DNA of 64,000 nt, taken from the NCBI RefSeq assembly GCF_000424305.1, contig NZ_KE384162.1, positions 124,001 through 188,000 on the forward strand. The letters are read 5' to 3'. Below the pieces are notes generated by a model, which saw nothing but the letters and a program-made list of their open reading frames with translations, had not been told where the DNA came from and did no database searches. The position numbers and the translations under genes are program-made. Shown here piece after piece: positions 1 through 64,000 of this stretch; position 1 is the stretch's first letter; each line of letters starts with the position of its first letter. Source of the stretch: Pseudobutyrivibrio ruminis AD2017 (GTDB lineage: Bacteria > Bacillota > Clostridia > Lachnospirales > Lachnospiraceae).

Positions 1-776
1 TTATATAAATGGGAGGAGATTTTGATTTCTGTGTAGACATCAGCATATTCTCTAGGTGAATATTCGGTGATGTAGTTAACTGGAAAGGATTTAGTCATTC
101 CTCGTGATCTACATAAATCAACCGCCTTGTTATATGCAATTGCTGCAGTAGCCTCATCATTATATCTTCCTACTATGAAGTCCCCATTTAAATGAATCTT
201 TGCGGCGTAAACAGTTTTTCCCTTTTTGGTTTCTTTATAAACTCCATGATACTTATTTACAACAATGATGTTAGAGTATCGATAATCAGTATCATCACCA
301 TTTGCAAAGATATAATCTTTACCTTTTATGCTGTATGGTTTGATGCCATATCGGCCTAAAATGTTGTATTGCATGCCATAATCACTAACAAACATGTGAT
401 TACCACGATTTTGGATTTTGTGACTTGAATAGTAAAACAAATCGTCATTATCGAATTTTAAAGCGGTAGATTTATCTAAGTAGTATAAAAAATAGTTTTT
501 CTGAAGATAAATCGGTGTTTTTATATAGATATGATTATCTCTCAAATTAATTAACGTAACGCACTTATCGAAAGACAGATTTTTGATTTTGGATTGACAG
601 TTAAGTATGGAAAGCTTTTTATCTTTCAGAATTACCCAGGCCTCGTCGTAGGCATTTGCACATTCAGCTTCAGAAGAGAAGCTGCCAATGCTTATATGCT
701 TTCCGTTATATGTAATGTTACCTCTATAATAGGTACTACCATCTTTTTTTGTAGTTTTATAAACCCCTGGTTCCAT
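1..776 (-). CDS. Two-AP2-domain protein, 3' end cut by window edge
   Basis: Reading the minus strand from an ATG at 776 (ribosome binding site GGAGGAG just upstream, about 780-788) gives an uninterrupted frame that runs off the left edge, so the C-terminus is missing. The first 50 residues contain GVYKTTKKDGSTYYRGNI, then NGKHISIGSFSSEAE and a YDEA stretch. This is the pattern of the AP2 DNA-binding fold (three strands plus helix, with YRG and an A-YDEA helix). A second copy lies near residues 180-230 (GVYKETKKGKTVYAAKIH, then NGDFIVGRYNDEA). Between them is a domain of about 120 residues rich in Y, N and K that I do not recognise. The visible end has SPREYADVYTEIKIS, which I recall from AP2 proteins of Lachnospiraceae. 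No HNH nuclease motif is visible, unlike many phage AP2 proteins. A DNA-binding role is inferred from the family. It is transcribed divergently from azlC. Confidence 0.7.
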   Translation of the reverse strand, partial: MEPGVYKTTKKDGSTYYRGNITYNGKHISIGSFSSEAECANAYDEAWVILKDKKLSILNCQSKIKNLSFDKCVTLINLRDNHIYIKTPIYLQKNYFLYYLDKSTALKFDNDDLFYYSSHKIQNRGNHMFVSDYGMQYNILGRYGIKPYSIKGKDYIFANGDDTDYRYSNIIVVNKYHGVYKETKKGKTVYAAKIHLNGDFIVGRYNDEATAAIAYNKAVDLCRSRGMTKSFPVNYITEYSPREYADVYTEIKISSHLY

Positions 777-865
777 AAACTCCTCCTTTGACTACCTCAA
801 TTATTATTTTACACAATTGCGAAAGGGAAAGTTTTAAAATTCAGTGAAATAAAAGGATACATTGT

Positions 866-1597
866 ATGAACTTTAATATTGAAAACAATACAAAGAAAGC
901 TTTTTTATCAGGTGCCGTAGACGGATTTCCAATAGGTCTTGGATACTTTGCAGTATCCTTTTCTCTTGGAATATTTGCTAAGCAGGTGGGATGTGGTGCT
1001 ATAGCCGGAATAATTAATTCCTTCCTTAATCACGCAAGTGCAGGAGAATATGCGGTATATTCAATGATTGGAATAGGGGCATCCTATATCGAAATGGCAG
1101 TAATGACATTGATTGTTAATGCTAGATATTTGCTAATGTCCACTGCATTAAGTCAACGAATTCACCCGGATACTCCTATGATTCATAGAATTGGAATAGG
1201 CTTTCATGTGACAGACGAGCTTTTTGCCATATCGTTAAATCGGCCAGGCTATATTAACCCAATTTATTGCTACGGTGCTTTTCTAGTTGCAGTTATAGGC
1301 TGGTGTGCAGGAACTGCTACCGGAATTATAGCAGGGGGAATATTGCCAGGAAGATTAGTCAGTGCCTTATCAGTTGCTTTATACGGAATGTTTTTAGCCT
1401 GCATTATGCCAGAGGCAAGGCGACATAAGCTTGTAGGTATTCTTATTATAATAAGCTTCATTTTAAGCTACATTGCAAATGAAGCAGCTATATTTGCAAA
1501 GATATCAAGTGGTACCAAAACAATTATTCTTACTGTAGTAATAGCATCTGTTGCAGCTATTATATTCCCACATCCGGAGGTAGAAGATGACGACTAA
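866..1597 (+). CDS. azlC: AzlC family branched-chain amino acid exporter, large subunit
   Basis: The 243-residue hydrophobic protein has the AzlC family N-terminus (AFLSGAVDGFPIGLGYFAVSFSLG), several membrane segments and the family-typical stretch NARYLLMSTALSQR near residues 85-100. AzlC works with the small partner AzlD as a two-component permease exporting branched-chain amino acids (known from Bacillus azlCD and Corynebacterium brnFE). The next gene is AzlD, overlapping by 11 bases, so the pair is translationally coupled. The ribosome binding site is weak (AAAGGAT). The length is normal. The substrate is inferred from the family. Confidence 0.88.
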   Translation: MNFNIENNTKKAFLSGAVDGFPIGLGYFAVSFSLGIFAKQVGCGAIAGIINSFLNHASAGEYAVYSMIGIGASYIEMAVMTLIVNARYLLMSTALSQRIHPDTPMIHRIGIGFHVTDELFAISLNRPGYINPIYCYGAFLVAVIGWCAGTATGIIAGGILPGRLVSALSVALYGMFLACIMPEARRHKLVGILIIISFILSYIANEAAIFAKISSGTKTIILTVVIASVAAIIFPHPEVEDDD

Positions 1598-1895
1598 TCC
1601 ATATATTTATATATTGGTAGCGGCAATAGTCAGTACGGTTATCAGAGTGTTGCCGGTTACAGTATTTAGAAAGCCTATCAAGAATAGATTTATAAGGTCT
1701 TTTCTGTATTATGTTCCATATGTCACCCTGGCTGTCATGACATTTCCTGCTATCATTCATGCTACTCAAAGCAAAATATCAGGAATTCTTGCCCTGGTAG
1801 TAGGAAGCGTTGCAGCATGGTTTAATTTGAGCCTGTTTAAAGTTGCCTGCATCTGCTGCGGTGTAGTTTTTATTGCAGAATTAGTTCTTTGTTAA
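1587..1895 (+). CDS. azlD: AzlD family branched-chain amino acid exporter, small subunit
   Basis: This 102-residue protein consists of about four hydrophobic helices and contains the AzlD-type segment RVLPVTVFRKPIKNRF followed by LYYVPYVTLAVMTFP. It is the partner of AzlC in branched-chain amino acid export. The ATG at 1587 lies inside the end of azlC and has GGAGG about 8 bases upstream (within azlC), so translation is probably coupled. Length and position are typical of the family. Confidence 0.88.
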   Translation: MTTNPYIYILVAAIVSTVIRVLPVTVFRKPIKNRFIRSFLYYVPYVTLAVMTFPAIIHATQSKISGILALVVGSVAAWFNLSLFKVACICCGVVFIAELVLC

Positions 1896-1918
1896 TATCT
1901 TTTTATAAGATTTTTTAA

Positions 1919-1947
1919 TTGCATAAAATCAAATTCGTATATATAAT
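1919..1947 (+). promoter_or_regulatory. Sigma-A promoter of ddh
   Basis: TTGCAT at 1919-1924 and TATAAT at 1942-1947 are separated by 17 bases. The predicted start is about 30 bases before the ribosome binding site of ddh. Confidence 0.7.
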
Positions 1948-1982
1948 TGTGACGAAATGATTTTTATTTGGAGGAAAACATC

Positions 1983-2960
1983 ATGATTAAAGTTGGAATT
2001 TTAGGTTATGGCAATTTAGGACGTGGTGTTGAAGCTGCTGTCACAAAAAGTGATGACATGGAGCTTGTTGCTATTTATACAAGAAGAGATCCAAAAACAG
2101 TTACAGTAAAGACTAATACTACAGTTAAATCTACAGCTGATTTGGATACTGGTAAGGAAGATATTGATGTACTTGTTATCTGTGGTGGTAGTGCAACAGA
2201 TTTACCTGAGATGACACCAAAGTACGCTAAGCTTTACAATGTTATCGATTCATTTGATACACATGCAAGAATCCCAGAGCACTTTGCAAACGTAGATAAT
2301 GCTTCAAAGGCTGCTGGTAAAATCGGTCTTATCTCATGTGGATGGGATCCAGGAATGTTCTCATTAAATCGTCTTTATGCTACATCTATTTTACCAGATG
2401 GTCAGGCATATACATTCTGGGGAAAGGGCGTTAGCCAGGGACACTCAGATGCAATCCGTCGTATTGAAGGTGTTGTTGATGCAAGACAGTATACAGTACC
2501 TGTAGAGGATGCATTAAGAAGAGTTAGAAATGGTGAGAATCCAGAGCTTTCTACTAGAGAAAAGCATACTAGAGAATGCTATGTTGTTGTAGAAGAGGGC
2601 GCTGATAAGGCACGTATCGAAAAAGAAATCAAAGAAATGCCAAACTATTTCTCGGATTACGATACAACAGTAAACTTTATTTCAGAAGAAGAACTTAAGA
2701 AGAACCACAGCGGTTTACCACATGGTGGAAGCGTAATATATACTGGTGAAACAGGCTTTGATGGAAATAAGCATGTTATTGAATACAGCTTAAATCTTGA
2801 CTCAAATCCAGAGTTCACAGGTGCAGTTCTTACAGCTTATGCAAGAGCAATTGATCGCCTTAACAAAGAGGGCGTGACAGGTGCTAAAACAGTATTTGAT
2901 ATTGCTCCAGCATACTTATCACCAATTTCTGCTGATGAGCTTAGAGCGCACTTCTTATAA
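1983..2960 (+). CDS. ddh: meso-Diaminopimelate D-dehydrogenase
   Basis: This enzyme makes meso-diaminopimelate in one NADPH-dependent step from tetrahydrodipicolinate and ammonia, bypassing the longer succinylase/acetylase branches. It feeds lysine and peptidoglycan synthesis in the cytoplasm. The N-terminus MIKVGILGYGNLGRGVE is the dinucleotide-binding loop. SCGWDPGMFS near residue 115 and GKGVSQGHSDAIRR near residue 150 are family signatures of the substrate region. The start is placed at ATG 1983, 8 bases after GGAGG (1970-1974). An in-frame TTG at 1968 overlaps the ribosome binding site and is unlikely. At about 325 residues the length is normal. It is monocistronic, between its own promoter and a probable terminator. 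Confidence 0.93.
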   Translation: MIKVGILGYGNLGRGVEAAVTKSDDMELVAIYTRRDPKTVTVKTNTTVKSTADLDTGKEDIDVLVICGGSATDLPEMTPKYAKLYNVIDSFDTHARIPEHFANVDNASKAAGKIGLISCGWDPGMFSLNRLYATSILPDGQAYTFWGKGVSQGHSDAIRRIEGVVDARQYTVPVEDALRRVRNGENPELSTREKHTRECYVVVEEGADKARIEKEIKEMPNYFSDYDTTVNFISEEELKKNHSGLPHGGSVIYTGETGFDGNKHVIEYSLNLDSNPEFTGAVLTAYARAIDRLNKEGVTGAKTVFDIAPAYLSPISADELRAHFL

Positions 2961-3003
2961 TCTAATTTATATTAAATAAATATTTGTAAAATTAGTTGCT
3001 AAC

Positions 3004-3045
3004 ATAGGCTTTAAAGGTTTATAATCTTTAAAGTCTATATTTATG
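3004..3045 (+). terminator. Probable terminator of ddh
   Basis: ATAGGCTTTAAAG (3004-3016) pairs with CTTTAAAGTCTAT (3026-3038) with one G-U pair. A TATTTAT tail follows, so the U-tract is poor. Confidence 0.5.
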
Positions 3046-3070
3046 TGCATTTTTATCGGGAGGTTTACAA

Positions 3071-3937
3071 TTGCTAGAAAAATTAGAGAAGAAATTCGGT
3101 AAATACGCCATTAATAATCTTATTGTTTATTTGTTAGCAGGCTATGCTATCGGATATTTATTACAGTTTGGACAACGATTTACAGGGGTTCCATACATTA
3201 ACTATCTTACATTGGAGCCTTATTATATATTACGTGGCCAGGTCTGGAGACTCATATCATGGGTTCTCATTCCACCAGATACAAGCATAATTTGGGCACT
3301 GATTATGTTTATGCTTTATTATCAGCTTGGTTCTGTGCTAGAACAAACCTGGGGTGCCTTCAGATTTAATGTTTACATCTTTGGCGGTATGCTGTTTACC
3401 GTGCTTGGTGCATTTGTTGTGTTTGCACTTTATGGAGGCACTATACCAGTAGGTATTATTGGTGCCACTACCAGTACCTACTACATTAATTTGTCAATAT
3501 TTCTTGCATTTTCTACTTGTTTTCCAGATATGCAGGTTATGTTATATTTCATCATTCCTATTAAGATGAAATGGATGTCTATTTTTTACTTAGTGGTTAT
3601 TGGATACGAAGTAGTTAACGCTATTATTGCAGGGGCATTCTATGCTGCAGTACCAATCATCGCATCATTACTTAATTTCTTCATCTTCTTTATGATGACT
3701 AGAAATATGAGTAGATTCAATCCAAAGGACATTCACAGACGTGCTGAGTTTAAGCGTGCGGCTACACCACCTCGTACTCAGTACAGAGATGGCACACCTA
3801 TTGCCAGACATAAGTGTGCAGTTTGCGGTAGAACAGAGCTTAGCAATCCAGAGCTGGAGTTCAGATTTTGTAGCAAGTGTAATGGCAATTATGAATATTG
3901 CTCAGACCATTTGTTTACGCATACACATATACACTAA
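3071..3937 (+). CDS. Rhomboid-like membrane protein with C-terminal zinc-binding motif, probably non-catalytic
   Basis: The 288-residue protein starts at TTG 3071 after GGGAGG. It has about six hydrophobic segments (residues 15-215) with a rhomboid-like layout: an amphipathic opening, the WRLISWVLIPP element in the first loop, then YYQLGSVLEQTWGAFRFN. Where active rhomboids have GxSG, this protein has GIIGATTSTYYIN, so I see no catalytic serine motif. The last 45 residues hold CAVCG, then CSKC and CSDH with several histidines, a probable zinc-binding tail on the cytoplasmic side. Possible roles are membrane-protein recognition or scaffolding (pseudo-rhomboid). The family is a reasonable call, the function unknown. 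It lies between ddh and glnS. Confidence 0.6.
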   Translation: MLEKLEKKFGKYAINNLIVYLLAGYAIGYLLQFGQRFTGVPYINYLTLEPYYILRGQVWRLISWVLIPPDTSIIWALIMFMLYYQLGSVLEQTWGAFRFNVYIFGGMLFTVLGAFVVFALYGGTIPVGIIGATTSTYYINLSIFLAFSTCFPDMQVMLYFIIPIKMKWMSIFYLVVIGYEVVNAIIAGAFYAAVPIIASLLNFFIFFMMTRNMSRFNPKDIHRRAEFKRAATPPRTQYRDGTPIARHKCAVCGRTELSNPELEFRFCSKCNGNYEYCSDHLFTHTHIH

Positions 3938-3953
3938 ATTTAAGATTTTAAGA

Positions 3954-4008
3954 GGGGACACCCTCATCAGTCAGCTATGCTGACAGCTTCTCCCAGAGGG
4001 AGAAGCCT
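3954..4008 (-). repeat. Two-hairpin dispersed repeat, copy 1
   Basis: On the minus strand this reads as a stem GCTTCTCCC / GGGAGAAGC with a TCT loop, then GTCAGC / GCTGAC with a short loop, then GATGAGGGT. Copy 2 at 49738-49790 has the same order with different but still paired stem bases. It sits between the rhomboid-like gene and glnS and could act as a terminator or mRNA processing or stability element. Confidence 0.7.
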
Positions 4009-4035
4009 ATAGAAACAGAAGGGACAGTATAAGAA

Positions 4036-5706
4036 ATGAGTGAAGAAGCAGTTAGCAAAAATTTTATTGAGCTTGAAATTGACAAGGATTTAAAGGATGG
4101 CGTATACGATCATGTATGTACACGTTTCCCACCTGAGCCAAATGGTTATTTGCACATTGGTCATGCTAAGTCAATTATCTTAAATTATGGTCTTGCTAAG
4201 AAATACAACGGCGAGTTCCACATGAGATTCGATGACACTAATCCTACAAAGGAAAAGGTTGAGTTCGTTGATTCTATAAAGGCTGATATTAAGTGGCTTG
4301 GAGCAGATTGGGGTGACCATCTTTACTTCGCATCTAATTATTTTGACAGAATGTATGAAGTTGCTGTAGATCTTATCAAAAAGGGCTTAGCATACGTTTC
4401 AGATCTTTCAGCTGAAGAAATGAGAGAGTACAGAGGTGATTTCGAACACCCAGGAAAGGATGACCCAAACAGAAATCGTTCAATCGAAGAAAACCTTCAG
4501 ATGTTCGAAGATATGAAGGCTGGTAAGTACGAGGATGGAAGTCATACACTTCGTGCAAAGATTGATATGGCGTCACCTAACATCAACATGCGTGATCCAA
4601 TCCTTTACAGAGTTGCTCACATGACACACCACAATACAGGTGATAAGTGGTGCATTTACCCAATGTACGATTTTGCTCATCCACTTGAGGATGCGTTCGA
4701 AAATATTACACATTCTATTTGTACACTAGAGTTTGAGGATCATAGACCTCTTTATGATTGGGTAGTTAAGGCAGCAGGCTTTGCTAATCCACCACGTCAG
4801 ATAGAGTTCGCTAAGATGTACCTTACAAACGTTGTTACAGGTAAGCGTTACATTAAAAAGCTTGTTGAGGATGGAATTGTTGATGGATGGGATGACCCAC
4901 GTCTTGTTTCAATCGCAGCATTACGTCGTCGTGGTTTTACACCAGAATCTATCAGAAAGTTCGTTGAGCTTTCAGGCGTATCAAAGGCTAATTCTTCATC
5001 TGACTATGCTATGCTTGAGTATTGCATCAGAGAAGACCTTAAGACAAGCAGAGGCCGTGTAATGGCTGTTCTTGATCCAGTAAAGCTTGTTATTGATAAC
5101 TATGAAAGCGATGATGTTGAGTGGCTTGAGGCTCCTAATAACCTTGAGAACCCTGAGCTTGGTAGCCGTCAGGTCCCATTTGGTAAGGAGCTCTACATCG
5201 ATAGAGAAGATTTCATGATTGAGCCACCTAAGAAATACTTCAGATTATACCCTGGAAACGAAGTTCGTCTTATGAATGCATACTTCGTTACATGTACATC
5301 ATACGAAACAGATGAAAATGGCAAGGTAACATGCATCCACTGTACATACGACCCAGCTACAAAGGGTGGAGATGCTCCAGATGGCCGTAAGGTAAAGGGA
5401 ACAATCCATTGGGTAGCAGCTAAAACTGCTCTTAAGGCAGAGGTCCGTCTCTACGAAAATATTGTGGATGAGGAAAAAGGAGTGTATAATGAAGATGGTA
5501 GTTTGAATCTTAATCCAAATTCTCTTACAGTTCTTAAGGATTGCCTTGTAGAGCCTTCATTAAAGGGTGCAAAGGCTTATGATAGCTTCCAATTTGTAAG
5601 ACAGGGATTTTTCTGCGTAGATGCTAAGGATTCTAAAGAGGATGCATTAGTATTTAACAGAATTGTTTCTTTAAAGAGTTCTTTCAAATTACCAACAAAT
5701 AACTAA
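4036..5706 (+). CDS. glnS: Glutaminyl-tRNA synthetase
   Basis: This class I aminoacyl-tRNA synthetase charges tRNA-Gln directly. The HIGH signature is at residues 40-43 within [16 protein letters not shown]. The GlnRS-specific [11 protein letters not shown] follows near residue 66. The second signature region reads [13 protein letters not shown] near residue 270, with YIKKL in the KMSKS-equivalent place. WDDPRL and the C-terminal anticodon-binding beta barrels follow. At 556 residues it is close to bacterial GlnRS (about 550). I found no T-box leader upstream; the intergenic space holds a dispersed repeat instead. Confidence 0.95.
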
Positions 5707-5744
5707 TAACTCATCAATAGTGATCTACAGAAAAGGATTGCAGC

Positions 5745-6593
5745 ATGAATTTATTATCGGGAATGGAAAAATTTGGTTTCTCCATGGATGGAGAGCTAGA
5801 CATTTTGGCTGATGAAAAGCCAAAGAAAGAGGCCGCTGCCGCTCAAAAGGCAGCTCCTGTAGTGAAGCAGGAAAAGGATTTTATTATTGATAAGAAGGTT
5901 CGTTGTCCAGTTTGTGACAAGGAATTTCCTATCAAGGCTGTGCTTGCCACAAAGCTTAAAAGATTAGAGCCTGACTTTGATTTGCGCCCTAATTATGAGC
6001 ATGTTGATAAATGTAAATATGACTTCATGTCATGCCCATATTGTGGTTATTCAGCCCTTGATACAACTTTTTCAAAGATTGATACAGCCCGCGTAAAGCT
6101 TATCAGAGCAGAGTTTTGCCCTAGCTTTAAGCCACAGAAGGAAGAGCTTGCTGAAACCTATTCATACGAATATGCAGTAGAAAAGTTCAAGCTGGCCCTT
6201 ATCTGCACCATGAAAAAACGTGCAAAGATGTCTGAAAAAGCTTATGTTTGCCTTAAGATTGCCTGGCTTCGCCGTGCACAGCTTAAGGAATTAGAAGGCA
6301 ACAAAGATGCTGACCCAAAGGTTGTAGAAATGCTTCAAAAGGAATACGATGGCTTCTACGCCCAGGCTTACGAAGGATTCATGAAAGCAATTTCTCAGGA
6401 AACACCACCATATTGTGGAATGGCTTCTGAGGCGGTAGAATTTATGCTGGCAAACATGTCGGTATATTATAAAAAATACGATGCAGCTATGAAAATCATT
6501 GCAAGACTGATTCAATCAGCTAGCACATCCCGAAAGCTCAAGGATAAATGTGTCGAGCTTAAGGAAAAGATTGTTGCAGAACAAGGTGAATAG
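5745..6593 (+). CDS. DUF2225 family zinc-ribbon protein
   Basis: The 282-residue soluble protein has two CxxC pairs: CPVCDKEFP near residue 54, then CPYCGYSAL near residue 95, after LRPNYEHVDKCKYDF. This matches my memory of DUF2225 (Firmicutes). The C-terminal 150 residues are helical and repeat-like (YEYAVEKFKLALICTMKKRAK, then LKIAWLRRAQLKE), probably a TPR-type fold. The function is unknown. It sits between glnS and prmA and is followed by a terminator that overlaps the start region of prmA. Confidence 0.75.
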   Translation: MNLLSGMEKFGFSMDGELDILADEKPKKEAAAAQKAAPVVKQEKDFIIDKKVRCPVCDKEFPIKAVLATKLKRLEPDFDLRPNYEHVDKCKYDFMSCPYCGYSALDTTFSKIDTARVKLIRAEFCPSFKPQKEELAETYSYEYAVEKFKLALICTMKKRAKMSEKAYVCLKIAWLRRAQLKELEGNKDADPKVVEMLQKEYDGFYAQAYEGFMKAISQETPPYCGMASEAVEFMLANMSVYYKKYDAAMKIIARLIQSASTSRKLKDKCVELKEKIVAEQGE

Positions 6594-6601
6594 ATTTTTA
6601 C

Positions 6602-6646
6602 GAACTGCCAATAGGTGGAAATTCCTACGTGGCAGTTCTTTTTTGA
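6602..6646 (+). terminator. Rho-independent terminator between DUF2225 and prmA
   Basis: GAACTGCCA (6602-6610) pairs with TGGCAGTTC (6630-6638), with an inner TAGG/CCTA pair, followed by TTTTTT. The GAGG ribosome binding site of prmA follows at once. Confidence 0.75.
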
Positions 6647-6653
6647 GGTTAAT

Positions 6654-7610
6654 ATGAATTGGATTAAATATTCTATAAATACAACTACAGATGCAGAGGA
6701 TTTCGTTAGTGCAATGCTTATGGAATGTGGCATTGTCTCAATAGAAATCGATAATAACGTACCAGTTTCAGGTGAGAAGCAGGGCGGAGAATTTAAAGAG
6801 CTTCAGCCAGATTTACCAACAGATGATGGGACTTCAAAGGTTTGCTTTTATCTCGGAGATGATGAAGACCACGAATCACTTCTTTCACAGGTTAAGGCAG
6901 GTCTTTTAGAGCTTAAAGAAACAATGGATATAGGAGAGGGCACAATCGATACTTCTGTTACAAAGCAGGAGGATTGGATTAACAACTGGAAGCAGTTCTT
7001 CAAGTCCTTCTATATCGATGATATCCTCATTAAGCCTACATGGGAGGAAATCGCACCAGAGGATAAGGGTAAGATTTTTGTTGAAATCGACCCAGGAGTT
7101 AGCTTTGGTACTGGTAAGCATGAGACAACTCAGCTATGCATTCGTCAGCTTAAGAAATACGCTAAGGCTGGTGATGAAATCTTAGATATTGGTTGTGGAA
7201 GCGGTATCCTTTCTATCATCGCAAACAAACTATTAGATGGTAAATGCCATTTAGTAGGAACAGATATAGATGAAGATTGTATCGAATCTACCTATGAGAA
7301 TTTTGAGGTAAATGGTATTCCTAAATCAGCTGGAGATTTCTATGTTGGAAATCTTACAGAGGATAAGGATTTACAGGATAAGGTTGGTTACGAAAAATAC
7401 GATATAGTAGTTGCAAATATTCTTGCAGATATTATAATCGGTATGGCACCAGCTATATATCCTACGCTTAAGAAAGGTGCTTATTTCATATCTTCAGGAA
7501 TCATTGATTTCAAGGAGAATGAGGTTAAGGAAGCTCTTGAAGCTGTAGGACTTACTATTGTAGAAATTAATCATCAGGGAGAGTGGGTGAACATCACCGC
7601 TCGTAAATAG
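6654..7610 (+). CDS. prmA: Ribosomal protein L11 methyltransferase
   Basis: PrmA methylates ribosomal protein L11 using S-adenosylmethionine. The AdoMet motif DEILDIGCGSGILS lies near residue 180. DPGVSFGTGKHETTQLC before it and VANILADI after it are PrmA signatures. The ATG at 6654 is chosen because GAGG lies just upstream and MNWIKYSI matches the usual N-terminus. An in-frame GTG at 6615 lies inside the terminator hairpin. At 318 residues the length is typical. It forms a tight cluster with rsmE and the cysteine desulfurase gene (gaps of 0-3 bases). Confidence 0.93.
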   Translation: MNWIKYSINTTTDAEDFVSAMLMECGIVSIEIDNNVPVSGEKQGGEFKELQPDLPTDDGTSKVCFYLGDDEDHESLLSQVKAGLLELKETMDIGEGTIDTSVTKQEDWINNWKQFFKSFYIDDILIKPTWEEIAPEDKGKIFVEIDPGVSFGTGKHETTQLCIRQLKKYAKAGDEILDIGCGSGILSIIANKLLDGKCHLVGTDIDEDCIESTYENFEVNGIPKSAGDFYVGNLTEDKDLQDKVGYEKYDIVVANILADIIIGMAPAIYPTLKKGAYFISSGIIDFKENEVKEALEAVGLTIVEINHQGEWVNITARK

Positions 7611-7613
7611 GCT

Positions 7614-8342
7614 ATGCAACAGATATTTGTAAATGACAATCCAATTGATAATAGCTTTGTTATAACAGGTGATGATATGCATCACCTTGTTAGGGTGGTT
7701 CGTCTTAAGCGTGGAGAGGTAATACGTGTTTCCACAGCTGCAGGCTCTAATTTCCTATGCGAAGTTAGTGATATTACGGATAAGGAGCTTATCGCAACAG
7801 TTAAAGAGGAGGTACCATCTACCGAGCTTTCCAACAAAATCTATCTTTTCCAGGCCTTGCCAAAGGGCGACAAAATGGAAACTATAATAGAAAAATGTGT
7901 TGAGCTTGGTGTTTATGAAATCATTCCAGTTGAAATGAAAAACTGTATAGTTAAGCTGGATGATAAAAAGAAAAAGTCAAAGCTTACAAGATATCAGACT
8001 GTGGCAGCTACAGCAGCAAAGCAGTCAAAGCGCTCAATAATTCCGCAGGTTCATGATTTTATGACCTACAAGGAAGCTTTCGAATATGCAAAGAGCCTGG
8101 ATATTAATTTGCTCCCATACGAAAGCAAAAATGGCATGAAGGATACCTTTGATGTTTTGGATTCCATAAAGCAGGGTCAAAGCATTGGTGTATTTATCGG
8201 GCCAGAGGGCGGTTTTGACCAGTCTGAAATTGATTTAGTAAAAGATAGCTGCAGTATTATTTCTCTTGGTAGAAGAATACTTAGAACTGAAACTGCCGCT
8301 ATTTGTACACTTTCTATGTTGATGCTTAAATGTGAGGTTTAA
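7614..8342 (+). CDS. rsmE: 16S rRNA m3U1498 methyltransferase
   Basis: RsmE is a SPOUT-class methyltransferase that methylates U1498 of 16S rRNA. The 242-residue protein has an N-terminal PUA-like part (DDMHHLVRVVRLKRGE) and the C-terminal knot with FIGPEGGFDQSEIDL near residues 192-207 and LGRRILRTETAAI near residue 222, both diagnostic. It starts 3 bases after prmA, the usual Firmicute pairing, and ends directly before the cysteine desulfurase start. Confidence 0.94.
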   Translation: MQQIFVNDNPIDNSFVITGDDMHHLVRVVRLKRGEVIRVSTAAGSNFLCEVSDITDKELIATVKEEVPSTELSNKIYLFQALPKGDKMETIIEKCVELGVYEIIPVEMKNCIVKLDDKKKKSKLTRYQTVAATAAKQSKRSIIPQVHDFMTYKEAFEYAKSLDINLLPYESKNGMKDTFDVLDSIKQGQSIGVFIGPEGGFDQSEIDLVKDSCSIISLGRRILRTETAAICTLSMLMLKCEV

Positions 8343-9491
8343 ATGATTTACTTTGATAATTCAGCTACCACCAGATGTTCTGATGGTGCTATGAAAATAA
8401 TGCAGGAATGTTTGCAGGAAAACTTTGGTAATCCCTCATCACTTCATAAAATGGGATATAGAGGTAAGGATTATCTTAAAGAATCTAGAGAAATAATTGC
8501 AGGAATCCTTAAATGTCAGCCTAAGGAAATCTATTTTACCAGCGGCGGTACAGAAGGAAATAACTTAGCTATCCGCGGGGCTGCAGAGGCTAAAAAGCGT
8601 CTTGGCAAGCACATCATCACTACAAAGATTGAACACGCCAGCGTTCTTAACCCTGTAAAAGCTCTTGAAAAGGAAGGCTTTGAGGTAACTTATCTTGGTA
8701 CAGATGAATATGGAGTTGTCTCTTTAGACGAGCTTAAAGCTGCATTAAGAGAAGATACTATTTTAGTATCAATGATGATGGTAAACAACGAAATCGGAAG
8801 TCTTCAGCCAATAGCAGAGGCTTGTAAAATCGTTAAGAAGGCAAATCCAGATATCATTTTCCATACAGATTGTATTCAGGCATTTGGAAAAATGACAATT
8901 ATTCCAAAAAAGCTTGGAATTGATATTCTTACAGTTAGTGGACATAAGATTCATGGACCTAAGGGTTCAGGATTTATATATATTAAAGACAAGGTTAGAG
9001 TGGTTCCTCAGATTTTAGGCGGAGGACACGAAAGCGGTATGCGTTCTGGTACAGAAAATGTTCCAGCTATTGCTGCTCTTGGTGTAGCTGCTAAGGAAGC
9101 TTATGATAATCTTGACAATAACAGAGAGCATTTGTATGCTTTAAAAGCCAGATTAATAGAAGGTGTAGAATCAATTGATGGTGTTCAGGTTAACGGCCAC
9201 ACAGGAGAGGACAGTGCACCACAGATTGTCAGCGTTTCTATTAAAGGCAACAGAACCAGAGCACAGGTTATGCTCAATGCTTTACAGGACGGATACGATA
9301 TTTATGTTTCTGCAGGCTCAGCATGTTCTTCAAACAAGCCTGCTATCAGCGAGACTCTTAAATCTATCGGTCTTGAAAAGGATTTATTAGAGAGAACAAT
9401 AAGGTTTAGCTTTTGCCCAGAGAATACCTTTGAAGAGGTAGATGCAGCAATAGCAGCCCTTAAAGATTTAGTACCAAAGATGGTTTTATAG
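8343..9491 (+). CDS. Cysteine desulfurase (NifS/IscS family), likely sulfur donor to ThiI
   Basis: This pyridoxal-phosphate enzyme converts cysteine to alanine and a persulfide. The N-terminus MIYFDNSATTRCS is typical. The PLP lysine lies in TVSGHKIHGPKGSGF near residue 202, and the sulfur-carrying cysteine in SAGSACSSNKP near residue 327. At 382 residues it is normal. The next gene is thiI. In Bacillus the desulfurase NifZ beside thiI supplies sulfur for tRNA 4-thiouridine, and the same role is inferred here. The ATG directly follows the rsmE stop. Confidence 0.92.
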   Translation: MIYFDNSATTRCSDGAMKIMQECLQENFGNPSSLHKMGYRGKDYLKESREIIAGILKCQPKEIYFTSGGTEGNNLAIRGAAEAKKRLGKHIITTKIEHASVLNPVKALEKEGFEVTYLGTDEYGVVSLDELKAALREDTILVSMMMVNNEIGSLQPIAEACKIVKKANPDIIFHTDCIQAFGKMTIIPKKLGIDILTVSGHKIHGPKGSGFIYIKDKVRVVPQILGGGHESGMRSGTENVPAIAALGVAAKEAYDNLDNNREHLYALKARLIEGVESIDGVQVNGHTGEDSAPQIVSVSIKGNRTRAQVMLNALQDGYDIYVSAGSACSSNKPAISETLKSIGLEKDLLERTIRFSFCPENTFEEVDAAIAALKDLVPKMVL

Positions 9492-9506
9492 TTAAAGGAA
9501 GGTAAT

Positions 9507-10688
9507 ATGACATATCAGGCATTTTTGATTAAGTATTCAGAAATCGGCGTAAAAGGTAAGAACCGTTATGTGTTTGAGGATGCATTAGTACGTCAGATTA
9601 AAAGAGCCCTTGATTCAGTTGAAGGGCATTTCGTTGTTAAGAAGCAGAGCGGAAGAATCTTTGTTTCTGTTGATGGTGAGTATGATTATGATGATGCAGT
9701 AGATGCTTTACAGCATGTATTTGGTATCAGCGCAATCTGTCCTACAGTAGTTGTCCCTGATGAAGGCTTTGATAAGCTTGCAGAGGCAGTAGTTAAGTAT
9801 GTTGATGAAGAATTCGAGGATAAGAATTTCTCATTTAAGGTATTTGGACGTCGTGCTAATAAGCAGTATCCAATGACATCTATGGAGGTTGCTGCAGAGG
9901 TTGGAGCAAGACTTCTTGATGCATTCCCAGAAATGAGAGTAGATGTACATAATCCAGATAGAATCATTTACGTTGAAGTAAGAGAGAACATTGCTATTTA
10001 TTCTACAGAAATCCCAGGACCACATGGTATGCCTGTTGGTACAGCTGGTAAAGCAATGCTTCTTCTTTCAGGTGGTATTGATTCACCAGTTGCTGGTTAT
10101 ATGATTTCAAAGCGTGGTGTTACACTTTCAGCTACATATTTCCATGCACCACCTTATACTTCAGAGCAGGCTAAGCAGAAGGTTGTTGACCTTGCAAAGC
10201 TTGTTGCAAAGTACTCAGGACCAATCGATTTACATATTGTAAACTTCACTGATATTCAGTTATATATTTATCAGCAGTGTGCTCATGAGGAGCTTACTAT
10301 CATCATGCGTCGTTACATGATGCGTCTTGCTGAATATTTCGCTAAGCAAAACGATTGTATCGGACTTGTTACAGGCGAATCAATTGGACAGGTAGCCAGC
10401 CAGACAATGCAGTCTCTTAACTGTACAAACGCTGTTTGCTCACTTCCAGTTTACAGACCACTTATCGCTTTTGATAAGCAGGATATTGTAGATATTTCAG
10501 AAAAGATTGATACATACGAGACATCTATTTTACCATATGAGGATTGCTGTACTATATTTGTAGCTAAGCATCCTGTTACAAAGCCAAAGCTTGAGGCTAT
10601 TGAAAAGCACGAGCATTTATTAGATGAGAAGATAGATGAGCTTATGCAAGCTGCAATAGACAGTGTAGAAATTATAAAAGTAAGATAA
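9507..10688 (+). CDS. thiI: tRNA 4-thiouridine synthetase ThiI
   Basis: ThiI adenylates U8 of tRNA and transfers sulfur to form 4-thiouridine. The order is an N-terminal ferredoxin-like part, a THUMP domain (about residues 60-165) and a PP-loop ATP pyrophosphatase domain starting LLLSGGIDSPVAGY near residue 187. At 393 residues it lacks the C-terminal rhodanese domain of the E. coli protein, as usual in Firmicutes. The ribosome binding site AAGGAAGG lies upstream. A strong hairpin terminator follows, so this probably ends the glnS-side cluster. Confidence 0.94.
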   Translation: MTYQAFLIKYSEIGVKGKNRYVFEDALVRQIKRALDSVEGHFVVKKQSGRIFVSVDGEYDYDDAVDALQHVFGISAICPTVVVPDEGFDKLAEAVVKYVDEEFEDKNFSFKVFGRRANKQYPMTSMEVAAEVGARLLDAFPEMRVDVHNPDRIIYVEVRENIAIYSTEIPGPHGMPVGTAGKAMLLLSGGIDSPVAGYMISKRGVTLSATYFHAPPYTSEQAKQKVVDLAKLVAKYSGPIDLHIVNFTDIQLYIYQQCAHEELTIIMRRYMMRLAEYFAKQNDCIGLVTGESIGQVASQTMQSLNCTNAVCSLPVYRPLIAFDKQDIVDISEKIDTYETSILPYEDCCTIFVAKHPVTKPKLEAIEKHEHLLDEKIDELMQAAIDSVEIIKVR

Positions 10689-10730
10689 AAAAATATGAGC
10701 TTTGCTATTAAGCAAAGCTCATAAATATTT
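10686..10730. terminator. Bidirectional terminator between thiI and the HPr-like gene
   Basis: A perfect 13-bp stem TATGAGCTTTGCT / AGCAAAGCTCATA (10694-10706 with 10711-10723) has loop ATTA, an A-tract on one side and AAATATTT on the other. The flanking genes converge. Confidence 0.85.
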
Positions 10731-10745
10731 ACTAGGTATAAAAGA

Positions 10746-10976
10746 TTAAACGATGTAATCCTTTAATGTTGACATTACGTCTTCAGCATCTCCCTCAGCG
10801 TGTACTGTAAGGTCGATAGGCTTTGATAAATCAAGTGAGAAAATACCCATGATTGACTTAGCATCGATTACATAACGTCCGCTAACAAGATCAAAATCAT
10901 AGTCGAACTGACTGATTGTATTAACAAATGACTTTACCTTGTCAATTGAGTTAAGAGAAATTTGAACTGTTTTCAT
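10746..10976 (-). CDS. HPr-like protein lacking the phosphorylated histidine
   Basis: This 76-residue protein has the HPr fold signature AKSIMGIFSLDLSKPIDL, with serine at the place of regulatory Ser46. The catalytic loop of true HPr (GLHARPA, His15) is absent: the region reads LNSIDKVKSFVNTISQF. It therefore cannot carry PTS phosphate in the usual way. By analogy with Crh (catabolite repression HPr) it may be regulatory, but it is more divergent than Crh. The start at 10976 follows GGAGGAGG; an in-frame TTG at 10994 lies at the ribosome binding site. It has its own promoter and is convergent with thiI. Confidence 0.75.
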   Translation of the reverse strand: MKTVQISLNSIDKVKSFVNTISQFDYDFDLVSGRYVIDAKSIMGIFSLDLSKPIDLTVHAEGDAEDVMSTLKDYIV

Positions 10977-11011
10977 TCTGCTTGCCTCCTCCAAAGTTTT
11001 TGTATGGTTTA

Positions 11012-11040
11012 ATACTAAAGCAATGGTATGTAAAAGTCAA
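11012..11040 (-). promoter_or_regulatory. Sigma-A promoter of the HPr-like gene
   Basis: On the minus strand TTGACT (11040-11035) is 17 bases from TAGTAT (11017-11012), upstream of the strong GGAGGAGG ribosome binding site. Confidence 0.6.
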
Positions 11041-11093
11041 CAAACTCTTTGGTTTTTCAATATTTTTAGTGATTATAGAAAGGTTTTAAATTC

Positions 11094-12419
11094 ATGAAAA
11101 AGGCTGCTTTACACAACCTTGGTTGCAAGGTTAATGCATACGAAACAGAGGCTATGGAAGAGCTTCTTAAAAAGGATGGCTTCACTATAGTGGACTTTAA
11201 TGAGGAAGCTGATGTTTATGTAATAAATACATGCTCAGTGACGAATATCGCCGATAGAAAATCTCGCCAGATGATTCATAAATGTAAAAAGCTTAATCCA
11301 GATGCCTGTGTAGTAGCAACTGGATGTTATGTTCAGAACTTTGGCAAGGATATTGCTGATGAATTAGGCGCAGATATTATTCTTGGAAATAACAAAAAGA
11401 ACGACTTAGTTATTATGATTCACGAATATTTTGATAAGCTTGATAAAAATGATGGTCCTATTTTGGATTATTTTGATATAAATGATGGCAATGTTGATTA
11501 CGAGGATATGCTTATTGAAAAGGATTCAGAGCATACCAGAGCATTCGTTAAGGTTCAGGATGGCTGCAATCAGTTCTGTAGCTATTGCATTATTCCATTT
11601 GCTAGAGGTCGAATCAGAAGTAGAGCAATCGATGATGTTGTAAATGAGGTTACAGGTCTTGCAAAGGCAGGCTATAAAGAGGTTGTAATCACAGGTATTC
11701 ATCTTAGCTCATTTGGTACAGGAACAGAATTTGGATTAGCAGATTTGCTTGAAGCTGTTCAAAACATAGATGGTATTGAAAGAATCAGAATGGGTTCCTT
11801 GGAACCTCAGATTGTTACAGAGGATTTCGCAAAGAGAGTTTCAGCATTATCTAAGATGTGCCCACATTTTCATTTATCTCTTCAATCAGGCTGCGACAGC
11901 GTGCTTGTAAGAATGAATAGAAAATACTCTATTGAAGAATATACAAAGGGCGTTGAAATTCTTAGAAAGTATTTTGATAATCCAGCTATTACAACAGATA
12001 TAATTGTAGGCTTCCCAGGTGAAACTGAAGAAGAGTTTGATACTACATTGAATTATGTAGATTTTATAAAGTTTGCGGAGCTTCATGTTTTTGCTTACTC
12101 AAAGAGAGCAGGAACAAAGGCTGCAAAAATGCCAGGACAGATTACAAACGCTGCTAAAAAGGAAAGAAGCGCAAAGCTTATTTCTCTTGGCTTGGAAAAA
12201 ACAAAAGAATATAGAATGTCTTTTATAGGAAAAGAGCTTGATGTTCTTTTTGAGGAAAGACAAACCATAGATGGTGAAGAATATTTTGTAGGCTTTTCTA
12301 AGGAATATATTAAATGCATGATTAAAGCTGATGATAAAGATTTATCTAACACTATATTAAAGGTTAAGGCAACAGAAATTACACCAGATTATGAGCACTT
12401 GCGTGTTGAAATTTGCTAG
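11094..12419 (+). CDS. mtaB: tRNA t6A37 methylthiotransferase MtaB
   Basis: MtaB is a radical SAM enzyme that converts t6A37 to ms2t6A37 in tRNA. The 441-residue protein has the N-terminal MTTase domain (LHNLGCKVNAYETEAM, with further cysteines in NTCSVTN and ATGCYV), the radical SAM CxxxCxxC in DGCNQFCSYCIIPFARG near residues 152-168, and a C-terminal TRAM-like region. GCKVNAYE and FARGRIRSR point to the MtaB branch rather than MiaB or RimO. It is the first gene after the divergent HPr-like gene. Confidence 0.9.
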   Translation: MKKAALHNLGCKVNAYETEAMEELLKKDGFTIVDFNEEADVYVINTCSVTNIADRKSRQMIHKCKKLNPDACVVATGCYVQNFGKDIADELGADIILGNNKKNDLVIMIHEYFDKLDKNDGPILDYFDINDGNVDYEDMLIEKDSEHTRAFVKVQDGCNQFCSYCIIPFARGRIRSRAIDDVVNEVTGLAKAGYKEVVITGIHLSSFGTGTEFGLADLLEAVQNIDGIERIRMGSLEPQIVTEDFAKRVSALSKMCPHFHLSLQSGCDSVLVRMNRKYSIEEYTKGVEILRKYFDNPAITTDIIVGFPGETEEEFDTTLNYVDFIKFAELHVFAYSKRAGTKAAKMPGQITNAAKKERSAKLISLGLEKTKEYRMSFIGKELDVLFEERQTIDGEEYFVGFSKEYIKCMIKADDKDLSNTILKVKATEITPDYEHLRVEIC

Positions 12420-12484
12420 TTTCTATATTAATATTAAAGTAATAACTTGTAACGTGGCTAAATTTGAGTAAAGACGAGGTAGAT

Positions 12485-12751
12485 ATGGCAGATTTAAGTA
12501 ACACTCAATATTTTAAAGTTCAGAAGGAAAATCCAGTTGGTGTAAAGGATGTGATTGAGCAGGTATACAGCGCTTTATCAGAAAAGGGCTATAATCCTGT
12601 AAATCAGATTGTTGGATACATCATGTCTGGAGATCCTACATACATCACCAGTCATAATAATGCAAGAAGCCTTATTATGAAGGTTGAACGTGATGAGCTG
12701 GTTGAAGAAATGCTCAAGGAATATATTGAAAATGAGAGCTGGAGTAAGTAA
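12485..12751 (+). CDS. ireB: IreB family regulatory phosphoprotein
   Basis: This 88-residue protein contains [19 protein letters not shown], then [26 protein letters not shown], the highly conserved core of the IreB/YrzL (UPF0297) family. In Enterococcus, IreB is phosphorylated by the PASTA kinase IreK and affects cephalosporin tolerance. The ATG at 12485 has GAGG upstream; a TTG at 12464 would add 7 residues without a ribosome binding site. It is followed by ruvX and a DUF1292 gene, the conserved Firmicute order. Confidence 0.92.
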
Positions 12752-13176
12752 TGAGTGGTAGAATACTCGGCCTTGATTATGGAACAAAGACAGTAGGGGT
12801 CGCAATTAGTGACCCTTTACTTTTGACTGCACAGGAATTGGAAACAATCACTAGAGAAAGAGCAAGCGCTTTGCGTCACACTTTAGTTCGCATTAAGGAT
12901 ATCTGTGAAGAATACGGTGTTGAGCTTATCGTTTTAGGATACCCTAGAAACATGGATGATAGCGAAGGCTTTAGATGCGAAGACACACTTAAGTTCAAGG
13001 AGCTTCTAGAAAAACGTGTCAGCATTCCAATTGCCTTAGTTGACGAACGACTTACTACAGTCTATGCTGATGAGATTCTTGAGGAATCTGGTGTAGCTAA
13101 AAAAGATCGTAAGAAATATATAGACCAAATTGCCGCAGCAATTATTTTACAGGATTATTTGGATAATAGGAGTTAA
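12751..13176 (+). CDS. ruvX: Holliday junction resolvase-like / pre-16S rRNA nuclease YqgF
   Basis: The 141-residue RNase H-fold protein starts [21 protein letters not shown], with the catalytic Asp in LDYG, and has LVDERLTT near residue 90 and a late Asp in KKYIDQIAA. The family is linked to 16S rRNA 5'-end maturation and Holliday junction-like activity. The ATG overlaps the stop of ireB by one base, indicating coupling. Confidence 0.92.
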   Translation: MSGRILGLDYGTKTVGVAISDPLLLTAQELETITRERASALRHTLVRIKDICEEYGVELIVLGYPRNMDDSEGFRCEDTLKFKELLEKRVSIPIALVDERLTTVYADEILEESGVAKKDRKKYIDQIAAAIILQDYLDNRS

Positions 13177-13177
13177 T

Positions 13178-13441
13178 ATGGAACCAATTATTTTACCAGG
13201 CGAAGATGGAAATGATATTAAGTTATTTGTTGTAGAAGAAACTATGCTTTCTGGCAACAAGTATTTATTAGTATGCGATAACGACAATGAGGACGAGGAT
13301 GCTGAAGCGTCTATCCTCAAAGAGGTTTCTGTAGAAGGAGACGAGAGTGTCTACGAATTCGTAGAGGATGACGTTGAATTTGAAGCAGTTGCAAAGTTAT
13401 TTGATGAGTTAGTTGGCGAGGATGCCGACTTGGATTATTAA
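13178..13441 (+). CDS. DUF1292 family acidic protein
   Basis: This 87-residue acidic protein (MEPIILPGEDGNDIKLFVVEE, then a D/E-rich middle and FEAVAKLFDELV) belongs to DUF1292 (YrzB-like). The function is unknown, but it is almost always downstream of the ireB-ruvX pair in Firmicutes. The start at 13178 follows AGGAG; the frame is open further upstream inside ruvX, but no better start is seen. Confidence 0.85.
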   Translation: MEPIILPGEDGNDIKLFVVEETMLSGNKYLLVCDNDNEDEDAEASILKEVSVEGDESVYEFVEDDVEFEAVAKLFDELVGEDADLDY

Positions 13442-13462
13442 TTAAAATTAGGAGGTTATTTT

Positions 13463-15139
13463 TTGAAAAAGAAAACTGAAAACACAGCTGAAAGGCTAAA
13501 GATTATTCCACTTGGAGGTCTAGAGCAAATCGGCATGAATATTACTGCCTTTGAATATAAAGACAGTATTATTGTGGTGGATTGCGGACTTTCCTTTCCT
13601 GAGGATGATATGTTGGGCGTGGATCTGGTTATTCCAGATATAACATATCTTAAGGATAATCAGGATAAGCTTAAGGGATTCTTCATTACTCATGGCCACG
13701 AGGACCATATTGGTGCAATCCCTTATGTATTTAAGGAGCTTAATGTTTGTCCAATCTATTCGACAAAGCTTACAAACGGATTGATTGAGCATAAGCTTGA
13801 AGAGCACAAAATGCTTACAAAGGTTAAGCGTAAGGTTGTTAAATACGGTACACATATTAATGCAGGAGATTTCAGAGTTGAATTTATCCGTACTAACCAT
13901 AGTATTCAGGATGCTGCAGCTCTTGCTATTTATTCTCCAGCAGGAATCATTGTGCACACAGGAGATTTCAAGGTTGATTACACACCAGTTTATGGTGACC
14001 CAATCGATTTACAGCGTTTAGGTGAAATCGGCAAAAAGGGTGTACTTGCTCTAATGTGCGATTCTACAAACGCAGAGCGTCCTGGTTTTACAGCATCTGA
14101 AAAGACTGTTGGTAAGACTATTGATTCAATCTTCGCTGATAACGATAGCAGCCGTATCATTATCGCAACATTTGCATCAAATGTAGATAGAGTTCAGCAG
14201 ATTATTAACTCTGCAGACAAATATGGTCGTAAGGTATGTGTAGAAGGTCGTTCAATGGTTAACACCATCGAGACAGCTTCAAAGCTTGGATATTTACATA
14301 TTCCAGATAATACACTTATCGATATCGAATCACTTAAGTCATATCCAGACGAGAAGGTTGTTCTTGTTACAACTGGTTCACAGGGTGAATCAATGGCAGC
14401 TCTTTCTCGTATGGCTAACGGAACTCACAAAAAGGTTCAGATTAAGCCAGGTGATATGATTGTATTTTCTTCTCATCCAATCCCTGGTAATGAGAAGGCA
14501 GTTTCAAATGTTATCAACGATTTAACTATGCGTGGAGCTGAAATCGTTATGCAGGATGTTCATGTTTCAGGACATGCTTGCGCCGAAGAAATAAAGCTTA
14601 TTTATTCTTTGGTACGTCCACAGTTTTCAATTCCAGTTCATGGCGAGTACAAGCATTTGGTTGCTCAGGCTAAAATTGCAGAGTCTTTAGGCTGGGATCA
14701 CGATCATATCAAAATCCTTCACTCAGGTGATGTTTTAGAGCTTGGTGATAACTATTCGAAGATTGCTGGTCATGTTCATACTGGTGCTATCATGGTTGAT
14801 GGTATCGGTGTTGGCGATGTTGGAAACATCGTTTTACGTGACAGACAAAAGCTTGCTGAGGATGGAATCATCATCGTTGTACTTACACTTGATGGTGCTT
14901 CTGGTACAGTACTTGCTGGTCCAGATATTGTATCTCGTGGTTTCGTTTACGTTAGAGATTCAGAAGACCTTATGGAAAGTGCTAGAGCAGTACTTGCAGA
15001 TACAATGGACGTTTTACAAGAAAAGAATATTACTGATTGGAACAAAATTAAGGGTGATATCAGAGACAATCTTTCTGATTTCGTATGGCATGAAACACAG
15101 CGCCGTCCAATGATTATTCCAATCATCATGGAAGTTTAA
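13463..15139 (+). CDS. rnj: Ribonuclease J
   Basis: RNase J is a metallo-beta-lactamase/beta-CASP nuclease with 5'-3' exonuclease and endonuclease activity, central to Firmicute mRNA decay and rRNA maturation. The metal motif HxHxDH is in FITHGHEDHIGAIP near residues 73-86. MCDSTNAERPG and VFSSHPIPGNE are the beta-CASP motifs, and HVSGHA lies near residue 370. At 558 residues the length is typical. The start is TTG at 13463, 7 bases after GGAGG (13451-13455). trmR follows by one base. Confidence 0.94.
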   Translation: MKKKTENTAERLKIIPLGGLEQIGMNITAFEYKDSIIVVDCGLSFPEDDMLGVDLVIPDITYLKDNQDKLKGFFITHGHEDHIGAIPYVFKELNVCPIYSTKLTNGLIEHKLEEHKMLTKVKRKVVKYGTHINAGDFRVEFIRTNHSIQDAAALAIYSPAGIIVHTGDFKVDYTPVYGDPIDLQRLGEIGKKGVLALMCDSTNAERPGFTASEKTVGKTIDSIFADNDSSRIIIATFASNVDRVQQIINSADKYGRKVCVEGRSMVNTIETASKLGYLHIPDNTLIDIESLKSYPDEKVVLVTTGSQGESMAALSRMANGTHKKVQIKPGDMIVFSSHPIPGNEKAVSNVINDLTMRGAEIVMQDVHVSGHACAEEIKLIYSLVRPQFSIPVHGEYKHLVAQAKIAESLGWDHDHIKILHSGDVLELGDNYSKIAGHVHTGAIMVDGIGVGDVGNIVLRDRQKLAEDGIIIVVLTLDGASGTVLAGPDIVSRGFVYVRDSEDLMESARAVLADTMDVLQEKNITDWNKIKGDIRDNLSDFVWHETQRRPMIIPIIMEV

Positions 15140-15140
15140 A

Positions 15141-15788
15141 ATGATTGTAGATGAAAGATATACTACTTATCTAAACAGTCTCTACCCTGAGCTTGATGAA
15201 ACACTTTCTTCAATCCGCAAGGAAGCCAGAGAGAATTTCGTACCTATCATCAGGGATGAGACAATCAATCTTCTTACAACACTTATTACTATGAATAAGC
15301 CTAAGAGGATTTTAGAGGTAGGCGCAGCAGTTGGATTTTCCGCATGTCTTATGGCTAAGTGTGCAGGTGAGGATGCTCTTATTACAACTATTGAGAATTA
15401 TCCACCTAGAATTCCAATTGCAAAAGATAATATTAAAAAGATGGGCTATGAGAATCAAATCACCCTTATTGAAGGTGATGCTATGGAGGTTCTTCCTACC
15501 TTGGATGGTCCTTTTGATTTTGTATTTATGGATGCGGCAAAGGGACAGTACATCAATTTTTGGCCAGAAATCAAACGTCTTACAGCAGATGCTGGTGTTA
15601 TAGTTACCGACAATGTTTTACAGGATGGTGACATAATAGAATCCAGATACGCTATCACAAGACGTAATCGTACCATTCACAAACGAATGAGAGATTATCT
15701 TTACGAGCTTACCCATGATGAAGGCTATACAACAACGATATTGCCATTGGGGGATGGAGTTAGTATTAGTGTGAAAGGAATAAAATGA
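15141..15788 (+). CDS. trmR: tRNA 5-hydroxyuridine methyltransferase (TrmR/YrrM-like)
   Basis: The 215-residue class I methyltransferase has AdoMet motif ILEVGAAVGFSACLMA near residue 55, FVFMDAAKGQY near residue 130 and TDNVLQDG near residue 155 (metal/catalytic region of the catechol-O-methyltransferase-like family). In Bacillus, YrrM (TrmR) methylates 5-hydroxyuridine-34 of tRNA and is encoded beside the U32 proteins YrrN/YrrO. The same neighbour follows here, overlapping by 4 bases, which supports this call over a generic O-methyltransferase. Confidence 0.85.
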   Translation: MIVDERYTTYLNSLYPELDETLSSIRKEARENFVPIIRDETINLLTTLITMNKPKRILEVGAAVGFSACLMAKCAGEDALITTIENYPPRIPIAKDNIKKMGYENQITLIEGDAMEVLPTLDGPFDFVFMDAAKGQYINFWPEIKRLTADAGVIVTDNVLQDGDIIESRYAITRRNRTIHKRMRDYLYELTHDEGYTTTILPLGDGVSISVKGIK

Positions 15789-17011
15789 GAGAAACAGAAT
15801 TACTAGTTCCTGCAAGCAGCCTAGAGGTTCTTAAGGTTGCAGTTATTTATGGAGCTGATGCGGTTTATATTGGTGGAGAAGTTTATGGTCTTAGAGCCAA
15901 GGCTAAGAACTTCTCAAAGGAGGATATGATAGAGGGTATTCGCTTTGCCCATGAGCATGGTGTAAAGGTTTACGTTACTGCTAATATCCTTGCCCATAAT
16001 GGTGATTTAGAGGGTGTTAAGGAATACTTTAAAGAGCTTAAGGAGATTAAGCCAGATGCTCTTATTATTGCAGACCCAGCTATATTTATGTTAGCAAAGG
16101 AAATCTGCCCAGATATTGAAAGACATATCAGTACTCAGGCTAACAACACAAACTATGGTACATACAAGTTCTGGCATGATCTTGGCGCACACCGTGTTGT
16201 TTCAGCTAGAGAGCTTTCTTTAGAAGAAATTAAAGAAATCAGAGCAAATATTCCTGATGATCTTGAAATTGAAACCTTCATTCACGGTGCTATGTGCATT
16301 TCATATTCAGGAAGATGCTTGCTATCTAACTATTTTACAGGAAGAGATGCAAACCAGGGTGCTTGCACACATCCATGTAGATGGAAGTATGCTGTAGTAG
16401 AGGAGCAGCGTCCAGGCGAATACCTTCCAGTATACGAAAACGAGCGTGGAACATATATCTTCAATTCAAAGGACCTTTGCATGATTGAGCACATACCTGA
16501 TTTACTTTCATCAGGTATCGACAGCTTCAAAATCGAAGGCCGTATGAAGACAGCCCTTTATGTTGCAACAGTTGCTCGTACATATCGTAAGGCTATTGAC
16601 GATTGCAAGGAATCTGAAGAGAAATATCTTGCTAACTTAGATTGGTATAAGGAACAGATTTCAGCTTGTACTTATCGTCAGTTTACAACAGGATTTTTCT
16701 ATGGTAAGCCATCAGAAGAATCTCAGATATACGATAATAACACATATAATATTGGCTATACTTACCTTGGAATTGCAGGTCCTAAGAATTCTGAAGACTA
16801 CTTCGAAATCGAGCAGCGTAATAAATTTTCTGTAGGTGAAACTATTGAAATTATGAAGCCAAATGGTGATAATATAGAAGTACAAGTTCTTGGAATTAAA
16901 AATGAAGAGGGCGAGGATATGGAATCTTGTCCACATCCTAAGCAAAAGCTATTTATTAAATTAAGTGTTACACCTGATGAATTTGATATTCTAAGAAGAA
17001 AAGAAGCATAA
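15785..17011 (+). CDS. trhP: Peptidase U32 family tRNA hydroxylation protein (TrhP-like)
   Basis: The 408-residue protein carries the U32 signature ETFIHGAMCISYSGRCLLS near residues 160-178, and GACTHPCRW near residue 195. In Bacillus and E. coli, U32 proteins TrhP/YrrN/YrrO are needed for prephenate-dependent 5-hydroxyuridine formation at tRNA position 34, probably through an iron-sulfur centre. The preceding gene would methylate that product. A true protease role is less likely. The 4-base overlap with trmR indicates coupling. Confidence 0.85.
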   Translation: MRETELLVPASSLEVLKVAVIYGADAVYIGGEVYGLRAKAKNFSKEDMIEGIRFAHEHGVKVYVTANILAHNGDLEGVKEYFKELKEIKPDALIIADPAIFMLAKEICPDIERHISTQANNTNYGTYKFWHDLGAHRVVSARELSLEEIKEIRANIPDDLEIETFIHGAMCISYSGRCLLSNYFTGRDANQGACTHPCRWKYAVVEEQRPGEYLPVYENERGTYIFNSKDLCMIEHIPDLLSSGIDSFKIEGRMKTALYVATVARTYRKAIDDCKESEEKYLANLDWYKEQISACTYRQFTTGFFYGKPSEESQIYDNNTYNIGYTYLGIAGPKNSEDYFEIEQRNKFSVGETIEIMKPNGDNIEVQVLGIKNEEGEDMESCPHPKQKLFIKLSVTPDEFDILRRKEA

Positions 17012-17035
17012 TATTTAGTTACGAGGAGAATACAA

Positions 17036-18091
17036 ATGGCAGATAGTAAATATGTAGCTTATGTAGGCACTTACACACATGAGACTAGTGTTGGTATCTA
17101 TGTTTATGATGTAAATCCAGACACTGGAGTATTAACAGAAAGAAGTGTAGCGCCTATTAATAACCCATCTGATATTATTAATTCACATGACAATAAATAC
17201 CTTTATTCAATTGCAGATGAAGGTGTTGCAGCATTCAAGATTCTTGAAAATGGTGACTTAGAGAAAATCAACCAGGAATGGGTTGGTGGTATGAGAGGAT
17301 GTAACCTCTGTGTTGATTCTCAGAATAGATATTTATTTGTTGCAGGCTATCATGATGGCCGTGTAACAATGATGAAGTTAAACGACGATGGCTCAATTGC
17401 TGGTATTGCAGATGGTATTTTCCATCAGGGTATTGGTAAGTCAGTTGCTGACAGACCACTTTACCCACACTGTACATGCGTTGAGCTTACAAAGGATGAA
17501 AGATTCCTTTGCGTTGTAGAAAACGGATTACATCAGATTAAAATCTACGAGGTAGATTATGATTTAGGTAAGCTTCGTCTTGTAGATATTGTTAGATGTA
17601 CTATGGGTTCTGCACCTCTTAGAATGAAGTTTTCTAAGGATGGTAAATACGCTTACGTTATTACAGAAATGTCTAACGAAATCCTTGTTTATGATTATCA
17701 TATTATTGGAGATCATCCAGACTTCGAATGTATTCAGACTGTATCTCTTTTAGTTGGTGTTGATGAGGAAATCAGTACTGGTACAAACATTAAGTTTGGT
17801 GATGATGACAAGTTCTTATATGCCAGTGTAGATGGTCTTAATGCAATTTGCATGTACGAAAGAGACCCAAGATCTGGAAAGATTAAGTATTTCTCACACA
17901 GCTTTATTAGTGGCGATTATCCTAAGAGCTTTGCAGTTCTACCTGGAGATAAATACTATGTATCACTTAACCACGATACAAACGAAATCAGAAGCTTTAC
18001 TATTGATAAAAAGGCTGGACATTCATTAATGCAGAATGCTCCAATAAAGATTGCTAAGCCTAACAGTATTGTTGTTGTTAAGATTAAATAG
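17036..18091 (+). CDS. Lactonase family beta-propeller protein (6-phosphogluconolactonase-like)
   Basis: The 351-residue cytoplasmic protein starts with YVGTYTHETSVGIYVYDVNPDTG, the typical first blade of the Pgl-type seven-bladed propeller. Further blades follow (YLYSIADEG, YLFVAGYHDG, YAYVITEMSNEI, FLYASVDGLNAI). Members hydrolyse 6-phosphogluconolactone or other lactones, but the substrate cannot be read from sequence. The ribosome binding site is GAGGAG and a strong terminator follows. Confidence 0.82.
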   Translation: MADSKYVAYVGTYTHETSVGIYVYDVNPDTGVLTERSVAPINNPSDIINSHDNKYLYSIADEGVAAFKILENGDLEKINQEWVGGMRGCNLCVDSQNRYLFVAGYHDGRVTMMKLNDDGSIAGIADGIFHQGIGKSVADRPLYPHCTCVELTKDERFLCVVENGLHQIKIYEVDYDLGKLRLVDIVRCTMGSAPLRMKFSKDGKYAYVITEMSNEILVYDYHIIGDHPDFECIQTVSLLVGVDEEISTGTNIKFGDDDKFLYASVDGLNAICMYERDPRSGKIKYFSHSFISGDYPKSFAVLPGDKYYVSLNHDTNEIRSFTIDKKAGHSLMQNAPIKIAKPNSIVVVKIK

Positions 18092-18100
18092 CTTGTAGTA

Positions 18101-18126
18101 AGGGCTGGTTTTACAGCCCTTTTTTC
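18101..18126 (+). terminator. Rho-independent terminator after the lactonase gene
   Basis: AGGGCTG / CAGCCCT stem with loop GTTTTA and a T-tract. The preceding bases (18087-18100) read ATAGCTTGTAGTAA, which resembles the left end of the large hairpin family. Confidence 0.9.
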
Positions 18127-18149
18127 TTTTTTACCATAGGGAGGTTACA

Positions 18150-19244
18150 ATGTCAGGTTCAACTTTTGGAAGCAGAATTACAGTTACTACTTGGGGAGAG
18201 TCACACGGCAAAGGTGTTGGTGCTGTCATAGACGGCATCCCTGCTGGGTTAAAGCTTGATGAAAGCGATATTCAAATCTATTTGGATAGGAGAAAACCTG
18301 GACAGTCCAAGTTTACAACAGCTAGAGCGGAATCTGATAAGGTTACTATTTTATCAGGTGTTTTTGAGGGAGTAACAACGGGAACACCTATTTCTGTTAT
18401 GGTAGAAAATAATGACCAGCATTCAAAAGATTATAGCAACATAGCTAAAAGTTTTAGACCAGGTCATGCAGATTATGGTTTTATAGAAAAATATGGTATT
18501 CGTGATTACAGAGGTGGCGGACGCTCATCTGGAAGAGAAACCATTGGCCGAGTTGCTGCCGGCGCTATTTGTGCAAAGCTTTTAGCAGAGCTTGGTGTTA
18601 CTGTTTGTGCATATACTAAATCTATCGGAGATATTAAAATCTATGATTTTGATTTATCTGAAAGAGATAACAATGCACTTTGCATGCCAGATCCTACTGC
18701 TGCTAAGAAAGCAGAGGAATATCTTGAGGCTTGCATGCTTAATAACGATAGCGCAGGAGGCGTTATAGAATGCTTAATTACTGGTGTGCCTGCTGGTGTG
18801 GGTGACCCGGTGTTTGATAAATTAGATGCTTGTCTTGCAAAGGCACTAGTATCAATCGGTGCTGTTAAGGGTGTTGAAATTGGAGATGGCTTCGCAGTTT
18901 CCAAAACTGTAGGCTCTATTAACAATGACAAATTCAAAATGGAAGATGGTCAGGTTACAAAGCTTACAAATCATAGCGGAGGCATATTAGGTGGTATATC
19001 TGATGGTGATGATATTATTGTCAGATGCGCAATAAAGCCTACTCCATCTATTGCTCAAGCACAGCAGACAGTTAACGAAGCTCATGAGGATACAACAATC
19101 GAAATTCATGGCAGACATGATCCTGTTATTGTACCAAGAGCGGTTGTAGTTGTGGAAGCAATGTGTGCACTTACTATTTGCGATGCAATGTTTTCTCATA
19201 TGACAGACAGATTAGATTATATTAAGGAGTTTTATAAGAATTGA
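18150..19244 (+). CDS. aroC: Chorismate synthase
   Basis: AroC makes chorismate from 5-enolpyruvylshikimate 3-phosphate using reduced FMN, the last common step to aromatic amino acids. The 364-residue protein has GESHGKGVGAVIDG near residues 15-28, DYRGGGRSSGRETIGRVAAG near residues 120-139 and RHDPVIVPRAVVV near the end, all family signatures. The ribosome binding site is GGGAGG. Its end overlaps the TTG start of tgt by 4 bases. Confidence 0.95.
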   Translation: MSGSTFGSRITVTTWGESHGKGVGAVIDGIPAGLKLDESDIQIYLDRRKPGQSKFTTARAESDKVTILSGVFEGVTTGTPISVMVENNDQHSKDYSNIAKSFRPGHADYGFIEKYGIRDYRGGGRSSGRETIGRVAAGAICAKLLAELGVTVCAYTKSIGDIKIYDFDLSERDNNALCMPDPTAAKKAEEYLEACMLNNDSAGGVIECLITGVPAGVGDPVFDKLDACLAKALVSIGAVKGVEIGDGFAVSKTVGSINNDKFKMEDGQVTKLTNHSGGILGGISDGDDIIVRCAIKPTPSIAQAQQTVNEAHEDTTIEIHGRHDPVIVPRAVVVVEAMCALTICDAMFSHMTDRLDYIKEFYKN

Positions 19245-20377
19245 AGTATGAATTATTAAAGACAGAAGGGAGAGCCAAAAGAGGTCGTTTCCATACAGTT
19301 CATGGTGTAATTGAAACACCAGTATTCATGAATGTTGGAACTGTAGCGGCTATCAAGGGTGCTGTCTCTACTGACGATTTAAGACAAATCAAGACTCAGG
19401 TAGAGCTTTCAAATACTTATCATCTTCACGTTAGAACAGGTGATAAGCTTATCAAAGAGCTTGGTGGTCTTCATAAATTTATGGCATGGGACAAGCCAAT
19501 CCTTACAGATTCAGGCGGATTCCAGGTATTCTCTCTTGCAGGTATCAGAAAGATTAAAGAAGAAGGTGTTACCTTTAATTCTCATATCGATGGCCGCAAG
19601 ATTTTCATGGGTCCAGAGGAGTCTATGCAGATTCAGTCTAACCTAGGCTCTACAATAGCTATGGCATTTGATGAATGTCCACCAGCTCTTGCAGAACGTA
19701 AATACGTAGAGGATTCTGTTGCTCGCACAACCAGATGGTTACATAGATGTAAGGCCGAAATGGCTCGTCTTAATTCATTAGATGACACAATCAATAAAGA
19801 GCAGTTATTGTTTGGTATCAATCAGGGCGCCATCTATAACGACATTAGAATTGAGCATGCTAAAACCATCTCAGAGCTTGATTTACCAGGTTATGCTGTT
19901 GGTGGTCTTGCTGTTGGCGAAAGCCATGAGCAGATGTACGATGTGCTTGATCACGTGGTTCCATACCTTCCACAGAATAAGCCAACATATCTTATGGGTG
20001 TAGGTACACCTGCTAATATTTTAGAGGCAGTAGAGCGCGGTGTTGATTTCTTTGACTGTGTATATCCAAGTAGAAATGGTCGTCACGGTCATGTGTATAC
20101 TAATCATGGTAAGCTTAACCTTTTCAATCAGAAGTTTGAAAAGGATATGAGACCAATAGAGGAAGGCTGCGGCTGCCCTGCATGTCGTACCTATTCTAGA
20201 GCTTACATACGTCATCTTCTTAAAGCAAAGGAAATGCTTGGAATGAGACTTTGTGTTCTTCATAATCTCTATTTCTATAATACAATGATGGAAGAAATAA
20301 GAGATGCTCTTGATGCAGGAATGTTTGCAACTTATAAGAAGAACAAATTGGCTTCAATGGAAGCAGGAGAGGATTAA
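19241..20377 (+). CDS. tgt: tRNA-guanine transglycosylase
   Basis: Tgt exchanges guanine-34 for the queuosine precursor preQ1 in tRNAs with GUN anticodons. The 378-residue protein has TDSGGFQVFSLA (substrate region) near residue 90, FDCVYPSRNGRHG near residue 265 (catalytic Asp), and zinc ligands CGCPACRTYSRAY plus a late His in VLHNLYF. The frame requires a TTG start at 19241, 11 bases after AAGGAG, because the nearby ATG at 19248 is in another frame. Confidence 0.94.
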   Translation: MKYELLKTEGRAKRGRFHTVHGVIETPVFMNVGTVAAIKGAVSTDDLRQIKTQVELSNTYHLHVRTGDKLIKELGGLHKFMAWDKPILTDSGGFQVFSLAGIRKIKEEGVTFNSHIDGRKIFMGPEESMQIQSNLGSTIAMAFDECPPALAERKYVEDSVARTTRWLHRCKAEMARLNSLDDTINKEQLLFGINQGAIYNDIRIEHAKTISELDLPGYAVGGLAVGESHEQMYDVLDHVVPYLPQNKPTYLMGVGTPANILEAVERGVDFFDCVYPSRNGRHGHVYTNHGKLNLFNQKFEKDMRPIEEGCGCPACRTYSRAYIRHLLKAKEMLGMRLCVLHNLYFYNTMMEEIRDALDAGMFATYKKNKLASMEAGED

Positions 20378-20409
20378 TATTAAATAAATATTAAAATCTA
20401 GCTTTTTTG

Positions 20410-20438
20410 TTGCCATTAAATAGATTTTTTTGTAGAAT
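20410..20438 (+). promoter_or_regulatory. Possible promoter of yajC
   Basis: TTGCCA (20410-20415) and TAGAAT (20433-20438) are 17 bases apart, in the 106-base gap between tgt and yajC. Confidence 0.4.
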
Positions 20439-20483
20439 ATTTTATAGTGATTTGGCGAAAGCCGTTAGTAGGAGGATAATCTA

Positions 20484-20828
20484 ATGTTAAACAATGGAAT
20501 GTTACTTGCTGCAACTGGTATGAACAGTTCAATCAGCTTGATTATTTGGGTAGTAGTTCTTTTTGTATTCATGTATTTCTTCATGATTCGCCCACAGCAG
20601 AAGGAGCAGAAGGAAAAGACAGCTATGATGTCTGCTCTTGAAATCGGTGATACTGTTCTTACTACAAGTGGTTTTTATGGTGTTGTTATTGCTATTCCTG
20701 ATGACACAACAGTTATCGTAGAGTTTGGTAGCAATAAGAACTGCCGTATTCCAATGCAGAAGGCTGCAATCTCTCAGGTTGAAAAGCCAGAGGATGCTGT
20801 TAAGACTACAGAAGAGAAGACTAAATAA
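20484..20828 (+). CDS. yajC: Preprotein translocase accessory subunit YajC
   Basis: The 114-residue protein has one membrane helix (about residues 12-33) followed by FFMIRPQQKEQKEKTAMMSALEIGDTVLTTSGFYG, the diagnostic YajC segment. YajC associates with SecDF. It follows tgt as in most bacteria. The ribosome binding site is AGGAGG. It ends before a bidirectional terminator. Confidence 0.93.
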   Translation: MLNNGMLLAATGMNSSISLIIWVVVLFVFMYFFMIRPQQKEQKEKTAMMSALEIGDTVLTTSGFYGVVIAIPDDTTVIVEFGSNKNCRIPMQKAAISQVEKPEDAVKTTEEKTK

Positions 20829-20839
20829 TAAATAGCTTA

Positions 20840-20878
20840 AAAAATGCTTCCCATAATTGGGAAGCATTTTTGTTTTAT
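20840..20878. terminator. Bidirectional terminator between yajC and the CmpB-like gene
   Basis: AAAAATGCTTCCCA / TGGGAAGCATTTTT stem with loop TAAT. T-rich tails serve both converging genes. Confidence 0.9.
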
Positions 20879-21729
20879 TTTTTTCGATTACGAAGATATT
20901 GAGAACCTTTATTTAAAAGAGATTTTGTTGAGGCAACAGGATGTGTGAATTTAGCAATGTGTCTAAACTGACCACGCTGAGTCTCAGTTGCGTTTTTAAT
21001 CCATTCTTTAACGGCTTCAGATGAAAGCTGTTCTTTGATTTCTTCAATACGTTCAGATGTAAGCTCCTTTTTAACGAAGGCAGCTTCTTTCTTTTCAGCG
21101 GCTTTTTCAATTCTAGCGATTTTAGATTCGTTAAAGGTGTTTTGGAATAGTTCAATTCGTTCTGACATCTGAGTGTTAATCTGCTCATTGATTCGTTCGA
21201 AATCCTTGGCGAAGGTAGTAAGAGCAGATACTGTTAATGCCAAATCCATTCCAAATAGGAACATAAACAATAAAGCTAAAAATTCAATGAAAGTTTGAGG
21301 AACATGACTCATGCCAAACATAATCGGTGGTATAATAAACTGTGTGACGATGATACCTGCTATACCAAAACATAGGGTAAATGGTAAACAAACTCGTCCG
21401 TTTATGTTAAGTGGCATATCTGAATAGTCCCACCATCTAGCATTGAATCTTTTTTCCAAAGCATAGGATGTGAAATATTCTAAGAAGAAAGAACCAATGG
21501 AGCATATACAAAAGATGGTGATGTAAGATGCGTTGTGTAGCGCATTAAAGGGTAAATCTATAAATACTATTTGGGCTAATGTAGCTCCTACACCATATAA
21601 TGGAATACAGGGCCCATACAAGAATCCACGGTTTTGCCATGTTTTTTCATGAATGGTGCAGTAGCAGGTTTCGTATATCCAACCAATAAAACTGTAGATA
21701 ATAAAATAGACAAAATAATTGCTTAGCAT
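20875..21729 (-). CDS. Putative ABC-transporter type IV (CmpB-like) membrane protein
   Basis: The 284-residue protein opens with YFVYFIIYSFIGWIYETC, then WQNRGFLYGPCIPLYGVG, the signature of the CmpB-like family (named for one member's link to an ABC transporter). It has about five membrane helices in the first 190 residues and a charged, coiled-coil-prone cytoplasmic tail (FNESKIARIEKAAEKKEAAF onward). The biochemical role is unknown. It stands alone on the minus strand, divergent from secG. Confidence 0.7.
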   Translation of the reverse strand: MLSNYFVYFIIYSFIGWIYETCYCTIHEKTWQNRGFLYGPCIPLYGVGATLAQIVFIDLPFNALHNASYITIFCICSIGSFFLEYFTSYALEKRFNARWWDYSDMPLNINGRVCLPFTLCFGIAGIIVTQFIIPPIMFGMSHVPQTFIEFLALLFMFLFGMDLALTVSALTTFAKDFERINEQINTQMSERIELFQNTFNESKIARIEKAAEKKEAAFVKKELTSERIEEIKEQLSSEAVKEWIKNATETQRGQFRHIAKFTHPVASTKSLLNKGSQYLRNRKK

Positions 21730-21805
21730 AATAATCCCCCTTTTTGCATATGTTATAGTATAAAGTAATTGTGGTCATATTTAAAGTAAATGTTGTCAAA
21801 TTCAC

Positions 21806-21834
21806 TTGAATTAAGTATGGGGCTATGATATACT
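21806..21834 (+). promoter_or_regulatory. Promoter of secG with extended -10
   Basis: TTGAAT (21806-21811), 17-base spacer, TATACT (21829-21834) with an upstream TGA giving an extended -10. Confidence 0.6.
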
Positions 21835-21836
21835 TC

Positions 21837-21862
21837 AACTGTTGCGGAACCCGTAACAGTTA
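21837..21862 (+). other. Hairpin at the secG transcript start
   Basis: AACTGTTGCGG pairs with CCGTAACAGTT (one G-U pair) around an AAC loop, right at or after the predicted start. There is no T-tract, so it is not a terminator. The 3' arm CCGTAACAGT resembles the 3' end of hairpin element E at 52.6 kb. Confidence 0.55.
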
Positions 21863-21893
21863 TAAAAATTAAGCCTATAAATGGGAGGCAATT

Positions 21894-22136
21894 ATGCAGG
21901 CATTAAAGATAGTTCTTATTTTTTTATTAATCGCTATATGTGTGGCACTCACAGTTATTATTCTTTTCCAGGAAGGAAAGCAGAACGGACTTGGTTCTTT
22001 ATCAGGACAGCAGTTTGATTCATACTGGAGCCGTAACAAGGGTCGCTCTAGAGAGGGCTTACTTGTAAAGCTCACAAGCGTTTGCGTTATACTTTTCTTC
22101 GTACTTTCAGCAGTACTTAATATTGGAAGATTTTAA
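21894..22136 (+). CDS. secG: Preprotein translocase subunit SecG
   Basis: The 80-residue protein has two membrane helices (residues 1-25 and 55-78). The linker EGKQNGLGSLSGQQFDSYWSRNKGRSREG carries the SecG hallmark GLGSLSG. It is part of the SecYEG channel. The ribosome binding site is GGGAGG. It lies upstream of rnr and smpB, the conserved Firmicute order. Confidence 0.93.
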   Translation: MQALKIVLIFLLIAICVALTVIILFQEGKQNGLGSLSGQQFDSYWSRNKGRSREGLLVKLTSVCVILFFVLSAVLNIGRF

Positions 22137-22150
22137 CAAGGACTTAACAA

Positions 22151-22175
22151 GCCACCCTTAGGGGTGGCAATTTTA
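22151..22175 (+). terminator. Terminator or attenuator between secG and rnr
   Basis: GCCACCC / GGGTGGC stem followed by AATTTTATTATT. The T-tract is imperfect, so read-through into rnr is plausible. Confidence 0.7.
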
Positions 22176-22189
22176 TTATTAGGAGGCAT

Positions 22190-24445
22190 ATGAAAGAATT
22201 CGATAAACAAAAGCATTTTTTGATGGATGTTTTTAAAAGTCAGGCCTATATTCCTATGAAGAAAAAGGAATTAGAGATTCTTCTTGACGTTGAAAAAGAC
22301 AAGCGAGGAGAATTTGCTGAGGTCCTTAAGGAATTGGTAGACGAAGGAGCAGTGGAGATTACTAAGCGCGGCAAATATCAGATACCTGAAAACAAGCAGA
22401 AATTTGTTAAGCTTAAAGACCACAAATCCAAGAAACCATCAAAGGCAGAAGCTGCCAATAGAAAGCAATCTTTAAACCAGGTTGCTAAGAATGCTAATAG
22501 ACCTAAAAATGAAAATATCGAACCTGATATCATAGGAAGATTCATTTCACATAAGGATGGATATGGATTTATAGAGGTAGATGGCAGTGATGAGGATTAT
22601 TTTGTTAGCAGAGACAACACAGGCTTTGCTATGCAGGATGATACTGTTGCTGCTGTGCTTACTTTTGGTGCGCCAGGCAAGCGTCAGGAGGCAAGAGTTA
22701 TTAGAATTATAACTCATGGTTTTTCTGATGTTGTCGGTACATACGAAAAGAGCTCAGGCTTTGGCTTTGTTGTAGCTGATAGCAATAAGTTAGATCGTGA
22801 TATCTTTATCCCAGCAGGTAAGGATATGGGCGCAGTTACTGGTCACAAGGTTGTATGTCATATTGAAGATTACGGTGATGACAGCCACAAGCCAGAAGGT
22901 GTTATTACCGAAATTATCGGTCATAAAAATGACCCAGGAGTAGATATATTATCAATAGTTCGTGGCTTTGGAATTGAACCAGAATTCCCAAATAAGGTTT
23001 TAAAGCAGGCCACTACTGTAGCTAAGCCTGTATCAGAGGCTGATATGGCTGGAAGAAATGACCTTAGAGAATTACCTATCGTCACTATTGATGGTGAAGA
23101 TACAAAGGATATAGATGATGGTGTTTCTCTTGTAATGGATGGAGAAAACTATGTGCTTGGTGTTCACATTGCTGATGTTACTAACTATGTCCAAGAATCA
23201 TCAGCACTTGATGTGGAGGCTTTAAAGCGTGGAACATCTGTATATCTTGCAGACAGAGTTATACCCATGTTGCCACACACCCTTTCAAATGGAATGTGCT
23301 CATTAAATGAAGGAGAAGATAGACTTGCTCTTTCATGTATAATGACCTTCAATCCAAAGGGCGAACTTATGGACCATGAAATCTGTGAATCTGTCATTCA
23401 CAGTAAGCATCGCATGACATACACTAACGTATATGCGATAATGACTGGGGACGAGGAAATCAGAGCACAGTACGCTGATGTTTCTGAGATGATTGACAAG
23501 ATGTATGAGCTCTCTAAGATTCTTAGAGCTAAGCGTAAGAAGAGAGGCTCAATCGATTTTGATTTCCCAGAGACTCACATTATCATTGACGAAAATGGTA
23601 AGGTGGTTGGTCTTGCACCATATGAAAGAAACGATGCTCATAAGCTTATAGAGGATTTCATGCTTGCTGCTAACGAAACAGTAGCAGAGCATTTCTCACT
23701 TATGGAGTCACCTTTTGTATATCGTGTCCATGGAGCACCAGACCCAGAAAAGATGCAGACACTTGCAAGATTCCTTGGAGCCTGTGGCTACAGCCTTAAG
23801 GGCAATAAGGACAGCATTCATCCAAAGGAAATCCAAAAGATGCTTGAGTCATTAGCTGGACATGAGGATGAAGCAGTCATTACTAAAATGACACTTCGCA
23901 GCATGCAACAGGCTAGATATGATACGGAATGTAAGGGACACTTTGGCCTTGCGGCACAGTATTATTGTCACTTTACATCTCCAATCAGAAGATATCCTGA
24001 TTTACAGATTCATCGTATTATAAAGGATCATCTTCGCGGTAGAATGAACGAGCGTAAGATTTCTCACTACGAATCAATTCTTCCACAGGTAGCTCTTGAA
24101 ACCAGCAAGCTGGAGCGTAGAGCAGAAGAATGTGAGCGTGAGGTAGACAAGCTGAAGATGGTACAGTTCATGAAGGAATTCATAGGACAGCAGTTTGAAG
24201 GAACTATATCATCAGTTACTGGCTGGGGTATGTATGTAGAGCTTGAAAACACTGTCGAAGGACTTGTACATGTATCTACACTTTATGATGATCACTATGA
24301 TTTCATCGAAGAGAATCTTACACTTGTAGGAGAACGCACAGGACGTACCTTCAAGCTAGGCCAGCCTGTAACCGTAATCCTAGATTCCGTAGACGAAAAC
24401 GCCCGTACTATTGATTTCATTCTAGAGGAGTTCCAACGTTTTTAG
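22190..24445 (+). CDS. rnr: Ribonuclease R
   Basis: RNase R is a processive 3'-5' exoribonuclease that degrades structured RNA and works with trans-translation. The 751-residue protein has an N-terminal winged-helix-like segment (1-65), two cold-shock-type domains (about 105-255), the RNB domain with the metal-site stretch TIDGEDTKDIDDGVSLV near residue 302, and a C-terminal S1 domain (about 660-745, GTISSVTGWGMYVELE). The basic C-terminal tail of the E. coli enzyme is absent. It lies in the secG-rnr-smpB-ssrA cluster. Confidence 0.95.
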   Translation: MKEFDKQKHFLMDVFKSQAYIPMKKKELEILLDVEKDKRGEFAEVLKELVDEGAVEITKRGKYQIPENKQKFVKLKDHKSKKPSKAEAANRKQSLNQVAKNANRPKNENIEPDIIGRFISHKDGYGFIEVDGSDEDYFVSRDNTGFAMQDDTVAAVLTFGAPGKRQEARVIRIITHGFSDVVGTYEKSSGFGFVVADSNKLDRDIFIPAGKDMGAVTGHKVVCHIEDYGDDSHKPEGVITEIIGHKNDPGVDILSIVRGFGIEPEFPNKVLKQATTVAKPVSEADMAGRNDLRELPIVTIDGEDTKDIDDGVSLVMDGENYVLGVHIADVTNYVQESSALDVEALKRGTSVYLADRVIPMLPHTLSNGMCSLNEGEDRLALSCIMTFNPKGELMDHEICESVIHSKHRMTYTNVYAIMTGDEEIRAQYADVSEMIDKMYELSKILRAKRKKRGSIDFDFPETHIIIDENGKVVGLAPYERNDAHKLIEDFMLAANETVAEHFSLMESPFVYRVHGAPDPEKMQTLARFLGACGYSLKGNKDSIHPKEIQKMLESLAGHEDEAVITKMTLRSMQQARYDTECKGHFGLAAQYYCHFTSPIRRYPDLQIHRIIKDHLRGRMNERKISHYESILPQVALETSKLERRAEECEREVDKLKMVQFMKEFIGQQFEGTISSVTGWGMYVELENTVEGLVHVSTLYDDHYDFIEENLTLVGERTGRTFKLGQPVTVILDSVDENARTIDFILEEFQRF

Positions 24446-24470
24446 AAAAGATTTTATTCTAACCAACTTA

Positions 24471-24570
24471 AGATAGCTTGTAGTTAACAAAATATTATAA
24501 TTCTAAAGCGAAGCTTCCTATGCTGAGCGTAGAATTATAATTTTTGTTAACGTAACAAGCGAGCCAAAAC
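24471..24570 (+). repeat. Large covarying hairpin element A (core type I)
   Basis: The left arm GCTTGTAG-TTAACAA continues to ATTATAATTCTA. The right arm TAGAATTATAA-TTTTTGTTAA-CGTAACAAGC pairs with it over about 30 bp. The 3' arm carries two single-base bulges (the G and an A of CGTAA). The core at 24501-24534 is almost identical, in reverse, to that of element B (31825-31858). The right end continues GAGCCAAAAC, shared with elements C and D. It fills most of the rnr-smpB gap. Confidence 0.85.
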
Positions 24571-24586
24571 CTAGGAGAATAGAAAC

Positions 24587-25054
24587 ATGAATAAAGAAGG
24601 TAGAAAGTTAATTGCTAATAATAAGGAGGCTTACCACGAATATTTCATGGAAGAGGAATATGAAGCAGGTATTGAGCTTCATGGAACAGAGGTAAAGTCT
24701 ATGAGACTTGGTCAGTGCTCTATAAAGGAAGCTTTTGTGCGTATAGATAATGGTGAAATGTTTATCTATCAGATGCATGTAAATCCTTATGAAAAGGGCA
24801 ACATCTTCAATCGTGACCCACTTCGTCCAAGAAAGCTACTCTTACATAAGTCAGAGATTAACCGCTTGCTTAGCAAGATTAAAGAAAGCGGTTACACAAT
24901 CGTTCCTTTAGAGGTCTATTTAAATAATGGTCTTGTAAAGGTTAAGATTGCTCTTGCTAAAGGTAAGAAGCTTTATGATAAGCGTGCTGATATTCAAAAG
25001 AAGGATATGAAACGCGAAGCAGAAAGAGATTTTAAGGTAAGGAATTTACGATAA
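24587..25054 (+). CDS. smpB: SsrA-binding protein SmpB
   Basis: SmpB binds tmRNA and delivers it to stalled ribosomes. The 155-residue protein has NKEAYHEYFMEEEYEAGIELHGTEVKS near the start and DKRADIQKKDMKREAERDF at the C-terminus, the tail that inserts in the mRNA channel. The tmRNA gene itself lies 600 bases downstream, after maf. The stop overlaps the ATG of maf by one base. Confidence 0.96.
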   Translation: MNKEGRKLIANNKEAYHEYFMEEEYEAGIELHGTEVKSMRLGQCSIKEAFVRIDNGEMFIYQMHVNPYEKGNIFNRDPLRPRKLLLHKSEINRLLSKIKESGYTIVPLEVYLNNGLVKVKIALAKGKKLYDKRADIQKKDMKREAERDFKVRNLR

Positions 25055-25599
25055 TGAAGATTATACTTGCATCCAATTCACCACGTAGAAAAGAATTACT
25101 TACACAGGCAAATGTAGATTTTGAGGTTAAATCTGCAGATGTTGAAGAGGTAACTGATAAGACAAAGCCGGAAGAGGTAGTAATGGATTTAAGCCAGCTT
25201 AAGGCTAATGCCATTGCAAAAGAAAATCCGGGCAGAAAGATAATTGCAGCTGATACAGTTGTTGCATATAATGGGGAGATTCTTGGAAAGCCTAAGGATG
25301 AGGCGGATGCCTTTAGAATGCTTAAGGAACTTTCAGGTGAAACTCATCATGTATACACAGGTGTCACCATCATTGATGAAGCGGGCTCGGTTAATACATT
25401 CTTTGAGTGTACAGCAGTTACTATGTATGAAAACTCAGATGAGCTTATCAAAAAATACATCGCAACAGGGGAACCTATGGATAAAGCAGGTGCTTATGGA
25501 ATCCAGGGAAAAGGCGCTGTACTTGTAAAGGAAATTAGTGGAGATTACAACAATGTTGTTGGACTTCCACTTGCAAAGGTTTATCGCAATTTATACTAG
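25054..25599 (+). CDS. maf: Maf-like nucleoside triphosphate pyrophosphatase
   Basis: The 181-residue protein begins MKIILASNSPRRKELLTQA and has ADTVVAYNGEILGKPKDE near residue 66 and GAYGIQGKGA near residue 147, all Maf signatures. Maf proteins hydrolyse dTTP/UTP or modified nucleotides (house-cleaning). It is coupled to smpB by a one-base overlap. Confidence 0.93.
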   Translation: MKIILASNSPRRKELLTQANVDFEVKSADVEEVTDKTKPEEVVMDLSQLKANAIAKENPGRKIIAADTVVAYNGEILGKPKDEADAFRMLKELSGETHHVYTGVTIIDEAGSVNTFFECTAVTMYENSDELIKKYIATGEPMDKAGAYGIQGKGAVLVKEISGDYNNVVGLPLAKVYRNLY

Positions 25600-25606
25600 A
25601 AGTTTA

Positions 25607-25634
25607 TTGATTTTTGCGCTAAAACCTATATAAT
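25607..25634 (+). promoter_or_regulatory. Promoter of ssrA
   Basis: TTGATT (25607-25612) and TATAAT (25629-25634) are 16 bases apart, about 28 bases before the mature tmRNA 5' end. Confidence 0.6.
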
Positions 25635-25661
25635 AAAATATGCTGCTAAGGCATATTGTTT

Positions 25662-26000
25662 GGGCTAGTAATGGTTTCGACAGGGGTCATGCAGCGGAAG
25701 AAGCGAGTCCCACGGTAATGGGTTAAATGGCCAAACTTAAAATTAAACGCTGAAGATAATTTAGCATACGCAGCCTAGTTGCTGCAGTCTGACTTAGAGC
25801 ACCTACACTTTAAGACCCAGACTTCGACTCTGTAGGAAACGACGTTGCCAAAGCTTTGAGGTAACGGGCGTATCATGAAGCTACTAAAGCATGTATCTTG
25901 TTTGTAAGAGCCATGTGGAGGGAATGTCAAATTACAAACTACACTCGTAGAAGGGCCGGGAATTGGCTTTTGGACACGGGTTCGACTCCCGTCTAGTCCA
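25662..26000 (+). ncRNA. ssrA: Transfer-messenger RNA (tmRNA)
   Basis: The 5' end GGGCTAG pairs with CTAGTCC before the discriminator A at 26000, forming the acceptor stem. The 5' region AATGGTTTCGACAGGG is typical and the T-arm is ACGGG-TTCGACT-CCCGT. The tag reading frame ends GCT GAA GAT AAT TTA GCA TAC GCA GCC TAG, coding AEDNLAYAA, a normal clostridial degradation tag. The gene does not encode CCA (CTA follows the discriminator), so CCA is added after transcription. Trans-translation rescues stalled ribosomes with SmpB; RNase R, encoded upstream, degrades the non-stop mRNA. Confidence 0.97.
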
Positions 26001-26005
26001 CTATA

Positions 26006-26042
26006 TATACCCGTAAGATTTTTTCTTGCGGGTATTTTTTTA
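26006..26042 (+). terminator. Terminator of ssrA
   Basis: ATACCCGTAAGA / TCTTGCGGGTAT stem with a T loop, followed by seven T. Confidence 0.9.
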
Positions 26043-26120
26043 TAACAAATTACACACAGTTTCTTCATAAGTGGCTAGTATATTGAACATTAGATATTTT
26101 AGTACGTTTAGGAGGAAACT

Positions 26121-28202
26121 ATGAGTAAACAAACTAATGTAAATAATCAATCTAAAAAAGGACCATCTCCTAAAGCTATAAGCAAGAGACTAACTCTTTT
26201 ATTTGTTCTTATGTTGATAGCTAGTACGCTACTTGCGGAAGGAATTATCATTACATTTGGTTATGGCATGATTAAGGATTTGATTGATAAATCTTTGAAT
26301 AATCAGGTTGTTGCCGAAGCAGGTGAAGTTAACAAAGAGCTTAATTCTATTTTCTATTATCTGAATGGTATAGCTGATGGAGTAGAAAATGAAACCTTTG
26401 AGGATGATGCAGCAATTCTTCACTATCTGGCGCCAACTGTTGAAAGATATCCGCTAATTCCACTTGGAGCATATATCGGAACAAATGATGGAAAGTTCCT
26501 TGATGCATCAGGCTGGGTTCCGGATTCAGATTATATAGTGGCGGAAAAAGGCTGGTATAAAGAAGGTATGGGATATGATAATAACTGGTTTTACTATTAT
26601 GATCAGCCTTACTTTGACGCAGCTACCGGTGATTTGTGTGCCACTGTAATTCGTCACATTAAGCTAAAGGATGGTAGAGAAGGTGTATTTGCATCTGATT
26701 TGCTTCTTACATCTATTCAAGAGCAGCTAAATGAGGTTAAGCTATACAAGACTGGTGGCTGTATTATGGTCACTGGTGAAGGTCAAATCTTATCCTACAA
26801 GGATACTTCTATTTGCGGAACAAATATTGCAGATAACAAAGATGCATTTTTGTCAGGCGTTAATTCATTCCTTGCAGAAGAGCATGGAATCGTAAAAACT
26901 GTTAAGGCTAAAGGAACTGCTTATTATATGGTATCAGCTCCTATAAATGGAACTGATTGGCAGGTAGTAATTTACGCTAAGAGATCAGAAGTTTTGGCTT
27001 CGCTCTTTACAATAGTATATATTCTTATTGGATTTACTATAGCTGCAGTCCTTATAGTTGTTCTTGTAATGATTAAGGTTCTTTCTAATATGATTAAGAA
27101 GCCTGTAACAGCGCTTACTGAAAATATCGAAAAGATTGCAAATGGTGATTTCACTGTTGAGATTTCATCGAAAGGTAATGATGAGATTGCATTTATGAAT
27201 ACTGCCATGGGCGGATTTATAAATGGTATGCGAAATAGTTTAAGTGAAATCAAGACGGTGTCTACAAGGTTAATTGATGATGCCCAAATATCTAAGGATA
27301 CAGCTGAGAATCTGGAGCTTGCTGCTAATGAGCAATCCGTATCCATGGATCAGATTAGAAGTAACATCGATGATATGGCTGATGCAGTTACAGAAGTAGC
27401 TGAAAATGCCACAACCTTGGCTCAAACCATTTCAGATGTTACAACCGAAGAAGAAGAAATCGAAAATACAATGAATGGTCTGGTTAAGAAGGCTGATGTT
27501 GGTCAAAAGGATATGAAGAGTGTCTCAGAGGAAATGGACAACATCGTTGAATCTATGAATGATATGGCAGAAGCTGTTAGCAGCGTAGATGATGCTGCAC
27601 AACAGATTACTCAGATTGTAGATATGATTAATTCTATTTCTTCACAGACTAACCTGCTTTCACTTAATGCTTCTATTGAAGCTGCAAGAGCTGGTGAGGC
27701 TGGCAAGGGATTTGCAGTTGTTGCCACAGAGATTGGTGCTCTTGCAAATAATTCTGCTGATGCAACAAATCAGATTGTTGATATTATTAAAGAGATGTCT
27801 GATAGAGTTAAGGATTTGTCAGAGAAATCTACGGCCAATACAGAGCTTATTAATAATAGTGCAGAATCAATTAACAACGCTGCTGATACATTCTTACAGA
27901 TTACTACAGAATTAAATACAGCAAGCTCTACACTTAACGATATGGCTGAGCAGATGAGAAGAGTAAACGATGTTGCTACCAACATGGCATCGGTATCAGA
28001 ACAGCAGTCTGCAGCCACACAGGAAATTGCATCTAATGTGGAGAAGGTAACTGAATCAGCCAAGGAAGTTGCAGCTTCTTCTGAAAAGGTTGCTAACGCT
28101 GCATCAAATGTTTCTACAGCTGTTGATACAATCAATAACAACCTGGTTCGATTTACAATTGATACTGCAAACAAAATAAAAGATGATATAGATTCTGAGT
28201 AA
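26121..28202 (+). CDS. Methyl-accepting chemotaxis protein
   Basis: The 693-residue receptor has a first membrane helix near residues 25-48, a double-Cache-like extracellular sensor (about 50-290, with [17 protein letters not shown] and [17 protein letters not shown]), a second helix near 293-318, a HAMP domain, and a long signalling coil. The conserved tip is [40 protein letters not shown] with minor variation. No C-terminal pentapeptide for CheR docking is seen. It is monocistronic: ribosome binding site AGGAGG and a strong terminator follow. The ligand is unknown; Cache domains often bind amino or organic acids. Confidence 0.93.
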
Positions 28203-28207
28203 ATGTA

Positions 28208-28240
28208 AGGCGGAAGGGGCAAACCTTTCCGCCTTTTCGT
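28208..28240 (+). terminator. Terminator after the chemoreceptor gene
   Basis: GGCGGAAGG / CCTTTCCGCC stem (one base offset) with loop GGCAAA, followed by TTTTCGTT. Confidence 0.85.
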
Positions 28241-28247
28241 TATATTT

Positions 28248-28296
28248 AACAGAATTTCTGTTCTTAATTGTATGAGCACTTCTGTAATGCTAAAAT
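28248..28296 (+). promoter_or_regulatory. Possible promoter and operator of the DD-carboxypeptidase gene
   Basis: TTGTAT (28268-28273) and TAAAAT (28291-28296) are 17 bases apart. A perfect 15-base dyad AACAGAATTTCTGTT lies at 28248-28262, just before the -35 box. Confidence 0.4.
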
Positions 28297-28332
28297 TATT
28301 ATTAGTTTTATAGGGGAGCGGAGAATAATATT

Positions 28333-29451
28333 ATGTCAAGAAGTGTTAGAAATATGTCTGATGATGAGCGAAAAGCCTATAGAAGGCGAAAAAGGCTCAT
28401 TCGAAAAATACAGGTTTACGGTGAAATAGCAATCATTTCTTTAGCAATTATCATTTCTGCCGGTTTAATAATTACACATGTACATGGTAGCAAGGATTCC
28501 TTATCAGTTGCCGCTGAAAAAACTAAAGAGAACAAGTCTAAAGAAAAAGAATCCACTGGACTTAAGGTGGCTTCTAAGGGTGATTCTGAAGAAAAGGTTG
28601 AGAAAAAGACTGTAGATGAAGAAAAAACTCCAAAGGCGCCAAGCTATAGCGCAAAGGAAAGTGATGCAACAGTTGCTATTGAAGGAGATGTTGTTAGTTC
28701 AAACGCAGTCCTTATCAATAATAAGACAAAAGAAATAGTGGCTACCAGAAATGCCCACGATAGAATAGTTCCAGCATCCATGACAAAGGTAATGACAGTT
28801 CTTACTGCGGCTAATCATCTTACAGAAGACCAGCTTAATGAAGTGGTAACAATGTCTCACGAAGCTATAGATTATTCGTACGCGGGCGGCGGTTCTACAT
28901 CTGGATTTGTAGAGGATGAGCAGGTTACAGTTAGAGATTTATTCTATGGAACAATACTTCCATCTGGCGGTGATGCTGCAGCACAGCTCGCCATGTATGT
29001 TGCAGGAGATATTGATAGCTTCGTTAAGATGATGAATGAACAGGCTGCTGATATAGGACTTACGGATTCACATTTTACAAATCCAGTAGGCTTTCACAGC
29101 GATGACCATTACAGCTCTGCTTATGATATATCAATTATCATGATGGCGGCTTTGGATAACGATCTTTGCAAGGAAGTTTTAAGCACCAAGGTTTACAATT
29201 CTACAGCTACAAATGTAAATCCTGAAGGAATCACTATATCAAACTGGTTCTTGCGTAGAATAGAGGATAAGGATATTGGCGGAGAAATAGAAGGCGCTAA
29301 AACAGGATTTGTTAATGAATCTGGTAACTGTGCAGTAAGCTCAATGGTTTCTGAGTCGGGAACAGAATATATTTGCTGCACTGCCAACTCCACATCAGGA
29401 TGGCGTTGCATCTATGATCATGTATCTATATACAAGACTTATACGAAATAA
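28333..29451 (+). CDS. D-alanyl-D-alanine carboxypeptidase, S11 family, membrane anchored
   Basis: The 372-residue protein has a basic cytoplasmic N-terminus, one membrane helix near residues 31-50, a K/E-rich linker (55-105) and an S11 penicillin-binding domain. The catalytic SxxK is S149-M-T-K152 (PASMTKVMT). The SxN-equivalent motif reads SGGD at 211-214 instead of SGN. KTG is in GAKTGFVNESG near residue 315. The enzyme trims the terminal D-Ala of peptidoglycan stem peptides. The N-terminal anchor differs from DacA proteins that use a C-terminal amphipathic helix. It is monocistronic. Confidence 0.88.
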   Translation: MSRSVRNMSDDERKAYRRRKRLIRKIQVYGEIAIISLAIIISAGLIITHVHGSKDSLSVAAEKTKENKSKEKESTGLKVASKGDSEEKVEKKTVDEEKTPKAPSYSAKESDATVAIEGDVVSSNAVLINNKTKEIVATRNAHDRIVPASMTKVMTVLTAANHLTEDQLNEVVTMSHEAIDYSYAGGGSTSGFVEDEQVTVRDLFYGTILPSGGDAAAQLAMYVAGDIDSFVKMMNEQAADIGLTDSHFTNPVGFHSDDHYSSAYDISIIMMAALDNDLCKEVLSTKVYNSTATNVNPEGITISNWFLRRIEDKDIGGEIEGAKTGFVNESGNCAVSSMVSESGTEYICCTANSTSGWRCIYDHVSIYKTYTK

Positions 29452-29494
29452 AAAATATCTAGTTACACAGTAAAGTGTAACTAGATATTTTTTT
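29451..29494. terminator. Bidirectional terminator between carboxypeptidase and HAD genes
   Basis: A perfect 18-bp stem, AAAAATATCTAGTTACAC with its complement, has loop AGTAAA. T-tracts serve both converging genes. Confidence 0.95.
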
Positions 29495-30143
29495 AATATA
29501 CGATATTTAATAACTTACGAATATCATCGATATAGGCTACAGGATTGAACTTTGATAGTACATCCATGTCGCGGAAGCCATATGTGCAAAGCACGTAATC
29601 TAATCCAGCGTTTTCTCCTACAGCAGCATCAACTTCGGAATCACCTACATAAAGCACCTTTGATTTGTCTGTTACTCCAAGTGCTGATAAGGCCATATCG
29701 ATAGGAGCTGGATCAGGCTTTCTTGGATGCTTACCATCATCTCCAATAACGATGTTGATATTTGGCTTGAAGAAATCTTCAAGTAATGATTCGCTGGCAG
29801 TTTGACCCTTGTTGGTTACGATTGCCATTTTTACACCTATTTCGGCAAGCTCCTTAGTGGTTTCAATAATTCCATCATAAGGCTTTGTCTTGATTAGGTT
29901 ATGAGTGTTGTAGTATTCAACAAATTCTTTGAAGAATTCATCGAAGTGTTCGTAATCTTCACCCATTGGAAGGGCACGTACAACAAGCATTCTAAGGCCG
30001 TTTCCAACAAACTGTCTAACGTCATCTATAGAATGGGTTTTAAACCCGTATTTGTCTAACATATAGTTGATAGAATCTGTTAAATCTTCGAGTGTGTAAA
30101 GCAAGGTTCCGTCAAGATCAAAAAGTATTGTATCGTATTTCAT
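29493..30143 (-). CDS. HAD hydrolase, phosphoglycolate phosphatase-like
   Basis: The 216-residue protein has motif I FDLDGTLLYTLEDL near the N-terminus, motif II IVTNK near residue 110, a lysine in the HPRKPDPAP loop and motif IV VLYVGDSEVDA near residue 165, with a helical C1 cap. This fits the Gph/PgpH-like subfamily. The substrate (2-phosphoglycolate or another phosphate ester) cannot be fixed from sequence. It is convergent with the carboxypeptidase gene and divergent from the GNAT gene. Confidence 0.87.
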   Translation of the reverse strand: MKYDTILFDLDGTLLYTLEDLTDSINYMLDKYGFKTHSIDDVRQFVGNGLRMLVVRALPMGEDYEHFDEFFKEFVEYYNTHNLIKTKPYDGIIETTKELAEIGVKMAIVTNKGQTASESLLEDFFKPNINIVIGDDGKHPRKPDPAPIDMALSALGVTDKSKVLYVGDSEVDAAVGENAGLDYVLCTYGFRDMDVLSKFNPVAYIDDIRKLLNIVY

Positions 30144-30270
30144 ATTTCACTTCCTTTGATTTTTTTACTATTAAGTTATAAAGCCTTAAAGGCATTTTGT
30201 AAAGGAAAATATTGAATAATAAACAACGCTTTGATATCATTTTATATAGATTTTGCATTAGGAGGGTAAA

Positions 30271-30792
30271 ATGATGTACAAAATTAGAGAGGCTAAAACC
30301 CCTGATGCTAAGGAAATACACGACATTTACGGATATTATGTTGATAATACCTACGTAACATTTACAGAGGTTAATCCATCTGTTGAGGAATATGCAGAAA
30401 GTATCGTAAATACGAAGAAGGATTATCCTTACATTGTTGCTGTGGATGAAAATGACAAGGTAGTAGGCATGGCATATGGTGGAAGACTTCGTCATCATGA
30501 TGCATACAAGTATGCTGTAGAGACAACCATTTATCTTGCACCGGATGTACCTAAGAAATCTGGAATTGGAAAGCTTCTATATTCAGAGCTTGAAAATCAG
30601 CTTAAATCTATGGGATACAAATTTATGTACGGTGTTATCACAGATGATAATGCTGCAAGCATCGCTTTTCATGAAGCATTGGGCTTTGAAAAGGTTGGAC
30701 ACTTTACAGATATCGGTTATAAATTTGGAAAATGGAAGGGGATAGTTTGGTATAGAAAGCAGATAGGTTCACTTGCTGATATGCCTAATTAA
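30271..30792 (+). CDS. GNAT N-acetyltransferase, phosphinothricin acetyltransferase-like
   Basis: The 173-residue protein starts YKIREAKTPDAKEIHDIYGYYVDNTYVTFTEVNPS, the pattern of the PAT branch of GNAT enzymes. The acetyl-CoA loop is PKKSGIGKLLYSEL near residue 92, and ASIAFHEALGFEKVG is motif B. PAT-like proteins acetylate amino groups of small molecules such as phosphinothricin or methionine derivatives; the natural substrate here is unknown. The ribosome binding site is AGGAGG. Confidence 0.85.
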   Translation: MMYKIREAKTPDAKEIHDIYGYYVDNTYVTFTEVNPSVEEYAESIVNTKKDYPYIVAVDENDKVVGMAYGGRLRHHDAYKYAVETTIYLAPDVPKKSGIGKLLYSELENQLKSMGYKFMYGVITDDNAASIAFHEALGFEKVGHFTDIGYKFGKWKGIVWYRKQIGSLADMPN

Positions 30793-30796
30793 TATT

Positions 30797-31792
30797 ATGA
30801 AAAAAGCGTTTAGATATTTTTTAATATCAATTCTTTCAATTGTTTTTACATTGATTGTAGTTGGAATCATTTATATAGTTGCTGATACACACAGCAGAAT
30901 TAAGATACAGGATAAGGAGACATATTCTACAGAAGAAGTTGAAGCTCTTATGGATGAAGCTAAGGCCCAGGGGCGAAACAGTGTATTGTCCACCATCAAG
31001 GAATCTCTTGAAAACGGAAATACGGTGATTTCTGTTCTTAAATCGTTGTATCCTGAATATATAGTTGTGGCAGCTAATTCAAAATACAATTTTGTCGCTA
31101 TCAATAATGATTTAACAAAAAATAAATTTGATATTAATAATCTTTCAGAGGATGACAATGGAAGATATGTATATTCCGATGATGGGCAGACCACATCTCG
31201 CTTTGGAATTGATGTTAGCTCTCATCAGGGAGATATTGATTGGAATGCTGTTAAAGCCGAAGGCGTTGAATTTGCTTTTATAAGAGCGGTTTACAGAGGC
31301 TATGGTACAGGCAAGCTTGTTATAGATGAAAAATGCATTCAAAATATTGAGGGGGCACAGGCTGCTGGCATTGATGTAGGTGTTTATGTATTCTCACAAG
31401 CTATCAATCAGGATGAGGTTTTAGAAGAGGCATCTACAGTCATTGGATTGTTGGATGGATATACATTGCAGCTACCAATAGTATTTGATGTAGAAAAGGT
31501 TGCAGATAGTTCAGCTAGAACAAACGGACTTACAGTTCAGGACAGAACTGATCTTACTAAAACATTCTTAGAGACTGTTAAAAATGCAGGCTACCAGCCT
31601 ATGTTTTATCATAATACAGAAATGGGAGCCATGCTCTTAGATTTGACACAGCTTACAGAATACCCAAAGTGGTTTGCAGGCTATAACAAGGAATTCTACT
31701 GGCCATACGAATATGAGATTTGGCAGTACTCTGAAACAGGTCGTGTGGAAGGAATCAACGGAGACGTAGATTTAGATATTTGGTTACAATAA
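30797..31792 (+). CDS. GH25 muramidase (lysozyme), membrane anchored
   Basis: The protein has a basic start (MKKAFRYFLISIL) and a membrane helix or uncleaved signal (about residues 5-27). A linker of about 105 residues follows, and then a GH25 domain begins RFGIDVSSHQGDIDWNAV near residue 135. AFIRAVYRGYGTG, LPIVFDVEKV (catalytic acid) and KWFAGYNKEF follow, ending in VDLDIWLQ. It should cleave the MurNAc-GlcNAc bond of peptidoglycan outside the membrane. The ATG at 30797 lacks a clear ribosome binding site but lies 4 bases after the GNAT stop, so reinitiation is plausible. An in-frame TTG at 30773 is an alternative. Confidence 0.85.
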   Translation: MKKAFRYFLISILSIVFTLIVVGIIYIVADTHSRIKIQDKETYSTEEVEALMDEAKAQGRNSVLSTIKESLENGNTVISVLKSLYPEYIVVAANSKYNFVAINNDLTKNKFDINNLSEDDNGRYVYSDDGQTTSRFGIDVSSHQGDIDWNAVKAEGVEFAFIRAVYRGYGTGKLVIDEKCIQNIEGAQAAGIDVGVYVFSQAINQDEVLEEASTVIGLLDGYTLQLPIVFDVEKVADSSARTNGLTVQDRTDLTKTFLETVKNAGYQPMFYHNTEMGAMLLDLTQLTEYPKWFAGYNKEFYWPYEYEIWQYSETGRVEGINGDVDLDIWLQ

Positions 31793-31892
31793 AAAACACC
31801 CCATTACGGTAACAATCATAATAATTCTACGCTCAGCATAGAAAGCTTCGCTTAAGAATTATTATAGATTGTTACCTATGAGGTGTTTTTTA
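31791..31892 (-). repeat. Large covarying hairpin element B (core type I), also a bidirectional terminator
   Basis: Arms AAAAAACACC..TTACGGTAACAATCATAATAATTCT and the complementary right arm pair over about 36 bp, with A/T tracts on both sides. Read on the minus strand it has the family layout: left TAG-GTAACAA, right TTGTTAC-CGTAA. The 34-base core 31825-31858 differs from that of element A at two positions. It overlaps the stop codons of both converging genes. Confidence 0.85.
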
Positions 31893-32978
31893 TTGCAGTA
31901 ATGTCGCAGCTAGTTTGTCGTTATCGGATGGATTCATGAAGCAGAAGCGAATGTAGTTTTCACCCAAATATGGGAATGTAGAACAATCGCGAATCATGAG
32001 TCCTTTTTTTATGCATCGGTCAAACAGCTCGCCGCTAGTTAAGCCATCCTCCAATATTTTAAGAAGCATGAAGTTTCCTTCAGGTTTATATGGCTTGAAC
32101 CTAGAGCTTTCTTCAAAAAGCTTATACATACGGTCACGCTCTGATGTAATCAGGTTTCTAGTTTTGTTAATGTAATCCTTGTCTGTAAACATCAATGTTC
32201 CAGCTACTACAGCGATGGAGTTGATAGTCCAAGGATCTTTTCTTTTGTTAATTTCAGATATCAAATCTTCGTTAGAACAGATTGCATAACCTAAACGAAG
32301 TCCTGGGGAAGCAAAGAATTTCGATGTACCACGTAAAATAGCGATATTTCCATAAGTTCTTGTAAGACCTACAGCGGAAATCTTTGAAACATCCTCAGCA
32401 AATTCAACATAAGTTTCATCAACCATAACAAAGATGTGGCAGGCCATACAGGCATCTAAAATCTTACGCATATCAGCTGAACTTATAGCAGTACCGGTAG
32501 GATTGTTAGGATTGCAGATGATTACCATATCGATATCTTCTGTAAGCTTGCTGATAAAGTCTTTCGTATCAAGTACAAAATCGTTTTCCTCTTTAAGAGG
32601 ATAGTAGATTGTTTTGCCTCCAACTAAAGATATCTCTCTTTCATATTCTGAATAGGTTGGTCCTAGAATTAAAGCTTTCTTAGGATTTTCAATCTTAACA
32701 AAAAGTGAGATTAGCTCTGTGGAGCCATTGCCTACAATAACGCTTTCAGATTCGCAGCCACAGTAGTCAGCAATGGAGCCACGCAAAGAAGCATATTCTC
32801 TGTCGGGATAAGTGGTGATGCAGTCAATATGCTCCTTAATTCCTTCCTTTAATTTGGTGGAAATTCCAAGAGGATTTACGTTAGCAGAGAAGCTAATTAT
32901 ATCCTCCTTTTTTATTCCATATATTTTTTCAATTTTTTCTAAATCGCTTCCATGAAAATGGTCTTTGTGTTTAATCAT
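31890..32978 (-). CDS. Class II PLP aminotransferase, histidinol-phosphate aminotransferase / CobD-like
   Basis: The 362-residue fold-type I PLP enzyme has ISFSANVNPLGISTKLKEGI near residue 30, VGNGSTELISLF near residue 83, CNPNNPTGT near residue 150, the PLP lysine in RGTSKFFASPGLRLGY near residue 213 and RDCSTFPYLGENYIRF near the end. The opening with HGSD and NVNPLG recalls threonine-phosphate decarboxylase CobD, while the motifs equally suit HisC. No cobalamin genes are in the window; hisH and hisF are 17 kb away. The specific reaction is therefore left open. Confidence 0.8.
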   Translation of the reverse strand: MIKHKDHFHGSDLEKIEKIYGIKKEDIISFSANVNPLGISTKLKEGIKEHIDCITTYPDREYASLRGSIADYCGCESESVIVGNGSTELISLFVKIENPKKALILGPTYSEYEREISLVGGKTIYYPLKEENDFVLDTKDFISKLTEDIDMVIICNPNNPTGTAISSADMRKILDACMACHIFVMVDETYVEFAEDVSKISAVGLTRTYGNIAILRGTSKFFASPGLRLGYAICSNEDLISEINKRKDPWTINSIAVVAGTLMFTDKDYINKTRNLITSERDRMYKLFEESSRFKPYKPEGNFMLLKILEDGLTSGELFDRCIKKGLMIRDCSTFPYLGENYIRFCFMNPSDNDKLAATLLQ

Positions 32979-33048
32979 TGTTATTCACCTCGTCTTTTAC
33001 ATAGTAGCACCTTGATAAATAAATATCCATCTTTTTGTTTCGTATTCG

Positions 33049-33077
33049 TTTGAAAACACTACATGTTGTGCTATAAT
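33049..33077 (+). promoter_or_regulatory. Sigma-A promoter of the four-gene unknown operon
   Basis: TTGAAA (33049-33054), 17-base spacer, TATAAT (33072-33077). Confidence 0.75.
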
Positions 33078-33093
33078 TTGATATGAATATCCT

Positions 33094-33118
33094 GGGATTA
33101 GTAGGTTCTGCTAATCCT
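33094..33118 (+). other. Leader hairpin before the DUF5717-like gene
   Basis: GGATTAG (33095-33101) pairs with CTAATCC (33111-33117) around a 9-base loop, within the 5' leader and 9 bases before the GAGG ribosome binding site. Confidence 0.55.
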
Positions 33119-33138
33119 ACAAGAACGAGGACAATGTT

Positions 33139-36100
33139 TTGAGAAAAAGAATCTATCGAATATCAGAGGATAAATTCGATGACGTTAAACCAAATATAGA
33201 ATTTGAACATCAGCAGATTGAAGCAACCTGCTTTGTTTCTGATACATTTAAGGGCGATATATTTTTTAAAAGCTTAAACGATGTAAAAATCCGTGGTGTA
33301 ATATATTGTGATAATCCTTATGTCCAAATAGAAGAGCCACTTTTTGACAAGACTAATGTACATATTTCTTATAAGGTTGATGATTATAACTTCAAGGTTG
33401 GTGAAGTTCTTACAGGTAACTTCATAGTTATTGCTGTAGGCCTTGAAAAACAAATCCCTTTCAAGATTACATATGTACAAAAGCCACTTACATCATCAGA
33501 AGGTGAAATCAAAAGCTTAACCGATTTCGCTGAGCTTGCTCAAAATCATTTTACAGAAGCGGTTTCAATTTTTTATTCAGACAGATTTTCTGAATTTGTT
33601 CGAACACTTGATAAGCGTACCAGACTTTTGTACCGCGGTTTTAAGGCTGCGCCTATAGCAGCAGTCAATGTAGACGAGTTTTTAGTATCTGTTGGTCTTA
33701 AAGAAAAAATGACCTTCGATTTAAGAGAGCGTGAGGACAGCTACTATGAAGTAACTGAAAATATCCGCGGAGAAATAGAAATAATCCGTTCTACTTGGGG
33801 CTTCATTGATATTAATGTTAGCTGCGATGCGGATTTTGTTTCAATCGAAAAGGAACATATTACATCTGATTTCTTTTTAGGCTCAATTTTCAATATGAAC
33901 TATTACATTCATAAGGATAAGATGCATGCCGGCTTAAATATAGCTAAGATTTCTTTTGATTACAGAGATATTCATAAAGAGATAATTATAAGGGCTACTT
34001 CCTTAAAGGAAGGCTCAAAGCTTGAATCAGTAAATCACGAAAAAGATTTAATGATTCTTAAGGGCTGTCGTCTATATGAGGAATTCAGACTTAGAAGAAT
34101 AACTACACCTATATGGTGCCAGGAAAGTCTTGCCATAGTTGAGGCACTTTCAGATGCAAATAATGCCGAGGATAATTATCTGCTTCTTATGAAGGCATTC
34201 CTTTATGTTACTAACAACCAAAAACAGGAAGCTTTATGGATTATCCAGGATTTAAAACGTTCAATAGAAGATAAGAATAGTTGTGAATGGGCATTTTTGC
34301 TTTATATTTGCACACTTATTGAACGAGAAGAGGAATATGTAGACAGACTTACTGACAATATTGAATCAATATTCAGAGAGCATCCTGACGATGTTAGAAT
34401 CTTTTGGTTCCTATTGTTTTTAAGAAAAGATTACATTAGAAATTCATCTGCAAAGCTTAGAGACATTGCAAGCTGGGTTAATAGTGGTGTGGATTCTCCA
34501 CTGCTTTATATAGAAGCATATTATATTTTTGTTCAGGATCCATATTTAATTTCAAGTTTTGATGAGCTTACTATCAAGACTCTTAACTGGGTAAGAAAGC
34601 GAAATGCTATTTCTAAGGATATCGCTATTCAAATGATACATATCCTTGAAAATGAACATAGCTTTAATCCTAAGGTGTTACCAATTATAGATAGCTGTTA
34701 CGAGATATATCCTGATTTGCAGCTATTGCTTGCTATTGTTACATACATACTTAAGGCAAACTATGTAGAGCCTAAATTCCTTAAATGGTTCAAGCTTGCT
34801 ATTGAAGCTAATCTTCATGTTTCAGGTATTTTTGAAGCATACATGGAAGCAATGCCTACTTACTCCGTAGACAAATTCCCACAGCTTCTTACAATGTTCT
34901 TTAAGTATAACAATGATTTGTCATACGAAAAAAAGGCACTTTTATATGCAAATATCATTCTGCACAGGGGTGATGACAATAAGACCTATGAGCACTATGA
35001 AGAAGCTATCGAGAAATTTGCCTTAGAACAGTTGAAGCTTGGCAGATTAGATGAGAACTTGGCAGTGTGTTATCAGCGTCTTATGGAGCTTGGCATATTT
35101 GACTCAGAGGTGGCCAGACTTATATCTGATTTGGCTTTTAAAAAGAAGATTGCTGTCATTAATCCTTCAGTAAGAAGAGTCTTTTTATATCAGGATGAAT
35201 TTAAAGCTCCAAGCATAGCTAATGTATCTGATCACAAGGCTTACCTTAATTATATTGGAAGCAAGGGCGTTATTTTTTTAGAGGACCAGAATGGATATCT
35301 ATTTGTAGATGATGAAGCTTATCTTACAGAAGATATTATCGATGCCACAGGTTATTTGGATAACTTAAAGGGGCTTACACCTCTTAATATGGCATATATC
35401 CTTATGGATTTTGAAAATGGATTTGATTTCAGCGAGCCTAGCAAAGCTTCTGTAGATTCCGTTAAGCTTTTGCTTGAATCTAAACAGATTTCTTATGATT
35501 TTTTAGGCGGTCTTTATCCAAAGATTATAGAGCTGTTTAAATTTAATGAAGAAGAAGCCTACATTGAAAAGTATTTCTTAAATGATGCCGATTTAAAGGC
35601 TCTTAAAGCAGATGTTATTGCAGATGTTATAGAGCTATTCGTATCTCGCAGTAAATACGAAGAAGCATATTACATGCTAAAGAATACCAATGGTACAAAG
35701 GTTAAGCCGGAGGTTATTTCTAAGCTTTGTAGATACTTAATTAATGAGAAGCCAGATGAATCAGACGACTTCCTAATTCTTCTTTGTGCTGGCCTTGTAA
35801 AGAAAAACATTATTTATAGTGATATTATCAAATACTTAATAAGATTTTTTGTGGGCCCAACAGAAACTATGCTTCGTATTTACGATAATGGCTTCGAAAA
35901 TGGTGAAGACATAGTTGAATTTGGTGAGAGAATTCTTACACAGGTTTTATACAGAGACTTTTTATGCGATGGCATTATGCATGTATTTGAAACTTATGTT
36001 TCAAGACGTAATAATAAAATGATAGTTGAAGCCTTCCTTACATACGAGGCTCATAGCTATCTTTCTGAAGGACAGGTTATTCCAGAAGAAATCTTTTCTT

Positions 36101-36675
36101 ATATCTTTAATAGATTTAAGAGAGGAATGAATGTAAACGAAAGCATGAGAATAGCTCTTCTCAAATATCTATGTGAAAGAAAGGACCTTGAGGAAGAGGA
36201 GCTTAACATGCTAGACATGCTTCTAGCAGATGCAATCCTTAAAAATCAATACTTTGGCTTCTTTGTAAAATGCAATGAAAAGCTAAAGATTAAATATCAT
36301 TTATATGACAAACACTTTGTAGAAATAAATACAGACAAACGCAAATCAGTTGTTATTACATATTCAATTAACGGAAGCGTTCCAAAGGAAGACGATATGA
36401 TTGAAATGTATGATGGTTTGTATGTTAAACAATTTATTCTTTTCTATGGAGACGAACTTCGCTACGAGATTTATTGTGATGATTTGTCAGATGAACCTCT
36501 TAAGAGCGAGACCATTGTTATGAGCGAAGAGCCAGATGTTAAGAATGGTCGATTTGCTATCATGAACAATATTAGCCGCCATAATATGTATGGCGAAACT
36601 ACAGAGCTTGCATCAGCCCTAAAGCAATATCAGGGATTGGATGCAGTTACTAAGGATTTATTTACTATTATATAA
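33139..36675 (+). CDS. Large DUF5717-like protein of unknown function
   Basis: The 1178-residue protein has no signal peptide or membrane helix. The first 300 residues are beta-rich with two similar modules: IEFEHQQIEATCFVSD at the start and MTFDLREREDSYYEVTENIRGEIEI near residue 195. From about residue 310 to 1060 it is alpha-helical and repeat-like (TPR-type solenoid by composition), and the last 100 residues are again beta-rich. I recall such proteins as DUF5717 in Lachnospiraceae; the label is from memory. The start is TTG at 33139 with GAGG 8 bases upstream. It is followed after 15 bases by an Hsp70/actin-fold protein. A scaffold or envelope function is a guess. Confidence 0.7.
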   Translation: MRKRIYRISEDKFDDVKPNIEFEHQQIEATCFVSDTFKGDIFFKSLNDVKIRGVIYCDNPYVQIEEPLFDKTNVHISYKVDDYNFKVGEVLTGNFIVIAVGLEKQIPFKITYVQKPLTSSEGEIKSLTDFAELAQNHFTEAVSIFYSDRFSEFVRTLDKRTRLLYRGFKAAPIAAVNVDEFLVSVGLKEKMTFDLREREDSYYEVTENIRGEIEIIRSTWGFIDINVSCDADFVSIEKEHITSDFFLGSIFNMNYYIHKDKMHAGLNIAKISFDYRDIHKEIIIRATSLKEGSKLESVNHEKDLMILKGCRLYEEFRLRRITTPIWCQESLAIVEALSDANNAEDNYLLLMKAFLYVTNNQKQEALWIIQDLKRSIEDKNSCEWAFLLYICTLIEREEEYVDRLTDNIESIFREHPDDVRIFWFLLFLRKDYIRNSSAKLRDIASWVNSGVDSPLLYIEAYYIFVQDPYLISSFDELTIKTLNWVRKRNAISKDIAIQMIHILENEHSFNPKVLPIIDSCYEIYPDLQLLLAIVTYILKANYVEPKFLKWFKLAIEANLHVSGIFEAYMEAMPTYSVDKFPQLLTMFFKYNNDLSYEKKALLYANIILHRGDDNKTYEHYEEAIEKFALEQLKLGRLDENLAVCYQRLMELGIFDSEVARLISDLAFKKKIAVINPSVRRVFLYQDEFKAPSIANVSDHKAYLNYIGSKGVIFLEDQNGYLFVDDEAYLTEDIIDATGYLDNLKGLTPLNMAYILMDFENGFDFSEPSKASVDSVKLLLESKQISYDFLGGLYPKIIELFKFNEEEAYIEKYFLNDADLKALKADVIADVIELFVSRSKYEEAYYMLKNTNGTKVKPEVISKLCRYLINEKPDESDDFLILLCAGLVKKNIIYSDIIKYLIRFFVGPTETMLRIYDNGFENGEDIVEFGERILTQVLYRDFLCDGIMHVFETYVSRRNNKMIVEAFLTYEAHSYLSEGQVIPEEIFSYIFNRFKRGMNVNESMRIALLKYLCERKDLEEEELNMLDMLLADAILKNQYFGFFVKCNEKLKIKYHLYDKHFVEINTDKRKSVVITYSINGSVPKEDDMIEMYDGLYVKQFILFYGDELRYEIYCDDLSDEPLKSETIVMSEEPDVKNGRFAIMNNISRHNMYGETTELASALKQYQGLDAVTKDLFTII

Positions 36676-36690
36676 AGGTTAGGAAATGCT

Positions 36691-37932
36691 ATGAATGAAA
36701 CCAAGGGCGCATATCTTGGAATTGATATTAATTCCAAAAATACAGTGCTAAGTATTTACAAATCAAATATGGATGAGCCTACTACAGTAAGCACAGTTCT
36801 TGGTGAAGAAAACTATGCAATACCTACCGTGCTTGCTAAAAGGATAGGCATGGGACAATGGTTTTTTGGCGATGAGGCTATTTTAAAGGCCAGAGTTAAA
36901 GAGGCAACACTTATAGAGGATTTGTTCAACAGAGCTCTCAAAAATGAAGTAGTCTATGTTGAAAATGAATCCTACCAGGCTAAGGATTTACTTGTAATAT
37001 TCTTTAACAAGCTATTTTCTATTCCTGGGCCAATGGCGGCAATGGGAGAGATTGAAAAGCTGGTTATCTGCGTAGAGAAAGTTAGCTTAGAGGTTATGGA
37101 GCTAATGAATTACGTGGCATCAAAGCTTAATATTGATTCTCATAAGCTTATGCTTATAGATAGAAATGAATGCTTCTATTACTATGCTTTATCTGGTAAG
37201 CCAGAATTGTTCCTATATCAAGTGGCATTATTTGATTATAGTGGAAGCAATATGATTTCTGTTGTGATGGATAGAAATCAAAATACACGTCCACAGCTGG
37301 TTACACTTGATGTGGTGAACCATGGAGATATTACAGAAAATAAGGATGAAATGTTTGACGAGATTATAGCAGACACCTTTGGAAGCAGATTGTTTTCTTC
37401 TGTATATCTGGTAGGAGATGGTTTTGATGGAGATTGGATGAAGCTTAGTCTTTCAAGACTTTGCAAGGGGCGTAAGGTTTTCCTTGGAAAAAATCTTTAT
37501 TCTAAAGGCGCATGCTATGCAGGCTTCATAAAGGATGGAAAAAGAGATTGGCCATTTATATTTATTGGCGATAACGATTTAAAGCTTAATCTATCAATAA
37601 AGATTTTAGATAACAACGTAATGAAGTTTTTCACTTTAATTGATGCAGGTCAAAGCTGGTATGATGCAAAAGGTGAATGTGAAGTAATACTTGATGGTAA
37701 TCCTGAAATTGAGTTTTATGTTCAACGACCTGAATCAAGAGAAGCTCACACCGATGTGTTAGAGTTAACAGATTTACCAAAGCGAGAGAATAGAACCACA
37801 AGGCTTCGTATTGAAGCAAGACCTATTTCTGACATAGCAGTATCAATAGAAATTACAGATTTGGGATTTGGGGAAATTTCTCCTGCAACAGGTAAGAACT
37901 GGACCTTTACCATTTCTTTGAAGGGAGAGTAA
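36691..37932 (+). CDS. Hsp70/actin-fold ATPase-like protein (DUF5716-like)
   Basis: The 413-residue protein has the motif order of the actin/Hsp70 superfamily. Phosphate-1 is YLGIDINSKNTVLSIY near residues 8-23. Phosphate-2 is VALFDYSGSNMISVVM near residues 178-193, with SGS in place of GGG. The adenosine-type motif is VYLVGDGFDGDWM near residue 238, and GACYAGFI follows near residue 272. The C-terminal 120 residues are beta-rich (KILDNNVMKFFTLIDAG onward), resembling a substrate-binding part. The acidic residue expected in phosphate-2 is present as Asp. I recall the family as DUF5716. ATPase activity is inferred. It is in an operon with the large protein upstream and a TPR-like protein overlapping by one base. 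Confidence 0.7.
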   Translation: MNETKGAYLGIDINSKNTVLSIYKSNMDEPTTVSTVLGEENYAIPTVLAKRIGMGQWFFGDEAILKARVKEATLIEDLFNRALKNEVVYVENESYQAKDLLVIFFNKLFSIPGPMAAMGEIEKLVICVEKVSLEVMELMNYVASKLNIDSHKLMLIDRNECFYYYALSGKPELFLYQVALFDYSGSNMISVVMDRNQNTRPQLVTLDVVNHGDITENKDEMFDEIIADTFGSRLFSSVYLVGDGFDGDWMKLSLSRLCKGRKVFLGKNLYSKGACYAGFIKDGKRDWPFIFIGDNDLKLNLSIKILDNNVMKFFTLIDAGQSWYDAKGECEVILDGNPEIEFYVQRPESREAHTDVLELTDLPKRENRTTRLRIEARPISDIAVSIEITDLGFGEISPATGKNWTFTISLKGE

Positions 37933-38762
37933 TGAGTACATTAATTTATTGTTCCAACTCAATAGCTGCTGCTCCGTATTATATTGAAGAAGTTTCTTTA
38001 AATGTTTACTCTCTAGAGGAGCTTAGCTATTTTATCTTAAATAATATATATTTGCTTTCCAGCAAGATTATGAACGCGGAATTGTGTAACTGGATTGGTA
38101 GAGAGTTAAAAATGCCAAATCTTGCCAAGGAATTACATGGCCTGGTGCAGAATAATGCGCCACTTCATATTTTTGTTGGCCATATTTTAAGCTCGAATGG
38201 TTATGCATCTCAAAAAGAAATAAAAGATGCTTTAGCTATAATATCCACCTTCGAAAATAAATCTGAAGCAGAGCGAAGAAAGCTTAGAGCTGACAGATTA
38301 ATGGCGGGAGGGAAGCTGATAGACGCCATTTATGAATACGAAACCTTACTTTCAGAAGATATTGCAAAAACAATGCCTCGAACTGTTGAAGGGGATGTAT
38401 ATCATAATTTGGGTTGTGCATTTGCCAAACTATTCTTTTTTGAAGAAGCTTGCAGATGCTTTGATGAAGGGTACAAACGAAATCAGAAAAAACAAACCTT
38501 ATATCAGCTTTTATATTCAGCCAGATGTGGTAAAGATAAAAACGCTTTCGATGAATATGTTAACAAATATCAGGTACCACGTTCTGATGTTGAAGAGGTT
38601 TTACAGATTGTTACAAGAGCGACAGTTAAGGAAGACATTGTTGGCTTTGACAGCTCAATAAACGATATGCTTTATGCTGGAGCTTCGGAAGAATCAATGG
38701 AAACCATTAATAACGTAATTCAAAATTGGAAAAAAGAATACATTAGATTATGTAGAATATAA
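37932..38762 (+). CDS. TPR-like protein of the DUF5717/DUF5716 operon
   Basis: The 276-residue soluble protein is not a family I recognise. The N-terminal part (MSTLIYCSNSIAAAPYYIEE, then ELSYFILNNIYLLSS) is followed from about residue 110 by helical repeats. These include RRKLRADRLMAGGKLIDAIYEYETLL and VYHNLGCAFAKLFFFEEACRCFDEGYKRN, clear TPR-type helix pairs. A protein-binding adaptor role is inferred. Its ATG overlaps the stop of the Hsp70-like gene (TAATG), so it is translationally coupled. Confidence 0.7.
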   Translation: MSTLIYCSNSIAAAPYYIEEVSLNVYSLEELSYFILNNIYLLSSKIMNAELCNWIGRELKMPNLAKELHGLVQNNAPLHIFVGHILSSNGYASQKEIKDALAIISTFENKSEAERRKLRADRLMAGGKLIDAIYEYETLLSEDIAKTMPRTVEGDVYHNLGCAFAKLFFFEEACRCFDEGYKRNQKKQTLYQLLYSARCGKDKNAFDEYVNKYQVPRSDVEEVLQIVTRATVKEDIVGFDSSINDMLYAGASEESMETINNVIQNWKKEYIRLCRI

Positions 38763-38781
38763 TTATATTGGGGAGAAGTGT

Positions 38782-39987
38782 ATGGGATTTTTTTCAAGTA
38801 GAAAAAAGAAAAAAGAAATTAGAGCAGCAAAAATCGATGATGCATTTAACAGGGTTTATTCTCAAATCGAGGGGATGGGAAGCTTAGAAGACCCTAAGAA
38901 ATTGGAACGCTACATATTAGATTCCTGCGAACAGATCATTGCAAGTACAAAGGCAATGGAAAGGCAGAAGATGGAATATCGTATTGTTACAAGATACTTA
39001 AACGATATTAAGGCCATTGAAAACCTTCCAAGAGATAAGGCGAAGGATTTAAGAATGACTGCGTCTAAAATAGTGGAGCTTGAAGAAAATCTTGTTAATG
39101 CCAGAGCGATTCAGCGAAATATTACTGACGAGCAATTCCAAGTGATAGCTGATGAAGAAGACGATATGCCAGAAATTATAAATCGTTTTTCTTCAGATGA
39201 GATATATCAGGCGAAGCTCAAAAAGAATCTTTCTTATTTGGAAGGCGAAAAGAGTAGATGGGAGATTGAGCGAGAAGAGCTACAGTTGCAGGTAAAGCTT
39301 TTCAAGAGGATGGCGGTTGCAATAATGGTATCCTTTATGACTCTTTTGATTTTATTAATCACCATGAATTCTGCTACAGAGGTAGATATTTCTGTTTGGG
39401 TTTTTGTAGTTTTGTTTATTTGTGCTGTCAGTGGTTTTATTGTATTTCTCAGACAAAATAAAATTGCAAAAGATAAGAAGTTCGCTATTATTCATTTGAA
39501 TCAATCCATTAGCATGCTTAATGTAGAAAGAATGAAGTATGTTAATGTTACTAACAGTGTCGAATATTCAAAGGATAAATATATGGTAAATAATGCTGTC
39601 GAGCTGCAATATGTTTGGGAGCAGTACCAGGATAAGGTTCGTGATCAGATACGTTATCTTGAAAATAACGAAGACTTAGAATTTTACAATAATAAACTTG
39701 AAAATATATTAGGTAGTATCGGTCTTGCTGACGAAAAGATATGGCTCAATCAAATCAATGCCCTTATCGATAGACAGGATATGGCAGACTGCAGACATAG
39801 ATTAGTACAGCGTCGTAAGAAAATTAGGGATAGATTGGACGACCATAGAAAAATAGTTCAGGAAGAACGTGATGAAATAGATAGGCTCATGATGAGTCAT
39901 GAGCACTATCTACCTGAAATTCAGGAAATCATCAAGTCTGTTGATAAGCTTTGTGGAACAAGTTCAAGCGTTCAAATAGATGCTTAG
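38782..39987 (+). CDS. Membrane coiled-coil protein of the DUF5717/DUF5716 operon
   Basis: The 401-residue protein has a very basic N-terminus (MGFFSSRKKKKEIRAAK) and long charged helices to about residue 170. Two adjacent membrane helices follow (about 177-198 and 204-226: MAVAIMVSFMTLLILLITM and VWVFVVLFICAVSGFIVF). A second long coiled coil rich in K, E, R and Q runs to the end. With two helices both coils face the cytoplasm, suggesting a membrane anchor for the complex. No catalytic motif is seen. The ribosome binding site is GGGGAG. It is the last gene of the operon, ending against a convergent gene. Confidence 0.7.
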   Translation: MGFFSSRKKKKEIRAAKIDDAFNRVYSQIEGMGSLEDPKKLERYILDSCEQIIASTKAMERQKMEYRIVTRYLNDIKAIENLPRDKAKDLRMTASKIVELEENLVNARAIQRNITDEQFQVIADEEDDMPEIINRFSSDEIYQAKLKKNLSYLEGEKSRWEIEREELQLQVKLFKRMAVAIMVSFMTLLILLITMNSATEVDISVWVFVVLFICAVSGFIVFLRQNKIAKDKKFAIIHLNQSISMLNVERMKYVNVTNSVEYSKDKYMVNNAVELQYVWEQYQDKVRDQIRYLENNEDLEFYNNKLENILGSIGLADEKIWLNQINALIDRQDMADCRHRLVQRRKKIRDRLDDHRKIVQEERDEIDRLMMSHEHYLPEIQEIIKSVDKLCGTSSSVQIDA

Positions 39988-39988
39988 T

Positions 39989-41071
39989 TTATTTTAAAAC
40001 GAAATCCATGTAAACAGGATTGTGATCTGAATACTTAAATCCAGTATCAAGAACATTAGCATCTATAACATCAATGTTAGATGAAACGATAAATCCGTCG
40101 ATTGTAAGGACGAATGAATCCTCAGTGTAAGGGCTATCAGCATTTCTGCATGATGGAACAGGATTAGATTCGTCGATAGGACCTATGATGGTGAAATTAT
40201 CATCTAAAAGTCCATCAGGAATAGGCTGAGCCCAGTTTTCAGTGCTGCTTGTTCCAAAATATTTAGAAGAATCACCAAGTACATCTTTATTCATATCGCC
40301 ACCTGCGATAATGTAATTACCTTTGTTTAATTCTTCAAGCATATCTTCGTTTAACATAACAACCTGGTTAGTAGCTGTTGATGGGTCTGTTGTATATGCA
40401 GAAAGGTGCACATTGTAAAGCACAAGCTGCTTACCATTGTTAAGGTTGATATAGTTTTTACTATAACATCTATCCAGGTCGATTAGCTTGGACATACCTT
40501 CTTCAATAGGAAGAGAACGTCTTACAGAGTCCTGGATAGTAGCTGATGAAATAGTAAGAAGACCAGCCTTTGATTTTCCATGAGGCTGTGTTAATGGATA
40601 AAGTAAAAAAGGACTATCATAATTTACAGCAAATGTGCTGCTGACTTTGTCGTAGTTTGCATTTTTGAGAGCATTTACGATTAAGTCCTTTTCATTAACA
40701 TGGTAGCTTCTTGTTGAATCAAGATCTACTTCCTGAAATAGCATAATATCTGGTGATAAAGAAAGTACACTAGCTGTGGAGCCGGAAATGTTTTCATTTA
40801 CGGCATCCTTGGAATAAGCCCAGGATTCTGTTCCACCATCCATGAAGAAAGAATAATCATCAGAATAAGCACCGAATCCTATATTTGCAGATGAAATTCG
40901 ATATTGCTTTTGAGTTTCTAACTCAGATAAGTCTGCTTCACCTTCGATTTCAAGTGCAAAGTTATCTTCGATGCGATGGTATGAAATCAATACGTAAGCC
41001 ACATATGCTGCAAAGAGGACTATTATGGCTAAGATGATTATAAGGATTGGTTTTAATATTTTTTTTACCAT
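39989..41071 (-). CDS. Endonuclease/exonuclease/phosphatase family protein, membrane anchored
   Basis: The 360-residue protein has an N-terminal membrane helix (about residues 8-30, ILIIILAIIVLFAAYVAYVLI). The EEP fold follows: SANIGFGAY near residue 60, LSPDIMLFQEVDLD near residue 108 (metal Glu), LYNVHLSAY near residue 212, IIAGGDMNKD near residue 245 and YSDHNPVYMDF at the end (catalytic Asp-His). It should act outside the membrane on a phosphodiester or phosphate ester (nucleic acid, lipid or inositol phosphate); the substrate is unknown. It ends 2 bases from the convergent coiled-coil gene. Confidence 0.85.
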   Translation of the reverse strand: MVKKILKPILIIILAIIVLFAAYVAYVLISYHRIEDNFALEIEGEADLSELETQKQYRISSANIGFGAYSDDYSFFMDGGTESWAYSKDAVNENISGSTASVLSLSPDIMLFQEVDLDSTRSYHVNEKDLIVNALKNANYDKVSSTFAVNYDSPFLLYPLTQPHGKSKAGLLTISSATIQDSVRRSLPIEEGMSKLIDLDRCYSKNYINLNNGKQLVLYNVHLSAYTTDPSTATNQVVMLNEDMLEELNKGNYIIAGGDMNKDVLGDSSKYFGTSSTENWAQPIPDGLLDDNFTIIGPIDESNPVPSCRNADSPYTEDSFVLTIDGFIVSSNIDVIDANVLDTGFKYSDHNPVYMDFVLK

Positions 41072-41175
41072 GGTTATTTCCTTTCAGATTTTTTAAATGT
41101 ATCATTAATATATCATAAAAATAAGTTAAAAAATGTTTTTTCATAATATATTAAAGAATTTTTCAAGGAGAGAGT

Positions 41176-42411
41176 ATGATTTACAGAATTAAAGAATCAC
41201 TAGAACTACGACTAAACTTATTCTACATTACACTTCAGGGGTTATATTGGATGATTGTGTGCTGCACAATCAGTTTGGGCTCTGCTTATCTTTCAAACAG
41301 AGGATATTCAACGGTTGGAATTGGTGCGTTGTTTGCTTTAGCATATTTATTTGCAAGTGTTTTACAGCAGCTTATATCTGTAGAAACTGATAGAAGTACT
41401 AGCATTAATGTTGTTGATGTATTAGCTGTACTTGGTGGTTTACTTGTTATCAATCAGTTTTTTGCTATGGGTACAGATTCAAAAAGCTTCGGTACAGGCT
41501 TTACATTTATGCTTGGTGCAATGATTGCAACTATCATTCAACCATTTCTTAACGCTTTGAATTTCCATATCGAAAGATATGATATAAAGATGAATTATGG
41601 AGTAGCAAGAGCTAGCGGATCCTTCTTTTTCTTCATAATGAGTCTTATTGCAGGAAATCTTATGAAGACTGTTTCAGAAAAGGCAGCCCCAGCACTTGGA
41701 CTTATTGTTAGTATTTTATTCGTAGCTAACATTATTTGGATTTATAAGGAACTTAAGTCTACAGGAAAGAATCCAAAGAAGGATTTTGATCCATTTGAAA
41801 ACAGTACATCTTCAAATGATTCTTTTGATGTTAATTCTATTAAGAATTTTATTGAATCATATAAGATGTTTTTCATCTTTTTAATCGGACTTATGGGATT
41901 TTATTTTGGCCACGTGCTTATTAATAATTTCCTTTATCAAATCACTGCAAATGTAGGTGGAGATGAAGCTGACACAGGCGGACTTTTAGCTATGCAGGCT
42001 ATAGTGGAATTACCAGCTATGATTTTCTTTACATGGTTAAAAGACAGATTTGGTTCTAAGCTTTTGCTTTCTGTTTCAGCTGTATTTTATTTCGTCAAGA
42101 TTTTTGCTACCACTATAGCAACATCGGTAGGGATGCTTTACTTTAGTATGCTTTTCCAGGCGTTGGCATTTGCTATATTTATCCCAGCATCTGTTCATTT
42201 TGTTGACGAAATCATGTCAAAAAAGGATGCAGTTAAAGGTCAGGCCTTTGTAACTATAGCTATGACTCTTAGCAACTTGCTTTCAAGTTTGATAGGTGGG
42301 GTTTTAATTAGATTATTTGGAGTTACATTATCTCTTTGGTTTGGAACTGTCGTTACAATTTGTGGTGTTGTTGTCTCAATTTACGGACTTGTAAAAATAA
42401 AAGAAAAATAA
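41176..42411 (+). CDS. Major facilitator superfamily transporter
   Basis: The 411-residue protein has about 12 membrane helices in two bundles, with a charged central loop near residues 200-220 (STGKNPKKDFDPFENS). FYITLQGLYWMIVCCTISLGSAYL at the start, RGYSTVGIGALFALAY and KDRFGSKLLLSVSAVFYFVK fit the MFS_1-like branch that includes LacY-type and nucleoside/phenylpropionate permeases. The substrate is unknown. The ribosome binding site is AAGGAGAG. Confidence 0.85.
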   Translation: MIYRIKESLELRLNLFYITLQGLYWMIVCCTISLGSAYLSNRGYSTVGIGALFALAYLFASVLQQLISVETDRSTSINVVDVLAVLGGLLVINQFFAMGTDSKSFGTGFTFMLGAMIATIIQPFLNALNFHIERYDIKMNYGVARASGSFFFFIMSLIAGNLMKTVSEKAAPALGLIVSILFVANIIWIYKELKSTGKNPKKDFDPFENSTSSNDSFDVNSIKNFIESYKMFFIFLIGLMGFYFGHVLINNFLYQITANVGGDEADTGGLLAMQAIVELPAMIFFTWLKDRFGSKLLLSVSAVFYFVKIFATTIATSVGMLYFSMLFQALAFAIFIPASVHFVDEIMSKKDAVKGQAFVTIAMTLSNLLSSLIGGVLIRLFGVTLSLWFGTVVTICGVVVSIYGLVKIKEK

Positions 42412-42483
42412 TTAATATTATGATAGATTTTTGTATTGTAAATTGTTAAAATAACTATATAAGATTTGTAAAAAAGGATTAAT

Positions 42484-43131
42484 ATGGCTAAGTACAATAT
42501 TGGTGGGTATATTTTCGACGATGAGAATAAGGCGAAGAAAGCCGCCAAAGAGCTTAAAAGTGTTGAGTATATCCTTGCACAGTTAAAAGACGCTGATGAA
42601 AGAGGTGTACTTAAGGTATACAAAAAGCTCATTAATCAACGGCTTTTCTCCACTGAGATAGGCATGGGGTTTTTATCTCAGCTTAGACAGAATCTAGTGG
42701 CAACAGGGGCATTTTCTGAGGATGAAATTCCTGAGATTTATTCATTAGAAACTGGCGAGAATCAGGCTGTTTCAGAGAACAAATCCGAAGTTTTAGCTCA
42801 GAAAGAGGAAACTGAGAAAATAATAGACGAAAAGCCTAAAGCAAAGAAAGAAAAAGCCGATAAAAAGGTTGTAAGTAATAACGAGCCTACTTATGGTCGT
42901 ATCAAAAGGCTCAAGCTTATCAATAAAATTCTATTAGTCCTTTGCATAACGTTATTGTTATGTGTAATAGGAATGTTTTATGTGAATTCCACTATAAACA
43001 GTCCAACAATTCTCGATTATGAGGAAAAAATTATTGATGAGTATTCATCTTGGGAGCAGCAGTTATCGGAAAGAGAACAGCAGCTAAACGAGAGGGAGGC
43101 ACTTATCAAAGAGAAGGAACTACAACAATAA
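42484..43131 (+). CDS. Single-pass membrane protein with C-terminal coiled coil, unknown
   Basis: The 215-residue protein has an N-terminal helical domain (MAKYNIGGYIFDDENKAKKAAKELK, then RGVLKVYKKLINQRLFSTEIGMGFLSQLRQ), an acidic/lysine-rich linker (about 85-135) and one membrane helix near 147-168 (ILLVLCITLLLCVIGMFYV). An extracytoplasmic coiled coil (SWEQQLSEREQQLNERE) ends the protein. It has no recognised family. The response regulator follows 23 bases later, so it is probably co-transcribed with the two-component system and could be a membrane partner of it. Confidence 0.65.
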   Translation: MAKYNIGGYIFDDENKAKKAAKELKSVEYILAQLKDADERGVLKVYKKLINQRLFSTEIGMGFLSQLRQNLVATGAFSEDEIPEIYSLETGENQAVSENKSEVLAQKEETEKIIDEKPKAKKEKADKKVVSNNEPTYGRIKRLKLINKILLVLCITLLLCVIGMFYVNSTINSPTILDYEEKIIDEYSSWEQQLSEREQQLNEREALIKEKELQQ

Positions 43132-43154
43132 TTTTCAAGGATGGGGTTGGTGTT

Positions 43155-43844
43155 ATGGCAAAAAACAAAATTCTTGTGGCTGATGATGAAAGCCGAATGA
43201 GGAAGTTAATCAAAGATTATTTAGTAAGAGAAGATTACGAGGTAATCGAAGCAGAAAATGGAGAACAGGCTCTTGATATGTTCTATATGGACAGCGAAAT
43301 TGCGCTTATCATATTAGACGTTATGATGCCTAAGGTTGACGGTTTTGCAGTTCTTAAGGAAATCAGAGAGACTTCTTCGATTCCAGTGCTGATGCTTACA
43401 GCCAAGGGTGAAGAGAATGATGTGCTTAATGGTTTTGAACTTGGTGCAGACGAATACATTAATAAGCCTTTCTCACCAAAGATTCTCATGGCCAGAGTAA
43501 ATGCAGTCCTCAGAAGAAGCACAGACGATTCTATTGGCAAGAAGGTTGTTGAAGCCGGAGGTATTCAGCTTGATGTTGACGCTCATGTAGCTACAAACGA
43601 TGGCAATCCAGTAGAACTTTCTGTTAAGGAATTTGAACTGCTTTATTACTTCATCAACAATGAAGGAATCGCTCTATCAAGAGAAAAGATTCTTAATCAT
43701 GTTTGGGATTATGATTATTTCGGAGACGCGAGAACAATTGATACTCACGTTAAAAAGCTTCGTAGTAAGTTAGACGATAAGGGAAATTACATCAAAACTA
43801 TTTGGGGCATGGGGTATAAATTTGAAGTCGACGCAAAGGTCTAA
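43155..43844 (+). CDS. OmpR/PhoB-type response regulator
   Basis: The 229-residue protein has a receiver domain with the acidic pair in LVADDESRMRK, phospho-acceptor Asp in LIILDVMMPKVDGF near residue 54 and Lys in YINKPFSPKIL. A winged-helix DNA-binding domain follows (VELSVKEFELLYYFINNEG, then SREKILNHVWDYDYFGDARTIDTHVKKLR). The ATG at 43155 gives the canonical N-terminus MAKNKILVADD; the frame is open upstream but those codons overlap the previous gene. The sensor kinase gene overlaps its end by 23 bases. Confidence 0.94.
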   Translation: MAKNKILVADDESRMRKLIKDYLVREDYEVIEAENGEQALDMFYMDSEIALIILDVMMPKVDGFAVLKEIRETSSIPVLMLTAKGEENDVLNGFELGADEYINKPFSPKILMARVNAVLRRSTDDSIGKKVVEAGGIQLDVDAHVATNDGNPVELSVKEFELLYYFINNEGIALSREKILNHVWDYDYFGDARTIDTHVKKLRSKLDDKGNYIKTIWGMGYKFEVDAKV

Positions 43845-45333
43845 GAAGATAAATCGCCAAATTGTAGGCTTGTTAGTTGCTACTATATTCGTAGCACTCG
43901 TTATAGTGAGTGTACTATCAGCCTGCTTTTTAGGCGATTATTATATTTTACAAAAAAGAAAAGATTTGAGAATCATCTATGACGATTTATCCGAAAGATG
44001 TGTAAATGGTACCTTATATGGGCCAGATAATACCGCAGAGACGGCAGCATATTTCGATATGTATTCGGTATCTTGTTTAATTACAGGTGCTGACGGGGAG
44101 CCTTTAGTCTCATCCAATACGGATTCAACGCTTCTTTTAAATCAATTAAATTACGCAATGTTTTCAAATGATGAATCGGTTGAAGTAATTAAAAAGACTG
44201 ATTCCTACCAAATATTCACACAGGTTTATCCAGATTCAAGCGAAGATTATCTTGTCTTGCTTGGATTGCTTCCTGATGGGAATATTTTATTTGTGCGCAC
44301 AACTGTATCTGCTTTAAATCACATGACATCTATTACCAATAAGTTTTTTATTTTTATGGCGATTATTGCTATTTTATTTACAGCATTTATTGGTCATATT
44401 GTAATGGCTCGTTTCACAAGTCCATTAATAAATCTTATTGATATCACAAAGCGTATTGCTAATTTTGATTTTGAGGCAAGGTATAAACCTCAACATATTT
44501 ATAATGAAATTGATGATCTTGGTGAACACATAAATGAGATGTCCACGACACTTAAGCGTGCAATTTCTCAGCTTCGAGTTGCTAATGAAAGTTTAAAGCA
44601 TGATTTGGAAGTTAGAGAAGAAACAGAGAATATGCGCAAAGAGTTCGTATCTAATGTTTCTCACGAATTAAAAACTCCAATTGCTCTCATTCAAGGCTAT
44701 GCCGAAGGTTTGCAGGAAGGCATTATGGAGGATGAGAACAGCAGGCAGATTTATTTAGATATCATTTTGGACGAAGCTAATAAAATGAATCGCCTTGTTA
44801 GAGAAATGCTTATATTAAATCAGCTCGAGGCTGGTCAGATGAGCATAGATTTAGTTGATTTTGATGTAACCGAAATGATTGATAGCATTGTAGACAGCAA
44901 TAAAATCAATTTCGAAGCTCAAAATATTACATATAATTTCAATAACAAATGTGAATGTTACATTCATGCGGACGAGTTCTTGGTTGAACAGGTTATAACC
45001 AATTTCATTAGTAATGCCATACATTATGTAATGAACGGAAACGTAATTAATGTTTCCTATGATTTTTCAAAAAAAGGAAAAGTTCGTATAAGTGTGTTCA
45101 ATTCAGGAAACAATATTGCCAAAAAGGACATTAAACGTATCTGGGAAAAGTTCTACAAAGCAGACAAGGCCAGAAGCCGTGAATATGGTGGAAGTGGTAT
45201 AGGACTATCTGTTGTAAAGGCAACAATGGAGCTTTTACACGAAAAGTACGGGGTTGAAAATGTGACAGATGGAGTTGAATTTTGGTGCGAATTTACATTG
45301 GCAAAAGACACAAAAATCAACAAAAATTCATAG
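43822..45333 (+). CDS. HAMP-containing sensor histidine kinase
   Basis: The 503-residue kinase has membrane helices near residues 14-36 and 170-192 flanking an extracellular domain of about 130 residues, then HAMP (about 193-245). The H-box is FVSNVSHELKTPIALIQGYAEGLQEG near residue 275. The ATP-binding domain has VEQVITNFISNAIHYV (N-box) and GGSGIGLSVVK (G-box). No PAS domain is apparent, so it is VanS-like rather than WalK-like. The proposed start is a TTG at 43822 inside the regulator gene; the exact start is uncertain. The signal is unknown. Confidence 0.92.
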   Translation: MKSTQRSKKINRQIVGLLVATIFVALVIVSVLSACFLGDYYILQKRKDLRIIYDDLSERCVNGTLYGPDNTAETAAYFDMYSVSCLITGADGEPLVSSNTDSTLLLNQLNYAMFSNDESVEVIKKTDSYQIFTQVYPDSSEDYLVLLGLLPDGNILFVRTTVSALNHMTSITNKFFIFMAIIAILFTAFIGHIVMARFTSPLINLIDITKRIANFDFEARYKPQHIYNEIDDLGEHINEMSTTLKRAISQLRVANESLKHDLEVREETENMRKEFVSNVSHELKTPIALIQGYAEGLQEGIMEDENSRQIYLDIILDEANKMNRLVREMLILNQLEAGQMSIDLVDFDVTEMIDSIVDSNKINFEAQNITYNFNNKCECYIHADEFLVEQVITNFISNAIHYVMNGNVINVSYDFSKKGKVRISVFNSGNNIAKKDIKRIWEKFYKADKARSREYGGSGIGLSVVKATMELLHEKYGVENVTDGVEFWCEFTLAKDTKINKNS

Positions 45334-45352
45334 AATTTTCTGATTTTTTACG

Positions 45353-45381
45353 TTGAAGTATACACATATTAATGCTAATAT
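45353..45381 (+). promoter_or_regulatory. Possible promoter of the lipoprotein gene
   Basis: TTGAAG (45353-45358), 17-base spacer, TAATAT (45376-45381). Confidence 0.4.
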
Positions 45382-45417
45382 ACCATTAATGATTAGTTTA
45401 TTCTTCTAGGAGATAGT

Positions 45418-46185
45418 ATGAAAATTAAAAGATTTGGCCTTTTAATTTCGATAATGAGTTTCTCTTTTTTGCTCACAGGTTGTGGTGAACCACTTTATGC
45501 TATGACTGAAGAAGAAGAAGCAATTATTACAGCTTATGCTTCAAAAGCAGTTTCCAAATTCAATGAAAATCAGACCATCGGCATCGCCAACGCCAGAGTT
45601 AGAACAGGCGAGTTGGATGAGGATTATTCACCGGATGAAAAGGAGGAGGAAGAGGCTACTGAAGCAACGGAGGGAGAAGAGCAAGTCGAAATTGATCCTG
45701 AAACAGGAGAGCCTATCGCACCGGCAGAAGGAGAAGCTGGAGCTGAAGGTGAAGCTTCAGAGGATTCATCAGCTGATGGCGGATATTCATTTACAGATGC
45801 AATGAGTATTGAGGGTGTAGAATTTACCTGTTCAGAATTTGATGTAACTCCTGAATATAAGACAAAAAGCTTTTTACTAGAAAAGGTTTCAGGGAAAAAA
45901 TATTTAGTTTTATCTATAACAGCAAAAAACACTTCTAAATCATCTGTAGATTTTAGCAAGTATGCAGATAGAAGCTACAGTTTATCATTGAACGGTGGTG
46001 AAAAAACAAAAGCAGAGTTTACCCCACTTGGAAATGATTTGAATAATTATGATGGTTTACTGGCAGCTGGTGATACCAAATCTTTAGTTTTAGTATTTCT
46101 TTTCAGCGATTCGTCAGTAGAAAATATAACTTCACTGGAACTCTTCGTTACAAGCGAGGACACCACTAGAGGGACAACCATATAA
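45418..46185 (+). CDS. Acidic lipoprotein, unknown
   Basis: The signal sequence MKIKRFGLLISIMSFSFLLTGCG has a lipobox (LLTGC) with the lipidated Cys near residue 22. Residues 60-125 are a low-complexity linker rich in E, A, G and D, containing PETGEP and several GEA/EGE units. The C-terminal 120 residues (AMSIEGVEFTCSEFDVTPEY, then LVLSITAKNTSKSSVDFS and LVLVFLFSDSSVENITSLEL) look like a DUF4352-type immunoglobulin-like beta domain. It is probably anchored on the outer face of the membrane. It lies between the sensor kinase and cheV. Confidence 0.78.
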   Translation: MKIKRFGLLISIMSFSFLLTGCGEPLYAMTEEEEAIITAYASKAVSKFNENQTIGIANARVRTGELDEDYSPDEKEEEEATEATEGEEQVEIDPETGEPIAPAEGEAGAEGEASEDSSADGGYSFTDAMSIEGVEFTCSEFDVTPEYKTKSFLLEKVSGKKYLVLSITAKNTSKSSVDFSKYADRSYSLSLNGGEKTKAEFTPLGNDLNNYDGLLAAGDTKSLVLVFLFSDSSVENITSLELFVTSEDTTRGTTI

Positions 46186-46217
46186 ATCATTATTGATTTA
46201 AATGAGAGGAGATTTGC

Positions 46218-47141
46218 ATGGATACTAATATTTTATTGGAATCGGGCACAAACGAACTTGAAGTACTTGAATTCAAGGTAGGCAAAAATTTCTATGGAAT
46301 CAATGTTGCCAAGATTAGGGAGATTTTGTTGTATCAGCCAGTTACTCCGCTACCTAATGCGCATCCTTCCATTGAAGGAATTTTCATGCCAAGAGATATT
46401 ATGATATCTGTTATCTCTCTTCGCAAATGTTTGAACATTGATGAAGAAGCTACAACAGACGGCTTATTCATTATCACAAACTTTAACAGTTTGAATACAG
46501 CGTTCCATGTAGACGAGGTTTTAGGTATCCATCGTGTATCATGGGAAGACATCATTAAACCAGATGCAACTATCAGTTCTGATGAATCAGGTGTTTCTAC
46601 TGGTGTCATCAAGCTGGAGGATAGATTAGTTGTTATTCTCGACTTCGAGAAAATCGTTACAGACATCAATCCAGAGACTGGTCTTAAGGTTTCTGAAATG
46701 GATGAGTACGAGACCAAGGATAGAAGTAAATCTCCTATTTTACTTTGTGAAGATTCACCACTTCTTTCAAAGCTTATTGTTGAGTGCTTGAAGAAGGCTG
46801 GTTATACAAACCTGATTGTAAACATGAATGGTCAAGAGGGGTGGGACAAGCTTGTTGAGTTCCACAAAGCTGGTACAGTTCTTGATAATGTCCATCTTAT
46901 TATCACTGATATTGAAATGCCACTCATGGATGGTCATAGATTATGTAAGCTCGTCAAGGAAAATGAGACAATGAGGAACATTCCACTTATCATTTTCTCA
47001 TCTCTTATAAATGACGAAATTAGAAGAAAAGGTGAAAGCCTTGGTGCAGATGCTCAGCTTACAAAACCAGAAATCGGTAAACTTATTAATGTAGTAGATG
47101 AGCTGGTAGCTAAATACGAGGATGCACGAAGAGGTAAATAA
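46218..47141 (+). CDS. cheV: Chemotaxis coupling protein CheV
   Basis: The 307-residue protein fuses a CheW-like domain (about 12-165, LEVLEFKVGKNFYGINVAKIREIL) to a response-regulator receiver (about 177-300). The receiver has acidic LLCEDSPLLSKL, Asp in LIITDIEMPLMDGHRL near residue 235 and Lys in AQLTKPEIG. CheV couples chemoreceptors to CheA and adapts by phosphorylation. The ribosome binding site is GAGGAG. A hairpin follows, then a membrane protein of unknown function. Confidence 0.94.
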   Translation: MDTNILLESGTNELEVLEFKVGKNFYGINVAKIREILLYQPVTPLPNAHPSIEGIFMPRDIMISVISLRKCLNIDEEATTDGLFIITNFNSLNTAFHVDEVLGIHRVSWEDIIKPDATISSDESGVSTGVIKLEDRLVVILDFEKIVTDINPETGLKVSEMDEYETKDRSKSPILLCEDSPLLSKLIVECLKKAGYTNLIVNMNGQEGWDKLVEFHKAGTVLDNVHLIITDIEMPLMDGHRLCKLVKENETMRNIPLIIFSSLINDEIRRKGESLGADAQLTKPEIGKLINVVDELVAKYEDARRGK

Positions 47142-47153
47142 CAATTAAACTTA

Positions 47154-47178
47154 AAGGGGTATGCAGGGCATGCCCCTT
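47154..47178 (+). terminator. Hairpin after cheV, weak terminator
   Basis: AAGGGGTATGC / GCATGCCCCTT stem with loop AGG. Only ATTTGG follows, so termination may be partial. Confidence 0.5.
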
Positions 47179-47201
47179 ATTTGGTATAGGGGGAAATGTA
47201 G

Positions 47202-49139
47202 ATGTCTCAGTCAGAGGACTACTTGGATGGACTACTTAACTCAATAAATAAGGCTAAGACTGATGCTATTGAGGTCCAGGAAAAGGCTGAAAAGAAACAG
47301 CAGCAGGCAAATGAAAGTCGTAAGGCTGTTGCCTATGACGATGATTTCTTTACTGCCACCGGAATCAATGTAGAAGAAGTTCAGACTAAAACCTCACATC
47401 CTTACCTCAGGAAAGTTCTTTCTGAGGAGGATTTTTTGCGCCAATTTGAGGAGGAATTAGGCTCTGATGATGTAGATTTATTCGTTAGCAATTTTGAGCA
47501 GGAAATAGATGACGAGGAAAGACATTTCCAGGAAACAGGAGAACTTCCTGAGAGCGATAATATTGTAAATAATCTTTTAAATAATATAAAATCGGTTGTA
47601 AAAAAGGAGACTGAGGAGCTTTCAGAAGAGCCTGCTATACAGCTTGATGATGAAATTCATGAAGAGGTAGAAGAGGAAGTTAAAGAAGAGGAAGTCTCAG
47701 TAGATGAGGAATCTGATTTCTCTGATTTAGAATCGGTCATGAATGATGATTCTTTAAGCGATGATGAAGCTATAGCAGAGCCTTCTTCTGAGGATGATGA
47801 GGATGTTCCTTTAGATTTACCAACAGATGATGATATTGATTTATCTGATTTTATAGAGGAAGAAGAGCCTGAGGAGGAGCAAACTGAGGAAGCTTCTTCT
47901 GAGGATGACGATTTTGGTTTATCCTTAGATGATGTTGTAGAGGATACAGAAGAAGAGCCTTTAGACGATTCTTTGAAGGAATTTATGCCAGACGAAATGG
48001 ATGCTTTAGATGAAGCTGAATTTGGTGAGGGGGAGGAACCGGACTTATCTGGTGATGGAGACCTTGATTTAGATAATCTTCTTGAAGGCGATGATGAAGA
48101 TTTACTTGATATTCAATCCCTTTTAAATGGTGACGAGGAAGGTGCTGCAGAAGGAGCAGATATAGACGACAGTGCCGAGGAAGCCTCAGGTGATGACGTA
48201 GGTGATGATGCAGGCGATGATGGCAAAAAGGGTAAAAAGAAGGGAAAGAAGGAAAAGAAGAAAAAGGAAAAGGGCGAAAAGAAGCCTAATCCTATAATAG
48301 AAAAGCTATTGCTTATAATTTTTGGCGCTCCAGATGAAGACGAAATAGCTGAGATGGAAGCTGAGAAAGCCAAAAAGGAAGGCAAAACTGTAGAAATAAC
48401 CTATGACGAGGAAGGAAATCCGATTGTTCCAGAGGAAGAAGAGGATCCAAAGGAAAAGAAAAAGCGTTTAAAGGAAGAAAAGAAGGCTGCAAAAGAGGCT
48501 GCCAAGAAAGAAAAAGAGGCGGCTAAAAAGGAGAAGGAGGCAGCCAAAAAGGATAAGCCACCTAAACCACCTAAGCCTAAAAAAGAAAAGAAACCAAAGG
48601 AACCTGATAATTCTCCAAAAATTCCTATTTCCATTATTGCTACTTTTTTGGTATTATCTATATCAATAATTGGTGTAGTAATGGTTGGAATGACATTCAC
48701 AGGTTTGAAGCGTCATATGGAACAGGCCACCACGTTATTTGAGGAGGGCAATTACATAGCAGCTTACGAAAAGCTGAATGGCTTTGATTTTAGGAGCGAT
48801 GAGGAGGTAGAGCTTCTTAGAAATCAAGCTAGAACCTTAGCAGATTTACAAACCTGTCAACAACAATACGAGGCGTTCATCAAATATGAACAATATCCTT
48901 ACGCATTAGATTCCTTGCTTATAGGTATGGGAAGATACGATAAGTACAAGGACGATGCAGTTGAATATGGTATTTCTGAACAATATGAAGCTTATGGTAA
49001 TCAGATTAAATCAGAGCTTGAAGAACAGTTTGGATTATCAGAAGAGGAAGCCTTAGCTATATACAATCAGCCTAACCGACATTACTATACAATAGAACTT
49101 AGAAAGGTGCTGAGAGGCTTAGGGTTACCGGATTTATGA
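47202..49139 (+). CDS. Large low-complexity acidic/lysine-rich single-pass membrane protein
   Basis: The 645-residue protein has a short N-terminal helical domain (about 1-130; DYLDGLLNSINKAK, then PYLRKVLSEEDFLRQFEEEL). A strongly acidic region follows (about 130-345, D/E/S-rich), then a Lys tract near 350-370 and alternating KE/AKK blocks to about 465. There is one membrane helix (about 474-502, IPISIIATFLVLSISIIGVV) and a C-terminal TPR-like domain of about 140 residues outside or inside the membrane (QATTLFEEGNYIAAYEKLNGF). No family is recognised. The position after cheV suggests a link to motility or envelope function, by context only. The end overlaps hisH by 4 bases. Confidence 0.7.
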   Translation: MSQSEDYLDGLLNSINKAKTDAIEVQEKAEKKQQQANESRKAVAYDDDFFTATGINVEEVQTKTSHPYLRKVLSEEDFLRQFEEELGSDDVDLFVSNFEQEIDDEERHFQETGELPESDNIVNNLLNNIKSVVKKETEELSEEPAIQLDDEIHEEVEEEVKEEEVSVDEESDFSDLESVMNDDSLSDDEAIAEPSSEDDEDVPLDLPTDDDIDLSDFIEEEEPEEEQTEEASSEDDDFGLSLDDVVEDTEEEPLDDSLKEFMPDEMDALDEAEFGEGEEPDLSGDGDLDLDNLLEGDDEDLLDIQSLLNGDEEGAAEGADIDDSAEEASGDDVGDDAGDDGKKGKKKGKKEKKKKEKGEKKPNPIIEKLLLIIFGAPDEDEIAEMEAEKAKKEGKTVEITYDEEGNPIVPEEEEDPKEKKKRLKEEKKAAKEAAKKEKEAAKKEKEAAKKDKPPKPPKPKKEKKPKEPDNSPKIPISIIATFLVLSISIIGVVMVGMTFTGLKRHMEQATTLFEEGNYIAAYEKLNGFDFRSDEEVELLRNQARTLADLQTCQQQYEAFIKYEQYPYALDSLLIGMGRYDKYKDDAVEYGISEQYEAYGNQIKSELEEQFGLSEEEALAIYNQPNRHYYTIELRKVLRGLGLPDL

Positions 49140-49741
49140 TAGCGATACTTGATTACGATGCTGGAAATATTAAAAGTGTAGAAAAAGCATTCAAAATCCT
49201 TGGTGAGGAAACTGTCCTCACCAGGGATTTTAGTGTAATTAAAACAGCCGACAGACTGGTTTTACCAGGTGTTGGCTCTTTTGCTGCAGCTATGGAAAAT
49301 CTCAAGAAATATGAATGCGACAAAGCTATTTATGATTTTGTAGATAGCGGAAAGCCATTCCTTGGAATTTGCCTGGGGCTGCAGCTTTTGTTTGATTCAT
49401 CTGAAGAGTCAAAGGGCGTAGAAGGTCTTGGTCTTTTAAAGGGAAAAATCAAAAGAATCCCAGATGGTGATGGAATAAAGGTTCCGCACATTGGGTGGAA
49501 CTCATTAGCTTTTCCTAATAAGGGTAGATTATTTGAAGGAATCGATGAAGGCGCCTTTGTTTATTTTGTACATTCATATTATCTACAGGCAAAAGAGCCA
49601 TCCATTGTTACCGCCACCACAGAATATGGCTGTCACATCCATGCCTCTGTAGAAAAGGATAACATTTTTGCCTGTCAGTTCCACCCGGAAAAATCCTCAA
49701 CAGTAGGATTAAAAATTCTTAAAAACTTTGCTACCCAATAG
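49136..49741 (+). CDS. hisH: Imidazole glycerol phosphate synthase, glutamine amidotransferase subunit
   Basis: HisH releases ammonia from glutamine for HisF. The 201-residue class I amidotransferase has the nucleophile elbow PFLGICLGLQLLF near residue 77, and His-Glu in FACQFHPEKSS near residue 183. The start ATG overlaps the end of the preceding gene by 4 bases, an odd coupling for a biosynthetic gene. hisF follows, separated by a dispersed repeat. The TAG stop lies at the edge of that repeat. Confidence 0.94.
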   Translation: MIAILDYDAGNIKSVEKAFKILGEETVLTRDFSVIKTADRLVLPGVGSFAAAMENLKKYECDKAIYDFVDSGKPFLGICLGLQLLFDSSEESKGVEGLGLLKGKIKRIPDGDGIKVPHIGWNSLAFPNKGRLFEGIDEGAFVYFVHSYYLQAKEPSIVTATTEYGCHIHASVEKDNIFACQFHPEKSSTVGLKILKNFATQ

Positions 49742-49790
49742 CCTTCCCCCTCTGGGGGAAGGTGGCTCGAAGAGCCGGATGAGGGTACTC
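49738..49790 (+). repeat. Two-hairpin dispersed repeat, copy 2
   Basis: CCTTCCCCC / GGGGGAAGG with loop TCT, then GGCTC / GAGCC with loop GAA, then GGATGAGGGTACTC. It has the same order as copy 1 (3954-4008, reverse strand), with stem changes that keep pairing. It includes the hisH stop codon and lies before hisF. Confidence 0.75.
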
Positions 49791-49809
49791 AATACTATAG
49801 GAGAAAATC

Positions 49810-50568
49810 ATGCTAACTAAACGAATAATTCCCTGCCTGGACGTAAAAGATGGCAGAGTAGTAAAAGGTGTTAATTTCGTAGATTTAAAAGACGCAGGTG
49901 ACCCTGTAGAAATAGCAGCGGCCTACGACAAGGCTGGCGCAGATGAGGTAGTATTTTTAGATATCACTGCATCCTCTGATGGACGAAATACTGTAGTAGA
50001 TATGGTTCGCCGTGTGGCAGAGCAGGTCTTTATTCCATTTACTGTAGGTGGCGGAATCCGCACAGTAGACGATTTTAAGGCATTGCTTAGAGAAGGCGCT
50101 GATAAAATATCTGTTAACTCAGCAGCAATCGACAATCCAAAACTTATTAGTGATGCGGCTGATAAGTTTGGAAGTCAGTGCGTCGTAGTTGCAATAGATG
50201 CAAAAAAGAGACCAGATGGAGGCTTTAACATTTATAAGCACGGTGGAAGATTAGATTGCGGCATTGATGCAGTTCAGTGGGCCAAAAAGTGTGAAAAGCT
50301 TGGAGCAGGTGAAATCCTTCTGACATCAATGGATTGCGATGGAACAAAAGCAGGCTTTGACATAGAACTTACCAAGGCAGTATCAAGCGCAGTATCAATT
50401 CCTGTTATTGCATCAGGAGGAGCAGGAACTATGGAACATTTTAAAGATGCTTTAACCATAGGTGGAGCTGACGCGGCTCTTGCTGCTTCCTTATTTCATT
50501 ATAAAGAGTTAGAGATTAATGAATTAAAGCAATATCTAAAGAATAATGGCATACCTGTGAGATTGTAG
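49810..50568 (+). CDS. hisF: Imidazole glycerol phosphate synthase, cyclase subunit
   Basis: HisF makes imidazole glycerol phosphate and AICAR from PRFAR and ammonia. The 252-residue TIM barrel starts [22 protein letters not shown] with catalytic Asp near residue 11. Other signatures are [13 protein letters not shown] near residue 80, the second Asp in [15 protein letters not shown] near residue 130 and [11 protein letters not shown] near residue 200. The AICAR product joins the purine pathway, whose last two steps are encoded 1-3 kb downstream. Confidence 0.95.
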
Positions 50569-50679
50569 AAAAACAGTTCACAGATTCAACAAAAGAATTT
50601 AGTAATATACTAATAAGTATAGATATGTACTGACATAAGGAACAAGGATGTTCGGGCATTTTTCAAAGGAGTGATGTTT

Positions 50680-51456
50680 ATGTCTTTAACTATTAATTCT
50701 TTTGGTAATAATTCTATTTATTCTTTATTTGGTGGAAGCAATTCATCAGGAGTAAATTCAATGTTTGGAGGACTGGAAGGTTCTCTTTCAAGCTTGTCTC
50801 AAATTAAGTCAGGTTCATATGGAAAGCTGGTTAAGTCATATTATTCTAAGTATGACAATGAGGGCAATTTAAAGTCTGATACTTCAAAGAAGGCAAAGGC
50901 TGCAGATTCGAATCTCAGTGAAATTAGAAATGATACCGCAGACCTTAGTAAGGCAACCGACAAGCTCTTAGCAAAGGGCAAAAATTCTATTTGGAATGAA
51001 GTTGAGACCACTGATGAGGATGGCAATATCACAAAGGATTACGACAGGGATGCAATCTATAAAGCGGTAAATGATTTTGCTGAAAAATATAATGAACTTG
51101 TAGACAGTGGCCAAAAATCTAAAAACACTGGTATACTTACTCAGGTAGCAGCTATGGTTACTAATTCTGCAAAAACAGCACCTACTCTTGGTAAGGCTGG
51201 CATTACAATTGATAGCAACAATCATTTGCACGTAGACGAGGATTTCCTTAAGAATAAGGCTAACATGACCTACGTCAAAGACTTATTCAACGGTACAGGA
51301 AGCTATGCATATCAAACAGCCACAAAATCATCAATGGCTAACTCATACGCAAGCAACGAGCTAACAAACCTCACTGGCCGTAAATCCTACACCAACACCG
51401 GCGACTACTCGTTATCCGCCGACGACATGATTAACAAGTTCAACACCACAACGTAA
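50680..51456 (+). CDS. FliD-like (hook-associated) protein, short
   Basis: The 258-residue protein starts MSLTINSFGNNSIYSLFGG, rich in S, N and G. It has a middle coiled region and the segment LGKAGITIDSNNHLHVDEDFLKNK, then YVKDLFNGTGSYAYQTA. This resembles the C-terminal half of flagellar cap protein FliD (typical LGI-T-DG-L-LDE-L pattern). It lacks the variable domains of full-length FliD (400 or more residues). ATG 50680 is chosen because AAAGGAG (50665-50671) is 8 bases upstream. The 110-base gap before it holds no clear promoter. Flagellar association is inferred. Confidence 0.55.
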   Translation: MSLTINSFGNNSIYSLFGGSNSSGVNSMFGGLEGSLSSLSQIKSGSYGKLVKSYYSKYDNEGNLKSDTSKKAKAADSNLSEIRNDTADLSKATDKLLAKGKNSIWNEVETTDEDGNITKDYDRDAIYKAVNDFAEKYNELVDSGQKSKNTGILTQVAAMVTNSAKTAPTLGKAGITIDSNNHLHVDEDFLKNKANMTYVKDLFNGTGSYAYQTATKSSMANSYASNELTNLTGRKSYTNTGDYSLSADDMINKFNTTT

Positions 51457-51555
51457 AGATAGCTGGTAGGTAACAAGGATAATATTTCCTAAGGGAGACA
51501 TTCTTAGTCGACTGTGGAAATATTATACTTGTGACCGTAACTAGCGAGCCAAAAA
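51457..51555 (+). repeat. Large covarying hairpin element C (core type II)
   Basis: Left AGCTGGTAG-GTAACAA then ATAATATTTCC; right GGAAATATTAT then TTGTGAC-CGTAACTAGC, followed by GAGCCAAAAA. The core is AAGGGAGACA..AGTCGAC. It begins directly after the stop of the FliD-like gene. Confidence 0.85.
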
Positions 51556-51561
51556 GTTAAA

Positions 51562-51656
51562 AATAGCTTGTAGCTAACAATGAAAAGTATTACTCAAGGA
51601 GCAATCTCGCGACGGAGTAATACTTTTTATTGTTAGCGTAACCAGCGAGCCACAAC
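51562..51656 (+). repeat. Large covarying hairpin element D (core type II)
   Basis: Left ATAGCTTGTAG-CTAACAA then AAAAGTATTACTC; right GAGTAATACTTTTTA then TTGTTAG-CGTAACCAGC, followed by GAGCCACAACC. The core AAGGAGCAATCTCGCGACG is a variant of type II. Confidence 0.85.
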
Positions 51657-51658
51657 CT

Positions 51659-51680
51659 ATGTAACCAGCGAGCCAAAAAC
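51659..51680 (+). repeat. Solitary 3' end of the hairpin family
   Basis: GTAACCAGCGAGCCAAAAAC repeats the 3' end of element D (CGTAACCAGCGAGCCA) without any arm. It looks like a deletion remnant or duplicated end. From here to the purO promoter nothing else is seen. Confidence 0.7.
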
Positions 51681-51704
51681 TTAATTATTTGATGTATTTT
51701 AGGG

Positions 51705-51733
51705 TAGACACAGACTGTGGGTTCAGTTATAAT
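51705..51733 (+). promoter_or_regulatory. Promoter of purO
   Basis: TAGACA (51705-51710), 17-base spacer, TATAAT (51728-51733). Confidence 0.6.
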
Positions 51734-51765
51734 TTGTGGCGGAAAATGTATTAAAGGAGGAACCC

Positions 51766-52485
51766 ATGGTAGTAAAATCTTTAGCTAGAGAATTATCAGA
51801 GACCACGTACCCAGGCAGAGGCATTGTCATTGGCCGTTCAGAAGACGGAACCAAGGCTGTCTCTGCTTATTTTATTATGGGGCGTTCTGAGAATTCGAGA
51901 AACAGAGTTTTTGTAGAGGACGGAAAAGGCATTCGCACAGAGGCATTCGACCCATCAAAGCTTACAGACCCATCACTTATTATTTATGCACCTGTCAGAG
52001 TGTTAGGAAATGATACAATCGTTACAAACGGTGATCAGACTGATACTATTTATGAGTACATGCAAAAGGGAGAGACTTTCGAACAAACACTTCGCAGACG
52101 CGAGTTTGAGCCAGATGGTCCTAATTTCACACCTCGTATTTCAGGTCTACTTCACATCGAAAACGGCGAGTTTTCTTATTTAATGTCAATTCTTAAGTCC
52201 AACATGGGCGACAGCGATTCATGCAATAGATACACATTTGATTATTCCAATCCAAAGCCAGGTACCGGCAGATTTATTCACACTTATATGAACGATGGCA
52301 ATCCACTTCCATCATATGAAGGAGAGCCAACACCAATTGAAATTTCAGGCAACATCGATGAGTTCACCGATATGATCTGGTCAAACCTTAATATGGATAA
52401 CAAGGTTTCACTTTTCGTACGTTACATCGACATCGCAACCGGCACTGTCGACACCCGCATCATAAATAAAAACGTAAGGGTGTAA
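51766..52485 (+). CDS. purO: IMP cyclohydrolase (PurO-type, standalone)
   Basis: The 239-residue protein (MVVKSLARELSETTYPGRGIVIGRSEDG, then AYFIMGRSENSRNRVF) matches the PF07826 IMP cyclohydrolase family, which closes FAICAR to IMP. It replaces the N-terminal cyclohydrolase domain of ordinary PurH. The start ATG 51766 follows AAAGGAGG. The next gene supplies the AICAR transformylase. It has its own promoter and lies between hairpin elements D and E. Confidence 0.85.
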   Translation: MVVKSLARELSETTYPGRGIVIGRSEDGTKAVSAYFIMGRSENSRNRVFVEDGKGIRTEAFDPSKLTDPSLIIYAPVRVLGNDTIVTNGDQTDTIYEYMQKGETFEQTLRRREFEPDGPNFTPRISGLLHIENGEFSYLMSILKSNMGDSDSCNRYTFDYSNPKPGTGRFIHTYMNDGNPLPSYEGEPTPIEISGNIDEFTDMIWSNLNMDNKVSLFVRYIDIATGTVDTRIINKNVRV

Positions 52486-52510
52486 GGAATAGAATAGTTA
52501 AAGTAGATTA

Positions 52511-52604
52511 TTGGATGAGACTGTAGGCAACAAGCTCTTAGAATTCTCAAGGGAGACATAAGTCGACCGGAGAATTACTAAGGCTTGTAGCCGTAACAGT
52601 CGGA
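52511..52604 (+). repeat. Large covarying hairpin element E (core type II)
   Basis: Left GACTGTAG-GCAACAAG then TTAGAATTCTC; right GAGAATTACTAAG then CTTGTAGC-CGTAACAGTC. The core is AAGGGAGACATAAGTCGACCG. It fills the purO-purH gap, ending 9 bases before the AAGGAGAG ribosome binding site. Confidence 0.85.
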
Positions 52605-52621
52605 TTTTAAGGAGAGAAAAG

Positions 52622-53800
52622 ATGAAAGAATTGGAATTAAAGTATGGATGTAACCCTAATCAGAAGCCTTCAAGGATTTATATGGAAGAAGGCGACCTTC
52701 CAATCGAGGTTTTAAGCGGAAAGCCAGGCTACATTAATTTCTTGGACGCATTTAATGGCTGGCAGCTTGTTTCAGAGCTTAAGAAGGCTACAGGTCTTGC
52801 AGCCGCAACTTCATTTAAACACGTTTCACCAGCAGGTGCTGCTGTGGGACTTCCTCTTTCAGAAGTTGAGCGTAAGATTTATTGGTGCGATGATTTAGAT
52901 ATGGAATTTACTCCACTTGCAAATGCCTATGCAAGAGCAAGAGGTGCAGACAGAATGTCTTCATTTGGTGATTTTATTTCGCTTTCAGATGTTTGCGACG
53001 TTGCTACTGCAAAGCTTATTAAGCGTGAGGTTTCAGACGGTGTTATCGCTCCAGGCTATGAGCCAGAGGCACTTGAGATTCTTAAGGCTAAGAAGAATGG
53101 TAATTATGCAGTAATCAAAATTGATCCAAATTACGTTCCAAAGAAATTAGAGCGCAAGGAAGTATTTGGTGTAACATTTGAGCAGGGAAGAAATGAGCTT
53201 GTTATAGATGATGATTTCTTTGCAAATATCGTTACTGAAAATAAAGATTTAACAGAGCAGGCAAAGATTGACCTTGCAATTGCCATGATTACTCTTAAAT
53301 ATACACAGTCAAATTCAGTTTGCTATGTAAAGGATGGACAGGCAATCGGTATTGGCGCAGGACAGCAGTCACGTATTCACTGTACACGTCTTGCAGGACA
53401 GAAGGCAGATAATTGGTGGCTTCGTCAGTCTCCAAAGGTTTTAGGTCTTGATTTTGTTGATGGAATTAAGAGAGCAGACAGAGACAATGCAATCGATCTT
53501 TACATTGGGGAAGAGTTCGAGGATGTAATCGGCGATGATGTATGGCAGAAGACATTCAAAACACGTCCTTCAGAGTTCACTAAGGCTGAAAAGCGTGCAT
53601 GGCTTGATAGAATGACAGATGTAGCACTTGGTAGTGATGCATTCTTCCCATTCGGCGATAATATCGAGCGTGCCCACAAGTCTGGTGTTAAGTATGTTGC
53701 ACAGCCAGGCGGCTCAGTTCGTGACGATAATGTTATTGAGACATGTAATAAGTATGGAATGGTAATGGCATTTACAGGACTTCGCCTATTCCATCATTAA
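52622..53800 (+). CDS. purH: AICAR transformylase (standalone PurH C-terminal domain)
   Basis: This enzyme formylates AICAR with 10-formyl-tetrahydrofolate to FAICAR. The 392-residue protein has the catalytic Lys66-His67 in TSFKHVSPAGAAVG, YTQSNSVCYVKDGQAIGIGAGQQSR near residue 235 and an end typical of the domain (FPFGDNIERAHKSGVKYVAQPGGSVRDDNVI). It lacks the IMP cyclohydrolase half of bifunctional PurH, which is provided by the preceding purO. The arrangement is a natural split, since both reading frames are complete. Element E precedes it. Confidence 0.9.
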   Translation: MKELELKYGCNPNQKPSRIYMEEGDLPIEVLSGKPGYINFLDAFNGWQLVSELKKATGLAAATSFKHVSPAGAAVGLPLSEVERKIYWCDDLDMEFTPLANAYARARGADRMSSFGDFISLSDVCDVATAKLIKREVSDGVIAPGYEPEALEILKAKKNGNYAVIKIDPNYVPKKLERKEVFGVTFEQGRNELVIDDDFFANIVTENKDLTEQAKIDLAIAMITLKYTQSNSVCYVKDGQAIGIGAGQQSRIHCTRLAGQKADNWWLRQSPKVLGLDFVDGIKRADRDNAIDLYIGEEFEDVIGDDVWQKTFKTRPSEFTKAEKRAWLDRMTDVALGSDAFFPFGDNIERAHKSGVKYVAQPGGSVRDDNVIETCNKYGMVMAFTGLRLFHH

Positions 53801-53818
53801 TTAAAATGCTAAAAAGCC

Positions 53819-53846
53819 TTGAAAAATCTAATATTTCTGATATAAT
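53819..53846 (+). promoter_or_regulatory. Promoter of the rimP-nusA-infB operon
   Basis: TTGAAA (53819-53824), 16-base spacer, TATAAT (53841-53846) with a TGA extension before the -10. Confidence 0.75.
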
Positions 53847-53860
53847 ATCTATTGTTATTG

Positions 53861-53916
53861 AAGAGAGCGACTTAAGAGAGAGCAATATTTGCTCTCTCTT
53901 TGTTTATGCTTTTTAA
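53861..53916 (+). promoter_or_regulatory. Leader attenuator hairpin before rimP
   Basis: AAGAGAGAGCAA (53874-53885) pairs perfectly with TTGCTCTCTCTT (53889-53900), followed by an interrupted T-rich tract to 53915. An earlier AAGAGAGC (53861-53868) could pair with the same 3' arm, giving a competing fold. It lies inside the leader, before the GGAGG of rimP. Confidence 0.6.
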
Positions 53917-53944
53917 CATTTACAACTGAATAAGGAGGACATTT

Positions 53945-54415
53945 ATGTCAAAACACACCGATTACGAAAAACGTACGGAAGAATTGATTACTCCTATTCT
54001 TGATGAAATGGGCTTTGAGCTTTACGACGTAGAATACGTTAAAGAAGGCGCAGATTATTATCTTAGAGCCTACATCGACAAGGAAGGTGGAATCACAATT
54101 GATGATTGCGTGGATGTAAGTCGTCGCATGAACGATTTGCTTGACGCAGAGCCACAGATTGGCGGAGATGACGGATACATTTTTGAAGTTAGCTCACCAG
54201 GTCTTGGCAGAGTATTAAAGAAAGATAAGCATTTTGAAAAAGCAATAGGCGAAGATGTGGATATTAAGACTTACAAGCCAGTTAATGGAGCTAAGGAATT
54301 CACAGGAACACTTAAAGCTTTTGATAAGGATACAATTACCATCGAATTCGAAGATGGAACAGAAGTTTTTTCAAGAGCAGATGTTGCTCAGGTTAGATTA
54401 ACAATAGACTTTTAA
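53945..54415 (+). CDS. rimP: Ribosome maturation factor RimP
   Basis: RimP is needed for 30S subunit assembly. The 156-residue protein has GFELYDVEYVKEGADYYLRAYIDKEGGI near residues 22-50, IDDCVDVSRRMNDLLD and YIFEVSSPGLGRVLKKDKHF near residue 80, all signatures. It is the first gene of the nusA-infB operon. The ribosome binding site is AAGGAGG. Confidence 0.95.
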   Translation: MSKHTDYEKRTEELITPILDEMGFELYDVEYVKEGADYYLRAYIDKEGGITIDDCVDVSRRMNDLLDAEPQIGGDDGYIFEVSSPGLGRVLKKDKHFEKAIGEDVDIKTYKPVNGAKEFTGTLKAFDKDTITIEFEDGTEVFSRADVAQVRLTIDF

Positions 54416-54430
54416 TATTTAGGAGGAAAT

Positions 54431-55621
54431 ATGGCAGCTAATACAAATGATTTTTGGGATGCTCTTACAGATCTTGCAAAAGAGAAAAATATCAGCATGG
54501 ATGTGTTGATCGAGACAATCGAGAATTCACTTCTTATTGCTTGTAAGAACAATTATGGAAAGGCAGAGAACGCATCAGTTGAAATCGACAGGGCAACTGG
54601 TGAGTATCATGTATACCTTTCTAAGACTGTAGTTGATGAGGTTATGGATCCAGTTGAGGAAATCTCACTTTCAGAGGCACAGAACATCAACGGTAAGCAC
54701 CAGGTAGGCGATGTAGTTCGCGTAGAAGTTAAGTCTAAGGATTTCGGTCGTATCGCAGCTACAGCAGCTAAGAACACAATCACACAGAAGATTCGTGAAG
54801 AAGAGCGCAAGGTACTTTACGAGGAGTACTATGAGCTTCAGCACAAGGTTGTTACTGGTGTTGTTACACGTTTCTCAGGAAACAATATTCACGTTAACCT
54901 TGGAAAGCTTGAGGGCTTCCTTTCAGAGTCTGAGCAGGTTAAGGGCGAATACTACAAGCCACAGGACCGTATCAAGGTTTACATCGTAGAGGTTAAGACA
55001 TCTAACAAGGGACCACGTATCCTTGTTTCTCGTACACATCCAGAGCTTGTTAAGAAGCTTTTCGAAGAGGAAGTTTCAGAAGTTCGCGATGGCATCGTTG
55101 AAATTAAGTCAATCTCACGTGAGGCTGGTAGCCGTACAAAGATTGCTGTTTGGTCTAACGATGAGGACGTTGATCCAGTAGGTGCATGCGTAGGTCAGAA
55201 CGGTACTCGTGTTAACGCAATCGTTAATGAGCTTCGCGGTGAGAAAATCGATATCGTTGAGTGGGATGAGAACCCAGCTTACCTTATTGAGAATGCACTT
55301 TCACCTGCAAAGGTTGTTGCAGTTGTTGCTGATGCAGACGAAAAGAGCGCTCGCGTAGTTGTTCCTGATTATCAGCTTTCACTTGCAATCGGTAAGGAAG
55401 GACAGAATGCTCGTCTTGCTGCTCGTCTTACAGGCTTCAAAATTGATATCAAGAGTGAGACACAGGCTCGTGAAGCTGGTGACTTCCTTGATTACGAAGA
55501 AGAGTACGATGATGACGATGAGTACTATGATGAGGAAGAGTATTACGATGAGGATGGCGAATACACAGACGAAGAAGTTGAAGAGTCTGAAGAAGTTGAA
55601 GAGTCATCTGAGGAAGAGTAA
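54431..55621 (+). CDS. nusA: Transcription termination/antitermination factor NusA
   Basis: NusA binds RNA polymerase and modulates pausing and termination. The 396-residue protein has the N-terminal polymerase-binding domain (about 1-130), S1 (about 133-200), and KH1 and KH2 ([23 protein letters not shown] near 253; [20 protein letters not shown] near 320). After KH2 there is a C-terminal tail of about 45 residues that is almost all D, E, Y and S, unlike the short end of most Firmicute NusA proteins. YlxR follows, overlapping by one base. Confidence 0.95.
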
Positions 55622-55887
55622 TGGATACAAAGCAATTACCTCTTAGAAAATGTGTTGCCTGTGGGCAAATGGTTCCTAAGGACGGTCTTTTTAGAGTGGT
55701 TAAAACAGCTGATGGAATTCAGCTTGATATCACATGTAAGGCACAGGGCCGAGGAGCTTATGTTTGTAAGAATAAGGAATGCATAGATATGGCAGTAAAG
55801 AGAAAGTCATTCAATCGTTCTTTAAGACAGGCAGTTCCTACAGAGGTTTTTGATAATTTATATATGGAGTTAGAGAATGATAGATAA
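55621..55887 (+). CDS. ylxR: YlxR family RNA-binding protein
   Basis: The 88-residue protein starts [27 protein letters not shown] and has GRGAYVCKNKECIDMA, the YlxR (DUF448) signatures. In Firmicutes it lies between nusA and infB. In Bacillus YlxR (RnpM) has been linked to RNase P modulation and expression control. The ATG overlaps the nusA stop and the end overlaps ylxQ by 11 bases. Confidence 0.93.
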   Translation: MDTKQLPLRKCVACGQMVPKDGLFRVVKTADGIQLDITCKAQGRGAYVCKNKECIDMAVKRKSFNRSLRQAVPTEVFDNLYMELENDR

Positions 55888-56176
55888 AGCGCTTAATATG
55901 ATAAGTATTGCTATGAAGGCAGGAAAGCTTGTAAGTGGAGAATTCGCTTGTGAGCAGGCCATCAAAGATGGAAGTGGCATGCTTTGCATTGTTGCTTGTG
56001 ATGCTTCTGATAACACTAAAAAATCGTTCTCCAATTCTTGCAGTTTCTACGATGTTAATTACGTAGAATACGGCACTAAAGAAACATTAGGTCATGCAAT
56101 TGGAAAAGAATATCGGGCATCAATTGTAGTGTGCGATGAAAATCTATCCTTAAGCATTCTAGATAAGATACAATAG
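55877..56176 (+). CDS. ylxQ: L7Ae-like K-turn RNA-binding protein YlxQ
   Basis: The 99-residue protein (ALNMISIAMKAGKLVSGEFACEQAIKDG, then LCIVACDASDNTKKSFSNSCSFY) has the L7Ae/L30e fold pattern. Bacterial members bind kink-turns. The ATG at 55877 overlaps the end of ylxR, with GGAG just upstream. The position before infB is standard. Confidence 0.9.
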   Translation: MIDKALNMISIAMKAGKLVSGEFACEQAIKDGSGMLCIVACDASDNTKKSFSNSCSFYDVNYVEYGTKETLGHAIGKEYRASIVVCDENLSLSILDKIQ

Positions 56177-56196
56177 CTTTATGAGGAGGATATTAG

Positions 56197-58812
56197 ATGG
56201 CAAAAATTAAGGTACATGAATTAGCTAAAGAGTTAGGAAAAGAAAGCAAGGACGTTATTGCTTTTCTTGACTCAAATGGTATAGAAGCAAAGGCTCAGTC
56301 AGGTGTAGAGGATGATATGGCTGATAGAATCCGTAAGCACTTTGCAAAGCCTGCTAAGGCTGACGCCAATAAGGGTGATAAGAAGCCACGTCCAGTAGAT
56401 AAGGACGGAAATCCTATTAAAAAGAAAAAGAACGTTTTTGTTGTAACTCGTGGTTCAGATGACAGAAAGAGACGTAGCTCTTCTGATGCATCTAGAACAG
56501 ACAAGGGCGGCGCAAGAGATAATCGTGATAAGAAGCAGGCTCAGACACAGCAGCAGCCTAGAGGACCAATCAGACCTCGTACATTCTCAGATGGTCTTCG
56601 TCCATCACAGAGAGCTTCTGCACAGTCTACTGATACAGAATTCGTTTCAAAGAAGAAGCCTGTAGATTCAGAGGCAGCTCCAAAGCAGGATAACCGTGGA
56701 GATAAAAATAAGCGCACTGATAGAAACGAAAGAACAGAGCGCCAGCCAAGAAATGATCGTCAGGACAGACCAGCTCGTAACGATAAGAATGACAGACGTG
56801 ATAACCGCGATAACAACAGAGGCGACAGACCTTCACAGCGTAACAACAATCGTCCATCACAGCAGGCAGCACCAGCTGCTGATGTAGCACCTTCAAACAA
56901 CGCTAAGGGCGGACGTCGTGATGACAAGAAAAAGAAGAATAACCGTGACAATAACAACTTAGGTGGTAAGAAGCAGGAGAACTTCATCAACCTTGAGAAG
57001 AACGGCGGCAAGAAGAAAAAGAACAATGCTCCTAAGGCTCCAGAACGTAATATGGACGAGGTTCTTACAATCACAATCCCTGAAAGAATTACTATCAAGG
57101 ATCTTGCTGATAAGATGAAGGTTCAGGCTTCAGCTGTTGTTAAGACATTATTCCTTAAGGGTAAGATGGTTACAGTTAACCAGGAGGTTGATTTTGAAGA
57201 GGCTTCAGAAATCGCTCTTGAGTTCAACTGCATCTGCGAGGAAGAGGAAAAGGTAGATGTTATCGCTGAGCTTCTTAAGGAAGAGGAAGAGGATACATCA
57301 AACTTCCCATCACGTCCACCTGTTGTCTGCGTAATGGGTCACGTTGACCACGGTAAAACATCACTTCTTGATGCTATCCGTGATACAAAGGTTACAGACC
57401 GTGAGGCTGGTGGTATCACACAGCACATCGGTGCTTATACAGTTTCAATTAACGGACAGGATATCACATTCCTTGATACACCAGGTCACGAGGCATTTAC
57501 TGCTATGCGTATGCGTGGTGCTAACTCAACAGATATCGCTATCCTTGTAGTTGCTGCTGATGATGGTGTTATGCCACAGACAGTAGAAGCTATTAACCAT
57601 GCTAAGGCTGCTGGCATTGAAATCATTGTTGCAATCAACAAGATTGATAAGCCAAACGCTAACATCGACAGAGTTAAGCAGGAGCTTTCTGAATACCAGC
57701 TTATCCCAGAGGATTGGGGTGGAAGCACAGTATTCTGTCCAGTTTCAGCTCACACTAAGGAAGGTATCGACAACCTTCTCGAGATGATTCTTCTTACAGC
57801 TGAGGTACTTGAGCTTAAGGCTAATCCTAAGCGTAAGGCTCGTGGTCTTGTTATCGAGGCACAGCTTGATAAGGGACGTGGTGCTGTTGCTACAGTACTT
57901 GTTCAGAAGGGTACACTTCACGTTGGTGATCCTGTTGCCTGCGGAAGCTGCCACGGTAAGGTTCGTGCTATGATCGATGATACAGGAGCACGTGTTAAGA
58001 CTGCTGGTCCTTCTGTACCAGTTGAGATTCTTGGTCTTTCAGAGGTTCCAAATGCTGGTGAAGTATTCATGGCATTTGATTCTGAGAAGGAAGCTCATGC
58101 ATTTGCAGATACATTCGTTGCAGAGCACAAGAATCGTCTTGTTGAACAGACTAAATCTAAGATGTCTCTTGACGCACTCTTCAGCGAGATTGAGTCAGGA
58201 AATCTTAAGGAACTTGATATTATTGTTAAGGCCGACGTTCAGGGTTCTGTTGAGGCTGTTAAGCAGTCACTTGAGAAGCTTTCTAACGAAGAGGTTGTTG
58301 TTAAGACAATCCACGGTGGTGTTGGTACAATCAACGAATCCGATGTAGTACTTGCATCTGCTTCAAATGCTATCATCATTGGTTTCAACGTTCGTGTTGA
58401 TCCACAGGCTAAGATGACAGCAGATAGAGAAGGTGTAGATCTTCGTCTCTACAAGGTTATCTACGACGCAATCAACGATGTTGAATCTGCTATGAAGGGT
58501 ATGCTTGATCCTGTATTCGAAGAGAAGGTTATCGGACATGCAGAAGTTCGTCAGATCTTCAAGGCTTCTGGTGTTGGTAACATCGCTGGTTCTTACGTAA
58601 CAGATGGTTACTTCCAGAGAGATTGTATGGTTCGTGTTACTCGTGAAGGCGAACTCATCCATGAAGGTAAGCTTGGTTCTCTCAAGAGATTCAAGGATGA
58701 TGTTAAGGAAGTTAAGTCTAACTTTGAATGTGGTCTTGTTATTGAAGACTTTAATGATGTTCAGGAAATGGATATTATTGAGGCATACATTATGGTTGAG
58801 GTACCTAGATAA
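56197..58812 (+). CDS. infB: Translation initiation factor IF-2
   Basis: IF-2 is the GTPase that brings initiator tRNA to the 30S subunit and promotes subunit joining. The 871-residue protein has an N-terminal IF2_N module ([22 protein letters not shown]), a long R/D/N/K-rich linker (about 60-280) and a second IF2_N (near 290). The G domain then has [16 protein letters not shown] near residue 380, [11 protein letters not shown] and INKIDKP. Domains II-IV follow to VMVEVPR. The ribosome binding site is GAGGAGG. The stop overlaps the start of rbfA. Confidence 0.96.
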
Positions 58813-59189
58813 TGAGAAAGAATTCAGTTAAAAATACACGTATTAACGAAGAAGTTATGCGTGAGCTTAGTAATATTATTCGTCTAGAGGTTAAGGATCC
58901 ACGCATCTCACCAGTTACATCAGTTGTATCTGTTGAGGTTGCTCCAGACCTTAAGACATGTAAGGCATACATTTCAGTATTAGGCGATGATGAAGCAGTT
59001 AAGAAGACTATAGAGGGATTAAAGAGCTCGGCAGGATTTATTCGTCGAGAGCTTGCCCACAGAATAAATCTTCGCAATACGCCTGAGATTACTTTTGTAA
59101 GTGATCAGTCAATTGCCTACGCTGCTAAGATGAGCAAATTAATCGATGAGGTTAATGCACCTCTACACGAGAGAGAAAATAATGATTAA
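58812..59189 (+). CDS. rbfA: Ribosome-binding factor A
   Basis: RbfA assists 16S rRNA 5'-end maturation. The 125-residue KH-type protein has RINEEVMRELSNIIRLEVKDPRI near the start and LAHRINLRNTPEITFVSD near residue 78. The start ATG overlaps the infB stop (TAATG), and the end overlaps nrnA by 8 bases. Confidence 0.95.
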   Translation: MRKNSVKNTRINEEVMRELSNIIRLEVKDPRISPVTSVVSVEVAPDLKTCKAYISVLGDDEAVKKTIEGLKSSAGFIRRELAHRINLRNTPEITFVSDQSIAYAAKMSKLIDEVNAPLHERENND

Positions 59190-60159
59190 TAATTTCAACG
59201 AATTAATTGCAGCTTCTAATACAATCGCCATCAGTGGTCATATTCGCCCTGATGGGGATTGTGTTGGTTCATGTATGGCTGTATACAATTACATAAAAAC
59301 ATATTATCCTTCAGTAGATGTTCATGTTTATCTTGATCCTATTCCTAACATCTTTAAGTTCTTAAAGAATGCAGATAAGATAGAGGATATACATACAGTT
59401 TCTGAGGATACAGTTTTCGACTTGTATATTGCACTTGATTGTAGCGATGGTGGAAGATTAGGTGATGCATTTGCATTTTTTGAAAAAGCAAAACACACTA
59501 TCTGCATCGACCACCATTTAACAAACGGTGGGTTCTCAGAGTTTAGCTATATCATTCCTGATGATAGCTCTACCTGTGAGCTTGTTTACAATCAGTTTGG
59601 CAAGGATAAAATCACTAAGGATATTGCAGAATGCCTTTATCTTGGAATTATTCATGATACAGGTGTATTCCAGTATTCATGCACTACAGAAGCTACTATG
59701 GCAGCTGCAGGTTATTTAATGACAAAGGGGATTGATTACCCTAAAATTTGTACTGATACATATTTTGCTAAGACTATGATTCAAAACAGAATGCTTGGTA
59801 AAGCGCTTCTTTCTTGCAAGACCTTCCTTGATGGTAAGGTTATTGCTGCAGTTATTACTAAAGAAGACATGGCAGAATATGGAGCCGAAAGTAAACATTT
59901 AGAAGGCATTGTTCAACAGCTTCGTGACACTACAGGTGTTGAGGTTGCTGTATTCCTTTACGAATTAGAAGATGGTGATTTCAAGGGCAGTACAAGAGCT
60001 ACCGGAGATGTTGATCTTACAGTTATTACAGGTGTTTATGGTGGTGGCGGCCACAAGAAGGCAGCTGGTTTTTCAGTAAATACTAATGACCCATGGAATG
60101 TAATTAATGATATTGTCGACATGGTAGAAAAACAATTAAAAGAGTTAGGAATTTGCTAA
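59182..60159 (+). CDS. nrnA: DHH/DHHA1 phosphoesterase, NrnA-like
   Basis: The 325-residue protein has the DHH motifs AISGHIRPDGDCVGS near residue 15, IALDCSDGGRLGD near residue 85 and CIDHHLTNG near residue 108. The C-terminal DHHA1 motif is GGGGHKKAAG near residue 295. NrnA degrades nanoRNA and 3'-phosphoadenosine 5'-phosphate. ATG 59182 is chosen because it gives the normal N-terminus; upstream in-frame codons lie within rbfA. The order rbfA-nrnA-truB is conserved in Firmicutes. Confidence 0.92.
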   Translation: MINNFNELIAASNTIAISGHIRPDGDCVGSCMAVYNYIKTYYPSVDVHVYLDPIPNIFKFLKNADKIEDIHTVSEDTVFDLYIALDCSDGGRLGDAFAFFEKAKHTICIDHHLTNGGFSEFSYIIPDDSSTCELVYNQFGKDKITKDIAECLYLGIIHDTGVFQYSCTTEATMAAAGYLMTKGIDYPKICTDTYFAKTMIQNRMLGKALLSCKTFLDGKVIAAVITKEDMAEYGAESKHLEGIVQQLRDTTGVEVAVFLYELEDGDFKGSTRATGDVDLTVITGVYGGGGHKKAAGFSVNTNDPWNVINDIVDMVEKQLKELGIC

Positions 60160-61064
60160 TGAATAGTGGCATAATTAATGTTTATAAAGAAGCCGGGTAT
60201 ACCTCATTTGATGTGGTGGCCAGGCTTCGTGGCATATTAAAAATAAAAAAAATTGGTCATACAGGCACACTTGATCCAGATGCAACAGGTGTGCTTCCTG
60301 TTTGTGTAGGTAAGGCTACTAAGCTTTGCGATATGCTTACAGACAAAGATAAAGTATACGAATGCGTTATGATGCTTGGTGTAGAGACTGATACATATGA
60401 TTTAAGTGGAAGAGTTCTTTCCCGCAATTCGGTCACTGCATCTGAAGAAGAGATTGTAAACGCAATCAATTCATTTGTTGGGGATATAATGCAGGTACCT
60501 CCAATGTATTCAGCTCTCAAGATTAATGGCAAAAAGCTTTACGAGCTAGCTCGCGAGGGTAAGGAAGTAGAGCGTAAGCCAAGACCTGTTACTATATTTA
60601 GCATCGATATTTTAAATATTAGCTTACCTGAAGTAAGTATCAGAATTCATTGCAGTAAAGGCACATATATCAGATCTCTTTGCCATGATGTTGGCGAAGT
60701 ACTTGGATGTGGCTGTGCAATGAAATCTTTAGTTCGTACCAGAGTCAGCATGTTTGATATTGCAGATGCCAGAACTTTGGACGAAATAGAACGCATAGTT
60801 AAGGCTGGAAACTTAGACGGCATTATGTTAAAGGTTGACCAGGCGTTTGAGGGTATGGAGACAGTTTTCGTTATTCCTACTGAGGACGCCATAAAGCATG
60901 CTGTTAACGGTGTACCAATACCTGCTACTGATGTATTTGCGGAGTCCATCAGTGGTTTTGAGGATGGTAAGCGATATAGGATATATTTACCTGATAACAG
61001 ATTTATCGGTGTATATTCTTACAATGATAATTTATTTACTTTGGAGAAAATGTTTTTGGAATAA
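60159..61064 (+). CDS. truB: tRNA pseudouridine-55 synthase
   Basis: TruB isomerises U55 in the T-loop of tRNA. The 301-residue protein starts MNSGIINVYKEAGYTSFDVVARLRG, the catalytic Asp lies in GHTGTLDPDATGVLPVCVG near residue 38, and VPPMYSALKINGKKLYELAREG lies near residue 113. ATG 60159 shares one base with the nrnA stop. Confidence 0.95.
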   Translation: MNSGIINVYKEAGYTSFDVVARLRGILKIKKIGHTGTLDPDATGVLPVCVGKATKLCDMLTDKDKVYECVMMLGVETDTYDLSGRVLSRNSVTASEEEIVNAINSFVGDIMQVPPMYSALKINGKKLYELAREGKEVERKPRPVTIFSIDILNISLPEVSIRIHCSKGTYIRSLCHDVGEVLGCGCAMKSLVRTRVSMFDIADARTLDEIERIVKAGNLDGIMLKVDQAFEGMETVFVIPTEDAIKHAVNGVPIPATDVFAESISGFEDGKRYRIYLPDNRFIGVYSYNDNLFTLEKMFLE

Positions 61065-61066
61065 TT

Positions 61067-61984
61067 ATGGAGTATTTACATTCACTTTTTGATACAAAGC
61101 TAACAAAAGAAACAGCTATAACAGTAGGCAAGTTTGATGGTGTTCATAGAGGTCATCATCTACTTGCTACTGATATCATTTCCAAAAAATCTGAAGGTCT
61201 TGCTTCTTGCATGATCACTTTTACTAATTCCCCTAGACAGGTAATAAATGACGATCACAGTCCTAGTCTTATTACAAATAAAGAACGTGTTTATATGCTT
61301 GAAAATGGAGGACTTGATTATCTTATCGAGTGTCCTTTTGATGAAAGGCTTATGAATACGGAAGCTACAGATTTCATCAAATTCCTTTGTGATAATCTCA
61401 ATATGAAATACATGGTTTCAGGGGCAGATTTTACCTTTGGAAAGAAGGGTGTCGGAAACACCACTCTTTTAAAGCAACTTTCTAAAGAATTTGGTTTTGA
61501 ATATAAAGAAATAGCAAAGATTCAGATTAATGATAGAGATATAAGTAGTACCTATATTAGGGAGGAGCTTAAAGAAGGCCATATTGATACTGTAAACGAA
61601 ATGCTAGGATACAATTATTTCGTTTGGGGTGAAGTTATTCATGGCGCACACCTTGGAACTAAAATCGGTATTCCTACTATAAATATTACGCCATCAGCTT
61701 CCAAGCTGGTTCCTAAGTTTGGAGTTTATGTTACCACCATTGATTTCGATGGTAGGATTTATCATGGAGTTACAAACGTAGGAACAAAGCCATCTGTTTC
61801 AGATAAAAACATAGTTGGCATTGAAACACATATCTTAGATTATAATGGCGATTTATATGGAAGATATGTAAAAGTTACCTTTGAAGCCTTCCTTAGACCT
61901 GAAATGAAATTCAAATCTGTAGAAGAGCTAAAGCAGCAAATGGCAAAGGATAAGGCTATTGCGAAGGACTATTTTAACAGTTGA
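61067..61984 (+). CDS. ribF: Bifunctional riboflavin kinase/FAD synthetase
   Basis: The 305-residue protein has an N-terminal FMN adenylyltransferase domain (VGKFDGVHRGHHLLAT near residue 22, HxGH-type; SGADFTFGKKGVGN near residue 120; ISSTYIREELKEG near residue 160). A C-terminal flavokinase domain follows (GAHLGTKIGIPTINI near residue 195, GVTNVGTKPSV near residue 235). It makes FMN and FAD. It is the last gene of the operon. Confidence 0.95.
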   Translation: MEYLHSLFDTKLTKETAITVGKFDGVHRGHHLLATDIISKKSEGLASCMITFTNSPRQVINDDHSPSLITNKERVYMLENGGLDYLIECPFDERLMNTEATDFIKFLCDNLNMKYMVSGADFTFGKKGVGNTTLLKQLSKEFGFEYKEIAKIQINDRDISSTYIREELKEGHIDTVNEMLGYNYFVWGEVIHGAHLGTKIGIPTINITPSASKLVPKFGVYVTTIDFDGRIYHGVTNVGTKPSVSDKNIVGIETHILDYNGDLYGRYVKVTFEAFLRPEMKFKSVEELKQQMAKDKAIAKDYFNS

Positions 61985-61986
61985 TT

Positions 61987-62003
61987 TGTTACGTAAATGT
62001 TAC
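61987..62003 (+). promoter_or_regulatory. WalR-box-like direct repeat
   Basis: TGTTAC-GTAAA-TGTTAC is an exact match to the WalR consensus TGTWAH-N5-TGTWAH, centred about 50 bases before the predicted transcript start of the NlpC/P60 gene. Confidence 0.6.
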
Positions 62004-62009
62004 AAATTA

Positions 62010-62038
62010 TTGACATCACTATTAGCTATTGCTATAAT
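62010..62038 (+). promoter_or_regulatory. Consensus sigma-A promoter of the NlpC/P60 gene
   Basis: TTGACA (62010-62015), 17-base spacer, TATAAT (62033-62038): a perfect consensus pair. Confidence 0.85.
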
Positions 62039-62073
62039 GCATATGTTGTTTAAATGAATATTTTGGAGGTTTT

Positions 62074-63135
62074 ATGAAAAAGCGTATCATTTCGGCTTTC
62101 TCATTAGTTTGTGCGTTTGCACTTATTTTTGATTATTGCTTGGATTCAAAGAAAAATATATCTTCTACTGAAGAAGCATCACTTACAGCTGGTGCTATTT
62201 CAGCAGGAGCAGTAAATATAGCATCATTAGATTCTATCTCAGTTACAGATTCTGATGCTATCGCAACAGCTAAATCACTTGGCGATATTTATGGTTATAA
62301 GAACCTTGGTATATGTAATGTCTCAGAAGGAAACCTTAACATTCGTGAAAGCGCATCTACAGATGGAAAGCTTACTGGTAAGTTCCCAGCTAATGCCGGA
62401 TGCGAGATTATTAGTGAAGAAGGCGAATGGAGTTATATTAAATCAGGAGATGTTGAAGGTTATGTTCTTACAGAATATCTTCTGACAGGACAGGCAGCAT
62501 GGGACAAGGCTGTAGAGCTTGCAGAATATGTTGCAACAGCTAAAACAGGTGGCCTTAGAGTTCGTGCTGAGGGAAACACTGAATGTGAAATCATCTATCA
62601 GCTTGCCGAAGGCGAAGAAATCGCCATATTAGACGGCACACAGGATGACGACTGGATTAAGGTAGATGTTGATGGTGATGAGGGATATGTATCTGCAGAA
62701 TATGTAGATGTTGACCTTTCTCTTAAGACTGCTATGACACTTACTGAAGCAAGATATGGTGAAGGGGTATCTGATGTTCGTTCAGCTCTTTGCGATTATG
62801 CACTTCAGTTTGTTGGTAACAGATATGTTTGGGGTGGTACATCCCTTACCAATGGTGTTGATTGCTCTGGATTTACTATGCAGATTATGGCTAAGTATGG
62901 TGTATACCTTTCACATTCATCACGTGCACAGGCTAATGAAGGTACTAAGGTTTCTACATCAGAGCTTAAGCCTGGTGACCTTATTTTCTACGGTAAGGGC
63001 GGACGCATTAACCACGTTGCCATTTACATCGGTGGTGGCCAGATTGTTCATGCATCAAACAAGCGTGACGGTATCAAGATTTCTAATTACATGTACCGAT
63101 CACCTATTAAATGTGTTAGAGTTTTGTATGATTAA
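62074..63135 (+). CDS. Secreted SH3b-SH3b-NlpC/P60 peptidoglycan endopeptidase
   Basis: The 353-residue protein has a signal peptide (about 1-20, KKRIISAFSLVCAFALIF). Two SH3b wall-binding domains follow (about 75-140, GNLNIRESASTDGKLTG; about 152-215, GGLRVRAEGNTECEIIYQ). The C-terminal C40 peptidase domain (about 235-353) has Cys in NGVDCSGFTMQI near residue 267, His in GRINHVAIYIG and a second His in QIVHASNK. It should cut stem-peptide bonds such as D-Glu to diaminopimelate outside the cell. The ribosome binding site is GGAGG. A WalR-type box upstream fits cell-wall-growth control. Confidence 0.92.
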   Translation: MKKRIISAFSLVCAFALIFDYCLDSKKNISSTEEASLTAGAISAGAVNIASLDSISVTDSDAIATAKSLGDIYGYKNLGICNVSEGNLNIRESASTDGKLTGKFPANAGCEIISEEGEWSYIKSGDVEGYVLTEYLLTGQAAWDKAVELAEYVATAKTGGLRVRAEGNTECEIIYQLAEGEEIAILDGTQDDDWIKVDVDGDEGYVSAEYVDVDLSLKTAMTLTEARYGEGVSDVRSALCDYALQFVGNRYVWGGTSLTNGVDCSGFTMQIMAKYGVYLSHSSRAQANEGTKVSTSELKPGDLIFYGKGGRINHVAIYIGGGQIVHASNKRDGIKISNYMYRSPIKCVRVLYD

Positions 63136-63148
63136 TAATTGATTTTGA

Positions 63149-63176
63149 GGGCTAGCTTCGGCTAGCCTTTTATATT
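63149..63176 (+). terminator. Terminator after the NlpC/P60 gene
   Basis: GGCTAGC / GCTAGCC stem closed by a TTCG tetraloop, followed by TTTTATATT. Confidence 0.9.
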
Positions 63177-63182
63177 GCATTG

Positions 63183-63213
63183 TGTTATAATTTCATACGT
63201 GGCATGCCACGTA
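63183..63213 (+). promoter_or_regulatory. Extended -10 promoter and perfect palindrome before the SEC-C gene
   Basis: TGT-TATAAT (63183-63191) has no good -35 box. TACGTGGCATGCCACGTA, a perfect 18-base palindrome, occupies 63196-63213, covering the expected start site. Confidence 0.55.
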
Positions 63214-63242
63214 ATTTGAGTAAAAGTTGGAGAGGAATTATT

Positions 63243-63752
63243 ATGAGTTTGTTAGAAAACTGGCAAAAAATTGCCTACAACCAGAACCAGTCTCAGGCTG
63301 ATTTACAGAGATTCTGGCAGAATTATTTTCTTTTAGAGAAAGGAATCTACGAGCAGTTACTTGCTGACCCTGATACAGAAGTAAAGGGTACAGTTAAGGA
63401 ACTTGCTGAGAAATATAAAATCGAAGTTATGCCAATGGTTGGTTTCCTTGATGGTATTAACGAATCACTTGTTACACCAAACCCAATCGAAACAATGGAA
63501 GAGGATACAGTAGTATCTCTTAAGTTCGACAAGGAAAAGCTTTTCAAGAACATGATTGATGCAAAGGCTGATTGGCTTTACGGTCTTCCACAGTGGGAGA
63601 ACATCTTCGATGAGGATAAGAGAAAGGCTCTTACAAAGGAAGCTAAGAACATGCACACTATCGTTCGTACAGAGAAAAAGGTTGGACGTAACGATCCATG
63701 TCCATGTGGTTCAGGAAAGAAGTATAAGCATTGCTGCATGAACAAGAAATAA
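63243..63752 (+). CDS. SEC-C motif protein, unknown
   Basis: The 169-residue soluble protein ([25 protein letters not shown] onward) is helical and ends in the SEC-C zinc motif [19 protein letters not shown] near residues 148-166. SEC-C tails occur on SecA and many small proteins and can bind SecB or ribosomes. The N-terminal part resembles small Firmicute SEC-C proteins I cannot name further. ATG 63243 has GAGAGGA upstream; the frame is open back to 63180 but crosses the palindrome. A terminator follows. Confidence 0.8.
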
Positions 63753-63764
63753 TTCTTTAAATGA

Positions 63765-63797
63765 TTAGCACATCTCATTTGAGATGTGCTTTTTTAT
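63765..63797 (+). terminator. Terminator after the SEC-C gene
   Basis: AGCACATCTCA / TGAGATGTGCT stem, loop TT, followed by TTTTT. Confidence 0.9.
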
Positions 63798-63937
63798 TAA
63801 TTTATTAAGATAACCAAAATTAACAGATTCTACACAGAATATACTCATATTTTAATTATAATCCAATTAGTCGGTTTGCTTGCATATGAAAAGTAATACT
63901 GTTCAATCGACCAGGGGAGAAAACACGGAGGTCGAAT

Positions 63938-64000
63938 ATGGATACTAAGAGAAAAAGGTCATCTTTGAGAGTAATGCTTATCGGTTTGGTTGTTGTTTCT
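63938..64000 (+). CDS. Start of a membrane or secreted protein gene, cut by window edge
   Basis: ATG 63938 with ACGGAGG upstream opens a frame of 21 codons to the window end: MDTKRKRSSLRVMLIGLVVVS. The basic start plus hydrophobic run suggests a signal anchor or first membrane helix. The family cannot be determined; chemoreceptors and sensor kinases often begin this way. Confidence 0.6.
   Translation, partial: MDTKRKRSSLRVMLIGLVVVS

Follow-up and report, generated by a model that had tools for sequence, protein, structure and literature searches.

A dispersed hairpin repeat with a conserved looped fold, lying mostly in sense orientation between genes of Pseudobutyrivibrio

Behind a fliD-like gene of Pseudobutyrivibrio ruminis AD2017, two long hairpins of one design stand in tandem and are followed by a solitary copy of their 3′ end. 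Three further copies lie elsewhere in the window, by which we mean the whole 64,000-nucleotide stretch of DNA that was analysed. What kind of element is this, and what keeps it folded? The preliminary description took it for a structured RNA or a folded-DNA recognition element. We followed it with a covariance model built from four window copies (R1) and with a wider model built from 106 hits (R2), in its own genome (G000; 2.9 Mb, 99.8% complete) and in its relatives.

Copies in the window and their common fold

The five copies and the solitary end were confirmed where they had been reported. Copy C (core 51462-51545, + strand) begins 5 nt past the stop codon of a FliD_C-type gene. It is followed by copy D (core 51566-51646, +), which carries the apical variant GGAG...CGCGAC, and by the solitary 3′ end (51661-51675, +), recognized as a match to GTAACNAGCGAGCCA. 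Copy E (core 52519-52601, +) is flanked by ATGA and GGA and lies just 5′ of an AICARFT_IMPCHas gene starting at 52622. Copy A (core 24476-24560, +) separates rnr, which encodes an RNB domain and ends at 24445, from smpB, which starts at 24587 (neighbours assigned with Pfam). Copy B is on the − strand (core 31799-31883), in the gap of the convergent genes for a GH25 protein and an aminotransferase; with its extended outer stem, which is A/T-rich and terminator-like from its fold and its orthologues, it covers 31785-31897 (−). The copies thus sit among core genes. Regulation of particular genes by the hairpin is unlikely because the neighbours in the window, assigned with Pfam, are unrelated (rnr, smpB, GH25, aminotransferase, fliD-like, IMP cyclohydrolase and AICARFT). 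The trailing sequence shared by several copies was also recovered: copies A, C and D and the solitary end all carry GTAACNAGCGAGCCA, four matches against 0.19 expected.

The copies fold as first described, the predicted energies of A to E (with short flanks) being 5.9 to 13 standard deviations below those of shuffled sequences; the outer clamp forms in all of them, except that one of its pairs is mismatched in copy D. The element is a rod of 80-87 nt, whose length is held, made of a clamp P1, a helix P2, a long P3 and an apical P4. The Watson-Crick stems vary freely, and between them lie conserved non-canonical spots, an A facing GUA and tandem GA/GA, together with a constant CAA/TTG in P2. 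Near-invariant sites among 105 distinct copies are A7 (105), U91 (105), G90 (103), G38 (101), A39 (101), G56 (101) and A57 (104); the near-invariant elements are A7 with G90-U91-A92 opposite it, CAA/UUG, and the GA on either side of the apex. By its asymmetry the A/GUA loop singles out one of the two strands as meaningful. Two details of the first account changed: the constant block beside the variable paired stem is there but reads CAA/TTG and not AACAA/TTGT, and the division into two apical types gave way to more than two variants, nearly all of which keep a GA flanking the apex on both sides.

Pairing is conserved through covariation, as had been proposed from the window copies. The consensus of A, B, C and E has 31 pairs, 16 of them with compensated double changes; copy D was left out because its apical part aligned badly. 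The larger alignment A8 holds 106 hits, of which 105 are distinct, from 92 loci; like A5 and A6 it is fitted to the covariance model and biased towards it. Over the 31 pairs of these 105 copies, 97.7% of the cells are paired, against 69% when shuffled and 33-45% when slid, and 800 cells carry double changes, against 198 in shuffles. The number of pairs with at least one double change, 28 of 31, is little above that of shuffles (24.2; reached by 2 of 500). The 61 distinct copies of the own genome gave the same picture (97.7% paired, 69.1% shuffled, 34-46% slid; double changes in 27 of 31 pairs against 22.4, and in 460 cells against 116). The covarying base after TAG and its partner before CGTAA also held up in the 105 copies: GC 35, CG 31, UA 19, UG 9, AU 7 and unpaired 4.

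The way in which the pairs change is less usual. GU pairs are scarce (78 of 3214 cells). Among 66 close pairs of copies classed as non-orthologous, which overlap each other and include at least two that are in fact orthologous (C and D of G000 versus G006 and G023), the clamp shows 80 double changes, 7 changes to or from GU and 2 broken pairs; for all stems the figures are 213, 64 and 35. Some en-bloc replacement or templated repair may also act on the stems, since clamps change mostly on both sides at once and GU is rare. Copies were also compared in place, in 17 comparisons that were all made against G000 and in which two copies, A in G015 and E in G027, may be of other subtypes. Of 530 pairs, 494 were unchanged, 16 had changed yet remained paired (5 double changes, 11 single changes that kept the pair), 9 were broken and 11 gapped, and 336 of 359 unpaired positions were unchanged. 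Most of the stem diversity seems older than the splits among the congeners compared.

Distribution and placement

The preliminary description had looked to a covariance-model search for many intergenic copies, here and in related Lachnospiraceae. The own genome bore this out: it holds at least 63 clear copies at E≤2.5e-13, the next match being at 2e-5 (R2; among the best 150 of 1502 candidates). Relatives bore it out within the genus, 28 of 29 Pseudobutyrivibrio genomes having between 1 and at least 74 copies each (R1), but not beyond it, as none of 8 genomes from other genera of the family had copies with R1, and none of 297 sampled ones with R2 under strict filters applied to the best 15 candidates per genome. 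The hairpin-poor genomes of the genus, G020 (0), G007 (2) and G004 (8), are all small and incomplete. In the rest of the order, one weak R1 match was seen among 24 genomes, in G044 from another family; R2 gave no match there, so that this weak match stands unconfirmed. A 27-base pattern representing a single apical type, run against 84,980 species genomes, found 42 stretches, all of them in records titled Pseudobutyrivibrio, and ruminant stomach samples are named in several record titles. Two exact hairpin patterns had no match in viral contigs, and one 107-base hairpin copy had none in phage and plasmid collections. As anticipated, the copies match no Rfam family above the cut-off: over the whole window only tmRNA passed the gathering threshold, and over the hairpins there were solely scores below it, of microRNA type and one of a lactis-plasmid family. 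No title describing the hairpin repeat was found in the literature, in which subscription papers were thinly covered. The repeat therefore appears confined to one genus and not common to the family.

Genomic context was obtained for 61 of the 63 copies (C1:393823 and C5:54243 were left out), with gene calls from a simple ORF caller. No copy shared more than 15 nt with a called gene; all 61 are intergenic. In same-strand gaps, 44 copies lie in the sense orientation and 4 in the antisense orientation (p about 8e-10 if independent), and 3 of these 4 share their gap with a copy in the other orientation. Thirteen copies lie in convergent gaps, where orientation is uninformative, and none of the 61 in divergent gaps, although 1241 of the 5479 intergenic bases of the window are divergent. 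The median spacing is 33 nt past the same-strand stop codon (57 copies) and 27 nt ahead of the next start (44 copies, 30 of which have that start within 40 nt). The sense orientation in same-strand gaps favours an RNA over a strand-blind DNA signal, with gene direction and replication direction incompletely separated.

The bias is weaker in the relatives. Their 60 distinct hits, drawn from the best hits per genome plus 29 more from G011, and counted after the manual removal of 8 hits (7 distinct rows) that were weak, partial or antisense, comprise 34 sense, 10 antisense, 10 convergent, 1 divergent and 5 undetermined copies; 2 of the 60 overlap a called gene. In G011 the block of plus-strand copies takes up about 0.5 of 2.7 Mb, unlike a replichore. 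The copies listed on contig C1 of G011 leave long gaps, at about 0.66-0.99 and 1.87-2.18 Mb.

By flank classes that are rules of thumb, two surroundings recur, ATGA/GGACTA and RTA/GAG, and the 3′ flank often leads into a Shine-Dalgarno-like GGAG. By the same kind of rule, 11 of the 61 copies extend into a longer stem with a T-run and thus cap a terminator. The proposal that a conserved outer helix generally continues past the clamp was rejected, being unsupported outside terminators: such a helix scored below the 5% control level in 4 of 22 and 2 of 11 copies of the two common flank types, and in 5 of 11 terminators. The idea that the clamp is in all cases the host's own stem was likewise unsupported, because the flanks ATGA/GGACTA and RTA/GAG are conserved outside the clamp and core-less shells are no commoner than in shuffles (3 and 3 matches in the collected loci versus 3 and 11 in crude shuffles, with loops of at most 44 nt; at least one match lies inside a real copy).

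Gain, loss and rearrangement

Orthologous sites differ among congeners. Compared by eye, the gap between the fliD-like and IMP cyclohydrolase genes and that between the IMP cyclohydrolase and AICARFT genes are filled, empty or occupied by another subtype, and the rnr-smpB gap shows the same states and, in G006, a copy in the opposite orientation. The rnr-smpB gap of G003 (L221) holds a copy whose apical part appears, by eye, swollen by further hairpins. In G014 the hairpin of locus B stands in the reverse orientation between unchanged outer arms (seen by eye; its strand relative to the gene also differs in the searches). No empty site was found at this locus, where the congeners devoid of a copy have different 3′ regions. 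The order at C/D, read by eye, is D then C in G014 and G018, C, D and the solitary 3′ end in G000, and C alone in G027; G025 keeps a short remnant that fits a deletion between GTAAC repeats. Since order and content vary in this way and the G025 remnant fits a deletion, the simplest reading of solitary 3′ ends is that loss or rearrangement left them behind.

Two of the differences between filled and empty sites resemble deletions in G014 (versus L006 and L008), and L092 is a possible insertion with the 5-base repeat AAATA. Near-identical copies occur at separate places of the own genome (L013/L016, 94%; L011/L017, 95%), and the cores of L013 and L016 sit in terminators with different outer stems. 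In two nested cases, L084 and L101, whole copies fold within the arms of older ones. The element resembles a MITE in being dispersed, non-coding and variable in occupancy at orthologous sites. It is no fixed regulatory RNA, given that one site varies in occupancy, subtype and orientation between relatives, that near-identical cores cap different terminators and that copies are nested. The earlier view that selection for structure was at work, and not simple copy spread, stands for its first half: the structure is kept, but variable orthologous occupancy, near-identical cores and nesting show that the repeat also spreads.

The search for a mover covered the Y1 and reverse transcriptase families. 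The Y1 (RAYT) transposase PF01797 has no match in the own genome, has matches in 9 of the 25 genus genomes searched, and is absent from 14 other element-bearing congeners among these 25 (G004 and G007 having few copies). The reverse transcriptase PF00078 has no match in the own genome and matches in 15 of 29 genus genomes. Neither family therefore explains the copies in the own genome today.

Other repeats were noticed beside the rod. What appears, by eye, to be a second family with GGCAAGCGCGAG- and CGGGAGCA-like parts occurs in L285 at 18348-18494 (G014), in the upstream gap of L188 (G002) and in L252 (G003); in G014 it fills the same stop-to-start gap as a hairpin copy in G000. The CTTCCCCC...GGGGGAAG hairpin at window positions 49743-49761 has two matches in the window, no rarer than in 20 of 100 shuffles, and hairpins like it occur in three congeners (L277, L292, L295) at the junction orthologous to window position 59177. 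In G018, L294 carries at 1101-1174 an insertion of 72 bases, next to which the 5′ end of the tmRNA gene is repeated.

Nature of the repeat

Small non-autonomous hairpin-forming repeats such as ERIC, RUP, BOX and Correia elements are well known; a rod with several conserved loops and varying stems appears to be a distinct layout. A close likeness is to bcr1-bcr18 of the Bacillus cereus group, described in outline as group-restricted intergenic repeats, some MITE-like and some with a conserved fold, of which 84 of 165 and 62 of 155 copies lie in mRNA in two strains (PMC3446304, citing Kristoffersen 2011). By that description, the two share being group-restricted and intergenic, with carriage in mRNA proposed for the present repeat; its layout with tandem GA, A/GUA and terminator capping is described from this analysis only. 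REP or GTAG palindromes with their RAYT, as outlined in PMC3733652, are likewise many, short and extragenic and often lie downstream of genes. They are 20-40 bp long, mostly with stems of 6-9 bp and a terminal GTAG, and the phyla given there for GTAG repeats do not include Firmicutes. The present rod is 80-87 nt long; most copies contain a GTAG string, but it lies internally, in the paired basal part of the rod, and 13 of 105 have A in place of its last G. A resident Y1 transposase, as in REP/RAYT systems, and a reverse transcriptase, as in retroelements, have no match in the own genome (PF01797, PF00078). Intrinsic terminators are approached by the 11 of 61 copies that form the upper stem of one, with stem and U-run at a gene end (rule of thumb), whereas most copies lie in same-strand gaps and have neither extended stem nor U-run.

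We therefore favour, with a probability of about 0.57, an mRNA-borne dispersed hairpin repeat of the REP/MITE/bcr kind, non-autonomous and restricted to the genus, that keeps its RNA fold and acts as a terminator cap or as an mRNA-end or processing hairpin. For the mover and the RNA-level function, which we infer, the following picture is proposed. Selection would keep the folded RNA strand, and a rod placed right past the stop codon would form an mRNA-end and intercistronic structure. At gene ends it would lengthen terminator hairpins; inside operons it could be a processing or decay barrier beside the ribosome-binding site. The conserved internal loops may be read by a host protein, an RNase or the activity that copies the element. 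Landing in untranslated gaps would make the copies tolerable, and they would settle readily at hairpin tips. Several observations count against the mRNA-borne repeat: the double clamp changes and few GU pairs are unlike stepwise RNA evolution, the own genome has no Y1 or reverse transcriptase mover, pairs with double changes number 28 against 24.2, orientation is weaker in relatives, in-place double changes are few (5), and empty sites in G014 resemble deletions.

Some of these points would suit a single-stranded DNA hairpin, like the REP/RAYT, IS200/IS605-end or attC substrates, read as folded DNA by a recombinase with transcription incidental. Mobility, nesting, strand asymmetry with unpaired conserved bases, the low GU share, clamp pairs that change on both sides together and the lack of separation between gene and replication direction all fit such a substrate, which we nevertheless hold to be improbable: the Y1 transposase, the one recombinase family looked for, is missing from the own genome and from 14 element-bearing congeners among the 25 genus genomes searched, orientation follows same-strand genes, and divergent gaps of the own genome have no copies. 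A slightly fainter prospect is a mobile structured RNA that spreads by inserting into hairpin tips, of terminators or of older copies of itself, within transcripts or single strands that are transcribed; a copy could then be born with a ready-made clamp, and its loops would serve for binding or self-processing in many different mRNAs of a single genus.

More doubtful is a riboswitch- or leader-like RNA through which a ligand or protein controls the gene that follows. Conserved internal loops, a next start at a median of 27 nt and a 3′ flank often running into GGAG speak for it, against unrelated flanking genes in the window, a presence at one site that varies among congeners, and 13 of 61 copies in convergent gaps. 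We give least credence to pairing kept mainly by mutation, in which one arm of a long inverted repeat is copied from the other by template switching, covariation being a by-product in a neutral repeat. It would account for clamp double changes free of intermediates, few GU pairs, the whole-hairpin inversion at locus B in G014 and the G025 remnant between GTAAC repeats; against it, arm copying would wipe out the A/GUA loop too, which is asymmetric yet hardly ever changes, and the preference for the sense orientation is not neutral.

Small repeats of bacteria are commonly regarded as palindromic DNA. In this one genome some 60 copies preserve an elaborate rod with conserved internal loops, mostly sense past stop codons and built into terminators. 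The family is a natural setting in which to test whether a selfish repeat can become a module of mRNA ends, and how a hairpin can spread in a genome with no detectable Y1 transposase or reverse transcriptase.
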